A model generated the notes under the pieces. That model saw nothing but the letters and a program-made list of their open reading frames with translations, was not told the origin of the DNA and searched no databases. Below are positions 1-64,000 of a stretch of 64,000 nucleotides of DNA, piece by piece; positions within the stretch are counted from its first letter, which is position 1, and each line of letters begins with the position of its first letter. Origin of the DNA: Chaetoderma sp. LZ-2023a (Eukaryota > Mollusca > Caudofoveata > Chaetodermatida > Chaetodermatidae). The stretch is from positions 89,222,381-89,286,380 of the forward strand of contig CM067369.1 of NCBI GenBank assembly GCA_034401795.1, read 5' to 3'. The translations under genes and the position numbers were made by a program.

Positions 1-434
1 CAGTGTGGGTGACTTGGTCCCGCCGTGGCGATTTATGTATGATACTACCGTCGAATTGTCCGACCGTATCAATATCGCCTTGCCCCTGACCATTGGAAGA
101 AATTCTTCCAATGCCAGTTTCACTGCCATCATTTCCAACAGATTGATATGCAGCTGGCTCTCCTGGAGAGTCCATGTGCCCGAGACCTGGTGTTCTCCCA
201 CGCAGGCCCCCCACCCCTCCAGCGATGCATCCGGTGCAGCGAAACCCCTACTAGGAGATTCTGACGCTTTTTCCACCATACAAGATGCAGCATTATTGGC
301 TCCAAAACTGGCACCAGTTTTGACAGGGGTTCTGTTCTCTGTTTCCACAGAGACATCAGATACAACTGGATAGGTCTTCGCATTAGAGCAGCGTACGGGA
401 TCACCTGTTCCATGGAGACCATCATGCCCAGCAT
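1..434 (-). pseudogene. DIRS-like retrotransposon pol, RT end and RNase H domain (partial, broken)
   Basis: Read on the minus strand, one frame from about 360 down to base 1 contains DASLEGWGAC, then HINLLEMMAV and SDNSTVVSYINRHGGTKSP. These match in order the conserved blocks of the RNase H domain that follows RT in DIRS-type retrotransposons. The segment between the RT and the RNase H blocks (LGMMVSMEQVIPYA, about 434-250) lies in another frame, so there is a frameshift near 230-250. Two TGA stops also separate this part from the RT upstream. The domain runs off the window start. The methyltransferase and tyrosine recombinase expected further downstream in DIRS elements would lie outside. 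The DIRS assignment is firm for the RT and RNase H; the element copy is clearly not intact. Confidence 0.8.
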
Positions 435-470
435 CTGAAGAAATCACCTCGCCTGAATGTGGTTTCCCAA

Positions 471-1264
471 TCAAAAACTCTTGAGGATGGCTAACAGAGA
501 CACCACTCTGTGCTCTGACGGGTAAAACCTGTCCTCCTCGAGATCGAATCGCATCCCTAAATAAACGAAATGTTGAGTGGGTGTCAACTCGGATTTCTCC
601 TTGTTGACTATCCAGCCTAGATCTGAAAGTAACTTCAGAGTCAGAGCAGTATCCACCTCTAACCTGGCTGATGTGTCGGCTTTGATCAGCCAATCGTCTA
701 TGTAGATGTGTAGCGCCACATTCTCTTTTCTGAGATACGCTGTCACCGCAAGGACCACTCTCGTGAAAACCCTTGGAGCTGTCGACAGCCCGAACGGGAG
801 GCCTATAAACTCCCATACTTGATTCTGAAACGCAAATCTCAGAAACCTGTGACAACTCCTGTTCATTGGGATGTGGAAATAAGCATCTTTCAGATAGATC
901 GACACACACCACATTCCCTTCCTCAATCCTGCCATTACCGACCTCGGAGTTTCCATCTGGAACCGAGGCGTATGGATAAACCAATTTAATGGCCTGAGAT
1001 TGAGTATGGGTCTCCATCCCCCTCTGCTCTTGGGGACAAGGAACATGTTTGAATAGGAGCCTGGAGTGTTCCGATTTGCTGGTTTTATTGCTCCCTTCAG
1101 AAGCAAACCTGACACTTCATTTTGAATGGCTTCTAACTTGTCTGGTTCCCTTGGTACGGGTGTCCAGACAGGTGCCAAAGACAGATTCTGTGGTGGAAAG
1201 TCCCACCACTCCGGTATGTATCCCGGGGATAACCATCCCAGGACCAGACTGTCTGACGTCACAC
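471..1264 (-). pseudogene. DIRS-like reverse transcriptase, main part
   Basis: A 263-codon minus-strand frame shows RT blocks in order: GYIPEWWDF near the start, GGWRPILNLRPLN, the first catalytic block SIYLKDAYFHIPM, GLPFGLSTAPRVFT, and the catalytic YIDDWLI box with two aspartates, followed by LGWIVNKEKSEL and YLGMRFD. This order and wording is typical of DIRS and related tyrosine-recombinase retrotransposons, not of LINE or Gypsy RTs. The first codons of the RT lie on the far side of a transposon insertion (2822 onward). The frame ends in a TGA at 471, a premature stop inside the polyprotein. It would copy element RNA into DNA. Confidence 0.85.
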
Positions 1265-2829
1265 TAGGGTTGCACGATTATTCACTTTTCATAATCGCGA
1301 TCATTTAAGAAAAATAATCGCGATCATACGATTAATCATGAACTATATTAACTACGTCAATGCTGCTTAGAGGACGTTATTATGCTACTGCAGATTGTAA
1401 GATTATGGGTTAGGCACATGGGTATACATACATGGAAAGAATACGTCAGTTGCTGATTGCAAACAAAGATATGTATCAAGATTTTTCTAGACGGAAAACG
1501 GAAGGTAACGTATTTCGTTTAATTGTAGCCTATGCTCTAATAGAAGTCCATCCCCTAACTTTGACATATGAGCTCCAATGATTTCTTAGCAGTTTCAAAA
1601 CGGCAAAATTCTGTATTAGTAGCCCACCCCCTAACTCAGCAGATAATTTGTAAGAATAGCGTGTATAATAATATCAATCGTGTCACAGGGTGTGTCTTCT
1701 TAAGACAGATCTCTGCCCTGATACATTTCTGGCACCTCTAGAAGTCAATACAGGCCTCGGATTTGTAAATCTCGACCACCTATTAGATTAATACTAATAG
1801 TAGGCCACGTATGGTCAAGATATAATAAAGTTTATTCCACACAGTCTTGGCGTGATTAAATAGCTTCCTTATAAATATATTGTAAGACCAAATTTATGTA
1901 CCAAACAAGTACGGGAGAAAATGCGCATCAATTTTGTAACGCCGATCAACATTAAATGGTCCAAATTGAATTATTACGAACGACAATATAGCTGGCTTCT
2001 TAAGTTGGTGAGCCAGTGGATCTTTTGCGATGGGAGGCGGCGTGTTCTCGCGAGATATTATACGCTAACGGGAGTTTATCAAACGGGTATCCGTTATTCA
2101 GATCAGTATAATACGCAGTTCCTATCGCGCAATGATAATATATAGAAATTCCCGAGTTCAGAGTCCCCGATTCCAGAATATTTATATCCGAGTACTCGCT
2201 CTAAAATAAACTTCAATTGGAGGCGAATCACGTGATTTGTATTTTATTCGTGACGCCATTTTATATCAAATTGTGGATTAATTTTGATGTAATAAACGAC
2301 CTTTATTAAAGGATACGCAATATTTAGGCGCTCAACTGAAATAATTTCACTTCCCCGGGGATGTTTTGAGGTATACATTAAACATAGGCGTAGGCGGTGA
2401 GAATTTTTACGTGAGAAAATGCGTTGAATTTCCGTGGTATCAGATCTAGAACTTTTTTGGTAAAACCATTAGCGCATAACCATTCAGAGAATGGGGAACG
2501 CGGAATAAGCGTGTGTGATTACAACAACAATGACAAATAGCGACCAAGTGAACAATCTTTATTCATCTAAAACTAAACCTGAGTCATTACAAATAAATCA
2601 GTTATTTATTTATTTAGTTTATTCAATCATTCACACATTCGGCTGATAGCCGGATGTTTGTTTCCATGCTTGGTAACGCGAGCAGAGTTTCACAAGCGTA
2701 AAAGTGTCGACAAAAATTTCAACATGGCGATTATACGATTATTTCATTTTATAATCGTCCACGATCATTTTGAATTATATAATCGCGATTAATCGAATAA
2801 TCGAAAAATTGTGCAACCCTACATCACAC
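1257..2829. mobile_element. Non-autonomous hAT-type DNA transposon inserted in the DIRS element
   Basis: The ends read TAGGGTTGCAC at 1265 and its reverse complement ending at 2821. They are flanked by the 8-bp direct repeats CGTCACAC (1257-1264) and CATCACAC (2822-2829), which differ by one base. An 8-bp target duplication and short TAGGG-type inverted ends are hallmarks of hAT elements. Subterminal regions on both sides are packed with AATCG/CGATT motifs, possible transposase-binding sites. The 1,557-bp interior has no transposase frame; only short ORFs are present, so this is a non-autonomous derivative. On the minus strand the RT frame continues in register from the right flank to the left flank once one target copy is discounted, showing that it landed in an existing DIRS copy. 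Confidence 0.85.
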
Positions 2830-3010
2830 ATCGCCAAGCCTCGACAAAAAGCATGAGCCTTCCACCCACTATAGACGCCTCGACGCCTAATGGGGTTGTC
2901 TGGCTCGTGAACGGGCCCCCCCCCCCTTCTCTTGACGAGAGAGAACCATTTTGGCCTTGGCTCGGCTGGTCTAACTGGCACCGCTGTTCCTGTCACAAGG
3001 TGCGGTCCAG
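2822..3010 (-). pseudogene. DIRS-like pol, N-terminal piece upstream of the hAT insertion
   Basis: On the minus strand the frame containing VGGRLMLFVEAWR (about 2875-2835) runs into the hAT target site and is in register with the RT frame that resumes at 1264. The GGRL..F...W block just before a TSD..VL.W...GY block is a standard feature of DIRS-type RTs. Further upstream an eleven-base homopolymer (C on the plus strand, about 2916-2926) separates this frame from the next open frame, and this is the probable site of a frameshift. Confidence 0.65.
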
Positions 3011-3037
3011 GCAGATACGAAGGGAGCTCTCATACCC

Positions 3038-4438
3038 TCAGGTACGATCCTCCACAACCTTCTTGGCTTTCTTCGCCGGAGGCGGCTGAGAAAAGCCAGA
3101 TGAAGCAGAAGCAGCACCAGGCTTAGCTTTCGCCTTGCCTTTATGCTTCTTCTGCTTCTTAGAAGGTTGCATGGTCAGCGGCTTTGCTACAGCCCGTAGT
3201 GCGTGCGCTTGACGCACCAGCTCTAGCTGTAGGTTCACCGCCAAACGATTCTGCACAATGCTAGCCATGTCTTCTAAGATGGCCCACGCCTGGCCACCGA
3301 AGATGCTAGGGCCTGTCAGGGGCATCCCAAGAAGACGCTCCCTGACGGCTGTAGCTGGACGCATATGGTCAAGAACCATCTGCCTCCTAGACCTTGTAGC
3401 ATGCGCCTGCACCCTTGCCAATGCGTCCATAGACAGCACCAGGCCGTCATTGACGCATGAAAGTGCCACAGGTGGCACAGGGTGGCCTTCCCCCGCTTCA
3501 GCCCACACCGACTGAAGAAGGCGATAAGAGTGGTTGACAGCACTCATAGCTGCCCTCACACCCTCACCACAAAGGGACAGGACTTCATCGTGGTGTCCCT
3601 GGGATTTGTCCACCAGTGCCGGGGCGGGGCCACCCACTCCAGCACTCTGGACACCCAGAACCCATCGGTCATCCTCGGTGACCGACGGTACAACACCATA
3701 CCTGTCGTATTCCCCCCGTGGAATACGACACCTCGCCCGCACCTCCCTGGAGGCCGCAGGAAGCTGGCCCTTGGTCATGAATTGCTTGCTATAAATAGCC
3801 TCCAGCAACTCAATAAACCGTGGATCCAGTCCAATGGACTGGATCTGGGCTGCGGGCAAGATCCCCGTCCTGATCGATGCCACCGATGGATGGGGCGCAT
3901 CCTCCTCGGCCGTGGTCGAAACCACAGACGGGTCTACCCTGGCTAGCCAAGCCAGAGCCTCAGACCAGTCCGTCTCCGAGGAGGACACACCCGTGAACAC
4001 GTCACCCGTTGACATGCTCACGGACCTGCCAGCAACGGCCTCCCAGCTAGGAGCCGTCGCTGACACGCCAGGAACTCCGGTACCATACGGTTCCGCCGCC
4101 ACCCCATGGGACACACCAGTCCATGGAGTAGGCCAGCACGGAAAACCGTGTGGACCCGTAGCAGTCACGGAACCGTGGCCAAACACGGGCGCCAACGGCA
4201 CCCCATGTCTGACCGCCAGATCAGGCGAGATAGGTGAGTACCAAGCCTGGCCCGGCACACCCGTCACCGTGTCGGTTGGCGGCAAACCAACCATCACAGG
4301 ATCGGTGCCTGGTACCAGATTGGCCTCAACCACGGGCGGAGCCGCTGCCCTGGCTTGTGCCAAGCCAGACAGATGGAGGGTGGTTCCGTCCAGGACGGAA
4401 TCGACCTCCATATTCTCCACCCGCGGCATCACAGCCAC
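3038..4438 (-). CDS. DIRS-like gag-like ORF, main part
   Basis: A 466-codon minus-strand frame lies directly upstream of the RT. The N-terminal half is rich in Pro, Gly, Val and Thr without clear domains. The centre has an acidic, helix-prone segment, and the C-terminus ends in a lysine-rich tail (KKQKKHKGKAKAK, then PPPAKKAKK). Position and composition fit the structural (gag-like) protein of a DIRS-type element, which packages RNA through basic residues. No zinc knuckle is visible. The first codons overlap the end of the next upstream frame (4429-4920) by a few bases, and the two together look like one protein split by a frameshift. The gag identification rests mainly on position. Confidence 0.6.
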   Translation of the reverse strand: MAVMPRVENMEVDSVLDGTTLHLSGLAQARAAAPPVVEANLVPGTDPVMVGLPPTDTVTGVPGQAWYSPISPDLAVRHGVPLAPVFGHGSVTATGPHGFPCWPTPWTGVSHGVAAEPYGTGVPGVSATAPSWEAVAGRSVSMSTGDVFTGVSSSETDWSEALAWLARVDPSVVSTTAEEDAPHPSVASIRTGILPAAQIQSIGLDPRFIELLEAIYSKQFMTKGQLPAASREVRARCRIPRGEYDRYGVVPSVTEDDRWVLGVQSAGVGGPAPALVDKSQGHHDEVLSLCGEGVRAAMSAVNHSYRLLQSVWAEAGEGHPVPPVALSCVNDGLVLSMDALARVQAHATRSRRQMVLDHMRPATAVRERLLGMPLTGPSIFGGQAWAILEDMASIVQNRLAVNLQLELVRQAHALRAVAKPLTMQPSKKQKKHKGKAKAKPGAASASSGFSQPPPAKKAKKVVEDRT

Positions 4439-4920
4439 AGCAACCTCTCCTCCTCCTCATCTTCAGACCCCGAAGAGTCGTCACCAGATGAGGAAACCGT
4501 GGAGCCGTCCTGGCGGATGGCTCCCATGCCTGACGGACCGGCCACCGCTACTGGACCACCCGGAGGTGGCCGCAGAGAGACAGAACCCATCAGGCCAGAG
4601 CCCGACGAGACTGCCAGGGGGACGTATGAGACGGCTCCCTCAGTGGCCAGTCCAGAACCCTGTCCAAGGACAGGGTCTGAACCAAGCATGGGGAGAGACT
4701 GCCCTACAGCTTTCGGCAGCAGGGACGACACCAGCGTGGGCAAAACGCTACGCAGGAAGCCCTGCATAGCCGGACCAAACCACGCCGGTGGTGCCATCTC
4801 CGGCTGTAGACGTGGAGCGCCCCCAAGGGCCGAAACGGACGCTCCACGATTTGCTTTCGGTCCGCCTGACCCCGCGTCAGACCCAGCCAAGTCCTTCTGG
4901 GCAAGGTACTTCAACATCAT
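4429..4920 (-). CDS. DIRS-like gag-like ORF, N-terminal part
   Basis: The minus-strand frame begins at the ATG at 4920 (ATG ATG TTG AAG) and ends with an acidic run, GDDSSGSEDEEEE. It is followed at once, in another frame, by the 466-codon gag-like ORF. It is rich in Gly, Ala, Pro and Ser and I recognise no family domain. The short overlap (4429-4438) suggests one ancestral reading frame with an indel; a programmed frameshift cannot be excluded. Confidence 0.45.
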   Translation of the reverse strand: MMLKYLAQKDLAGSDAGSGGPKANRGASVSALGGAPRLQPEMAPPAWFGPAMQGFLRSVLPTLVSSLLPKAVGQSLPMLGSDPVLGQGSGLATEGAVSYVPLAVSSGSGLMGSVSLRPPPGGPVAVAGPSGMGAIRQDGSTVSSSGDDSSGSEDEEEERLLWL

Positions 4921-4935
4921 ATCAACCAACCACAC

Positions 4936-5978
4936 TACACATACATTACAGCTATTGTCAAGGTTATATTTCGTACATCGAAAGCAGACATGGTCCTTAA
5001 ACAGGACCCGGACGAACTTGTGGCACTCGTCACATGATGGCGGGGCTGGCTTGACCTATAAATAAGCACAAACCTACAATAAGCAAGCAGAACGAGACAT
5101 AGATGGAAGGCAGACAATTAATTTTCAAATAATTTGACCATAAATTAACTGTAACCCTCCCACACCCCACCCCACAACGTTACAGCAACGATCGCATTGA
5201 TTATGACGACAAGAACGAAGCGGGCAATAATACACCCATACACTGATCCTCAAGGATGTATCACGGAACCAGGAATCATATCGCATAGCATTCGGGGTAT
5301 ATTTACTAATAAATATAAATTATACTCCTAACGAAAGCCAAAACGATATGTGAAGAAACACCAAAATGTAAAACAAACTGCTGTAGCACACGGTAAAACC
5401 GCAGACCACACATCTTAATCAAGAATTTTGAAACCACCGATCATTGCAAACAGATCGTGATAACACGCAAAACTTGAAAATTCCAAAGTTTTCTGGTACC
5501 ATTTTAGTACGCAGCACCCAGAATCAGATGCGCGAATTAATGAACAAATTTTCTTCACATAAACATCTGAGACACCCGGGTGTAACGTCACCCGCTCGGA
5601 TCTTACGGAGAACGACGTCAGCCGATATTCGTGTTCAAAACACTAGCTAACACCTATTTTCATATCTGCCGATCGCCTGTTGGGGTTTAAAGAAGGCGAT
5701 CATCCGGCATATTTCATTGTTAACACACGTCCCAGATTCTTTGGGGTTAGAAATTGGAACATGCGACACAGACGAAATTTTAGAGACCTAAGTCTTTTAA
5801 CTATGGAATAACATGGAATTATACAACCTGGTTATCATCGGCGGCATCCATATTAATCCAAAGATCCTTTGAGAACGCACAAGCTATCACAATTATCACA
5901 GACAAAAAGACTTACGCTAAAACTCTTAAGATCTTTCCAACTGCAAAAAGCATGTATCTCTTGTTGCTACGCAAACAA
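4936..5978. other. Non-coding stretch, probable DIRS leader then unassigned DNA
   Basis: The part next to 4936 should be the leader and terminal repeat of the minus-strand DIRS element, but I could not place its boundary. Only short ORFs with random composition are present. No repeat or RNA gene was recognised. Confidence 0.4.
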
Positions 5979-5998
5979 GAATGAGCTTCATGGTAGAC

Positions 5999-6028
5999 GG
6001 GTACTCGGCAGTTCGGAGCCGAGTACCC
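5999..6028. repeat. Perfect 11-bp stem hairpin
   Basis: GGGTACTCGGC at 5999-6009 and its exact reverse complement at 6018-6028 surround an 8-base loop. The surrounding sequence has no open frame, so this is either a small structured RNA/DNA element or the tip of a foldback repeat. No terminator role is implied in a eukaryote. Confidence 0.6.
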
Positions 6029-6134
6029 GGTTCCAGGAGTCGGTAAGGCTTTCTAAGTCTATAGTCCTAGAGCCAGCTGTCAGGGCCAGCTGTATATCAG
6101 AAGTAATAGAATGGTGAGTATTGATCGAAGGAGA

Positions 6135-6253
6135 AAATATCAATTTGCAGATCAAGAGGTTATTTTTGAAAATTACTACTGGAATGACTGGCAGTTATCA
6201 AGCAAGTCAATCCAGTGGTAAATAGTTGTCTCTTGGTCTGCAAATTGATATTT
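6135..6253. mobile_element. Foldback/MITE-like element with 24-bp inverted ends
   Basis: The 24 bases at 6135-6158 (AAATATCAATTTGCAG...) match the reverse complement of 6230-6253 with one mismatch, enclosing a 71-base loop. A diverged relative occurs at 56311-56440, sharing AATTTGCAGA.CAAGA, GGAATGACTG and ATCAAGACCAT-like blocks. This marks a dispersed family. No target duplication was resolved. Confidence 0.6.
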
Positions 6254-6722
6254 ATCAAGACCATTTTAGCTGACTTCAGTGTGAAAGCAAGTACACAGCA
6301 ATAGACCTACAGATCTCAGAAGTAAGTTTACATTGCATGTTCTGACAGTAGTCAAAGCATTTTATTATTGGGTAGGTAATTGTATAGATCTACTGAACTC
6401 CAAGCATATCTATAGACTGTGATTTACTGTTAAATATCCAGTCATACCTGAAAATCATAATGGTATTTGATTTCATTAGATGTACAGTTTTGTCTGATAT
6501 AGTGTTGCTTTACATGTTAGAAGACTGTGTTCCTTATGCATAGGTTTGCAACTTATGCATATGTCACCAGATGATATTTACTAATGCTTGTCAGTGTTTT
6601 CTTAAGCATGATAAACAACAATGTGGTTAGATATATAAACTTGCCACTTGATATCTGAGTATTTCCCACTATTTCCCACTGCCATGGGGAATCCTAGTAT
6701 TTCCTAGGAAATTGCCAACCCT

Positions 6723-7978
6723 GATCATTTGTTCCTACATGTATAATAATGCCATCATACTGGCTTTCAAGGAGATACCTATCAAGCTGGTCGTGCATGT
6801 TGGATATACGTGCTCCAGGTAATGACCTGACTATAAAATTTATGATATCTGAGGATATTACTCTTCCACTTAGCTTACGGAGTGTGGAACTCCCAATAAC
6901 TACGATATTGTTCCTAGTACTCTGATGTTAGTCGTACAGGCTACTACTATTCTGCATGCTCATTAGAGATGAATCATTAGGAGAATAATCGCTATTAGAG
7001 TTTATCATTTCTGGATATTTATCCACAGGGCATTGTGTTGGATGTGCCAATGACCCTGAGGAATATGTATAATTATGATTATACTATTGCTCTACATTCA
7101 TATTCAGCGTTGTCCCCGGTTGAGCCTGATTTGGGTTAAATGACACGCTTCCCCTGACGGTAACTTGGGCTTAGTTTGTTTTGATGGTTGTTGTGTATAA
7201 GCCATCTGGTAAGACCCGAGATTGTGGTTGCGTACTACAATTCTATAAACACCAGATAGATGGTTCACATGGTTTACAGTGATAACATGATGATGAGGTA
7301 CACTGCGTTCACTTGTTGGTGCAGATTGTTTGTTGATGGCGAGTGCATCCTGTTTCTTGCTGAGTACATCAATTTGTTTTTGCACAGAATTATTTTGTTG
7401 TTGTAGGTTGGCTAGTTGGTGTATAACTGTGATAACGTTGGTGAGTTCATTGGTGACTTAGAATTGTTTACCTGTATTGGTGAGTTGACAGTTTGGATGA
7501 CAGTATTCTTACTTATGCTACTATTAGATTCATTTGCATGACCAATGATTTCAATATCCTTCTCATTTTCATTGCATTGAGTTATTTTGTCAGTGTAAAC
7601 TTTTAGATCGGTAGTTTCACCATTGGCAGTGGTCTCAAACTCCATACCATATTTTGAGGCATACCAAGTTAGGAACTCTGTGATATGAGGTGAAGTGAAT
7701 GCATTCACTGCAAATTCACTGGTGTAAATGCGTTTGGATCTTGATAAGCCTGATAGCATGTAAGGGGGAAGTTTGGTGCACTCATAGTGAAGCCATACCT
7801 TACATGAATGGCACCTGATCATAAAAGAGTTATCAGCTTGTCCACACGGACAACTACTACCACTCGGAATATCAGCATCAGAGATGCTCTTACTCCCTGG
7901 TTTGTTTGCATCTGGTGCTGGAAAGTTAGGTATAGAGGCATCAGGTTCACTGGATCTTTCATCTGCCATGCCAGCCAA
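6723..7978 (-). pseudogene. LINE ORF1: PHD-like finger, coiled coil, SGNH hydrolase (decayed)
   Basis: Reading the minus strand from 7978: a Cys/His-rich segment with CPCGQADNSFMIRCHSC and WLHYECTKLP (PHD-like zinc finger), then a helical heptad-like stretch (HQLANLQQQNNSVQKQ, about 7440-7350), then, about 6910-6723, VVIGSSTLRKLSG, SLPGARISNM and IIIHVGTND. These are the first three sequence blocks of an SGNH-type hydrolase as found in ORF1 of CR1-like LINEs. Several stops and shifts break the frame (for example at 7412 and 7104). The homology ends abruptly right after the GTND block at about 6723, so the last block with the catalytic Asp/His is missing and the copy is truncated or interrupted. 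ORF1 proteins bind element RNA; the hydrolase may act at membranes or lipids (family knowledge). Confidence 0.75.
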
Positions 7979-8040
7979 GATGTTGGGATCAACTTTATCT
8001 GAATCCTTGCTGATCCCATTTAGCTGAATTGGAACAGCGC

Positions 8041-8186
8041 TGCTATTTAATATATTGAAACAAGACTGGATTTGTTATTAGAAATTCTCTAATCTGGTTG
8101 ACAATTGTGCTATCAATGGTGCTGAAAGTCGTTGATGTTTAGGGCAGCAACGGCTTCCAGTCTTAATGGTTTCAAATATTTTAGCA
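8041..8186. repeat. Palindromic repeat family P, copy 1 (8.1 kb)
   Basis: The left arm TGCTATTTAATATATTGAAA plus AAGACTGG pairs imperfectly with the right arm CCAGTCTTAATGG then TTTCAAATATTTTAGCA. The segment GGGCAGCAACGGC adjoins the right arm. Arms and core match the better preserved copies at 18468, 55590 and 59195. It lies just upstream of the LINE ORF1 at 6723-7978. Confidence 0.55.
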
Positions 8187-9871
8187 TAATTGCCACTTGT
8201 ACAAATTTAAAGAGTGCATTTTGGCTGTGGTGAATTGAAGAATTATCGAATAAATTTGCCTAAATTTTACGCTGAACTGTAGATCATAATAATAGCGCTA
8301 ATCAGGTACATTCAACGTTATGCCGTGTTCAAAGTTATTCAACTTTAAGCCATATTTTGAAGCCACTCTATTTGCGTTAAAGCAGGCCATTTAGCCGTTT
8401 CAATGATGATATGATGTTGCTGCCATTATTTCATAAATTATTAGTAATAATTTAGCAACATATGGGCATCATTTAATTGTTGTATGATCATTCAGCAACA
8501 TGGGGTATTTGGCCGCATTGAGCATATGGTTAAATCTTCTACACTTGAATAATTCCTCACGCGATCACGGTGGCAGTATAGGGGGCCTAACGCTTTTATG
8601 CCCAATTCACAGCAAATTGTAATTTGGTAATCAAATCCGTGAAGTAAGCGGTAGTTTGTAGGAATTTGATTGCTGAATTACGTTGCTGAAAGTGTATGCG
8701 CTTATGACATTTAAAGATCAGTTTTCCCGTTTATTGATTTTTGAAATCATCTGGGTTGGTGATCTTGGATTTTGGGCATGAGCAGGTCTGTCTTTAAAAT
8801 ACAAGCCGGGTCTCGCGGTATTCTGCTTTACATAAGATGTACGCTAATTCACTATTCCAATCACGGCAGCGTTTTTAGTTATTCTTCAATATTTCATGTT
8901 CCCGTGTTTCTTTTCATAGTCAATGTTTCAGAGTATGGTTGCTCTTTCCCATAGCAACATCAAACAGCAACATTGTACAGAGGAAATTATGGCCATTTTG
9001 TTTTGGCGATGTGACAAATTTTGCATTTTGTAAATGTTGCAATGTAGTAGAATCTGCATTCCTGTCAATTTAGCGTTGTCAGATTTTCCACATACATAAC
9101 CCTATTAGCATATTACAGTCCGGTGCATTTGCACTCCGTACCAATGCCTAATCTATTGTTATGTTAATGTTTAGACGAGTGGGCCATCACAATGGTGATG
9201 TTTAAACCAGCAATCTTTTGATATGGTAATATGACAATCTATTCACCTATTGTTATGTTAAAAATTAGCACTTTTTGCCAAGGATTTTCTACATTGGCGT
9301 CTGGATTTTTGGTGCATGCAACACTTTTTGGGTATAAGTTCCAGGTAAAAATTGGACTCTGGGTCCAACCTTGAATTGCCCTAGCTGGTGTAAGGCGCTG
9401 AACTCAGCGTAGTCTCTTAGTTGTTGTGCTAGTCCGAATTTCTGTCAGTTTGCTTAATACTTAGGTTACTAATATGCGAGTACGTTGTTCAGATAAAGTG
9501 TACATTGAGATATAATGTATCTGTGATTTGAGTAGTGTAGTAAGCCAGGTGTTGATAAATGTAGCTGTGATTTGAGTAGTGTAGTAAGCCACGTGTTGAG
9601 CTTTGGGCTCCACGAGGAATCTTTAATTTTGCTGTTTAGCATGTAAGGATTCTTAATTCGAGTGCTCGCGTACTATATCATATTTGGTTTATGGTTAGAA
9701 ATTGGCAGCAATGAGGACCGGCATTTCCACCGATTGACGACTTCATAAGCCACCGTGGCTTACTTCTAAAGAACAGGAGCTGATGTAAGTGTATAGTGTA
9801 AGTCTTAGGGCTTAGTTAATAATATTCCCACTATCTAATTAACCACTTACTTGATTAAATTCTAGAGTTCC
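8187..9871. other. Non-coding AT-rich stretch
   Basis: No convincing reading frame. It contains one short tandem duplication with a 44-bp period (9521-9608, starting CTGTGATTTGAGTAGTG, two copies). Nothing else was recognised. Confidence 0.5.
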
Positions 9872-10240
9872 TGTTTTTCTTAAAAATTAAGGACATGTCC
9901 TCCAGTAGTTGATATTATTCTGACTTCTGGATTTCTGAAACTACCCATTTGAGTCTGTAGCCATTTAGATACCCGATTCCCCAAATTGTCTGTCCAGGTG
10001 ACCATGATATTAGGTAAATCCAGTGCACTCCATGTTTGAGATCTCATAGTGGTAATAGTTGCTATTTCATATCACATATCATTCCTCTCGGCTACCCCTA
10101 GCAACCACTGTCGATACTTGTACAATTTCTGATTTACTGTCTTGACGATGTGTAAAACTTGTTTCAAAGCCAGAAAATCATGAAATTGTAAACATAGCTT
10201 CGCCAGAACCAAATAAAACTGCTAGTTCTTTTTACAGACG
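9872..10240 (-). pseudogene. Unidentified degraded coding stretch
   Basis: On the minus strand one frame reads through about 110 codons with only a single internal TGA (near 10075) before a terminal TAA near 9876. The translation looks protein-like: VLHIVKTVNQKLYKYRQWLL, then IMVTWTDNLGNRVSKWLQTQ and VRIISTTGGHVLNF at the end. Composition is balanced and not low-complexity. I do not recognise the family. It may be the C-terminus of a transposon protein or an exon of a lost host gene. The 117-bp tandem repeats begin about 90 bp to its right. Confidence 0.35.
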
Positions 10241-10331
10241 AGAGCAAATTTTCATTAAAATTGGTATCTGCCAATTTCTATTTCATATAAGTCGACATTT
10301 GACCAGTTATAATTTAACTGTGGCTTTGTAC

Positions 10332-10799
10332 TTGTAACCGTAATTCAGTATAAATGATCAGTTAACATTCAGTTCCCTTAGCAGTTAATAACTTGGGAAC
10401 CTATTGACATTACAACTGTTTCACGGCTTATATCATTTAATTGAATCTTTGTAACCTTAATTCAGTATAAATGATCAGTTAACATTCAGTTCCCTTAGCA
10501 GTTAATAACTTGGGAACCTATTGACATTACAACTGTTTCACGGCTTATATCACTTAATTGAATCATTGTAACCTATATTCAGTATAAATGATCAGTTAAC
10601 AGTCAGTTCCCTTAGCTGTTAATAACTTGGGAACCTATTGACATTACAACTGTTTCACGGCTTATATCATTTAATTGAATCAATGTAAGTTTAATTAGAC
10701 ACAAATGATTGGATAATTGTCTTAGCAGTTATAATACTTGGAAACTATTCATACTTACTACTGTTTACCAGCATAATGGCATCCATTTAATTTTAAGTT
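10332..10799. repeat. 117-bp tandem repeat, three near-identical copies plus one decayed
   Basis: Copies begin at 10332, 10449 and 10566 with TTGTAACC, each followed by TTCAGTATAAATGATCAG and TTGACATTACAACTG blocks. A fourth, clearly diverged unit starts near 10683. Period is exactly 117 bp between the first three. It lies upstream of the ORF at 11357 and could be a promoter/leader repeat of a transposon. Confidence 0.85.
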
Positions 10800-11356
10800 A
10801 TTGAGTTATGAAATAGAGCTTTTGTCAAACGCATTTCTTCCGTAGCAACAGAGCATACATTATAGCAGCTATTGAATTTCATTCACACTTACCGTAGGTG
10901 TTAAACACTGAGCTATGCTATGGTCAGGTCTTTATTAATTGCATTTCTACCTTGTCAGTGAATAATCCAAACTTGTATTTAATTATTCTTTGTGAAAGGA
11001 AATTATTACGCCCTCACTACTGTGAATTGCCACTTCACTTTGGCTTTAATTTCCTGAAGCAATTTATGGCCTGTTCTTAATATTACAGTGTTACTATCAC
11101 TGATCGTACCTTAAGTTCAGATCAGCAACTCGTTAAATAGTAGTTTTTCTACACTGTTTGGATTCCTAGGATCCATAATACAACTGTGGTAATCCAAGGT
11201 AAAATCACTTAATGATTAATTATCTGGCTTTAAGATAGAATCTTGTATTCCATACAGTCTAGAATTGGCATTTGTTAATAGGCAAGATCCTGTCTTAGGC
11301 CACATAAGTTATCACACATAGGCATTCTAAAATAGACATTGTAGAGTAGATCCAAA
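10800..11356. other. Non-coding leader region
   Basis: AT-rich with no convincing frame. It ends at a good initiation context (CCAAAATGG) for the ORF at 11357. Possible 5' untranslated region of that ORF. Confidence 0.35.
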
Positions 11357-12232
11357 ATGGCGGAATATTCGCTAACAAACACTGTCCCCAGTGCATTCGA
11401 GCACCTTAGTGATGATGCATTTGCGCATCCTAGTACACACACCCCATTAGGCATTGAGATGCGATCTCAACACAGCATCTCAGAATCACATGTGACCTTT
11501 CAAGATGGAGTCACTATATACGCTAAGGATCACTTTGAAGATGGGTATGACACTGATTACAGCAATGACGGCTGGAGTACTAATGAGGAAGATGCAAATT
11601 CAAATATTGGTTCTTTGGAAGGTTTCCAGGATAGTCACACTAGTGGAGCTATTTTTCCTTCCAGTGATTTTTCTGTTCCTCCTTGTGGAAATGTGTCTAC
11701 CCCTCTGGTTGACACTCTTTCTCAGGTTGCTTCAGGACAGCAGCCGGCCCTCTCTTTTATGGACACTGCGGTGGCGAACCACTGTGAGTCTTCTGGTTAT
11801 CCAGAGCCTCCTGGTGGTCCCTCTCCCCAGTCTCCTGTAGTGAGCGTGAGTGAGTTATACAAGATGAGGGAACGTGTGGATGAGTTAATTAACCAACTGT
11901 GTGATAGTCACGCGGAGAATACGGTTCCGAAGCCAGATCTGGGCTTGAATACAAATTTTCGTTTTCATTTACAGGATCGCCCTGTACCGCGCCTTCAAAC
12001 AGCTTTTACGCGAGAGAAGCAATCTTTGAATCTGCATTCAGAGAATGTAGAACCAAAGAATGCTTCTCAAATAACGGCTATGCGACCAGCACCCGGTTTT
12101 TCTCAATTAAATCGACCCCAGATTCAAACTCTGAACCACCACCAAAACTCGCTACAATATATTGGTTATTTGGTGCCCTACTGGTTAAAGCTGTTTCCTG
12201 TGCCTTTTTTGCTTTTTCTGCTGCTATTCTAA
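11357..12232 (+). CDS. Unidentified 291-codon ORF, probable transposon protein, 3' end replaced
   Basis: The ATG sits in a strong context (AAAATGG). The N-terminal 60 codons are Ser/His/Thr-rich, then an acidic patch (about residues 55-95, with DGYDTDYSNDGWSTNEEDAN), then a Ser/Pro-rich linker and a short charged helix-like segment (SELYKMRERVDELINQL, about 166-182). No family motif was recognised. Acidic and Ser/Pro-rich gag-like ORFs are common in retroelements. From about codon 240 the frame overlaps an antisense zinc-finger fragment (12078-12359, minus), and the final hydrophobic string ending FLLFLLLF is the complement of that fragment. The true C-terminus is therefore lost, and the listed end is an accidental stop. 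Confidence 0.4.
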   Translation: MAEYSLTNTVPSAFEHLSDDAFAHPSTHTPLGIEMRSQHSISESHVTFQDGVTIYAKDHFEDGYDTDYSNDGWSTNEEDANSNIGSLEGFQDSHTSGAIFPSSDFSVPPCGNVSTPLVDTLSQVASGQQPALSFMDTAVANHCESSGYPEPPGGPSPQSPVVSVSELYKMRERVDELINQLCDSHAENTVPKPDLGLNTNFRFHLQDRPVPRLQTAFTREKQSLNLHSENVEPKNASQITAMRPAPGFSQLNRPQIQTLNHHQNSLQYIGYLVPYWLKLFPVPFLLFLLLF

Positions 12233-12359
12233 TATGGTCGCAGCTTCTACACAGAAATAGGTCACATTGGCGATTTTCAGCAGATGGGTGTGATTTATTA
12301 CAGTCTTCACATGCAGTCATTTTTAATGTGCTGTAGACATCACAAACAGGATAGGGCAC
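12078..12359 (-). pseudogene. LINE ORF1-like zinc-binding fragment
   Basis: The minus-strand frame shows a Cys/His cluster, ACEDCNKSHPSAENRQC then LFLCRSC, followed by a charged helix (AAEKAKKAQE) and a short tail ending at the stop at 12078. The pairing of cysteines resembles the zinc finger that starts ORF1 of many CR1-like LINEs. Nothing of a downstream hydrolase or RT is attached on its left, where the unrelated plus-strand ORF begins, so this is a fragment. Confidence 0.45.
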
Positions 12360-12889
12360 AGAAAGGCATACGTGTTAGTAGGTAATTTGGTAGTGTTAGG
12401 CCTTGGTCCCTGCAGCTACTCAGGGGAAAAGTTTGAAAGGTGAGAGCCATATGAGAGACATTACATAGAACATGGAAATAGTGTTAGACAGGTTGACAGT
12501 ATTAGACAGATTGGGGAGGGGGAAACAAGTGCAAACTAACCCTTGAAGACAATACATTTGAATTTGAACTTACTCTATTTGATATTCTATGGGGTTTTCT
12601 AACATAGAAATTTTTTTCTTTTTTTTTTAATGATCAATTCCTTAATTTTTGGCAATTTCCCTTTATTATTGGAATTACATTTGACTATGGTAAAGTTTAA
12701 ATGCAGTGAAAATTGGTCCCAGTGTGACTTCAGAATAAAAGTACAATTATATTAGTTTTATCTAATTATGCCTGCTGGATATATGTTGTAGCATTACAAT
12801 TATTATATTTAATTTTCAATATATTGCTTAGCTAAATAAACAATCATATTTTTATCAAAGGTTCAATTATCCTTCCATAGTTACATACT
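12360..12889. other. Non-coding stretch
   Basis: AT-rich with no supported frame, RNA gene or repeat family. Confidence 0.4.
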
Positions 12890-13680
12890 CCTCTTCTGCC
12901 TGTTAGGCTTTATAGCCTGTAGCAGGTCTTCATTCTCTTATTGGGTGTTTTGTACTTCTTTGACATTGTATTGGGTGCGGATGGGCATCATTGGAAAATT
13001 AGCCGAGTAGATGCTTTCTGAATAAAGCCGATCTAGTCGTCTTTTGAAGCCGTTCATGGTTGGAGCTGTCACGACGGCATCTGGGAGGCTGTTCCAGTGG
13101 TTAACGACGTGTAATGTATGCTGAAGAACTGTTTACGTAAGTTGGAGTGGAAGCGTTGTTTCTGCAGTTTATAGTTGCTGGCCCTGATTCGCTCTTCAGT
13201 GTCTGCTGGGAAGATGATATCATGGTCAATGTTATACATACCGTGAGTGTACTTCTAAACCTTGATTGTCACCTTTGAGGCGCCGATACACCAGACTTGG
13301 CAGCTTGAGTGCTTGCAGTCTTGCCTCATAGGGTTGAGGCACTGTTTTGGTTGCACTGCGTTGTACATTCTCCAGCAGTTGAACATCCTTTTTGTACAGT
13401 GGTGACCACACAAAATTTCCATATTCCAGATGGGGACACACACAGCTTTTGAACAAAGGACTAGCGTCTTGGGGTCGAGGTTGTCAAAAGATCTTCTGAT
13501 CATCCCGACTAGTCTGCTTGCTTTGTTTGTGGTGATTTCTGCATGTTTGTCGAATTTGAGACTGCTGTCCACATACACTCCCAGGTCTTTTTCACAGGTT
13601 GTCATCCCTTGTGTTGCAGTCTAGCTGCCATCTTTCATATATTGGAGGAGGTTATTCGCTTTGCCTAGGTGCATGGAAGA
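12890..13680 (-). pseudogene. LINE ORF2 C-terminal fragment with 3' UTR (CR1/Jockey-like)
   Basis: The minus-strand frames give the post-RT C-terminal pattern of a CR1/Jockey-type LINE: EKDLGVYVDSSLKFDKHAEI, then CVCPHLEYGNFVWSPLYKKD, LLENVQRSATK, ALKLPSLVYRRLKGD, and below 13245 a basic NYKLQKQRFHSNLRKQFF block. Frames change several times, and stops occur below 13100. The catalytic RT core is absent (5'-truncated copy). The 3' untranslated end reaches about 12890. A similar fragment of another copy lies at 22990-23640. Confidence 0.8.
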
Positions 13681-13747
13681 TTCAAGGTTATTTATTTCAT
13701 GCTTAATATATAATATACATACATCACAATTGGGCAGTCCATCAAAG

Positions 13748-13790
13748 GCAGAGCCTATGAATCGATGGACCACCTACACACAAAACAAGA
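13748..13790 (+). repeat. LINE 3'-UTR-like block in the opposite orientation
   Basis: The plus strand reads AAGGCAGAGCCTATGAAT then GGACCACCTACACAC. This resembles the plus-strand block at 23712-23750 and the reverse complement of the block at 23050-23092, which is the 3' end of a minus-strand LINE fragment. It therefore looks like a plus-oriented LINE 3' end abutting a minus-oriented ORF fragment. Confidence 0.45.
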
Positions 13791-14850
13791 CATTATAATA
13801 TATAGAGTGATCATGGCGATAGTTTATACAAACATTCATAATGTAATAGCACCTGTACAGGCCTAAACACAGAAAACAGGACGTCACATCTATTTTTTTT
13901 ACCATATTGTCATGATTGTTATACATGAAGTGTATTCTACATATAAAGGATCTTCATACAATTTTGTATTTAGATTCCAACTGGGATTTTTATTTCATTG
14001 AACGGATTAAGCAAAATATTTAGTTACAGATCAGCCAATTGTTAGGTTAGTGTACGGTTTGAATGGCTATATCCTTATTCTCACGAAAAGTGTTAACACG
14101 TTTATTTCTGTTATTTAATTTTCTTGCTTTCTTTGTATTGCCTTACTTATTAAAATGCTGTAGACATCACTAAGAGAGTTGAGCTACACAGAGAGACTGT
14201 ATATATAGATATGGAAACAGGTAGAGGAATGCTAACATAAAACATTCCGGAATCTGAACTACTTAATATTTTAAAATAATTTTACAAATATCAGACACAA
14301 TCCAGGAGCAGAACATAAAGGCATGTATGCCTCCGTTCTGACATCTACTTAACTTAACTTAGACCTTGAAAACATTATAGATAATTTTATTTAGTGTTTT
14401 AACCAGATTTCGTGGCAAACCGAAAGCCCATAGTAAACCTATGGGTGGGCTTAGAATCAAGATATAGCCATTTGAATTAATTTATGGTACGGATTAACCA
14501 AATTTACAGTACCGAATGACTGGTATTCCAAACACTCTGTCACCGAGCAATAACGAAAACTGGTGATCTAACTATGTTTACTTGTTTCTGCTGTGCATAC
14601 CTATGCCAGACCAAAACCATTCTCAACCTCCTATCTCTACTTTGTTCAGTGAAGATTCCATTTAACGGTTGAAGATGCGAATACGGATATTCATACAGAT
14701 AGTTTAGTTGTTTACTTCCACTGCTTCCTCTTGTTCCGAATGTTCCTCCTGGAGCATCGCGTAGCTGTGTGGCTCAGGATTCAAGATTAGATTCTAGATT
14801 ATTTATTTATTTATTTACTTATGTTGTTTCTGACCGCAGGATTATGCCTT
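13791..14850. other. Non-coding stretch
   Basis: No frames or repeats of note. The sequence is AT-rich. Confidence 0.4.
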
Positions 14851-14852
14851 AA

Positions 14853-14935
14853 TAAGCTACCTCGGAGTTACGGCGTCGCAAAGAATTATGGGTAATGTCA
14901 AAGGTCAAAGCACATAAACAAATCTCTCGAGTCTG
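14853..14935 (+). repeat. Short LINE 3' end fragment
   Basis: ATAAGCTACCTCGGAGTTAC and AAAGGTCAAAGCACATAAAC match the reverse complement of about 17945-18022, which is the end of a minus-strand LINE ORF2. This is a small plus-strand piece of the same family. Confidence 0.5.
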
Positions 14936-15630
14936 ACAGCTCTGCGGTTATGAATGCTACGCCACGAATTTTCCTCCTCATCCATGCGTGTTTTATGGTG
15001 TTCTTATGTGTGAACTTCTTAGGGGCAGCTTGATATGGAATCATGTCAAGATATTTATGCAGCAGAATTAGAAAATCAAATAATATTTACGCAACTGGAG
15101 GCGGAAAACAACGCGGTCAAGCGCATTCGCCCCGGTGCCAATTCGGCCCATTTTTCGCTGTTCCGATTAGAAGTGGATTCACACTAGTGTATTTTGCATA
15201 AATTCAATAAATAAATGTAGTTATTATATGTATTTTAGAAGTACAATTACAATATGCTTATTTTTAAGTCTATGTAATGTCAGCGATTACGTGAGACTGA
15301 CGGCGTAGGCCTACACACGTACACCAGCTTCATAGTTAGGCCTATATAGTTAGTGTGTATGGTACTACGCATACTTGGGTTTTACAATTTCATTGTTGTA
15401 ATATTCCCAATTTAACACTATATAATTCTCTAGTCTCCTAAAGGCACTATTAGGCTACCTAATGTAATCATTCAATGTAATAGGTGCGCGTAGATTGCGC
15501 TATTCATTGATAAAGGAATTATCCCAAACAGAGTATAATTATTTTTATCATATTATCCATAAATAAACATCAGTCAAACAAACCACTCAGGCCGGAAGCC
15601 AGGGCAGGACCGGTGCACTATGTAATATTA
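14936..15630. other. Non-coding stretch
   Basis: No supported frame or repeat. Sequence complexity is ordinary. Confidence 0.4.
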
Positions 15631-15639
15631 CCCCCAATC

Positions 15640-15850
15640 AGGCAGCCATGGCAGGGCAAGCAATCAGGCAGCCAAGGGAGGGCAGGTAGGCAATCAGGCA
15701 GCCAGGGGAGGGCAGGCAGGCAGCCAGGGTATGGCAGGCAGGCAGCCAGGGTATGGCAGGCAGGCATCAGGCAGCCAGGGAGGGCAGGCAGACATGGCAG
15801 GTAATCAGACAGCCAGATCAGAGCAGGCAGGCAGGCATCAATGGCATGGC
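15640..15850. repeat. CAGGCAGCCAGGG-type minisatellite
   Basis: Irregular tandem array of GGCAGGCAGCCAGGG/GGCATCAGGCAGCC-like units on the plus strand. The open frames across it (Gln/Gly/Arg/Ala-rich) are by-products of the repeat. Confidence 0.75.
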
Positions 15851-15898
15851 ATGGCAGTTAGTTGGTCGGTTGACCAGCCAATTGGTCAATCGTCCTGC

Positions 15899-16330
15899 CA
15901 CTCACTCACTCACTCACTCACTCACTCACTCACTCACTCACTCACTCACTCACTCACTCACTCACTCACACTCACTCACTCACTCACTCACTCACTCACT
16001 CACTCACTCACTCACTCACTCACTCACTCACCCACACAATTTATCAGTCACTCACTCGTGAGTGAGTGAGTCGGTGGGTCCGTCGATGAGTCAGTAAGTT
16101 GGTCAGTTCGCCAGTCAGTGAGTGAGTCAGCGAGCCAGTGAGCGAGCCAGCCAGTGAGCGAGTCAGTGAGTGAGTGAGCGAGCCAGCCAGCCAGCCAGTG
16201 AGTGAGTGAGTGAGTGAGTGAGTGAGTGAGTGAGTGAGTGAGTGAGTGAGTGAGTGAGTGAGTGAGTGAGTGAGTGAGTGGGTGGGTGGGTGGGTGAGTG
16301 AGTGAGTTGGTCAGTCGGTGAGTGGATGGG
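15899..16330. repeat. Opposed tetranucleotide arrays (ACTC)n then (GAGT)n
   Basis: 15899-16030 is almost pure ACTC repeat. From 16058 to about 16330 the plus strand is mainly GAGT/GTGA with CCAGTGAGCGAG variants, purest at 16197-16278. The second array is the reverse complement of the first, so a single strand can fold into a hairpin with arms of more than 100 bases. At the junction (about 16047-16068) a short inverted repeat, CACTCACTC against GAGTGAGTG, forms the apex. Confidence 0.9.
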
Positions 16331-16370
16331 TGGGGTCGGTCTGTTGGTCAGGTCGGATCGGGTCGGTCTG

Positions 16371-16513
16371 TGAGTTGGTCGCTCTCTGAGTCTGTCGGTC
16401 TCTGAGTCGGTCGGTCTCTGAGTCGGTCGGTCTCTGAGTCAGTCGGTCTCTGAGTCGGTCGGTCTTTGAGTCGGTCGGTCTGTGAGTCGGTCGGTCTGTG
16501 AGTCAGTCGGTCG
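16371..16513. repeat. 16-bp tandem repeat TGAGTCGGTCGGTCTC
   Basis: About eight to nine imperfect copies of a 16-bp unit follow directly after the GAGT array. Variants carry CAGT, TTTG or TGTG. It probably evolved from the neighbouring tetranucleotide array. Confidence 0.8.
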
Positions 16514-16539
16514 GCGGGCCAGCCAGTCATGTACTCTAT

Positions 16540-17888
16540 TGGTTAGTCGATCACTCACTCATGCATTTAGGCTACTTGGTAGCCCAAACCGCCCCATACA
16601 CGACGCCACTGCAATTGTACGTATATATACCTAATTGATTGGCCGAACGATCGCATGGCTGGCTGTAATTGAATGGAATTGAATCCAACTATTGATTGAT
16701 TCATTTCTTTATTCTTTAATCATTGATTGACTGAATAATTATTCTGATTGCTCTAGAGTGGCTGACTTGTTGATCCTTTGGTTGCTAGATTGTTTAGGTA
16801 CATGGGTGATCAGTAATCGCATTGGTCTGACAAATTATTTGATTGACAGTGTGGCAGGAGACAGTGTCGGGAGGGTGTGAGTTAGATCTTCCCAATGGAA
16901 ATCTTTGAAGATTAAGCTCGATCTGAGAATCCTTCTAATACTTTAATTGTAGAGTTTAGACATAGGGTTGCTCTTAAAATAAAATTAAAACAATACACCA
17001 CAACATAGCATAATTCACCCTAATTTTGTTTACAAATTTGGATTTTTCAAACCAAAAAAATCACGGGATTGCCATTGTTGGAGGGGGGTATAGTCTGTGT
17101 GGGGTGGGTGGGTATCACAAACGTAAATTAAAAAAATAAAATACTTGTTTTCAGAACCGTACAAGTTCGTTTATTGGATTTAACACAGACACCATACAAG
17201 GACAAGTTGGCTTTTAAATTTTCGAGATGCTTGCCATATACATAGGCGTAGGGGAGGGGTGGGGGTGCTAGCAACCCTTCAGATTTTTTTCTCTCAGTGT
17301 ATTCTCCGTAGCGCCCATTAGGTTTTGGTCATATAGTTTAGCGCCATCAACCCCCCCCCCCCCCCCCCACCCACCACGTCAAAGTACGTTCCTACACACC
17401 TATGAATGTAGGCGCTATATATGATATGTGATATAAATTTCCAAAAGGTTATAGCAGCCAACTGCTATTGGGGGGAAATGGGTTCAAACATACAGCCAAA
17501 CATGAGGTTTTTTAAAAAGATTTAATAACAAATATTTACGTTCTTGACACCCCGGCCGTGGCTATTTGGGGGGGGGGGGTGTGTGTCACGCGCTAACCGC
17601 CGAGGCTGCTAATTATATATAGATACAAAATAATAGTTACAAACTGTTGATTTTGTAGGGTTTAATCAATATGGGTATGAAATAAAAAAAATTTATATAA
17701 TACCCGGCGACAGTCGCTGGAATTAAACATAGCAGTACTACATATTATATAGGCTAACTATATAGGGCATATACGAAAATAGGGTATTTCGTGCGATTCG
17801 TGTTAGCCATATGAAATTTCTTTTATAAACACGCAGTGATTATTACGTAAGAATATTATCTTTATGAATCGAGATGTTTGTAAAAAGT
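16540..17888. other. Non-coding stretch with homopolymer C/G runs
   Basis: No supported gene. A poly-C run interrupted once lies at about 17350-17369 and a G run at about 17570-17579. AT-rich background. Confidence 0.5.
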
Positions 17889-18300
17889 TTATTTAGCTGA
17901 AAACGCCGTAAAAGCTATGTGATTATTACTAAGCGAAGGCACGCAAAGTGGTTTGTTTATGTGCTTTGACCTTTGACCTGACGTTTGCTGCACATGCGCA
18001 TTCGGAACTCCGAGATAGCTTATGGTCAGATCTTCTTCATCATGATACTGTGCACTTTCACTTCCGGTTTCTATCGGCGCTGTATAGTCATATACCAATG
18101 GCTTATATTTCCAGTATTTGTCTAGACGGGCCTTGAAGGTATTTACCGACGAAGCTTCTACAACATACTACGGTAATTTATTCTAGACTTTGGGCACACG
18201 GACTGGAAAACAGTTTCTGCGGACTTCTAGTTTTGCTCTCAACTGGAAAATCTTCTTATTATGTCCCCTGTTAGTGTTGGGAATTGGTACTATTTTTGTG
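17889..18300 (-). pseudogene. LINE ORF2 C-terminal fragment
   Basis: The minus strand reads FQLRAKLEVRRNCFPVRVPK, then, after stops, YVVEASSVNTFKARLDKYW. This is the conserved tail of CR1/Jockey-type ORF2 proteins. It continues open to a stop at 17889 through an acidic segment with GSESAQYHDEEDLTISYL. The RT core is missing (5' truncation) and in-frame stops occur near 18175-18190. The last 80 bases recur in the other orientation at 14853-14935. Confidence 0.7.
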
Positions 18301-18467
18301 ATCGATGATTGTTTTTATACACTAACCAATGATCAATTAATGACTGATGATAACAGGTTTTCATTTTTTACCCATTTTGAATGCAGTAATTATAGCATGT
18401 TCAAGGATAATTACCCCTTCAAATCAAGTCGCAGGTATGACAGATTCTTAATAATTTAAGAAATAAT

Positions 18468-18560
18468 CTGTTGGGTATTTTGAAGCTGATTTGAATGAAA
18501 GCTGTTGCTGCCATAGGCCGCAACGGCTCCCAGTCGGGCAAGTTTCAAAATATTTAACAT
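18468..18560. repeat. Palindromic repeat family P, copy 2 (18.5 kb)
   Basis: Left arm CTGTTGGGTATTTTGAAG, core GTTGCTGCCATAGGCCGCAA, right arm GGCTCCCAGTCGGGCAAG then TTTCAAAATATTTAACA. It shares its core and outer arms with the 59195 copy and folds end to end. Confidence 0.8.
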
Positions 18561-19126
18561 GTTATTAGTATGGTTGCTTTGAAATTAACATACTATTTCA
18601 GTGCTGAAGGAATTAATGTCTTAGACACCAAACATCACACATATGCGTCTGTGAAAGCTAAACTTCTACTTTGGAGTTTGTATGTGTGTGTTAGAATCGA
18701 TCTGTATGCATGGTGTAATCTGCTGGTATACTATGAACCCTGAATTAACAGAACCCCAACCATGACAGCAGTTCTCAATCAAGCTAGTATTAATGTTTTT
18801 CCTTTATCTGTGTCTTCCTAAAAACTTAACAATATTCTTCATGACTGCATTCCAATTGCTAGTTTATGCCTGACCTGTTGATGCCACCAAATACCTTTAA
18901 TAACTCACCCACAATTCTTATTTATTGCTATTTGACACTTTACCCATCCCACCCAGTGTATCCACTGGCTAGATGGTGTTATATACAATTAAATCACGAT
19001 AATGACCAATATTACAGCCAAATAGAGAAATCTATTCAGTCCTCCAAATGACCCCAATAACCTCCCTCTCTTCAGTTGTTCCCTTGCCTTATTTCCTCCC
19101 TGTCCATATTCCCACTAACCTGACCC
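18561..19126. other. Probable 5' leader of the LINE at 19127
   Basis: No supported gene. The stretch just upstream of 19127 is probably the LINE's own 5' sequence or ORF1 remnant; its boundary was not found. Confidence 0.3.
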
Positions 19127-19396
19127 ATGCCCGCTAAATTCCCTTGCTCATCCTGGAGGAAACCTGTTAAGAATAATCAGAGAGCACTACTATGTGACTT
19201 ATGTAGCACATGGATTCATCTAAGTTGCTCCAAATTAACAACATCTGACTACCGCAACCTCGAAGCTGACGACACCAGCTGGTGGTGTACCAACTGCAAC
19301 AAGTCACTTTTCCCGTACAATCATTACAATGGCAATACAGACTTCACACTGGCTGTTCTAAATCCATACTATAACCCTACTACCACAGGCTACTGA
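19127..19396 (+). pseudogene. LINE ORF2 N-terminal PHD-type zinc finger
   Basis: The frame from the ATG at 19127 contains CSSWRKPVKNNQRALLCDLC, WIHLSCSKL and WWCTNCNKSLFP, a PHD-type zinc finger with the expected Cys/His spacing from the second cysteine pair on (the first pair is incomplete: CSSW rather than CxxC). Some LINE groups carry such a finger at the start of the endonuclease/RT protein, and the endonuclease begins about 60 codons downstream in another frame. A frameshift near 19395 separates the two. It probably binds chromatin or nucleic acid for the element. Confidence 0.7.
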
Positions 19397-20418
19397 TGAC
19401 AAAAAACCCACTCTAAACCCATTCAATTTAATCCTATCCCAATTTAACCATGCTGACACCAGAAATGATCCCAATATATCTGCACCAACCTGTGAATACA
19501 TCCTCCCAAAAACATTCAATGATAACCTACTAGGAAACAAAGAACACATGGCCTTCTCACTTCTATTTATCAACATGCAATCTCTCATGGGGAACATCGA
19601 CAAGTTACACCATTTCCTAGATATGAGTGCACATGAATTTGGAATTATTGGAATTACAGAGACATTTATACATGTATGCAAATTCACCTACTAACCGTAT
19701 CAATATAAAGAACTACACATTTGTTGAAAAGCACAAAACCATGGGCAGGGGAGGTGGTGTAGGCATGTATGTTAAAGAAAATGTCCAATTCATTGAGCGA
19801 GATGACCTTTCTAATATTGAAGAACATATTCAAACAATGTTTATCGAAATTCAAACACCGAAAGGAAAAAACAAAATTGTAGGTACAATTTATAAATCAC
19901 CTAAAGGCGATAAGGAACGTCTTATTGAACTATTAGGAAAAACTTTGGCAACTATTCAAAAGGAAAACAAAACTGTCTACCTCATGGGTGGCTACAATAT
20001 TGACCTGATGAGACAAACTTGCTTTCATCCACAACACTTTATAAACTTACTAAATGCTCATTCATTCTACCCAACCATTACAAAACCGACTAGAATAGGT
20101 GATGTTTCGGCCACAATTATTGATAATATATTCAGCAATAACATTAACTTCAGTAATAAATCGGAGGTAGGAATTCTCGTTACTGACACATCAGACCACC
20201 TACCAATTTTTCTTCTCGAAAGACAGCTGACCTGCACAAAGCCATTCAAATATGAAAAAATTAAATGCAGAGAAATAAATCAGGTCAATATTGAACAATT
20301 TAAAAAACACATGTCTGAGGTGGATTGGCATGAGTCACAGACATACGGTGCTGCGAAAATGCCTACACCAAGTTCCACGAAATTTGCACGCACATCTTCG
20401 AAAACAGCTTTCCCATGA
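19395..20418 (+). pseudogene. LINE ORF2 endonuclease domain (broken)
   Basis: The first part (19395 to about 19690) contains LLFINMQSLMGNIDKL and GIIGITETFIH, the Asn and Glu blocks of an APE-type endonuclease. After a frameshift near 19680 the frame continues with GRGGGVGMYVKENV, GTIYKSPKGD, YLMGGYNIDLM, IIDNIFSN and TSDHLPIF. The block that is normally GDFN reads GGYN, so a catalytic aspartate is replaced by glycine and the nuclease would be inactive. The frame ends at 20418, just as the linker to the RT begins in a third frame. Its role would have been to nick target DNA for primed reverse transcription. Confidence 0.8.
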
Positions 20419-22399
20419 AAGAAAAGAAGAAATTTAAACACAACCCGACTAAACCATGGATAACAACTGGACTGATAGCTGCCTGTCATAAAAAAAATAA
20501 ACTTTATTTGAAGTTTATCAAATGTCTAACAAAGCATACTGAACAGAAATTCAAGAAATACAGAAACAAGTTGGACCAAGTAATCAAAACAGCAAAAAAA
20601 ACTTACTACCATAACAAATTTGAACTATGCAAGAATGACATAAATGAAACATGGAAAATAATTAAATCACTTTTGAATAAAAATAACCGCAAAGCACAAC
20701 AAACACAATTTCTTTATAATAACAAGATAATAACTGATGATCTAGAAATTGCAACAAGATTCAATGACTATTTTGCTAATATAGGTCCAACACTTTCAGA
20801 TAAAATCAAATCAACATCCTCTAATAAATATAGTGATTATCTCACTGGCGACTATCAATCCTCTTTTTTTGCTAACCCGGTCACAAATGAAGAAATTTTT
20901 AGCATTCTTAACAAACTAAACCCTGCAAAAATTGCTGGCTTGGATGGTTTCAAGTGGAGTATTTTCAAACACTGAACGCTAGCGCTACTAATACCCCTTA
21001 ACCACATCTGTAACTTATCTTTCACTCAAGGCATATTTCCATCAAAATTAGAAGCAGCACAAGTAACACCTATATGCAAAGCAAAGGATTCATCTAACCT
21101 CACAAACTATAGACCTGTCTCAATACTTCCATTTTTCTCCAAATTAATGGAACGACTTGCGTACAATCGGCTTATCAGCTACTTAGATAAAAAGTCAATC
21201 CTCTATACATCACAATACGGATTCCGTGAAAAACATTCAACAATGCTAGCACTAATTAAAATGACAGAAAAAATAATGGACTCAATTGAAAAGAAAAAAG
21301 CACATAATAAGCATTTTTTTACCTTTCAGAAGCTTTCGACACTATCAATCATAAAATCCTACTAGAAAAACTTGCCTATTACGGAATCCGAGGAAGTGCA
21401 CTCATCTGGTTTGAAAGCTATCTAAGTGACAGAGTGCAATGTGTGCAATTCAATGCAACTTGCTCTGAAAATAGGAGACTAACTTGCGGTGTCCCTCAGG
21501 GGTCCATCCTTGGCCCTCTGCTGTTCCTCTTGTACATGAACGATCTGCCTAACATACGCACACATATGTCATTAATACTATTTGCTGATGACACCAATGC
21601 CTTTTGCTCTGACGAAGACATAGCTACATTATATAAAAACGTAAATAAGGAAATGGAAGAAATTACTAACTGGTTTTCACTAAATATATTATCACTAAAT
21701 GTGGATAAAACAAATTATATGTTATTTTCAAAATCTAGAGAATTAATAAATAAAGAGGTTCCAAAATTGTATATTAGCAATAAGGAAATTTAAGAGGCCC
21801 CTTATGCAAAGTTCCTAGCAGTATATTTAGATAAAAACTTGACCTGGGCCAAACAAATCGAAATAGTTACTGCAAAAGTAGCAAGAGGAGTAGGTGTGAT
21901 CCAAAGACTAAAACCATATATGGCACAGGCCACGGTTAAAACACTGTACAGCACCTTGATCCTCCCGCACCTCACTTACTGCAATGCTGTTTGGACTAAC
22001 ACCTACAAAAACAGAATATCCAAAATTCCAAGTCTCCACAAAAGAGCATCAAACTATTTTCTACGCCAGCAAAGGGCCAAAACATGTTCAATGCAGAAAA
22101 GTTACTTAAGCTCACCGGCATAGGAAAATCTCAAAATGCTAACTATTGTCAAAGACTTCCACCATGACACTTTACCCAAATCAATAGCCCCCCCTTCTTT
22201 TTAAACAAAATTAACATCCATCAACATACCACTAGAAGCAGACATAAACTACATGAGCAATACACACAGACAGACATAGGAAAACACCGAATATCATTTG
22301 CAGCCACTAAACTATGGAACAACACAAAACAGGAAACACGTGAGAAAATTCTATCAACAAAATTGTGCAAGAAAACAATAAAAAAACTACTTGATTAAC
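20415..22399 (+). pseudogene. LINE ORF2 reverse transcriptase and C-terminal region (broken)
   Basis: In order: linker (20415-20975, KPWITTGLIAACHKKNKLYL), the first RT block ending AGLDGFKWSIFKH, NYRPVSILPFFSKLMERL (21105-21165), QYGFREKHSTMLAL, the AFDTINHKILL region (21330-21365, other frame), CGVPQGSILGPLLFLLYMND, the catalytic ILFADDTNAF box, LNVDKTNYMLFS, the post-RT segment ILPHLTYCNAVWTNTY and finally ISFAATKLWNNTKQ ending at a TAA at 22398. At least five frame changes or stops (20975, about 21000-21100, 21365, 21793, 22123) break it. The catalytic Asp-Asp remains. The layout suggests a CR1/L2-like clade. Confidence 0.85.
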
Positions 22400-22650
22400 A
22401 CGTACTAGTATTATCTAATTCATGCGGTACAGCTAAAAAATGGCCCGACTCGTCTACACAACAAGGTACAAAATGCTGTTTTATACTCGTGCATCATTAT
22501 AAGTAAAAGTACCCTCCCCAAAAATATATAAATGTTTATTGTTGTATCTATAATCATAGACATCCATGTATATTATTGAACTTGATTATGTTCTGTGCTT
22601 GTTTGTTACGTAACTGTCTTGTCCTTATTTACAATCCATATGTATCGCAA

Positions 22651-22653
<3 letters not shown>

Positions 22654-22681
<28 letters not shown>
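22654..22681 (+). repeat. LINE 3' tail, AAT microsatellite
   Basis: About nine AAT units follow the LINE 3' UTR (after TATCGCAAA). LINEs of the CR1/L2 group usually end in short microsatellite tails rather than poly(A), so this probably marks the 3' end of the 19.1-22.7 kb element. Confidence 0.6.
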
Positions 22682-22989
22682 GCAACCCAAGTGACTAACT
22701 CTTTCACACACCCTGCTGTTACAGTATTATATGTTTGTTCGCGGACTGAGAGTGGCCCACTCCTGGAGTTTTTCTTTCCACTGTAATGACTGACAAGATA
22801 ATTGAACTGGTGGTGAACTCTGGGGGTGGGGGGTGGGGTGGGGGTGGAGGGGTGTGTGAGGGTGCTGGGGGTGTGGGGTGGGGTGGTCTCCTCTTGACCC
22901 GCGAATTGACATATTTCCTTTTTGAAATTTAAACTGTTTATGTGGATCAAGGGTCAAAGGGTTAATAAGGAAGTAGTAAATGTAATGTC
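22682..22989. other. Non-coding stretch with GGGGTG-rich block
   Basis: 22825-22890 is a G-rich run of GGGGTGGGG-like units, a candidate G-quadruplex former. No supported gene. Confidence 0.5.
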
Positions 22990-23640
22990 TGAATTTATAA
23001 TTGTTTGTGTAAGTACTGTCTTGTCTAATTTATATATACCTGTATATATGTGTGTAAGGTGTCCACCATGACAATAGGCACTGCCTTAGGCGGACAACCT
23101 GGTATGATTCGTGAATACGTTTATCTTGGAATTATTGAATAAATAATCTTGAATTTTGAATCTTGAATCCCTGGCCTCTTTTCTATCGACTGCCTCATTT
23201 CTTAGCTTGGGTATAGATCCTACTTCTTCATCATATACACCGTGCAGAAGTTTGTATACTTCGATCATGTCACCGCGAACTCTGCGAAATGCCAGTGTGG
23301 GCAATTTCAGTCTTTTCAGCCTTTCCTCATAGCTAAGATCCCTTAGACCTGGTATCTGTTTGGTTGCTCTCCTCTGCACATTTTCTAGGAGTGTTATCAC
23401 TGACTTCTTGTATGGGCACCAAACAGCTGCATCATAGTCGAGATGGCTCCTTACCATTGCCTTGTGTAGTGGAATGAAGTTTTTCTCATCTACGTTGATA
23501 TATGTACGTCTAATAATTGCAAACATACTATTTGCCTTGTTCACCTTTGCTGTTATATGTCTTTCGAAGTTTAATGATTCATCTATGACCACTCCAATGT
23601 CCTTTTCTTCCTTGGATTGCACAATTTCATGGGGGTTTTC
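22990..23640 (-). pseudogene. LINE ORF2 C-terminal fragment with 3' UTR
   Basis: The minus-strand frame 23622-23086 shows EEKDIGVVIDESLNFERHI, KANSMFAIIRRTY, MVRSHLDYDAAVWCPYKKS, LLENVQRRATK and LKLPTLAFRRVRGDMIEVYK, the post-RT C-terminus of a CR1/Jockey-like LINE. It is open for 178 codons, so this copy is younger than the related one at 12890-13680. It is 5'-truncated after the RT core, and its usual last block is replaced by an AT-rich tail. The 3' UTR (about 23095-22990 on the minus strand) begins with GGCAGTGCCTATTGTCATGG. Confidence 0.8.
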
Positions 23641-23705
23641 CGTCGGCGATGATATGGTAGTTCATAGCACCTTCGTGTATACCAATTTACTTACATACTT
23701 TCAAT

Positions 23706-23770
23706 ACAGGTTGTTTGCTTAAGGCATTGCCTATTGTGGTGGCAGACACCTAACATTAAACATACATGTA
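23706..23770 (+). repeat. Second LINE 3'-UTR copy, opposite orientation
   Basis: The plus strand CTTAAGGCATTGCCTATTG, TGGTGGCAGACACCT and ACATACATGTACAA is an imperfect reverse complement of 23030-23100. The minus-strand LINE fragment is thus flanked on both sides by inverted 3'-UTR sequence. Confidence 0.6.
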
Positions 23771-24077
23771 CAATTACAAACATAACTTAACATAGATTGT
23801 GAGATATACTTGTGAATATTTAGATACGGTACTGAGTTAAGTAGACATAGAAAAAAAGAACAAACAATACAATACATCTATGTTTTTTCCTTTTAGTTAT
23901 TGAGATTAGAGATTAGTATTTGGGGGTGGGGTGGGGTGTCAAAGAACAGGGGTGGGCCATACATGCCAAATACCCTAGCTCAACCCGTAGGTTGCTATTT
24001 AGTAGTTGCACTTGTTGAGTTGCGTCAGTTTGAAAGAAGCGGTAGTCGCGATAGCAGTAATAGTGCATTATAGTGTT

Positions 24078-24148
<71 letters not shown>
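24078..24148. repeat. (GTA)n microsatellite
   Basis: About 23 perfect trinucleotide units. The valine-rich open frame across it is a by-product. Confidence 0.95.
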
Positions 24149-24269
24149 TAGTCGCTATGGCAATGATACAGGAAGTGTGTGGTTTTGTTTATCATGTTAT
24201 TATGTAATGATAGCTGTTTAGTGTGTTATCCAGATCTAGTATGTATTGAGTATGCTAGTTTTAGTTATG

Positions 24270-24734
24270 TCTTTGAATGATTTTAATGTTATTTCATCAT
24301 CATTACGATGTATAAGGCCTGTGTGGCTTTTTTTCTGTAAATTTATTGCACACTTTGATGGCACTAGTTGAAATTCTACGTTTTGCTGTGTCAGTTTGTG
24401 TGTACTAATGTGGAGATCATGTTTGTTCCTGGTGATGTATGTGTGGATTTCGATGTTGTTTGGAAAGCTGTGGGTTACACATAGTTGTATGTGTGGATTT
24501 CGATGTTGTTTGCAAAGCTGTGTGTTATAGATTTAGATAGGATTTGTGATGAAAGGCTCTGGCAATGTTGATCATCTGTGACTTACATATATCGGTGAGT
24601 TTAAAAAGTTTTTGTGTCTTGAACATGTTTTGACCCTTTGCTGTTTTTGAAAACATTTTAATGCATTTTTCTGCATGCTTTGTATTTTTGTTAGTTTGCT
24701 TTTTTGTGTGTTTTGCGTGAGGAGGTAAGCTCAT
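24270..24734 (-). pseudogene. LINE ORF2 C-terminal fragment related to the 19.1-22.7 kb element
   Basis: The minus strand reads KGQNMFKTQKLFKLTDICKS, which matches the region near 22075-22135 of the 19.1-22.7 kb LINE in its alternative frame (MFNAEKLLKLTGIGKSQN), then further down NNIEIHTYITRNKHDLHI, the final conserved block of L2-like ORF2 proteins. Between them is a tandem duplication of about 51 bp (24433-24530, GTATGTGTGGATTTCGATG repeated) that inserts extra codons. RT core absent. Confidence 0.6.
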
Positions 24735-24929
24735 GACGAGCCTCTAATCGGTGAATTATTCGGGACCTGGATCAACATTAATACTGTACTACCACCTAAC
24801 AGAAGTCCATAATAGTATTATTGACTTCTGGTATTACATAGTGCTGATGACAGAGTTACAGTTGGTGCCTCAAGCAAGCGAACTTCTAAGAGAAGAAGAA
24901 GAATTTTTGGGGCTGCTAATGAAGTGGTC

Positions 24930-26690
24930 AATCGTGGTCAGATGGGTGACCGCCAAACTTGCGATCACCTCTGCACTGATACTAAGTTCAAGGGGCATCA
25001 GCCTTCATAGCCCACACCATTCACAAGACACGTCCTATTGTATGGGGACACAAATCTGTCGGCCCATCTCGTGTGGTGCCTGTGCCATGGGGATGTAAAA
25101 GAACTCATTCCGAGTGTCAGGACCTGTATCAGGAGCTCAGTTGTGAATACGCTCTGATAGTGTACATAGTAGATATTGGTTGTCAGTCATGCAGCCAGTG
25201 TGTCGCTGACAACCATGTCTAAAGTCCTCAGTACAGGATTAGTCGCCAATTAGACACACCCTCCAGCATAGCTGTCAGCCTGCTCTAAAACAATTTCTAC
25301 TTCAACTTCTACCAGTTAATGGCCACCATCAGCACTTTGATGCATATGCCATGGATGAAGTGTGCGTAAATTGTTAAAAACATTTTTTGTATTTTTCTAA
25401 CATATAAGATAAAAACAGCCTTAGGAATTTTAGATAGTAGGGAGCAGAGTCTTGAAGGTATCTTGGCTCTCGAATGCTACCGTTGCTGAGGGTAGAGCCT
25501 TCCAGTCTCTGATTGTCCATGGAAGGAATGATTCTTTCCCGATGTCCCTTTTATTTGAGAGTACTCTGAATGATTTTGGGTGCATGCTCCAAGAAAACCG
25601 GTTCGATATGTTAGATGATCACTCATGTCAATGCTTTTCATGTTGTTGGCCATTTTATATAACAGTATGAGGTCTGGCATTTCTTCGTCTCTGTTCCAAT
25701 GATGTCCATCTTAAGTATGAGATCATGTCATTTACACTGGCACTGCGTTGGTACTGTTTGTTACATATCACACTGCACACCTTTGGAACATCTCTAGGCA
25801 GTGGGAATCTATATTGTTGTAGAGAAGACAACTGTTGGCCGGATGCTGTCGGTAACCCTCTGAGATGCACATATCTAAAACCTTGTAAATAAGTTAACGA
25901 TTCACTGTACTGTAAACACACATGCCACGCTCTGTGTGGGATATGTGGCTGGTGGGTTCAGTGGCATGCGACACTGTCAGTCTGGGCAGTGCTTTCACAA
26001 AAGGGAGTAATCTACGATCCACGAATAACGAATAACATGGCAGTTAATAGTGATAGTTAAGTTCTAGATAAATCGGTTAATGATTTTTTACTTAGATGAG
26101 TGCTGCCAGTTCAATATTTTCAACTAGCAATCGATTCCGCACCAATAGTTAGTTCAAGGAACATCACCCTTCTCAGCCCACACCAACCACAAGGCACATC
26201 CTATCGGATGGGGTGGGGACCTAAAAACCTTCATCCCCTTCTGGTGTGGTGTCTCTGTTATGGGTTGACCCTAAAAGAATGATCTCTGAGTGTCACGCCC
26301 TGTATCAGAAGCTCAGTGGTGATTAACCTCTGATGATCAGATGGTGTAATGTAAATAGTAGATGTCAGTTTTCAGCCGTGCATCCTTGACAGCCATACCT
26401 GAGGAAAGGAGATTAGACACACTGTGCAGCATAGCTGGCAGCATGTTCTAAAACAATCTACGTCACAGCTGTCATCGCCGCTGTCGGTGACCCCCTGAGA
26501 TGCGCACATCTAAATAGGTGAATGATTCACTGTATTGTAAAAACACATGGTATGCTTTGTGTGGAATATGTGGCCTGTGGGCTCGGCGGAATGTGGCAGT
26601 GTTAGTCTTGATGGAGCTTCCAATTACAGGAGGGATCTATGATCCATGAATAACGATAGCCGGTCTGGTGACAGGTACGTCACACTAATA
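24930..26690. repeat. Duplicated non-coding block (two diverged copies)
   Basis: 24930-25330 resembles 26110-26490: shared CTGTATCAG, AGCTCAGT, TTAGACACAC and CTAAAACAAT blocks in the same order. 25830-26050 resembles 26480-26690: CTGTCGGT, CTCTGAGATG/CCCTGAGATG, GATTCACTGTA and ATGATCCA/ACGATCCA-type blocks. The right copy lacks the 25330-25830 interior. It looks like a direct duplication of a dispersed repeat, with the LINE fragment at 25430-25930 lying in the left copy only. Confidence 0.65.
25430..25930 (-). pseudogene. LINE ORF2 C-terminal fragment, different clade
   Basis: The minus strand gives SASVNDMISYLRWTSLEQRR, LLYKMANNMKSIDMSDHLTY, RTGFLGACTQNHSEY, then, in another frame near 25540-25440, the SFFP.TIRDW.AL-like block and FESQDTFKTLLPTI ending at a stop near 25438. 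This is the tail of a LINE ORF2 with a conserved pattern distinct from the CR1/L2-like copies nearby. Several frameshifts; no catalytic core. Confidence 0.6.
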
Positions 26691-27823
26691 TTTAGTGGCA
26701 ACTAATAACATACCCACACATTATTTTACAGCAAAGATAACTGTACGTGTAGTTCAGAGATTTAGTATTATCTCACAGATAATATCCCCTTAAACTGATT
26801 CTTGAGTACAATTGTTTCACCACCATAATGACATACAATTCTAACGAAAATCTGCCCAGCTGGAAGTGGTGATGTTGTGTGTATGGGGTGTGGTTAAATC
26901 TTGTGGAATAACATTGCTTTAACAATACTAACATTTGAATTCAAGAAAACCAATCCCTGTTACTATTCCCATTTTATGATCATAGTTCCCCAGCAAAATT
27001 CCTACTCAACATTTGTCACACTCAGTATTACATCCCAGATAAGGAATCACAAGTGTCTACTCTATGCTTGAATTTCAAGTTTTGTCTACTTTTGGTATTG
27101 TAAAGAGATGCGGTTTATTGGCTGTGGTATTTAGGGCACAAGTATTCATTGATGGGCAAAGTTAGCCCCCCCCCCCTCCCTTAACTACTTTAAAACGTTA
27201 GCATATGAAGACAAGAATCATTAAACCGGAAACAATTTCATCACCCATCTATACCTATCCAAGTTTAACTAGGAAACGTGTAGTAAATTATAAAACAGAC
27301 ATTGCCACGAAAATACATAGTGGACAAATGTGCCAAAAGTCCTACATATTTCACAAATTAACTTTGTTGTGAATTTTACATAACACAGAAAATCCCAAAA
27401 TCTGTTGTTATGAACAGTTGGTATAAGTTATGGAAGTGTATCACTATATATAGAATATAATCCTTATTTCAAGCTCACCTCAAGCATGTAGACATAAATT
27501 GCATTCCATGTGCTCGATATTTGACTAAATGCAAATGCAAAATGGCGCTAAAACAGATCTATATTATTATCTAATAAACAGATGCTAATTGACAAATCAC
27601 ATGCAAGCTTGATGTTCATAAATATACACTGCATGGTAAGTCTCGACCAATCAAACACCTGTAATATATACACATTTACACACAGTTAACACTCAATATA
27701 CACACACGTTTACAAACAGAGCACTTAAATTCATACACATTTACATAGAGAGGACACCATGATTTTTCATGTACATAATTAGATTTGAATTGCTCATAGA
27801 AATAAGCAATTACAAATAGAGGA
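26691..27823. other. Non-coding stretch
   Basis: AT-rich, a short C run near 27167-27176, no supported frames or repeats. Confidence 0.4.
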
Positions 27824-28500
<677 letters not shown>

Positions 28501-30808
28501 CGGCACTGTCTAGGATTTCGGAATCTACACCTGGTTTATTTTCAGAGATCATTGTATTAGACTTGTCGATTGGAGACAAACCAGTAAGTCTCACTAGGGT
28601 CCTTGCCTCATTTTACCCATGCTGGTGAATGGTGGTGGACATGTGTGATTCTCGTGTTTGAGGAATTCAGTTAGGTTTCCACCAGGCGATTGAGGAGCTA
28701 AGCAACATCTGGAGAGGTGTGCACAGTTTTGTTTCAAAGACAATATCTAACATGCAGTATTTGACTTTGAAATTTTGGACGGTGTTCCAAACAATTAAAC
28801 TTTGTTCTTAGGTATGGTGTCAGTGAGTGGCACACGACATCTAACCAGATGCTGTAGAACAAATTCTTCATACTGAGTTTCTCCAATAGATTCAATTGTT
28901 TTGACTGCGTCTAGTGTCACTCTGTCCATGATACTGTTGGTGTCAATGTGATGTAACTCGCCACTGTATTCAAGGAAAGAATTCTCTGCTCTACAAAGAT
29001 TTTGTCCAGCTCTTGGGTGTTGTCACAAACTCTTTCTGGGTTGCGCAGGTTGATCATGGTGTTTCGTCTCATTTTGAGCTGGTGTATCTTTGAATTCTTC
29101 TGCCAGTCTGGCCCGCTCCGGCCCACCTAGCTTCCACCTTAAGAGCACACTAAGATGTTGTGTCAAGCCGATAGCACCCCATCTCCTTTCACAAGTTGAT
29201 TCAGCTGTTCATCACACTGGTCAAGGGCCATAGACGAGAAATTGTGAGACGTTTTCTGAGCGGTGGCATTCATTTTCAATGTGTAGCCCATCATTATTAC
29301 ATAATGACCCTCTCCGTATTTATCTGGCATTGCCATTGCGCCTGTTTTGTCAAGGCATACACTCGCTGGTTATCAGTGGCAAACAAGTCTGCCCAGGATT
29401 AAGATGTGGCACAGTGTGACTCATAATTCCCATGGAATGACAAACCATTGCACGGTTATGGGCGCCCATGGGATGTTGTCCTTTTAGTTATAGACACCTT
29501 TCCAAGCAATTCTTCAGTATTTTTCAAAGCACTCTCCATAGCTACAAATGATTTACAAACTGTGGAGCCTGGGTGTAGTATGTCCTGAACTGAAGGAGCG
29601 TTGGATTCATGGTTTGCAATACTAACATGGGGCTGCAGAATAATAATCTGGTGAAAGATGCTAAGCTGTTAGTGCTTGTAAGTGGTGCCAGTTCATTACA
29701 CCTATCTTCCCTAGAGGCATCAACTGTTGGATGCTGGCAAAGTGAGCCGGCTGTCCCATGAAAACTGTCTTTGGTTGAACGTGAACTGGTGTTGTGATGA
29801 ATATTATCGAAAGCACCAGGTAGTGAACATGGTTGTGGGGCACGCAGCGCCATGGTCACGATAAAACTTGCACACCCTGCTAGCTATATATGTCGATAAG
29901 CTCAGTAGTCTATCATATGAAATACAAATCCTGCATGAAGGAAGATCCTGTGTTAGCTCTCTGCTGTGCGTGCTAGTATGCATATGTAGGTCACGTTATA
30001 TGGCAAATGGGGTCATATTTTCCTTACTCTGTCTAATGTGTGATTTAGCTCCTGGTTTCCTCGGATGCTTAACACTGTTGAAAATCGGTAAATGGGATAT
30101 ATTGAGACCTACTGACCATTGCTAGTTTTCGGGTTTCTCCCTTATCTTGGGTCCTTCCATAATCATATTTACCAGTGCTCCTACCTTGTGTGCCACTGAA
30201 GTGCTTTGGCACTGTGTATCAAAGGAGACAGCGAATATGCACCGAAAACATTCAGTGATCAGTGATCACATCGGACTATTTCAGCCGCCTTAGCAAGTAT
30301 CATAGCACCAGTTTAAAGGTTTTGCTTGCAAGCTTTGCTTATGCTAAATCCAATCGTCATCAAACATGAGCAACAACGTCTTCCCCTTCCTTTCCGAATG
30401 AGTTTTTTTTAGATATGGAACAATTTTGAAAAAGTTCCTCCTTTAGTCGAGTGCTATTCACACGACCTTGTGCATTTACATATAATTGATCCTATCCTAT
30501 CGTCTGTTATTCATCTGGACTAACTCAGACAAGGTGAACACTGGACACACGTCTGGATCTCTTGTATCTTCAATGCACGAAACCAACTCTACTAATACCA
30601 AAGCTTTCAATTCAGCTTCTATATCTGGACTGGAAGATGCAATGGGAGTAGTTCTCGCATAGCTAAATAGACCACTCAGGCATGATCTGTGGTAGTCGCT
30701 TCTTGTTCTGCAATGTCAGAACTTGTTAACTTTGCAAGCAACGATCTATCACTCAGGAGAGTTGATGCATGGTCATCAATTTACTTGGTAACAGCTTTGT
30801 TACTTCGT

Positions 30809-30812
<4 letters not shown>
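28501..30812. other. No supported gene
   Basis: Short ORFs on both strands (for example minus 29126-28917) have protein-like composition and may be further decayed parts of the 27.8-28.5 kb pseudogene, but I could not match them to any family. Confidence 0.35.

Positions 30813-30868
<56 letters not shown>
30811..30868. repeat. (CT)n microsatellite
   Basis: About 29 uninterrupted dinucleotide units on the plus strand. Confidence 0.95.
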
Positions 30869-30871
<3 letters not shown>

Positions 30872-33304
30872 ACAGAAGAAGCACACATGAATGTCAGACG
30901 ATCTGAGGAGAGCAGTGCGACAATTCTGGTCTTAACGGGGCTGCACTCGGTCTCAATGTCCCCAGATTTTCGATGTGTTTTGGTGCGATTGGGATGATAC
31001 GAGTGAAACTGATTGAAACAAGTCTTATGTCAGCATACTTGATGTTTCTGAAGTGTCCGTTGGATGCCACTATCATCTACTATATGGTCAAAACACCGGT
31101 CCCATATATAATATCTCTATGACTATGAATACTGTGAATAGTTTAATACCATCCCTCAACACACTACATATATGAATACTAAACCGTTGCTGTGTAAATT
31201 CATAAGTTGCGCTTAAATAATTTACCAGATCATTCTGGTGGAAATTCTGTAATAAATAATTTGAGAAATCTGTTTTACATTCAATAGCCGATTATGTAAG
31301 GTGGCACAAATATAGTTTATTTGACGATGTAATGACGACAGGTGTGAAGTTCGAAGTTAACACTTTTTAAACCATGCAATCAGCATTACACAGGGACCCT
31401 GATAACGCAGGAAACTGATATTCTATGCCGCAATAGCTGCCATCTTGGAGTTATGCAAATAAGGCTGTTCCCATGACAAATTCGTTGGCAGTCTCGTTTT
31501 TCGAGTGCTTGCAACGGTCATTGTTCTATGGGTCTCTGAGAGAATCTGTAAAATTGAAGTGATACTTTGCATCAAATGAGTAAATTCACACCCGGATCTA
31601 TATTATATATAATTCCACGCACGAGTCTTGTTAAGACATCTGTAGATAGTCACTAAATATATGCGTGTGTGTGCGTGCATGCGTGCGTGTATCAGCATAG
31701 GCATTCTGCCAAAGTCATGGTTTGAGGGCGACGTTTCCCCGGCCACCCACCCAAACCCCAAATCTCTTCTAGCGCTTTCATCAGTACTGTTTTATTAAGT
31801 CTGCTACTACAGTGGCACAACTGCATAACAAGAAGATATTTGTCTGGGAGTTCAGTCATCAGTTGCTGTTTATTATTTAGGGCTCGTTCCCTGGAAAGCT
31901 GGGAAGATTGGACTTTTGGATAAGTGATTTCTTCGAATAAATGAGAAAATTCTACTCAAATATAGTTACCTTACATGGCCATAGTTGGATGCGTGGGAGA
32001 CACACCACCCCCACCCCACCCCACCCCACCCCCTGTTCTCCAAAACCAAGTGCATATTATATGTTTAACCGTATTGGAAATTTAATATCACGTTCCAAGA
32101 ATTACCTTTTTTTTCTCACGGACGATTGAGCAAACCAGATACATCAGTGGCTCTTAAATCTGGCCTATTCTCTCTACAATATATATGATGTAAATTCGTT
32201 GGGGAGCATTTAATCAGTATTTTAAATTATTCAACAAATTTTTGACACAAATACTGGCACCTGGTAGCGAGGAATGTCGCTTCCACATAGGTTATGAAGG
32301 TGAGAAATATCACCTGCGTTCTTACAAGCAACAGTTAACAGTAAAAGGGTCCCCGAATTCTATGTTTATGGTGAGTACGGAAGAGCACGCTTTGTTTGAC
32401 GAATGAAACAAAACTTATAACCTATTCGTTTAGCAATAGAAAAAAAATGTATTTACAATACCCTGCACAATAACTGTGACATGAATAATAAATAAAAGAA
32501 GTGGGTTAATAGGATTAGAGATATATTGTATGGAAGGGTATTTAATTATGTATGGGAATAACAACTTGAACTTGTTGATAGGATGTGTTTTATGTTCATA
32601 TACAAGCAAATGTTTGGGCATAATTATCTCCAGAAATAGAAAGTTACCTATATAAATTTATTTTTTCAGATTTCTCATTTAAATGCTATTTAGACGAGAT
32701 CAAGATTGTCAAATATAGACACGCATTGTATCAAGTTCGTATTGGAACACATAAATTATATATACAATGGAGCAGAAACCAATATATATGCCTTTAAAGT
32801 AGAGGAAATGCCCTTTTTCTGACTTAAACCTTCGCGAAAATATAACAAAACTGGGTAGAAATGATAATTCCAACAAATGGGTTAGTTTAAATGAATTAGA
32901 AACTGGCCATGCAGTTTCATCTACAATACACTTCAGAAGGGCAAACAGGCCATAGAATGAACATTTGCACTTCAAATCTAGTTGGTAATTGGTGGGTGAG
33001 TCTTGGCGGTTGATCCATGAAATAAGAATGTTGTCAAGACTTGTGGTGGGTCGGTAGAAAAGCTCGCCGAAGCGGTAATCTTCTAAAACGTTCGATACAA
33101 GTGTGTTAAGCTTAGTTTATTTAAACACAGTTTATTTTAATATGTATGCCTATTTATTTTGATCAAGTGGACCCCGATACAATTTAATGCCGTGTATTAT
33201 TACAAAGCTATAATGAGTCAAGTGATATCGTAAATCTTAATGACGTAGAAACCGATGGCATTACAGTTTTTAGAGAAGTTCATTTAATTGATGCAACATT
33301 TGTT
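30869..33304. other. No supported gene
   Basis: AT-rich non-coding DNA with a CCACC-rich run at 32003-32033. No frames, RNA genes or dispersed repeats recognised. Confidence 0.4.
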
Positions 33305-33329
33305 TTAGAAATAGAGTAAGACAGGGAGA

Positions 33330-33540
33330 GAGCGAATGATTTCGAGAGAGAGAGAAGTGTGGAGGGAGGAAAGGGGAGAGGGAGAGAGATGGAGGGAGAG
33401 CGAGACGCAGAGAGAGATAGAGAGAGAGAAAGAGCGAGAGAGAGGGAGGGGGAGAAGGTTGTAGATGGAGAGAGAAGTGGGGTGAGGGATGAATATACAG
33501 AGGGAGGGGGAAAGAGAGGGAGCAAAATGGAATCTGGGAA
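33330..33540. repeat. GA-rich polypurine tract
   Basis: The plus strand is mostly AGAG/GGGA over about 200 bp. Open frames on both strands here are low-complexity artefacts. Confidence 0.8.
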
Positions 33541-33559
33541 TAATTAGACGAGCTGGTAG

Positions 33560-34010
33560 TAGGGTAGTGCCTGTAGCCCTGATGTGGTGTGAGTTTAATG
33601 GCGTGGGAAATATGCTGTTAACGGACAGTTCATTTGGAGTTGGGTCTTTTGGGGTGGGGGCAGTTATAAAGATGACAAGAGAAGCGAAGATGTTCAGCTT
33701 GTTCCTCAGCGTGGTCACGTTGGCGCTTGGGGCGTCAAAGAGGTTGTTGTTGAAGAGGTCTCTATTGAGACAAAAACTACCGTTGCGAAGGCTATACTAA
33801 TTTATGTTGGCTGATCGAATACCAGCATAGAACCACAAATTTGGTGAATGGGTAGGAGATATAGCTTTGACTTTGCTTTTAAATTCATTTAAAGAGGCTG
33901 ATGAAGTAAAGAGGCTTGTGACGTTATAGGGGTGAAGTTATATGGGTAGGCCAAGGAACGAACATTTGCTGGAAAAGGAAGTTTTGACGGAGTTCAGAAT
34001 GTATGATTAC
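33560..34010 (-). pseudogene. Possible LINE ORF2 tail fragment
   Basis: On the minus strand TSLFTSSASLNEFKSKVKAI (about 33945-33880) resembles the last conserved block of LINE ORF2 proteins. Further down, NVTTLRNKLNIFASLVIFIT is protein-like but unassigned. The evidence is limited to this resemblance. Confidence 0.3.
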
Positions 34011-34024
34011 TGTATTCTGCGACT

Positions 34025-34199
<175 letters not shown>

Positions 34200-34218
34200 A
34201 TACGTCTTACAGCTGCAA

Positions 34219-35423
34219 TCAGTCCTTCTTCGCTTTTGCCCACTGTGTCTTGTCCTCAGCCAACATCCTTAGCTTCCTCAGGTTCATTCTTGACTTGAGT
34301 GTACCTATTCCTGCTTTCTTGAGGTCACCTCGTAGCACACTTAGCAGATTCATGCAATGACGTCCTCCCCTGGCTCTGAATTTGATGGCTCCGATTAGGG
34401 CGAATTCCAAGGCTCTCTGTGCCTTAGCACATGGCCAAATATGGACCATCTTTGCTGAGCGACTTTTACAGACAGCGGTGGCGTATTACACATCTTGTAT
34501 AGTGCACCGTTGGAAATTATGCTCTCTGGCCATCGGTGTCCAGTGATGGCGCATAGGTATTTGCGGTGGCAGGCGTCAAGTTTGTCTAGAGCTGCCTTTG
34601 GAGCTGCCCAGCTGTTGCAGTTATACAGCATCAAGGATACGCAGGTTGCATTGTATAAAAGTAGATTTTTTTTACCAAGGGCATCTTTGATCTACGAATC
34701 CCTAGCTGCCAGAATGGCTGGAAAGTTATGTTCCCCATTATGTTGCGTGCAGCAATGCCAGCAGTACTGCAGAGCAGTGAGCCCAAGATTGTACTTTTCC
34801 TCCATGGTTCACTGCCACGGAGTGAATCATCATTTTCATTCATAAAGAGATTCTCAATTTTCAGTTTGCTTCCAGGTATTGGGAGAAGTTCGTCAAGGGG
34901 TTTCCTTTCCTCATCTATAAAGTCCACATCATCTCTAGCGGCATGCCCAGTATTAACACCGGGGGTTTGGTCTTGTGGAATTTTGGCGCACGGATTTCAA
35001 TGCAGCAGCCAGGTAACATGTGAAGAGCACAGGGGATAGACCATCTCCCTGTGGGGAGCCGATTGATGTCTCAAACTCTACAGACTTCACTGACTTGACT
35101 CGTACTCGCAGCTTGGTATCTGCAAGCAGTAGTCTCACTAGTCGTAGCTCATCTTTATCGCAACAGGCCTGGTGTAGTACATCTAGGATCTTTGAGCGCT
35201 TAACTATGTCAAAGGCTCGTGACATGTCAATGCCCATTTTGTGCAATTCCCAGTGTTTGGACATGACTACCGACACAAGCATGCGTTGAGCCCATACAAT
35301 GTCTGCGCAGCTACGTCCACGTATGAAGCCACTTTGACATGATCTGGTGAAGTCGTCGATCTTGTCTCGGATGCGGGATAGAGTAACATTGGATAGGATT
35401 TTCCGTATGCTGTTAAGGAGCAC
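34219..35423 (-). pseudogene. RTE-like LINE reverse transcriptase fragment
   Basis: Minus strand, in order: QSGFIRGRSCADIVWAQRML, the catalytic MGIDMSRAFDIVKRSKILDV, GSPQGDGLSPVLFTCYLAAA (35423-34953), then RDDVDFIDEERKPLDELL (second catalytic Asp pair, about 34960-34900), and the C-terminal NCNSWAAPKAALDKLDACHR and VAQQRWSIFGHVLRH. The GxPQGDxLSPVLF wording and the C-terminal segment point to an RTE-like LINE rather than CR1. Several frameshifts separate the blocks and the 5' part including the endonuclease is missing. The 3' end runs into the TAG microsatellite. Confidence 0.8.
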
Positions 35424-35639
35424 AATGGGCCACAGATTGGCTGGGGGTCAGGTGGTTTCTTGGACTTGGGAGTTCAGTACGGCAACAGATAAGTGTAGCT
35501 GCGCTACCATGACGTAAGTTCTATGGGTTTCTGGTTTGAGTGAGCCGTGGGAGTTGGTCTGACCGAGTCACAGAAGTGATTTTATTAATAATCTTGTATA
35601 ATCGTATTAGCCTATAGGTTGCGCGTCTTCTGGAAAGTG

Positions 35640-36470
35640 GTTTGAATCATGTTTAGGCATAGAAGTCATTGGTGCTCGTAATACGAGGCAAGCCACGCAT
35701 CGTTCTAAGCGTGTATTTTTGTGTATTTCTTAGTCTACGCACCAGACATTCGGATATGTTGTCCCAGATAATGTCGGCGTATTCCCAAGTATGGTCTGAT
35801 AAACTTTTATACATGATTTCCAAGCACTTCCGGTCTAGGATAAATCTGAGACCTTTAGGTATGGAAAGTTCGTGTTAAGCATGTGAGAATGGGTTATCTC
35901 GGTGGGTGTGCCAGTTCCATCTATTATTAAGATTAATACCAAGATGCTTGTGATGATTTGATGAAGCAAATCCATAATTTCCTAATTTAATAGGACATAC
36001 GGACGATACGGTATGGTTATTGCAAAGAGGAATGTAGATGGGTGTGGTCGTGGAGTGCTCACTGTGGTATTCTTTGAAGTCGTCGATCGCTGTTGTGTGT
36101 GTTATTAAGTTGTATGATGATCCCTAAAGGCATGTGTCGTCAGTAGGCAATGTTATATTGCTTACGATGGGACTTGGTAGGCCATTTAAAAAGATTTAAA
36201 ATAGTAGGTGACCAAGGATTGACCCTTGGGATACTCAAGCAGTTAGACTCCGAAGGGTAGATTAACCACATACATAACTACTCGAGGGTGACGATTTGTT
36301 AAATAAATCTGAAACTATGCTAGCCGGCTTTCATTAATGCCAATTTTTTAATATTTGAAGTAAACCAGTGTGCCACGCCTGGTCGAACGCTTTGCAGTTG
36401 TTGAAAATGGAATATGCCTTCCTTGTGGTTGTCAAGAGCAAGCATTATTTCATTATAAATGTCTAGATGT
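35640..36470 (-). pseudogene. LINE reverse transcriptase fragment, strongly decayed
   Basis: Across shifting minus-strand frames: IFNNCKAFDQAWHTGLL (about 36415-36365; first catalytic block), LEYPKGQSLVTYYF (about 36240-36190; the PQGS block), TDDTCL (about 36140-36120; catalytic pair partly kept), then HKHLGINLNNRWNWHTHRD and YADIIWDNIS further down to about 35640. The order is that of a Jockey/CR1-like RT. There are many frameshifts and stops. It lies immediately upstream of the RTE-like fragment, in the same orientation but a different family. Confidence 0.65.
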
Positions 36471-36865
36471 TGGCTGACTGTAGAGAGAGATAGAAAGGAG
36501 GTAGGGTATAATGGCACTTCTAATCGTGTCTTTATGCATATGTCCGTGCGTGTGTACGTTGGTGTATGGGTGCGTGTTACGTGATTCTGTGTATAAGTGC
36601 CACAACATAACAGTAATACCTCTTTTATATTTCCAATGTGCAGGCTCCTCATTAGGGGCCTGGTGCACCACGGGAGCGGTTGTTGGTCGTTCGTGAAGCT
36701 AGCCATATTGCAGTCACATGATAGACAGATTCTATCTTACCACTTTAGAACCAGGATGACCAATTGTAGAAAATAATTTCTAATGTAGACCTTTAGGTAT
36801 GGACTATTCAATTTTCCCCTACTGTGTTAAACCTATTAATGAGTATGGCATTAGCCCTCTAATAA

Positions 36866-36915
36866 TGTAATTTATTATGACGTCAAATACTTGAGTGACA
36901 GATCGGGTCCCTCCA
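36866..36915. repeat. Dispersed repeat with TATGACGTCA motif, copy 1
   Basis: TTATGACGTCAAATACTTGA then CAGATCGGGTCCCTCCATTA matches 55814-55860 (TTATGACGTCATATACTTGA, CAGATCGGATTGCTCTATTA). Both copies lie near palindromic family P copies. Confidence 0.55.
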
Positions 36916-37255
36916 TTAGCAACTGTGCCTATTTTTTGGACAGGTGCTAGTCTGACCACCTGTCTTGGAGAAGCGCCGTTCTCTTGCTACAAGAGCTATG
37001 TGGCTCGTCGCACAGGGCTGACTGTATACATTATGAAATTTCATGTTCAAATTGTGCTTTTGTTCGTTTATAAATTCTAGTTAAACCGTTATACTATGCC
37101 AACTTTCTATGTTACATTTGTTGATCGCTGTATAGTCAAAACGTGTAATTTCCTTCGGTACTAATACATTTCATTTTATTTCATTGTAGGAAATCGTACT
37201 GTTGACTACTTAGGGTGGGGCTAATTTTACTGGACGCCGTTGCTGTCGAATTAAT

Positions 37256-37347
37256 GTCAAGATATATTTTGAGGACAATTTTAATTGGAGCTGTTGGTGC
37301 TTCTGGCAGTAGCTGCTCCGGTCTGTTTGATTTCAAAATATTCAACA
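37256..37347. repeat. Palindromic repeat family P, copy 3 (37.3 kb)
   Basis: Right arm GATTTCAAAATATTCAACAG is perfectly preserved; the left arm (AAGATATATTTTGAGG) and core (TTGGTGCTTCTGGCAGTAGC) are diverged. Confidence 0.5.
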
Positions 37348-37593
37348 GCCTATTTGCACGATTTCTAAAAATATTAGTGTATGGTACTTCGGGGTTCATA
37401 TGACTAAGACTATTAGATATGGGTTTCATAGCCATACGTCATATAAGGAGATCAAAAGGGGTGTGACACTAAGACACAGGTGTCCACCCAGTGTTCATTA
37501 GACAAATTTCATCGCATTTTACCTCTCTCTCCTCCTCCCTAACTCCCACCTCGCACTCCCTCCATCCGTCCCCTCCCCTCCCCCTTCCACTCA

Positions 37594-37597
<4 letters not shown>

Positions 37598-37688
<91 letters not shown>
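37598..37688. repeat. (CT)n microsatellite
   Basis: About 45 units with one G interruption, within a longer pyrimidine-rich stretch (37520-37735). Confidence 0.95.
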
Positions 37689-37690
<2 letters not shown>

Positions 37691-37735
37691 TTCTTCTTTC
37701 TTTAGCGTTCTCTTTCTCTCTTTTATTATCTTGTC

Positions 37736-38469
37736 TGGAGAGGCCTTCGTTCTCTTTCTTTGTTTTATTATCTTGTTGGGAGGGGGCAATACTAAGTTGT
37801 TAGAACGTGTTGCCCAATCCCATTGTACTAATGCTACAATAAAATATGATTTAAAAAGGGAATACCACGAAACAATGCGAATGTTGTCGACGCTCTTTTT
37901 TTGTCAGCTCCCTATGCTAGACATATTATAGATTGGCCAATAATCCAGTATATACTTTTAAATATGCAGAAATACGTATAAGTGAAAGATATTAAAATTA
38001 ACACACAATTGGTTATTCTGAAACAAACTTGGGCCTAATTTGCAGTTTAATTCTGCACCAGCTTAGCTATTACATTAGTTTCAAAATATACAAAATGTTA
38101 GGTCTGAATCCGTAATGTGTTGCATGTGCGTATTGGCCTAGGCGGTTAACGGGTTACTTTCATAGATCGGCATGCCCCATATGTTATTGCATCTTGTTAA
38201 AAAGGCCTAACTGTATATACAGTGAACTTGTGAGTCTTGAACATTGAAAATGTGCGCCCGTCAGATAAGTATGATAGCTTTGTTTACGGTTCAGTCGCCT
38301 TGCCCAGGCGTGTGGGCACTTGTAAAGACTTACTGGCCTTAATTGATGAGATTATGCAACGCGAGCCTTTATCGCGGCAGGTTTACAAGACATTCCACGG
38401 CTCTGTTTACTTACGTCTCGTTAGATTTTCAGTTTTCAATTTGATAATCGTGGAAGGGAAATCAATATT

Positions 38470-38470
<1 letters not shown>
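37736..38470. other. No supported gene
   Basis: AT-rich non-coding DNA. The frame at 38237 runs into the microsatellite and is not convincing. Confidence 0.4.
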
Positions 38471-38559
<89 letters not shown>

Positions 38560-38579
38560 CAGCAGTATCAGTAGCAGCA
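38471..38579. repeat. (AGT)n(AGC)n compound microsatellite
   Basis: About 17 AGT units followed by AGC units with AGT interruptions. Confidence 0.95.
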
Positions 38580-40660
38580 ACAAAGGTTTGTTTTTAACCT
38601 ACGATCTGAAATGGAATTTAGCCTGCCATATAACAACTTGAAATGCTCAAAGCATGCATATCTCCCAGTAATGGTTTATCTTTTCTGCGGTGTTAGTACA
38701 GTGCCATTTGTTCCTGACTTCTAAAAGGTGATGGTGATAGCATGCCGTCAGGTGGGTAGGAAGATGATGAGAATGTGAAGATTATTACATTGAGAGAAAA
38801 TTGTGGTTTCTGCCACCGACCAAATACAACACACTGTTGTAAGACAAGAAAACAAGAACAATTCAGTGGATTGTTTTCGAAATTAATCTGCTGGAAAGCT
38901 ATTGCTCTCTGAGTTGGCAACAAGTTCCTTTCAAATTAATTCCAAAAAATTCAACAGACTGTATATGAATATTTGCATGTAAATAAACAAGGGGTGTTTA
39001 TCAAAGAAAGTGGAAACACATATGTATCCCTCCACCCCACCCTTCGATTCGCTTCAAATAACGTCCATGCTTAGTAGATCTAGATCTTATCACATACATT
39101 TAACCTAGAAAGATACTAAAACAGACCTACTGAATGATAAACTACACTAAAATACTTGAAGCAAAAATATTAATATCCTGGATGCAAACCAGACTCACCA
39201 TTGCTATTATCTGTGATATTTTGCTCAATCTATTCAAGTAAACTAAGATGTGGTCTATAACAGCTTTCGTTAATGTATACTAGAATATTTGAACAGGAAG
39301 CACACTTTTATGGTGCAAATTAAAGATGTTTTATTCTGTAATCTAAATCTGTTCACTGATATAAAACATATGCCGCGCCACACCATATTTTTGTTATCTC
39401 CATGCCATTTTTGATGAATATTATTTGGATGAGTTCAACTTACACAACTTCTACTATAAAAAAAATTATTATAATTTAATAGTCTGTGACAATGTTGCGA
39501 TTTTATCGATTTTCTTCTAGAAAATGGCATTTTGCAGCTATAAATTTAATTTATGCTTGTGGTACGAGTAATACACATTTCCCAGAAGAAAACGGGGAAA
39601 CCCATTATAAATTTCACAGCCATCCGAAGGCCACATTTACTTCTAGAATTGCAGGCGACACATAATCGCCAAAGCTATTTTAAATTTGCAAGGCTATTCG
39701 TAACAAAACATCTAAAAGTACTGACAAAATTATGTGTGCCAAACCGTCACTAAATAATTTGTGCCAAGGCAATCAAATACTTTCTCCAGTCATCGTTTTC
39801 CGTTCCCTGTAGATGTATGGTCCATTATTGCGGCGGCGGCGGCGACTACGACGACGACGACGATGCCAGAAGTAAAATGAATTCGGTGTTGGAATAATCT
39901 TCCACAAGCCTTTCTGTGGGGTGCGGGGTGGGGGGGGGGTGAGGGGTGCAATTAAGCAGCTAAGACCTTTGTTCCCAAAAGCAGAGAGTGCGTCATAGAC
40001 AGGTCTGATAACTACCGATTAGTACTAGTTAGCAATGTCTTGACGTTTGGCAGATAACATGATGTCAGATAGCGCGCACAAATGCATGCACGTAAGCATG
40101 CACGCACGCACTCACTGACTCACGCGCGCGCACGCACGCGCATACACACGCACCCACCCGACGAAAAGTAGGCCTACCAACACACAATAGCACACCAATC
40201 TCTTTGGCTGCCCATAAGACACAAAATCTTATCATGTCCCGTGAGGTTCTGAGGATATATATTGGCATACAGTTAATAGATGCTTGTCTCAGATTGATTC
40301 TACATATTTCCCATAATCCTAATATCTCGCCGAATTTAAGAATAAACTAATTACATGTCAAATGTATGATTGCTTTGAAAACGAAGCAATTAAATCATTC
40401 AAATGAATGCCGAGATTCAAATAAAGGAACGCTACAGATTAAAGTCTAAATTAATACAATCACAAACGCGTTTGGGGCAGACCGTAATCTTGAGGAGTTT
40501 TAACATCAGTTTCAGTTTCAGTTTTCTTTATTTCACTCAGGCAAATGGTATATGAGGGCAACATTTATGTTTGCTTTGGGCGATAGAGGTATTATAATTT
40601 TTTTAAATCTGTGTTCACATATGATATTATTATCATTATCATCATCGCCATTGTCATCGT
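38580..40660. other. No supported gene
   Basis: AT-rich DNA with short simple repeats (GGC/ACG at 39832-39865, GGGGTGGGG near 39918-39945, CGCA-rich 40085-40160). No coding evidence. Confidence 0.4.
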
Positions 40661-40664
40661 CATC

Positions 40665-40665
40665 A

Positions 40666-40713
<48 letters not shown>
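40665..40713. repeat. (ATT)n microsatellite
   Basis: About 16 units, followed at 40755-40815 by a TTG-rich stretch. Confidence 0.95.
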
Positions 40714-40715
<2 letters not shown>

Positions 40716-40897
40716 TCGATTAATTTGGGAAATGATATAAACGTTAATCATCGGTTGTTGCTGTTGATGTTGTGTTGTTGTTGTTGAGGTTGCCGCTGTT
40801 GTTGTTGTTGTTGTTCCCGCCATCATTGGCATCGTCGTCGATGTGTTTGCAGTAGTTGTTCGTCGGCCTGTTTGATCTTGTTTGACTTGAATCATAT

Positions 40898-42567
40898 TGT
40901 AGATATCGGATTGTCTTAAGGGAAGTCATGACCCCGGTAGACGTCTTATATTTGCAAGTAAGACCTCAGTGAAATTCTCATATTTGAAAATACATGGGGA
41001 TAGTAACAGTAGCAATTAGAGACGTAGTAGTAGGATGCACTGGTTGACTTTGACCAGTGCTAGTAGGATACAGTTTCGCGGAAATAGGATAAATTTAGCA
41101 GAAATGGAACAGGAACCAGATTGAAACTGTAGTAGTATATTCATCATGATAAGTTAGAAATTAGAATAGATTGGAATAAGACCGACGGTTCTGAATTGAT
41201 GGTGTCTGTCAATAGTTGAAGATAAAAGTTGTTGCTGTGGGATCGGCATACACTTTTATGAAATTCAGCAGTCATTTAGGCCGTTAGTTTAGTAAATAAT
41301 AGAGTGATAAGAATAGATACGAATTGATGGGAATCGAGAGAATTATAGGAAACAGACTGACATGTAGTTGTTGACGGTCGGCATTCCGACTCCCTTAAGC
41401 AAGTACAACAACACCAGATGGCAATGAGATCATACAGCTCATGTGCTTATTAACGTTCGTTTCCTACAGGCTTATCCACAATAGGCAAGGGACAGGACAG
41501 AGGCATTGTAGCGTCCTGTAGGAATTAATAACACAATCGAAATTTGTATATCAACTATATGTCTATCAAAGGGAGGCATGCAACAACAACACATTCCGTA
41601 ATGTTGTTAGTTAGCTGACAGATCGCATCAAATCAGAACCAGCCAACACCACTTTGACCCTGTTTTAGGTTATCTCCGTAGAAGAGAAGCCCAGAGTTTG
41701 ATTAGCCGAGATGACATCATAATCAATGAGCATCGAGTCAGACTCTGTGGCAGAGAAACAAAAAGAACTAAGTTTCAGAGTGAAATCGAGAGATAGGCAA
41801 ACAGGGATTGGTCAGAACGACCAACAGGAATAGGTACGAACTTCTAGGAAGAGATAAGCAGATGTTGATTGGGGGACAAGAGTGTGTGGACCAATCAAGC
41901 TGTGGTTATAGCTACCTAGAAGGATGAAAGAAACAGGAACTATTTATTACGATATATATAGATCTATATATCGTGATATGTATAGAAGTTAGGAAAATGT
42001 AATTCGTATATAATAGGCACTTTGTCTATTGATTCTTTAATCTTTTTACCATCGTTGATTCATGTAGGTAAGAGTCTACCTCTGTGAGTTCGCAGGAAGC
42101 ATTATCTCGTATTATAGCAGTAGCGTATAATAGAAGTTGAGTAGTCACATAGTATAACGTTAGATTGGATATCAGATCAGTAGAGCTGGGAGTAATCCAT
42201 CTAGTAATTATTCAGAAATATATTCACAGTTTAGCTTTATTTTTCGACAGTAAAAGTCGACATTGTTATAAGTATAATAGCCAATAAAGAACCGTAATAA
42301 CCTAAGTAGATAGTCGTAGTTGTGTTTGACTCCAGAAGCAAGGAACACACTCCTTGCCTTACCTGAGCATCTTCGAAGATCAGATAGGCCCAGATTACTA
42401 ATAAAAATATCTTCATCAACATCAGAAGAGGCGAGCCTAGTAATCGCATCCCCGGTATTCGGAGTAGATAGGTTGTCGCAGCAACCTACCATCATAAGTC
42501 TTCTCCGTATAGCGGTGATCATTAGTTAGTGACGTGTCAAAGAAGAAGATAAGACAGAAAATCTTCA
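40898..42567 (+). repeat. 5' LTR
   Basis: 1,670 bp, TGTAGATATC... to ...AATCTTCA, the same length as the 3' LTR. It should carry promoter and polyadenylation signals, but none could be assigned with certainty. The first base after it is G, then the putative primer-binding site. A matching antisense 104-codon ORF occurs in both LTRs (42208-42522 and 51749-52063) without known motifs. Confidence 0.95.
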
Positions 42568-42568
42568 G

Positions 42569-42588
42569 TGGCGAGCCTGCCAGGATCG
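42569..42588 (+). promoter_or_regulatory. Putative tRNA primer-binding site
   Basis: TGGCGAGCCTGCCAGGATCG begins one base after the 5' LTR. TGG is the complement of the tRNA CCA end. The following base implies a G discriminator, which would fit a serine tRNA (inference). The exact tRNA was not checked. Confidence 0.6.
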
Positions 42589-42630
42589 AGAGTACATAAG
42601 GACACACAAAAACTGTAAGTAGTAAGACGT

Positions 42631-42849
42631 ATGGCCCAAGCCCAAGTAGACAACCCAACCCAGCAAGTTTTGAAAGACGTGGCCGACCACCTTCAAGTAT
42701 TCATAACGGCCGCGAGACAGGCGGAGAGCACCAAGGTGGTCCAGCACCGCGAATATCGCGAAAACTCATTGGTAAAGATAACTACCGACATTACCTGCAC
42801 TGAACAACCCAGATTACAAAAAGCAATAATCTGCCTGTACTACCATTAG
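42631..42849 (+). CDS. Possible gag N-terminal segment or upstream ORF
   Basis: A 72-codon frame starting at an ATG 63 bp after the LTR: MAQAQVDNPTQQVLKDVADH and on. It ends at a TAG at 42847, about 100 bp before the main gag frame in another frame. It is helix-like and could be the original gag N-terminus separated by an indel, or a leader ORF. No motif allows a decision. Confidence 0.35.
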   Translation: MAQAQVDNPTQQVLKDVADHLQVFITAARQAESTKVVQHREYRENSLVKITTDITCTEQPRLQKAIICLYYH

Positions 42850-42950
42850 GCCGATTACACATGGCTTCTCCCCGGTGACCAACCGAACCAGGACTGCCCT
42901 CGCAGGATATACCCGTCCGTCAAGAATTATGACCCGAGACGGTGGCGGCG

Positions 42951-44525
42951 ATGCAAGCCATGGGATCTGCCATGGCCGACACGATCGTCGATAGCAGCAA
43001 CCGGAGGGAAACAGAGCGGGTCTACCGCCAAGAGATCCGAGAAACAATACAAAGAATCCAGCCATGCGATGGGTTAATACCCGAACAAGTGCGAACGTTT
43101 CTGGATGAAACCAGTCGGGCATGGGTAGCCAACGAGGGTAGACTAGGTGGGGTACCCGCCTATATAATAACACGGGCTGCCCGAGGACAGTTAGCGCGAG
43201 CCATAGATGGCTACTTGGTAGGCAAGGTCAGAGAGGATGTGACCTTTCAGGCCCTAAGAGACTATATAACCCTCAACTTTATTTCAGCCAATGAAGACGA
43301 AAGGGTTAAGTATGATTTGGACGGGGTCCGCCAGCGGCGAAGCGAAACAATCATTACCTTCAACCGGAGGTACCGCGAGCTGGCGAGACGAGCCTACCCT
43401 GTAGAGAACGACGATAATCGCAGGACTGTCATGGGCATATACTTGAAGGCCCTGAATGACCAAGGACTAAGCCGAAGGATAGTGAGAAAGAAGGCAGCTA
43501 CCCTAAACCGAGCGATCGAAATTGCAGAGGAAGAAGAGGTCTGCAATGACCTGTTGAAAGCGATGAAGATAGGTGGACGGCAAGAGGAGAACATGGAGAT
43601 TGATGCGTTAGAACCGGAAGAAGAAAAGGGGATTTGGCAGGTGGTAAACGTGTTGAAGAAACAGATGGCACAACAAAGTCGTATGATCGAAAAATTATGC
43701 GGCATCATAGGCGAGTTAAAAGAGGAAGCCAAAGTGCCGCGACAATCGGCAACACGAAAAATGCCATCAGCCAGAAACGCGAAACAACAAAAAGGACAGC
43801 GTCCTCCCGTCAAATGCTTCAAATGCGATAAAACCGGACACATGGCCCGGGACTGCCAAGTTAACGCCAGAAGTTCAGAACCACGACGTAGTGGGAAACG
43901 AGACGTAACATGTTTTAATTGTGGGCGAATCGGCCACTACAAGAGTGACTGCCTGCAGCCCCTACAGCCTCCTCAGGGGAGAACTCGGGTGCAAACTATG
44001 CCACGACCACAACCCCGAGGACAGAAACCACCGATGACATGTTTCAACTGTGGTAAGGAGGGGCATGTTGCCCAGGACTGTTACACGTTTGCCAAACGGA
44101 AAGGCAACCCTAATACCGTAACGTGTTTCGGATGTGGGAGGAACGGACATTATATCCGTGATTGTCCCACCACTGGTCCCCGGCAGACGTCCCGTTCAAG
44201 CCCGAATCATCAACGCGCGACCAAGCGTCCCCGGACCGAGGATGTAGCCATGGACATGGACATGGACATCGACGAATTAGGCAGTCAGCAAGCCACCACG
44301 CCCCGTTCATGTTCCCGAAACGTACGAAGAGACATTGCCAATGGGATGCGAAATCGGGACGAGTACGAGGACCCGGAAGGATTCGTCTTAATGGGCGAAG
44401 GGACAGATGCCTACGGCCGGTATTCATATGGCATGGACAGTGCATCTGGCCAGCGGAGTTCCTACGCGGAAGTAGTTAGCGGACGAAGGAGTCCGGTAAA
44501 TGGCGACGGAGGAAACCGTTGGTGA
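42951..44525 (+). CDS. gag: gag polyprotein with four CCHC zinc knuckles
   Basis: The open frame starts shortly after a TGA at 42930; the first ATG is 42951. The N-terminal half is a helical capsid-like region (VREDVTFQALRDYITLNF, FNRRYRELARRAYPV). The C-terminal half carries four perfect CX2CX4HX4C knuckles: CFKCDKTGHMARDC, CFNCGRIGHYKSDC, CFNCGKEGHVAQDC and CFGCGRNGHYIRDC (about 43815-44170), separated by Arg/Pro/Gln-rich linkers. Gypsy gags usually have one to three knuckles (family knowledge), so four is unusual. Knuckles bind genomic RNA during packaging. The frame ends at 44525, overlapping pol, which is in the -1 frame. Confidence 0.9.
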   Translation: MQAMGSAMADTIVDSSNRRETERVYRQEIRETIQRIQPCDGLIPEQVRTFLDETSRAWVANEGRLGGVPAYIITRAARGQLARAIDGYLVGKVREDVTFQALRDYITLNFISANEDERVKYDLDGVRQRRSETIITFNRRYRELARRAYPVENDDNRRTVMGIYLKALNDQGLSRRIVRKKAATLNRAIEIAEEEEVCNDLLKAMKIGGRQEENMEIDALEPEEEKGIWQVVNVLKKQMAQQSRMIEKLCGIIGELKEEAKVPRQSATRKMPSARNAKQQKGQRPPVKCFKCDKTGHMARDCQVNARSSEPRRSGKRDVTCFNCGRIGHYKSDCLQPLQPPQGRTRVQTMPRPQPRGQKPPMTCFNCGKEGHVAQDCYTFAKRKGNPNTVTCFGCGRNGHYIRDCPTTGPRQTSRSSPNHQRATKRPRTEDVAMDMDMDIDELGSQQATTPRSCSRNVRRDIANGMRNRDEYEDPEGFVLMGEGTDAYGRYSYGMDSASGQRSSYAEVVSGRRSPVNGDGGNRW

Positions 44526-47500
44526 GGCCACCGACCGAGCGGTTTCTGATCCGTCTGAGATTAGAAAGAAACGGTCTTGTGAAGAAGGGTGAGTACCTGC
44601 ATGCGTTGATAGATACAGGTGCTAGCACATCCTTAATTCGAAAGGATATTTGGCGTAGCATGTTAGATGCTAGGCCATTAAAAAGAGCAAGAACGCTCTT
44701 AGCTGTAAATGGTGCCCCAATAGAACTTTTGGGAGAAACGCAAGTAAAATTTGAAAATGCCCGGCCTATTCCAAGTACGGTAGTGGCGAGTATGAGGCAT
44801 GAGTGTTTGATTGGAGCGGATGCTTTGCACTTGGGAAATGCAAAGATTGACTATCGGACCAAAGAAGTAGTATGGTTTGGTCAGGTATATCCCTTTAGGT
44901 ATCCCTATAGGGAACAAGCGAAATATGTATATGCTAGTTGTAAGGAAACGACCGGATATAAAGATATCGACAAAGTGGTAGATGACTTTGCGGATATCTT
45001 TGATACGGCTCGTCCAAACACTTTAGGATTGGTCCCCAAAGTGAAATGTATGGTACCGACAGGAGATGCTTATCCTATAAGGCAGAAGGCCTACCGTCTA
45101 CCGCTAACCAAGCAATATGTGGTCAAGAACCAAGTAAAAGAAATGCTTGATGCGGGCGTCATAAGACCATCGTCATCCCCATGGGCGTCGCCCATTACTT
45201 TAGTTCCTAAGAAGGACGGTGACACACGGTTTTGTATTGACTATAGGAAATTGAATTCGGTATGCCGTAAGGACAGTTACCCGCTACCGAATATCTCTGA
45301 TATTTTTGATTCGATGCGGGGCGCAACGATATTTTCTACTATGGACTTGAAGTCTGGATATTGGCAGATACCGATGGCCAGCCAAGACATAGAGTAGACG
45401 GCGTTCGTCTGCAGCGAAGGTTTGTACGAATGGATTCGTATGCCGTTCAGTTTTTGCAACTCAGGTGCCGTATTTCAAAGGGCGATGAATGACATTTTCC
45501 GGGAATTTGTAGGAAAATATGTGCATGTTTTTGTCGACGATATAGTCGTATATTCACGAAATACGACAGAACATGCACATCATTTGCGTAATGTCATGCG
45601 CAAGATTAGAGAGTATAACTTACAAGTGAAGAAAAAGAAGTGTGATTTCGCCAGTAAGTCTGTGGACTTGTTAGGATATCGCATTTCTGCACAATGAGTA
45701 GCTCCTCAGGCTCAGAAGGTCAAGGTCATTAGGGAAATGTCACCACCACGTGATGTGGGTGAAGTAAGGAGTTTCCTTGGAGCTACCGGATATTACAGAT
45801 TCTGTGTGCAAGGCTATGCCAAAATTGCCAAGCCTTTAATAGAGTTAACAAAGAAATATAAGCTTTTGAGTGGGGTAAGGATGAACAGCAAGCGTTCAAG
45901 AAATTACAGAACTTGTTGTGTAGTGAGACGGTTCTCACATATCCGAATTTAAACGCCCCTTATAAGTTATACACCGACGCGTCTAGTTATGCTATTGGTG
46001 CTATACTGGTACAAGACGATGGTAAGGGTATAGAGCGAGTGATTCAATATGTAAGCTCTACTCTTAAAGATAGTCAGCTTAATTGGCCCGTAATAGAGAA
46101 GGAGGCTTACGCTGTGATCTATGCGTTGAAGAAGCTCCGCCCATATCTATTTGGCGCGCAGTTTACCGTGTACACTGACCACAAACCCCTAAAGAGTTTG
46201 TTCGTGGGTGAAGTGAAAAACACGAAGGTGCAGCGCTGGGCAGTGCTGATTGCTGAGTACGGATGCAAGATTGAATACATCCAGGGCTTGAAGAATATTC
46301 GAGCGGACATGTTGTCCAGGTTACGTCGTCCGGTGGAAGTCGCCACGTTAGACACAGGCGATTATGTCATACCTGAGGTAGACGAAGGTGTGTTACCGCA
46401 TGTCCCTCTAGAGGTTTATGACATACCCTACGACGAATTGCGTACCGAGCAGACCAAGGAATACCCGGAGTTGTTCAAGAACACACCGGAGGAGTATATG
46501 GTCAAAAACGGTATTGTGTATTCCCTGGTGACACCTTCAGCATTGGACGCTGAGTACCCCAGAATCGTATTACCTACCCTGTTCCGTGAGAAAGTGCTCC
46601 GGAAGGCTCATGAGAGAGCCGGTCACCAAGGTCTGAGAAAGACCATCGGTATGGTAAGGGATTCTTTTGTGTGGACGTCTTTAAGGAAAGATGTGGTTCG
46701 TATGCTTGAAACGTGTACAACGTGCCAGGTCAACCGACCCGTCACTACACGACCTCAATACAGTGAGATGCCCATGGCTAATTATCCGAGTCAGATAATT
46801 GGTATGGATTTGATCGGTCCACTGTTAGAGTCAAGCAGAGGTAATGTGTATATCATGACGATAATCGATCACTGTTCTGCATGGGCAGAAGCATACCCAA
46901 TTGCTGCCAAGACATCTCAGAATGTGGAAGACAAGTTCTTTAATGAGTATGTAGCTCGTCATGGTGTCCCTGAAATCTTAATAACAGATCAGGGTAAAGA
47001 ATTTTGTTCAAATAGTCTGGAGGAACGATTTAAGGAACACGGTATAGATCATAGACGATCAAGTACATACCATCCGCAGACGAATGGACGTACCGAGAGG
47101 TTCAATCGTACGCTCAAGGAGCTGATCCAGAAAGGTGTTAATAATGAATCTTGTGCATGGGAGGACGAATTGGGTGCGGCTTTAACAGCATACCGCAGCT
47201 CTCGTCACTCCACGACTGGATATACGCCATTTTATCTGACGTATGGGCGTCGGGCAAGACTTCCGTTAACCATCCCACTGGATGCTACGCAGGATCTGGG
47301 CGAAAGACTTACATGTCTTAATAATGCCTTGCTGCGCGCTCGTGGAGAAAGAGCTAAGTCTCGAGAAATTCACCGAGAACAAATTAACAAGCGTGCAAAC
47401 GCTGGTGAATTCAAGGTGGGCGATTCAGTGGTCGTAAAAGCTGAGGAGAGGATGAAATTGACCTCTCGCAGTGACCCTGAGTACGAGATCCTTAAGATCA

Positions 47501-48081
47501 ATGGTCCTGTAGCTCATGTCCGACATCAGAGATCTGGGAAAGTGCGCGTACTTAATATATCCAAGATACGTGTAGTGGATTCAGAAATGTGTTGGGACAG
47601 GGTCCGACCACGCCCTATTCGTAACCCTGCTAAGGGTACGAAAGCTAGCCATCACCCTCGAGTGATAGTACCCGAGTCCAAACCTTGGCCGGTAAACGAC
47701 TCCGATGCGACATCAAGTAAGCGAGCTCGTAGGAAGCGACCAGCTTCTGATGAAGAGCCAAGGGTGCGCAAGGGTGGTAAGGGGGTTGATATAGATATAG
47801 ATCAACCTCGTACGAGTCAGATTCGAAACCATGAGTCACCAATGGAAACCCAAGTGACTCCTCGTACTGTAATGATGGACACCTCGGAGGAGGTACCCGA
47901 GCCTGCCAATGAGCCAATGGAAACGCTTCCATCTCATCCCTACTTTTTGCGCAAGCGCAGTCTCGCTCATGATGTCTATTCAGACCCTAAGAGACTCAGG
48001 ATTGGCGCGTTTGGCCGCGCTCAATATGATGATTTCATCGGTCGTATCGAAGCGGTTATAAGCCGACGCAGCAAGAGGTAA
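44480..48081 (+). pseudogene. pol: pol polyprotein (protease, RT, RNase H, integrase), broken
   Basis: The pol frame is open from 44480, overlapping the end of gag in the -1 frame, so gag-pol would be made by -1 frameshifting; I see no classical slippery heptamer. Domains in order: protease with LIDTGAST (about 44606), RT (RFCIDYRKLN, FSTMDLKSGYWQIPM, FVDDIVVYS), RNase H (LYTDASSYAIGAIL, TDHKPLKSL), integrase with HHCC finger (HERAGHQGL...CTTC), catalytic GMDLIGP, LITDQGKEF and NGRTERFNRT, and a C-terminal region including FKVGDSVVVKAEERM. Breaks: TAG at 45395, TGA at 45695 and a frameshift near 45866. From 45913 to 48081 it is open for over 700 codons. The C-terminus is Pro/Arg/Glu-rich. Confidence 0.92.
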
Positions 48082-48133
48082 AATGACTCTCTGACTTATC
48101 ACGGTACTAGTAACATAGCCTAAATCTAGCATC

Positions 48134-50017
48134 ATGTATACATTACAGTTATGTATGATAGTGATAGTAGCAGGTATAGTACATAGTGTCTGCCGAAAGT
48201 CTAGTATTCATAGATTACCAAATGGTGTTATGATAACCGATCACCAGGAAATATCCTTAATACGCGCGGAATGGACGGTGGTAGTATCCATAGACCATCC
48301 GTATTTACCTGCTGAGTTTCTTAACCAGATGTTAAAGATTCATGTGCTCGTTGCGGATATCAGTCAAAAGACTTCATTAAGCAGCAACAACATTCTAGGA
48401 CTCCAACGTCGGATTGACGGCATCAGGAAGATTGCCATAGGTACACAACAAACCATGCAGAAACGTAATATTCGGAGAAGGAAGCGGGGACTCTTTAATT
48501 TTGTGGGTGACATAGTGTCATCTTTATTCGGGACTGCTACATCCGGCGACATAGAAGCGATCCGGGATGTGGTGAAGGAAGCGATGAGGAATGTAAACAG
48601 ATTGGTCCATTTCTCTAACAAATTAGCGTCACACGTGAAACTTGCTTTTAAGGCAATAGACACCAATGTGGATAGAATTAACGGTGTGGCAGATAGTTTG
48701 GTAGAATTAACCGGAAATGTTAGCCGACTTTTCAAAGTACAGGCAACGCGTCAAGCAGAACTGTATGCATTAGTACGTCTCGGGCACCTTGTCGATGCAG
48801 CCGAGGATGTGGTAACTAGTTACCAGAAAGCTGCTGCTCAGTTCCATAGGCAAACGGCTTCACTCGAGCTGGGTAGATTGACAGAGGAATTATTTAGCCC
48901 TATGGACCTGGCCACTGTGGCTAAGCAGGTCAGCGTAGGCAACCGGTTAATCCGTCCCTACCAATGGTACTACCGGAACGTGGTAGTATATCCCCTGTGG
49001 AGGGACGACGAAAGACTGCATTATGTAGCTACCTTACCCTTAATCGACGGAGGACAGTACATAGAATATGGGTTGCATTCATGGCCCGAACCATTGGTCA
49101 CGAGGGGTTACTATATGCAGGTATTGGTAGCTAGAACTAGTATTGGACTTGACACTAAGACGGGTTGGTATTTTACACCATCTGAGTGCCAAGGGAATAA
49201 GCCTCGAGTATGTCACGGGCAATTAAGGGTCGATAAGACCCACGTGCCATGTATAGTTAGTCTGCTAACGAATACCACGGATAGTACCTGTAATATTAGA
49301 CTGACTGAGTCCAACGAAACGTCTAGTAAAGTATTTGCCAATAAGAAAATAGGCGTAGTTTTGCAAACGTTCGGAGAAACGGTTGAAGTACACTGCGGCG
49401 GACGACTGACGGACCGGTGTGTAGTGAAGAATGGTGTGTTTGCTTTAATGTCTGAAGAATGTGATTATAGTGGAAAGGGTTGGCGATTTGAGCCGGTACA
49501 GTCTTATAGTAGGACTTACACTCGAATCAGTCTGGCCATTGATATGCCACGGTTGGATGTGGCCGGGGTACTAAACCAATCAATGATAATTAATCAGTTA
49601 AGTATGCAAAAGTGGGACCATTTGCATAGGTCTAAGTACGTGCCGCTAGCACCTTTATCTGCGGTCGACCCAGCGATGGTCGATGGCATGGGGGTGCGGT
49701 CGTTTGTGTCATATTCTACCGGCTCCTTTGTTGTAGTGCTCGTCATTGTGGCAATTATGTGGAAGTGCGGTATATTTGCACGCATGTGGTTATGGATTAA
49801 ATGCAAGCCACATGCGGCCCAGAGAAGTGCGCCACGGACTATTCACCCTCTAAGGCCCCGGAGACCTGCAGCCCTACCGGAGCCGCTGAGGATGTCGGCC
49901 GGGTCGTCGCCTAACGCTGTTGCCAGGACCGTGATCGACCCGATGGCTGACGACTGGATGGACGTGGTGATTGACGATCCTAACATTCATATATCATACG
50001 AGGATTTATCTTTGTAG
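48134..50017 (+). CDS. env: Env-like fusion glycoprotein (baculovirus F / errantivirus type)
   Basis: A 627-codon open frame starts 52 bp after pol. Visible: a hydrophobic N-terminus (about residues 5-19, signal peptide), a basic cleavage site RRRKR at 114-118 followed directly by GLFNFVGDIVSSLFG, which looks like the furin site and fusion peptide of baculovirus F-type envelope proteins, a helical ectodomain (ELTGNVSRLFK...), possible N-glycosylation sites (NVS, NTT, NET, NQS), a transmembrane segment around 529-551 (SFVVVLVIVAIMW) and an 80-residue cytoplasmic tail. Length fits this class (about 500-700 residues). It would be a type I membrane fusion protein, probably made from a spliced mRNA. 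Unlike pol, it has no break. Confidence 0.85.
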   Translation: MYTLQLCMIVIVAGIVHSVCRKSSIHRLPNGVMITDHQEISLIRAEWTVVVSIDHPYLPAEFLNQMLKIHVLVADISQKTSLSSNNILGLQRRIDGIRKIAIGTQQTMQKRNIRRRKRGLFNFVGDIVSSLFGTATSGDIEAIRDVVKEAMRNVNRLVHFSNKLASHVKLAFKAIDTNVDRINGVADSLVELTGNVSRLFKVQATRQAELYALVRLGHLVDAAEDVVTSYQKAAAQFHRQTASLELGRLTEELFSPMDLATVAKQVSVGNRLIRPYQWYYRNVVVYPLWRDDERLHYVATLPLIDGGQYIEYGLHSWPEPLVTRGYYMQVLVARTSIGLDTKTGWYFTPSECQGNKPRVCHGQLRVDKTHVPCIVSLLTNTTDSTCNIRLTESNETSSKVFANKKIGVVLQTFGETVEVHCGGRLTDRCVVKNGVFALMSEECDYSGKGWRFEPVQSYSRTYTRISLAIDMPRLDVAGVLNQSMIINQLSMQKWDHLHRSKYVPLAPLSAVDPAMVDGMGVRSFVSYSTGSFVVVLVIVAIMWKCGIFARMWLWIKCKPHAAQRSAPRTIHPLRPRRPAALPEPLRMSAGSSPNAVARTVIDPMADDWMDVVIDDPNIHISYEDLSL

Positions 50018-50438
50018 CACAAACTTTATTATAGGTGCTATATTTTGTATTATTATATTTCCTAACGCCTATAATGGATCACGAGGTGTTTACGGAGTTG
50101 GGGCATGAACTTTATTATTGTGCCACGTATTAATTGTTATAACATGTATTATGGATGTCAATATGACCATTGATATGACCTGTAATGATTTAACTGTAGG
50201 ATTAGGATTTATAGCTAGTTATGTATTGTTTAACATTGTATTGTTCGTTGAATTATGTTTTATCATCATTATAGATTTTCGCTATTGCAGTGTTAACGGA
50301 GGACTCCGTTAGCTTGTGGACGTCAGTTATGGGTGGCCCTGGTATAGTGTGGTTTGGTTGTTGATAGTGCACAACGAGTTAATTATCAATGTCTTAAGGC
50401 CTTAAGAGATGGTTAATTAACTTCGGTTGAGGGGCATG
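50018..50438 (+). other. 3' untranslated region of the LTR element with purine-rich tract before the 3' LTR
   Basis: No supported gene; the 64-codon hydrophobic frame at 50118 starts at TTG and lies in AT-rich DNA. GGTTGAGGGGCATG immediately before the 3' LTR is a weak polypurine-tract candidate for plus-strand priming. Confidence 0.45.
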
Positions 50439-52108
50439 TGTAGATATCGGATTGTCTTATGGGAAGTCATGACCCCGGTAGACGTCTTATATTTGCAAGT
50501 AAGACCTCAGTGAAATTCTCATATTTGAAAATACCAGGGGATAGTAACAGTAGCAATTAGAGACGTAGTAGTAGGATGCACTGGTTGACTTTGACCAGTG
50601 CTAGTAGGATACAGTTTCGCAGAAATAGGATAAGTTTAGCAGAAATGGAACAGGAACCAGATTGAAACTGTAGTAGTATATTCATCATGATAAGTTAGAA
50701 ATTAGAATAGATTGGAATAAGACCGACGGTTCTGAATTGATGGTGTCTGTCAATAGTTGAAGATAAAAGTTGTTGCTGTGGGATCGGCATACACTTTTAT
50801 GAAATTCAGCAGTCATTTAGGCCGTTAGTTTAGTAAATAATAGAGTGATAAGAATAGATACGAATTGATGGGAATCGAGAGAATTATAGGAAACAGACTG
50901 ACATGTAGTTGTTGACGGTCGGCATTCCGACTCCCTTAAGCAAGTACAACAACACCAGATGGCAATGAGATCATACAGCTCATGTGCTTATTAACGTTCG
51001 TTTCCTACAGGCTTATCCACAATAGGCAAGGGACAGGACAGAGGCATTGTAGCGTCCTGTAGGAATTAATAACACAATCGAAATTTGTATATCAACTATA
51101 TGTCTATCAAAGGGAGGCATGCAACAACAACACATTCCGTAATGTTGTTAGTTAGCTGACAGATCGCATCAAATCAGAACCAGCCAACACCACTTTGACC
51201 CTGTTTTAGGTTATCTCCGTAGAAGAGAAGCCCAGAGTTTGATTAGCCGAGATGACATCATAATCAATGAGCATCGAGTCAGACTCTGTGGCAGAGAAAC
51301 AAAAAGAACTAAGTTTCAGAGTGAAATCGAGAGATAGGCGAACAGGGATTGGTCAGAACGACCAACAGGAATAGGTACGAACTTCTAGGAAGAGATAAGC
51401 AGATGTTGATTGGGGGACAAGAGTGTGTGGACCAATCAAGCTGTGGTTATAGCTACCTAGAAGGATGAAAGAAACAGGAACTATGTATTACGATATATAT
51501 AGATCTATATATCGTGATATGTATAGAAGTTAGGAAAATGTAATTCGTATATAATAGGCACTTTGTCTATTGATTCTTTAATCTTTTTACCATCATTGAT
51601 TCATGTAGGTAAGAGTCTACCTCTGTGAGTTCGCAGGAAGCATTATCTCGTATTATAGCAGTAGCGTATAATAGAAGTTGAGTAGTCACATAGTATAACG
51701 TTAGATTGGATATCAGATCAGTAGAGCTGGGAGTAATCCATCCAGTAATTATTCAGAAATATATTCACAGTTTAGCTTTATTTTTCGACAGTAAAAGTCG
51801 ACATTGTTATAAGTATAATAGCCAATAAAGAACCGTAATAACCTAAGTAGATAGTCGTAGTTGTGTTTAACTCCAGAAGCAAGGAACACACTCCTTGCCT
51901 TACCTGAGCATCTTCGAAGATCAGATAGGCCCAGATTACTAATAAAAATATCTTCATCAACATCAGAAGAGGCGAGCCTAGTAATCGCATCCCCGGTATT
52001 CGGAGTAGATAGGTTGTCGCAGCAACCTACCATCAAAAGTCTTCTCCGTATAGCGGTGATCATTAGTTAGTGACGTGTCAAAGAAGAAGATAAGACAGAA
52101 AATCTTCA
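50439..52108 (+). repeat. 3' LTR
   Basis: 1,670 bp, nearly identical to the 5' LTR. Differences by eye include TTATG for TTAAG, CCAGG for CATGG, and single changes near 50620, 50633, 51340, 51485, 51595, 51744, 51869 and 52036. Followed by ATAT, the duplicated target. Confidence 0.95.
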
Positions 52109-52112
52109 ATAT

Positions 52113-53840
52113 GTAGGCCTATATAAAATCAGACGCGTATGCGTGCCTGGATGCATGGATATGTGAGACTTACTCACTGTGCGTACGTGCGTGTGTTCTG
52201 TGTGTTTGTCCGTCGAGGTCATGGGGTCATTCATGTACAAGTTCCAGTTAATTTTATTTTCACTCAGGTGTTCCAAACGCATAGGAAGTAAATATTTGCA
52301 AATGTGGTATTTGGAAAATATAATATTATTTGCATAAATATATTGCAAAATATTATGAAATCACTATAAAATCAGCATACCTATAAAATATAAGCAGCAG
52401 CAGTAGTATTAGTCATAGTAAGGGGTGGAAGTAGCAGCAGCAGCCGCAGCAGCAACCGCAGCAGCAGTGGTGACGGCGGCGGCTGCAGAAGCAATCCAAA
52501 ATGAACAAGATGGCTGGAGATGTGCGCAGGATATCAGTAGGTGAGTGGTTGCTTTAGATCAATGAATGGTCATGCAACTACGCGAAAATTTCCGGGCGAC
52601 CCATTTAAACAGAAAACGTGTTTCATGAAACGATAAAGGGGGAAACGCACATCACCAAAAAACTACGCTCCGATTAATCCCAATATCTAAATCTAGGCGT
52701 TTTTGTTAAAATCAAGTGTAACAAATGTCAACTCGTTTCCAGCGCAATTATGTCATTAAAACCCTTGACGGTGCCGTTGAATGTTTCGAACACGAGTGCG
52801 TGATTACGTAACTAACACTTGACACGATCGCCATTGATTAGTCGCATTCCTGCTGAACTTATGAAAATACAAGGACAATTCCGGGATGGGTAAAAGTGGA
52901 CTTTACTTGAAAGACAATTATATATACCAACATACTGGATCCTAAATAACAACAATAGATAAAATAATAGGAAGAATTATACCATCGTAATCATGGGAAT
53001 ATTTCGTCTCATGGACGCGGCCATCATCATCCCCGCTCCAACGTTATCTGTGCCGACCACGAAGGCTGTACAGTAAATATAGAGACCCAATATGTGCTAA
53101 TTTGTAATCGTTAGGAGATTGTCCAGTTAAGCTACTAAGTTTTACAAGTAATTCTAGTATTTGAAGTCGGTGGGATGTCGTTAACACCTAGAACGCTGAA
53201 GTCTAGATTTCATAGATTCCTTTCTCTCTATCCTATCAGTATGTGTTCATTTTGGTAACGATGCTGTTGTAAGTCATTGATGTGCACAGCAGCAACACGT
53301 TTCAGCAACATTTTTTTTCAAATGTACCACGGCACTATCTCTGTAAGTAGGCTATTATGCACTTTACACCAAGCGATGAGGTTTAAATGAAGTGGCACAC
53401 TTGACACGCGCGTATTGTCAAATTACTCAGTTGACTCAAGGTACCGTAATCTGGCATGCGGGGTGCGGAATGCGGAATGCAGAACGGAAAGCGCCTATGC
53501 GGAATACGTGTAAAATATCGCGTGTACCATTTACCTGCACGTGGTATCATTGCGTTATTTTACGAGGTACATTGCGCCCATTAAGTTGATTACCTTCCCC
53601 ATGTTTGATGATATTGCGATATTTCTATCAAATTTCTTTCAAAAGCGACAACACACCGTGTTGCATGTGCGGGTGCGTTTCAATCAATATCATAGAAACA
53701 AGTAGGAGCATAATACATTGCTGCGTGTGCGTGCGCGTGTTTCGTGTGCGTGTTGAGATTGCGGCATTTTTCACGCTCCTATGAGCGTGCAAAGCCTGCG
53801 CGCGTGCATGAGTTCGCGCACGTGAAATCCACAACATTTC
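52113..53840. other. No supported gene
   Basis: AT-rich, with a GCA/GCC-rich stretch at 52394-52490 and GTGCG-rich runs at 53660-53830. Short frames only. Confidence 0.4.
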
Positions 53841-53884
53841 GCGAGCACATGTTTTCTCTAGATCATATCATAGCAAATCACAAA

Positions 53885-54044
53885 ATGGGCAAGAAAGGAG
53901 AGCTAGACGACAACATCACCGAAAAATTGATCGAATTTGTTAGGGAAAAAAGTTTCTTGTACAATTCTATTGATAAGCGCTACAAAGATCAGCAGTTAGC
54001 AAGGAACACATGGAATGCAATTGGGCTAGTCTTGGATATAACTG
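53885..54044 (+). CDS. MADF-like domain exon, first coding exon candidate
   Basis: From ATG 53885 (context CAAAATGG): LIEFVREKSFLYNSIDKRYK, QQLARNTWNAIGLVLDI. This matches the first two helices of a MADF (Myb/SANT-like) domain: an L.E.V....LY.....Y......W..IA pattern. The frame then meets G|GTATGT at 54045, an excellent splice donor, exactly where MADF genes often have an intron before the second half of the domain. This gives a 160-nt exon with phase 1. MADF proteins bind DNA and often derive from transposons. No second half of the domain is recognisable downstream to 54.4 kb. An in-frame upstream ATG lies at 53851. Confidence 0.55.
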
Positions 54045-54141
54045 GTATGTATATACTTTTATAAATCTTACGCAGCAATGTATTCACTTTCACGCATGCG
54101 TGTAGGCACGCGACCTCGCGCACGCTCACGCACACGCAGCA

Positions 54142-54411
54142 GTGTATGGAATACGCAGCTTAACGTATGTCGGAGAAAGTGTAAATATATGTTCTGAGAA
54201 AACACATGATAATATTGCCGGAGCCACAGACCCGATTGTAATAGTTCCGATGCCTACATCTTGCCGCAAATTCGAAGATACATCCAATGCTAAGGATGTT
54301 AAAATTGCCCAAGCCGTTCAAAAGATACAGTCTGCGGAAAAAACTAAGCCAGCAAAATTGCCAAACAAAACTTTTAGGATGCGTTATATCTATCATCCCA
54401 TATTAAAATAA
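54142..54411 (+). CDS. Unidentified ORF downstream of the MADF-like exon
   Basis: An 89-codon frame, with the protein-like segment KTHDNIAGATDPIVIVPMPT then AQAVQKIQSAEKTKPAKLPN, ending in MRYIYHPILK. It could be the last exon of the MADF-like gene or an unrelated frame. No splice acceptor was established and no family recognised. Confidence 0.25.
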   Translation: MYGIRSLTYVGESVNICSEKTHDNIAGATDPIVIVPMPTSCRKFEDTSNAKDVKIAQAVQKIQSAEKTKPAKLPNKTFRMRYIYHPILK

Positions 54412-55123
54412 GTATTACAGCTACAATAACAATATTTGCCGTGTCGGTGCTTTATCGTGTTATCCCATAACTGGGACAGCTTCGTCAAAATATCTTACTT
54501 ATTGAAATTACTACAGCTTGCCGGGCAATATTGATCAGCCGCGGAAAACTCCCAAATTTTATGTCAAAATGTTAATACATTTGACGATATCTCCGCTTGA
54601 GCAAAATTATAATTGGTCTGGCAAATAGCCATTTCTTTCAGATTTAAGCACACTCCGATTTAATTACAATACGCAAAGTATTTCCAAATATAGAGCCTGT
54701 GAGACAAAGGCATCGCATACTGATTTGACCAAAAAAGGGTAAAATATTGTCAGATAATATCTTAGATGAGTAATCTTTGTATATTCCAATCTTTTGAGCG
54801 CCTTGCCAGATTTTAACATCCATTATAGCATATTACTCCCAAAGTCGGCACCTAGATCTTCGAATCATTTGAATCGCTTCAGAGGGTCCGTTGCTATTAT
54901 CATTTACGTACACTTCCTTAAAGTATGTACCCGCATCTATAGGCATTGCGCCTCCATTAATACCTAGTGGTTGCGCGGGGATGTTCAAAATACATGATTG
55001 TTCGATTTGCTTGGTTGCCATCTTGGATGACTAATTTTCCCCAAAAGTACTTCTTCCGAGCCTCTGAATTGTCCGGCAGTTTTGGTAAATATAACTAGCA
55101 ACTGAGGGGCATTCAACAATTTT

Positions 55124-55124
<1 letters not shown>
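54412..55124. other. No well-supported gene
   Basis: A minus-strand frame 55021-54833 starts in a good context (AAGATGGC) and reads MATKQIEQSCILNIPAQPLG, but it is only 62 codons with no known motif. It may be a small exon. Otherwise AT-rich. Confidence 0.3.

Positions 55125-55205
<81 letters not shown>
55125..55205. repeat. (ATT)n microsatellite
   Basis: About 27 units with one G interruption. Confidence 0.95.
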
Positions 55206-55589
55206 CCAATTTTTCGAAAGAAATTCCCTTAAGCAACCGATAAAGCGTGCAGTTTCAGTCAACCCTCGATCCTCTTGTTTGTATTTGTATAGATATATTC
55301 CCCACACCAAATTATCATTGTAAAACTGGTGTAGAAGATAAGTCATATTTCCGGCCAATATGCCCTTATTTTTTGCTTCCAAGTTAAACACTCCTAGATT
55401 TAGTAAATGGGCTTTTTTCTCAAATAATCCCGATTCATTTCCATTTTTTTTACTTCATGCTACTGGCAGATTATAGTTTAATGGATGAATCCACTCTACA
55501 TAGGCTCCACTCATAATATGCCCGTGTTGGGATCGATCGAACCCTGAACATTCCCTGAACCTCAATTTCCAGAAAACTGTGTAGGGGAG

Positions 55590-55684
55590 CTGTTGAAAGC
55601 TTTGAAGCTGGTTTCACTGGGTGCATCTGTTGTTGCATATGGCAGCAACGATGCCCAGTCGAATTAATTTCGAAGTATTCAACG
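55590..55684. repeat. Palindromic repeat family P, copy 4 (55.6 kb)
   Basis: GCTGTTGAAAGCTTTGAAG, core TGTTGCATATGGCAGCAACG, then CCCAGTCGAATTAATTTCG and TATTCAACGG. The core GTTGCATATGGCAGCAAC is itself nearly self-complementary. Confidence 0.75.
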
Positions 55685-55813
55685 GAATGGTTATTTAGTA
55701 GTAAAGACATGCAATTCGTACAACTAACGAACTATTAAGCGTTCACGACGGACTTAGATATGCCATGCAATAGTATTTTGATTGTGACGTTAGCCTACCT
55801 GTGACGCAATTTC

Positions 55814-55860
55814 TTATGACGTCATATACTTGAGTTCCAGATCGGATTGCTCTATTAACT
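55814..55860. repeat. Dispersed repeat with TATGACGTCA motif, copy 2
   Basis: Matches 36866-36915 as described there; same orientation. Confidence 0.55.
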
Positions 55861-56125
55861 TTACGTTCCCCTGCAGGAGTCAATAAATTGCAAGACAACT
55901 ACAAGCGCGTGAATGCAGATGAAAATAATGATGCAGTGCAGCTCGGGAATGCAGACTTAGCGTGTTTCCAAACAGTACAATTTCGAATACAATGTCCGAA
56001 ATATTATGCTGACTATGTTGGGCCTAGTTTCATCGGAGGCAATGGACCTTTGTTTGGAAATAAAATAAAATAAGATAAAAAAAAAATAAAAATAAAATAA
56101 AAATAAAATATAAATTATAAATGAA

Positions 56126-56205
56126 GCACCAAAAAGCAATCTTCCGCACCAAAAAGCAATCTTCCGCACCAAAAAGCAATCTTCCGCACCAAAAAGCAAT
56201 CTTCC
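56126..56205. repeat. 20-bp tandem repeat, four perfect copies
   Basis: GCACCAAAAAGCAATCTTCC repeated exactly four times. Follows an AAAAT-rich low-complexity stretch. Confidence 0.95.
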
Positions 56206-56310
56206 GCTATAGACAGGTTTATATGGCGCTGTTTTCAATCTTTCAACCAGAAACTTATATTGAGAACCGTTTAATGGATGAATTTGCGCTATACAACATT
56301 CTCTCATCAT

Positions 56311-56440
56311 AGAAAATGATAATTTGCAGACCAAGATTACATTATTTTGGAAAATTTATCATTGGAATGACTGTCTTAGTATATCAAGTCTCTTCCCATG
56401 GTCAGTAAATGGACATTTCTCAAGACCATTGAATAGGATG
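56311..56440. repeat. Relative of the 6135-6253 foldback element
   Basis: AATTTGCAGACCAAGA, TTGGAATGACTG and TCTCAAGACCATT blocks in the same order as in 6131-6265. The inverted ends are decayed here. Confidence 0.5.
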
Positions 56441-56654
56441 GTTTGTACAAGCGTTGACATCAAAGGATTACCGGCGTTACAATCGAAACTTTTAAAAATG
56501 TATAGAAAACGAATCCCATTTCGATATTGCATTCACCGCGTTTTCTGTCCAATTTCTTATGACCACATATCTCCTATACAACAGCTCTCCTTTTGAAATC
56601 CTGCCACGCTCATGTTTAGGCCCACATAAGCATACGTATGTACATACGTGCACA

Positions 56655-56660
56655 CACACA

Positions 56661-56704
<44 letters not shown>

Positions 56705-57216
56705 CACAATACTATCTCTCCCCCCTCCATCCCTTCCTACCCTCCATCTCTCTTTCCCTCCCCCACCCCACCCCGCCCACCCACCCCTCCCACTTCCTGT
56801 CCTCCCTCCCCCTTCTTCCATCTCTTTCCCTCTCTCCCTCTCTCTCTCACTCTCTCCATCCCTCCCTCCTTTCCTCCCTCCCTCCCTACCTCCTCTCCCC
56901 CCCCCCCCCTCTCTCTCTCGCTCTCTCTCCTCTCTCTCCCTCCCTCCCTCCCTCCATTCATCCCTCCCCCAATCCCTCCCTCCATCCCTCCCTACCCCCT
57001 CTCGCCGCCCCTCCCTCCATTCCTCCCTCTCTCCTGTCTCTCTCCTCTCTCGCTTTCTCCTCTCTCTCTCCCTCCCTCCATCCCACCCTCTCTCTTCCCT
57101 CTTTCTCTCCTCTCTCTCTCGCTCTCTCTCTCTCCCCTCTCTCTCTCGCTTTCCTTACCTCCCTCCCTCGCTCCCTCCCTCCTTCCCTCTCTCCCCCCCC
57201 CTCTCTCTCTCCCTCT

Positions 57217-57256
<40 letters not shown>

Positions 57257-57499
57257 ACTTACCTCCCTCCCTCGCTCCCTCCATCCTTCCCTCTCTCTCC
57301 CCCCTCTCTCTCCCTCTCTCTCCGTCTCTCTCTCTCTCGCTCTCCCTCTCTCTCCTCTCTCTCTCTCCCTCTCTCTCGGTCTCCCCCCCCCTCCCTCCAT
57401 CCCTTCCTCTCTCGCTCTCTCTCCCTCCATCCCTCCTCCCTCTCCTCCCACCTCTCCCTCCTTGCCTCCTTCTCTCCCTCCCTCCCTCTCTCTCCCTCT

Positions 57500-57551
<52 letters not shown>

Positions 57552-57552
57552 C
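56655..57552. repeat. (CGCA)n followed by ~840-bp polypyrimidine tract
   Basis: 56659-56705 is CGCA repeat. From about 56714 to 57552 the plus strand is almost only C and T (CCCTCCCT, CTCTCT, CCCCCC blocks). All six frames show long low-complexity open frames (Ser/Leu/Pro on plus, Arg/Glu/Gly on minus) that are not genes. Such a mirror-rich purine/pyrimidine tract can form triplex (H-)DNA. Confidence 0.95.
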
Positions 57553-58599
<1,047 letters not shown>

Positions 58600-58780
58600 T
58601 GCGTGACGTGTAGGATGTCGTCATAATCAATGACGTCATGAATTGCATAGATAATTTTGATCAAGAACGCATAATTGATTGCCGACTAAACGTTTCTGTA
58701 CGAATCGTATCTCTATACGATTTAATAAACATACTGTTGAATATATTGAAATTAATGAGGCACAACGCTGCAGCAGCCGG
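58600..58780. repeat. ATGACGTCAT-containing direct duplication, left copy
   Basis: CTGCGTGACGTGTAGGATG, AATGACGTCATGAAT and TTTAATAAACATACTGTTGA match 59061-59220 (CTGCGTGATGTGTAGAATG, AATGACGTCATGAAT, TTTAATAAATATTCTGTTGA). The left copy ends in a one-armed piece of palindromic family P. Palindromic TGACGTCA (a CRE-like octamer) is repeated. Confidence 0.7.
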
Positions 58781-59060
58781 CAGGCGGCGCTAGTGTGTTG
58801 TGAGGTATACTCTCTAATGCAGTCGTATTTGACAGTACGCGAGTTGGTACCTTTGTGTATATATATTTAGCATCGCTGCTGCTGTCATGTTGCATGACAT
58901 AAGGTATAATGTTTCCAAAACAGAAACATATTGGTTAGTAAGAAAGGTTCTGTTGAATATTTTGAACATAAATGGATTGGAAGACGGTGCTGCCTTATGC
59001 AATAATGTGCTCCAATTCACCTTTCCAGAGTACCCACCCATCATATGACGTCATAATTAA

Positions 59061-59194
59061 CTGCGTGATGTGTAGAATGACATCAAAATGAATGACGTCA
59101 TGAATGACGTCGATAAGTACGTCACGAACACATATTTGAAGACGGTCTATGCGTTGTTGTACAAATTGTTTGCTTTTACTATTTAATAAATATT
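59061..59194. repeat. ATGACGTCAT-containing direct duplication, right copy
   Basis: Second copy of the 58600-58780 block. It leads straight into the complete family P palindrome at 59195. TGACGTCA occurs at 59093 and again, imperfectly, within the next 15 bp. Confidence 0.7.
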
Positions 59195-59281
59195 CTGTTG
59201 AATATTTTGAAATTAATTTGACTGGGGGCTGCCATAGGCCGCAACAGCGCCCAGTCAAATTAGTTACAAAATATTCAACAG
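59195..59281. repeat. Palindromic repeat family P, best copy
   Basis: 87 bp: left arm CTGTTGAATATTTTGAAATT then AATTTGACTGGG, centre GGCTGCCATAGGCCGCAACA, right arm CCCAGTCAAATTAG then TTACAAAATATTCAACAG. The arms pair over about 30 bp with few mismatches, so the whole unit folds into one hairpin. No coding capacity. Confidence 0.9.
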
Positions 59282-59751
59282 CTTCCCTGTATAGTTTTCA
59301 GGAAATTGATAGCTAGGGCATTTGGGGGATCGATCAAACCCAACACGGCGCAGAGGAAAGTCAAGCAAAATTTGCTCCGTAAATATCTAAAGATTTAATG
59401 TGTTTTGCGTGTATTTCATATACTAATATTTATATCATTGTTTAGCTAAGGATGGCATGCTTAAGAACGTGTGCTTAGTTTTCAAAATTATGTAGAATCT
59501 TTCGAGTTATAAGTGGTTTTATATTTATAATATTGATAAATTACGTATATTTTTCGCAATGTAGTGCCGATAGTAGCACCAGTGTTCATTTCTAGCCTTA
59601 ATGACGGCTAGAGTTAATCCCTTAACAAAGAGAAGTAAAAAATTTCTATAGAGTTCCGGGTCTACAACGACCGTATCTGTGATACAATGTTTACAATGGA
59701 CACCTATTCAACCCTAGGCCGGATAAGCACGTCGGACTATTAAGTGCGAAA
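59282..59751 (+). other. Probable 5' untranslated region of the LINE
   Basis: No supported frame. Ends in the start context GCGAAAATGGCGG of ORF1. Confidence 0.4.
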
Positions 59752-60276
59752 ATGGCGGAATCAGAAATTTTGTGTTTGTCACTAGTGAATTCGAATTTAG
59801 ATTTGTCAGGTAATAACACTACTATAGATTTTCAAACTGCTAAATATGATGAAGATGACATTTGCACTATTAAATACAACACTTTCTCAATAACCTTGCA
59901 ATTGAAAAACCGCGATAGCATTTCAAAATTGGTCACAAAATGCGAGGAATGTTATGGCGTTGGTATGAAAAAGGGTGCCAACGGAACAATATTTCGTGTA
60001 AATCGACACATACGCGATGACGAGTCTTGTATAGCAACGGTCACGCTCTATAAGACCACGGGAGTAATACATGTTCAGGGTAAAGACTCTCATGACTGGA
60101 TTATTAGAGACTTCCGACTTCTAACAAGCACCATTAGTGATGACGCTTGTAGTGAAAGTGACAAGAAAATCACCGATAGTGATAGGAACCCGTCGGCTTT
60201 AAATACAACACACGGACTACCGACATTGCGTCTTCCAGTATGGAAGATGATCTACGTTCTGAAGACGTACCGGTGA
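59752..60276 (+). CDS. LINE ORF1, N-terminal segment
   Basis: Starts at ATG 59752 in a strong context (AAAATGG). Reads MAESEILCLSLVNSNLDLSG, SITLQLKNRD, TVTLYKTTGVIHVQGKDSHD, WIIRDFRLL. The I.LY.TTG.I.VQG....W...F pattern is one I associate with ORF1 N-terminal domains of some LINEs (nucleic-acid binding). The frame ends at a TGA at 60274. A following open frame (60240-60530, minus one frame) continues the protein, so a shift lies in 60185-60240. Confidence 0.6.
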   Translation: MAESEILCLSLVNSNLDLSGNNTTIDFQTAKYDEDDICTIKYNTFSITLQLKNRDSISKLVTKCEECYGVGMKKGANGTIFRVNRHIRDDESCIATVTLYKTTGVIHVQGKDSHDWIIRDFRLLTSTISDDACSESDKKITDSDRNPSALNTTHGLPTLRLPVWKMIYVLKTYR

Positions 60277-60530
60277 CTACAAATGAACAACGCTACTCGT
60301 TTGGTAGCGAGTTGAACCTATCGCTATCGTCGCCTATACAAACACAAATGACGACAACGGATGGTGAATTGAACCTTCATCCATCATCACCTATCCAAAC
60401 CCAAACGTCGCCGAAGGAACTATTCACGCCAGAAGTAATGAGCACACCTTTGTACCAGAGTTATCACACTACGCCCCCCTCCATTAACCGAAGTAATAGA
60501 ACATGTGATTGTGTTAAGAAATCTGCTTAA
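60240..60530 (+). CDS. LINE ORF1, middle segment (frameshifted)
   Basis: MEDDLRSEDVPVTTNEQ, then two copies of a repeat ending ELNLSLSSPIQTQ and ELNLHPSSPIQTQ, and ...YHTTPP. It is Ser/Pro/Thr-rich, a linker. At the run of six C at about 60474-60479 the frame that continues into the coiled coil and hydrolase is offset by one base, so either an extra C or a slip occurs here. Confidence 0.5.
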   Translation: MEDDLRSEDVPVTTNEQRYSFGSELNLSLSSPIQTQMTTTDGELNLHPSSPIQTQTSPKELFTPEVMSTPLYQSYHTTPPSINRSNRTCDCVKKSA

Positions 60531-61641
60531 TGAGAAAGAGTCCAGAATTGACACACTCGTTGCTGAAAACAGAGCTTTAAGAGATCAGTTGTGCGTTAAG
60601 ATACAAACTACTGTAAACAAATCCGTGAACACAACCGACCATTCTATGGCTCAGTGTAGCCCATTAAGTGAACAATCAGCCCAGCCTCAACAAGTACCAG
60701 ACCAATGTAGTTCAGTAGGTACAAACATAATTAACACGGAGACGCTTTGTAAAACAGTATCTAAAGACACGGAGGGATCAGGCAATGTCGAGACCCGATC
60801 TAGTCAATTATGTACGAATCCACCCGAAGAAGTGAAAGAGACAGATAATAATAATTGTAGCCACCTACATCTAGAGCACACGAGCATTAAGACTGAAACA
60901 CCAGAACCTGACCATAAGACCACTTCTCAGAAACAGATAGAAGTTGTAACAGATGTAAAACCACCCATACACCAACGCTATGATTATGTTTCCAATCCTA
61001 CAAAGCAGACATTAATCATAGGGTCGTCAATACTCAAAGGAATAAGTGAGAGCGGCCTGGATCAATCAGTACAGGTAATGTGTTGTAAAGGTGCGAAAAT
61101 TATTGACATTCGGGAACTATTATATTCATTAGATTTGCAACATTTCAAGAACATTATCGTAATGGCCGGTACCAATAACTCGAACGGTCCTGTTGGCGAC
61201 GCGCTATATGACATTGAGAGACTAGTGCGTGATGTCCATAGTTTGGCACCACAATGTCAACTTTATATATGCGAACTATGCCCGCGTGGTGATGAACCAA
61301 AACGACAACAGTTCATTACCAAATCTAATCGCTATTTGGAAGTTATGGAACATTTCCTGGATTTCACAGTCATTGAATCGTCAAAGTTATTCTCTTCAAG
61401 AAATCGTCCAGGTGTCATAAACAATTCATTATTCTATGCGGACAAATATCACATAAACAATGCTGGATCTACAATTCTTGTACGCCGTATAAACGAATAT
61501 GTGACAATTATCCGTAATTCCGCGTGTAATTTCTGCGGAGAACCTAATCATAAATCTTCGTTATGCCGTCACGGTCGACCGGTCTTGTGTTACTCGTGTA
61601 ATTATTATGGTCACAAATCAAATCGGTGTCCCGGACAATAA
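60442..61641 (+). CDS. LINE ORF1, coiled coil, SGNH hydrolase and CCHC knuckles
   Basis: The frame is open from 60442. A short leucine-zipper-like coiled coil (VLRNLLNEKESRIDTLVAEN) is followed by a polar linker, then the SGNH hydrolase: LIIGSSILKGI (catalytic Ser block), KGAKIIDIREL, NIIVMAGTNNS (Asn block) and ADKYHINNAG (Asp/His block), all in place. The C-terminus has the Cys/His pattern CNFCGEPNHKSSLC and a second knuckle CYSCNYYGHKSNRC, ending at the TAA at 61639. SGNH domains occur in ORF1 of CR1-like LINEs; the added CCHC knuckles resemble gag and would bind the element's RNA. The complete catalytic set suggests a working enzyme. Confidence 0.75.
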   Translation, partial: AHLCTRVITLRPPPLTEVIEHVIVLRNLLNEKESRIDTLVAENRALRDQLCVKIQTTVNKSVNTTDHSMAQCSPLSEQSAQPQQVPDQCSSVGTNIINTETLCKTVSKDTEGSGNVETRSSQLCTNPPEEVKETDNNNCSHLHLEHTSIKTETPEPDHKTTSQKQIEVVTDVKPPIHQRYDYVSNPTKQTLIIGSSILKGISESGLDQSVQVMCCKGAKIIDIRELLYSLDLQHFKNIIVMAGTNNSNGPVGDALYDIERLVRDVHSLAPQCQLYICELCPRGDEPKRQQFITKSNRYLEVMEHFLDFTVIESSKLFSSRNRPGVINNSLFYADKYHINNAGSTILVRRINEYVTIIRNSACNFCGEPNHKSSLCRHGRPVLCYSCNYYGHKSNRCPGQ

Positions 61642-61882
61642 TGGCCCGGCGAGGAAGGACAGCCTACTAAAATCTTGAAATCTAAAAACATCTTGAGTAA
61701 AATAAACAGTCCTGACGGTTCATTAAATAATTCCAATACCCCATATAAGAGTTCATTAATGCGGACTTCTAATATATTGAGTGTCCAAACATTGTCCCAG
61801 AATAATGATATATCATGCCATGGTCTTCTAAATAATAATAATGATAATAATAATAATGATAATAATAATAATGATAATAATG

Positions 61883-61921
<39 letters not shown>

Positions 61922-62293
61922 GCAGCAGCAGTAGCAGCTTTATCACTGAATCTTTTTATAATATCGCTACTAGTAATAGATTTGAATTTTTAAGCGATAA
62001 TTGTTACGAAATGCACAGCGATATCGCATCCCGCTGTGACAAAGAAGTGGGAGATTCAGAATTAGGCCTATGTCCTGTTTTCATGCCACAAACTACGCTC
62101 ATTCCTGCTGTAACTTGTACTGAAATTCGTACCAACACATATGATAATGACACTACTACTGTCATTGATAATGATTGCGTTGTAATTGCTGGAAATGGTC
62201 TTAGCTTTCACGTTGACAATCTAGCGCAAAGTAACATTGTCGGCATGAAAGATAACACTGATTCCTGCAAGTATAATAATAATGATAATAATG

Positions 62294-62329
<36 letters not shown>

Positions 62330-62350
62330 GTAAAAATAATAATAATAATC

Positions 62351-62393
<43 letters not shown>

Positions 62394-62413
62394 TGATGAA
62401 AATGATAATAATG

Positions 62414-62460
<47 letters not shown>

Positions 62461-64000
62461 TTCATTAACGACCTAAATATTATATCATATTGTCATACAA
62501 AAAAGGCATCCAATCTAAGCACGCCTATAGCTGCTACTAATCCGCTTGACCAATGGATATGTCCCCCTGATTTTATCAGATTAACTGTGCGACACGACCT
62601 TAAAACATTTAGCATAAATACAAAAGGCATACGTATAGGTCATTTAAATGTGCAACAACTACTACCTAAGATAAACCAATTAAAAATAATTATGGAAAAA
62701 AGTGTGAAAGAGCTTGAAATTTTCGGTACTACTGAGACTGCCCTAAGTAGCATCACCACAAATAATTTAATCGACATTAGTGGTTATAATATTGAGCGGA
62801 AAGATAGGGTAAATCGTAATGGAGGCGGCATCATAATGTACATCGAAGAGAATCAATCGTATTGTAGGAGAACTGAGTTAGAATCTATGTCATTGGAGGC
62901 ACTTTGGATCGAAATAACGCCGTATAAAATGAAATCATTTTTACTTGCCTGTGTATATAGACCTCCGGACTCCCCGACTAGCTGGACAGACGAATTTGAA
63001 TCTTTACTGGAGGCGGCATATTTACATAACCCAGACATTATTCTGATAGGCGATTTCAATATAGATTTCCATTTACCCATAACCGGAAAATGGCAAACCT
63101 TGATGAATACTTTTCACCGTGAACAATTAATTGATAAATCAACCCAAATCACAGAGACGACATCTACTTTAATAGATCATATATACTGTACGGATAAAAC
63201 CAAAATTACGTCTGCGAGTGTAGGTGATTTGGCGCTAAGTGACCACCACCCCGTCTTTGTTATTCGCCACTGTTCCATACATAGAACAAATACCCACCAT
63301 TCTATAAAATATAGATGTAAAAAGAAGTTTGATAATAGTAAATTCATTCAAAATTTATCGGAATACAAATGGGAGATAATTAATTTAATTAGCGATCCAA
63401 ATGAAGCGTTAAAATTATGGCATGAAACATTTCTTAGTATTCTAAACAAACACGCCCCTATTATTGAACGAAGAATAAAAACATATCACCAACCAGGCTG
63501 GCTAAACGAAGAAATATTACAAACAATCAGAGATCGAGATTATTGCCATAAAATCAAGGATATGGTCAAATATAAACAACTGAAAAATAAAGTAATGTCT
63601 CTCATAGAAAATTCAAAACGGCAACATTTTGGCGTACAATTAGTTCAAAATAAAAATAACCCGGCAAACATATGGAAAATAATGAAAAGTATAAATCCGC
63701 AAACTAACAAAATCCCATTAACATTAATCAATAAGGACGGAAATCAGATTAGAAATACTGTGCAACATTGTGAAATGTTCAATGAATATTTTTCTACAGT
63801 TGCTTCCGATCTGGCAAATAGCATAAATAATCAAGCGTATGCCATATCTGAGAAACTTAAAACCCATATCAAAGTTAGAGTGCCCAAAGAAATCGAATTT
63901 ACAATACCCCCGATAACACTGGATTACGTTTACGAGGAAATCAAGCATCTAAAAACAAATAAGTCAGCGGGATATGATGATCTAAACGCCCATTTTCTAA
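61642..64000 (+). CDS. LINE ORF2, endonuclease and start of RT, with poly-Asn extension (runs off window)
   Basis: The same frame as ORF1 continues without any stop from the codon after the ORF1 TAA to base 64000 (over 780 codons); the first ATG is 61759. About 330 codons precede the endonuclease. They include in-frame AAT tracts at 61831-61920 and 62272-62460 coding mostly Asn with Asp, Ser, His and Lys interruptions. The endonuclease has RIGHLNVQQLLPKI, EIFGTTETAL, RNGGGIIMYIEE, ACVYRPPD, ILIGDFNIDFH, LIDHIYC and LSDHHPVF: all catalytic blocks are intact. RT starts near 63900 (LKTNKSAGYDDLNAHFL). The layout suggests CR1/L2/Daphne-like; the clade is uncertain. Confidence 0.85.
61831..61920 (+). 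repeat. AAT microsatellite coding for poly-Asn, first
   Basis: Thirty codons, 26 of them AAT with four in-register GAT codons, followed by AGC/AGT serine codons. The repeat keeps the ORF2 frame throughout. Confidence 0.9.
62272..62460 (+). repeat. AAT microsatellite coding for poly-Asn, second
   Basis: About 63 codons, mostly AAT, with GAT, CAT, AGT, AAA and GAA interruptions, all single-base substitutions that preserve the frame. Confidence 0.9.

Follow-up and report, generated by a model that had tools for sequence, protein, structure and literature searches.

The window, namely the whole stretch of 64,000 nucleotides that was analysed, carries on its plus strand the 5′ part of a LINE that continues past the window end. 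On its domain matches, the element is assigned to the APE-type LINEs with an esterase-like ORF1, the esterase match being weak. Its parts within the window are the following:

59752..61641, plus strand: ORF1 (ATG at 59752, TAA at 61639-61641), with an intact counterpart in copy L010 (L010:566-2542)
about 61078-61467, plus strand: putative SGNH/GDSL esterase-like region of ORF1, a weak match
C-terminal in ORF1, plus strand: putative CCHC knuckle, a weak match
61639..61641, plus strand: TAA between ORF1 and ORF2, which share one frame (codon reading; TAA in 47 of 49 junctions)
61642..61830, plus strand: leader segment S0 (WPGEEGQPT...), with the first in-frame ATG at 61759
61831..61920, plus strand: AAT tract T1, 30 codons (leader codons 64-93), Asn with Asp interruptions
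61921-61938, plus strand: six Ser codons directly after T1
61939..62274, plus strand: leader segment S1, with the motif YNIATSNRFEFL, similar to motifs of families B, C and D
62275..62460, plus strand: AAT tract T2, 62 codons (leader codons 212-273)
62461..62625, plus strand: leader segment S2 (FINDLNIISYC...PLDQW...KG), reaching the endonuclease
62626..64000, plus strand: APE-type endonuclease and start of the reverse transcriptase, cut by the window end (Pfam on L010)

The complete organization of the element is provided by L010, an unmasked copy elsewhere in the genome, with an ORF1 of 658 codons, one TAA and an ORF2 of 1278 codons (stop to stop) containing both AAT tracts. Pfam places RVT_1 in this copy at E 4.8e-31 and, upstream of it, Exo_endo_phos at 1.7e-7, both above the curated cut-off. 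Lipase_GDSL_2 in ORF1 (1.8e-5; 25.8 bits) falls below its cut-off of 32.9 and the CCHC match is also weak, while a phmmer search of ORF1 against the PDB matches a PAF acetylhydrolase at 7.4e-4. The PDB returned no match to the endonuclease/reverse transcriptase piece of the window. Copies of the window's own family, here called A, end in AATAAAGAATG followed by ATT repeats, with differing flanks (16 of 20 copies, those in which the 3′ anchor was found). An imperfect inverted repeat (TTGAATATTTTGAAATTAATTTGACTGGG...) lies upstream of ORF1 in this family (window 59195-59281) and resembles by eye one in the 3′ UTR of family B (L038:3199-3307); it is perhaps a captured small element.

A sequence-only reading of this locus had proposed that the frame following the ORF1 stop is open to the window end, and this is the case, with 786 codons from 61642 and no stop. 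The same reading counted AAT tracts of about 30 and 63 codons; the first figure is exact, the second is 62. Also correct is that the interruptions of the tracts are substitutions, as both the codon reading and TRF (0% indels in both arrays) indicate. The proposed extension of 330 codons is sound as the distance from stop to endonuclease, whose motif GIRIGHLN begins at leader codon 329 (62626), but not as the distance from start to endonuclease, since the first in-frame ATG (61759) is codon 40. The suggestion that the copy is very young, on the other hand, is weak: ORF1 of the window copy is out of frame at 60277-60441, where its L010 counterpart reads through.

The element is not alone in the genome. 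A search with the 1002 bases originally noted gives at least 43 matches including the window (40 of 204 candidates scored), that is, at least 42 further ones, at least 21 of them over 650 bases. A protein search with the endonuclease and reverse transcriptase (EN-RT) adds families B and C (46 of 70,663 candidates scored), and further searches add D, E and F, the six families A-F being sorted by eye. Family B has at least 32 matches at 72% protein identity, 31 of them without a stop; seven pieces were read, and its copies show 93-100% DNA identity (40 of 145 candidates scored). Common to A-F are an ORF1 end of the YGHKSNRCPGH type, the TAA, a same-frame leader whose start resembles WFGQEEVPT, and the poly-Asn tract T1. 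T2 is present in A to E, the F pieces ending before its position. In addition, several families carry in-frame tandem repeats of their own in the leader: a 12-residue minisatellite in B (CAPDSACIPASP), a 42-residue module in D (...SNAVIEDGHTVTDSSSNPIVLVTATANFSDA..., four times between the Asn tracts in copy L043) and a 14-residue repeat in F (ATDVTTSNPTADYV). For S1 of a single C leader, a search of public proteins gave 413 candidates, none of them at E 0.001. The leader is thus real, common to related families and part of the element: the intact ORF2 of L010 has both tracts, the sister families have the same layout, and the open frame begins upstream of the endonuclease in all five families examined to that domain. 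In this respect the initial observation of an Asn-rich extension kept open is confirmed, and is wider than first noted.

The open frame of the leader extends well beyond its repeats. In representatives of A, B, C, D and E, picked for an open frame, one per family, the non-tract leader contains no in-frame stop over 239, 363, 250, 247 and 160 codons, respectively; base shuffling predicts 16.1, 19.9, 15.7, 15.1 and 10.5 stops, and the other two frames give 8-45. The internal repeats of B and D make their leader codons partly non-independent. Across copies, the frame stays open for at least 200 codons after the junction in 16/16 A, 6/6 B, 3/5 C, 9/16 D, 1/2 E and 2/4 F. Older copies are often broken. 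Frame-breaking deletions are found in the non-tract leader of three A copies (L016, L020 and L023), and two stops in T1 of one C copy (L039).

An open frame is accompanied by a relaxed amino-acid sequence. The leaders of C and E align over 138 codons with no internal gap and 43% of residues alike. Between C, D and E, S1 has a dN/dS of 0.65-0.76 (0.68 for C-E), the bootstrap intervals of pN/pS all include 1 (C-E 0.77, 0.59-1.01), and third positions are without excess in C-E (55, 44, 46; p=0.49), so that protein-level constraint in this segment is not shown. Values of 0.28-0.46 are obtained for S2, adjoining the endonuclease, and of 0.21 and 0.42 for the motif after T1 (the two unsaturated pairs). 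Within the non-repeat extension, for which a dN/dS estimate had been suggested, S2 is firmer than S1. For EN-RT itself the ratio is 0.07 and 0.09, the A-C pair being saturated. In other words, the leader evolves near-neutrally while EN-RT is strongly constrained, a pattern to be expected of a disordered linker whose frame is kept.

How ribosomes might reach such a leader is a matter of the junction, which was located in 49 of the 57 pieces examined; one spurious match (L027) was dropped and 7 pieces had none. The junction codon is TAA in 47 of the 49 and CAA in the other two, both of family D, with the same frame on both sides. The CAA copies are L044 and L056, and in L044 ORF1 runs directly into the leader frame. 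The supply of in-frame AUG codons differs among families. The first Met is at codon 40 in A (16/16), at codons 50-57 in B (6/6) and at codon 14 in the E copy L047. In C it comes at codons 232-245, with none before 232 (4/4 copies in frame there), and in the D copy L043 at codon 375. In the remaining eight D copies whose frame is open over at least 200 codons, no Met precedes codon 194 except in L051 (codon 81), and no in-frame Met occurs within the 244 and 250 codons read of F copies L057 and L062. In C, D and F, then, the frame mostly stays open without AUG over about 190-374 codons. Shuffling expects 2.5-3.9 Met in these stretches, with P(0) of 0.017-0.075 per copy (eight copies, those of the same family not being independent); thus, the lack of AUG is mildly unusual and not compelling. 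Downstream of T2, C and D do carry an AUG. The interval from T2 to the endonuclease is free of Met in 9 of the 11 A copies that are readable, so that an ORF2 started at an AUG would have to contain T2 in this family.

A single mechanism, readthrough of the UAA, would account for the families and is our best guess. UAA is usually the tightest stop codon, which counts against it. Moreover, the surroundings of the stop offer little by way of a signal. A 6-bp stem can be drawn around it, with pairing in 92% of cells, but shuffling does as well in 187 of 500 cases and covariation lends no support; a hairpin that would stimulate readthrough is not supported. The codons after the stop have a pooled pN/pS of 0.70 (bootstrap 0.44-1.14), with no clear constraint. 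The first nine of them have a pS of 0.29 versus 0.61 at the ORF1 end, which may reflect an RNA signal or small numbers.

A different possibility, to which we give a lesser though appreciable weight, is that translation of ORF2 begins at an AUG of its own, through reinitiation or internal entry. That AUG would be codon 40 in A, lie at codons 50-57 in B and follow T2 in families C and D, and in the latter two the region upstream of T2 would be an untranslated spacer. The positions of the in-frame Met in A, B and E and after T2 in C and D agree with this, as do the weak amino-acid constraint on S1 and an AUG lack that is just mildly unusual by shuffling. Four of the families, A, D, E and F, also have a UAAUG overlap at their junction, and UAAUG coupling has been described for SART1 (PMC5972666). 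The overlapping AUG lies in the -1 frame, however, out of frame with ORF2, and is absent in B and C, and a spacer should not remain stop-free over 250 (C) and 247 (D) non-tract codons. Non-AUG initiation or reinitiation may also provide an alternative route to the leader.

The AAT tracts themselves were followed in a family A sample of 20 fetched copies, the window's included, with T1 and T2 each measurable in 19. T1 is in frame in 19/19 copies and T2 in 18/19, the frame being broken inside T2 in copy L021. The expectation that tract lengths stay in multiples of three across copies consequently stands for T1 and, with this one exception, for T2. The frame-breaking tracts that would have spoken otherwise are few, and outside family A a frame change inside a tract occurs in one of six B copies (L036) and in the D copy L048. 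Over the same family, T1 measures 14-42 triplets (19 copies) and T2 36-77 (20 copies, with anchors different from those of the frame count).

From this regularity it had been argued that the copy is young or its repeats selected, an argument that turns out to be wrong. A third AAT tract, non-coding, is located in the 3′ UTR of the same A copies. It spans 46 to 202 bases between fixed anchors and is the same modulo 3 in all 16 copies with both anchors (the anchors are missing in 4 of 20, three of those having masked stretches). Whole-triplet indels against others, as aligned to L010, number 18:0 in T1, 21:1 in T2 and 14:0 in the UTR tract, or 39 against 1 for the two coding tracts pooled. As a tract without a frame keeps its length class too, slippage alone preserves the frame, and frame preservation is ruled out as evidence of selection.

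The interruptions lead in the same direction. In A copies T1 has 70, of which 66 are GAT and none AAC; T2 has 182, of which 105 are GAT and 7 AAC; the UTR tract has 53, with GAT the commonest (24) and a single AAC. The rarity of the synonymous AAC speaks against selection for Asn, as does the prevalence of GAT, which also prevails where the repeat is non-coding. Read in its other two phases, AAT would give stops or poly-Ile. The AAC counts thus lend no support to selection for Asn, but one difference points the other way. Triplets that read as Ile in that phase (ATT and ATC) account for 24 of the 53 UTR interruptions, whereas T1 has 0 among its 70 and T2 has 3 among its 182. This deficit may come from a hydrophilic constraint disfavouring Ile, or from inherited positions in the UTR tract. 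In two D copies (L068 and L044) an in-frame run of Tyr codons replaces part of an AAT tract, as if the repeat had been flipped in orientation; that of L068 sits inside T1 and the frame is still open.

A further possibility is that the AAT repeats have a role at the level of DNA or RNA, for example in pairing with the (ATT)n end or as a template prone to slippage, their coding being incidental. AAT tracts are indeed present in the 3′ UTR of 16 A copies and in that of the single copies of B and C in which this part was read, and A and C have an (ATT)n tail. In the C copy L037 the UTR tract (3353-3426) and the tail (3548-3597) form a long inverted repeat, of which A has both parts. The tail of the B copy consists of TTATC repeats instead, nothing points to pairing in the RNA, and the open non-tract leader would be left unexplained, so that we consider such a role unlikely. 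Selection of the poly-Asn runs themselves, for example as a prion-like domain gathering the retrotransposition particle, appears quite improbable. In its favour, poly-Asn occurs in each of the six families, with two or more tracts where the pieces reach T2 (five families), and Ile triplets are depleted in the coding tracts. Against it, AAC is rare, GAT is the commonest interruption with or without a coding frame, tract lengths range over 14-42 and 36-77 triplets, the 3′ UTR has AAT tracts too, and the open D copy L068 has a Tyr run inside T1.

With moderate confidence, then, we favour a translated, repeat-rich leader that serves as a permissive linker and is most likely reached by UAA readthrough. 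According to this model, the about 300-400 codons between the ORF1 stop and the endonuclease would be translated into a probably disordered linker, in which AAT tracts would be made and resized by whole-triplet slippage, the Asn runs being a tolerated by-product, and in which minisatellites and modules would expand in the same place. Selection would keep the frame open and hold a few short motifs, not Asn itself. Ribosomes that pass the ORF1 UAA would stay in frame and yield an ORF1-ORF2 fusion as a minor product, like that of readthrough gag-pol. The layout shared by the families, the open frame, the slippage control and the rate difference are observed facts, whereas disorder, the linker role and stop readthrough are inferred. 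A bolder proposal, offered tentatively, is that this LINE lineage makes its reverse transcriptase as an ORF1-ORF2 fusion via the conserved UAA, and that the disordered leader joining the two halves is a nursery in which in-frame repeats turn over fast (poly-Asn, the minisatellites of 12 and 14 residues and the 42-residue module). The bulk or stickiness of these repeats might tune particle assembly.

Known elements share aspects of this organization. An esterase-type ORF1 is described for ZfL2-1 and other CR1/L2 LINEs (PMC3905857, PMC4120745), and the esterase ORF1s in the set of PMC4120745 come from vertebrate groups only. The element resembles them in APE endonuclease, reverse transcriptase and an esterase-like ORF1 (here a weak match), a likeness of domain content, and differs in its CCHC-like ORF1 end, its repeat-rich ORF2 leader of 300-400 codons and its in-frame TAA junction. 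Non-LTR elements with 2A StopGo sequences (PMC5972666) likewise have a leader upstream of the endonuclease; unlike them, the leaders described here are without NPGP. This 2A-like motif occurs in 15 of the 120 EN-RT homologues listed (139 passed), and in none of the leaders of 60 pieces scanned; its two matches, both in L040, are on the opposite strand and, about 455 codons ahead of the end of ORF1, in the frame of that gene. SART1 (PMC5972666) shares the UAAUG junction with A, D, E and F, although the AUG here does not read in the ORF2 frame and B and C lack it. Gammaretroviral gag-pol readthrough (PMC5009743) likewise involves two genes in one frame and a single stop between them, and the second gene of C, D and F is likewise without a nearby in-frame AUG. 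The present junction differs in that the stop is UAA and not UAG, that the element is a LINE and not a retrovirus, known here from sequence alone, and that no stimulatory structure is supported.

Long leaders are found in relatives as well. The homologue P0006, 37% identical in EN-RT and 1655 aa long, has a low-complexity leader of 712 residues before the endonuclease; it differs in starting with Met and in a longest Asn run of 3 within the leader. Over the 108 homologues with an endonuclease start placed (of 120 listed; 139 passed), the leader has a median of 49.5 residues, a maximum of 712 and a longest Asn run of 3. Leaders are thus common, long ones rare and poly-Asn ones not seen among the matches listed. 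Dictyostelium is a host known for polyasparagine runs. Its TERT carries polyasparagine (PMC6592521). A literature search, with most subscription papers outside it, found no precedent in LINEs for a poly-Asn leader of ORF2, nor for a junction at which an in-frame UAA is read through.

For most LINE clades, to our knowledge, the way in which the second gene is translated is still unsettled. The families described here differ in AUG supply and share one in-frame UAA junction, and for this reason readthrough, reinitiation and AUG use predict different outcomes, separable with one set of reporters. The interest would be higher if UAA readthrough were true. The leader is, in addition, a natural experiment on how much low-complexity protein a reverse transcriptase tolerates.

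Other mobile sequences lie in the same window. Positions 42933-50017 (plus strand) hold an LTR-type retroelement, called from its genes, namely a CCHC gag, RNase H, integrase and a Baculo_F-like envelope gene. A reverse transcriptase fragment, DIRS-like by eye, occupies 1-1277 on the minus strand (RVT_1, 2.9e-20), and a second LINE-like stretch is found in pieces at 19627-21793 (plus strand), with a weak Exo_endo_phos match below the cut-off (0.00023) and an ORF that by eye is reverse transcriptase-like. Finally, one contig of the assembly (G000:C18; 4,762,156 bases) is bacterial, with cytochrome oxidase genes and 36-38% G+C in the piece read, and perhaps derives from a symbiont; the 17 other numbered contigs (C1-C17) measure 73-278 Mb.
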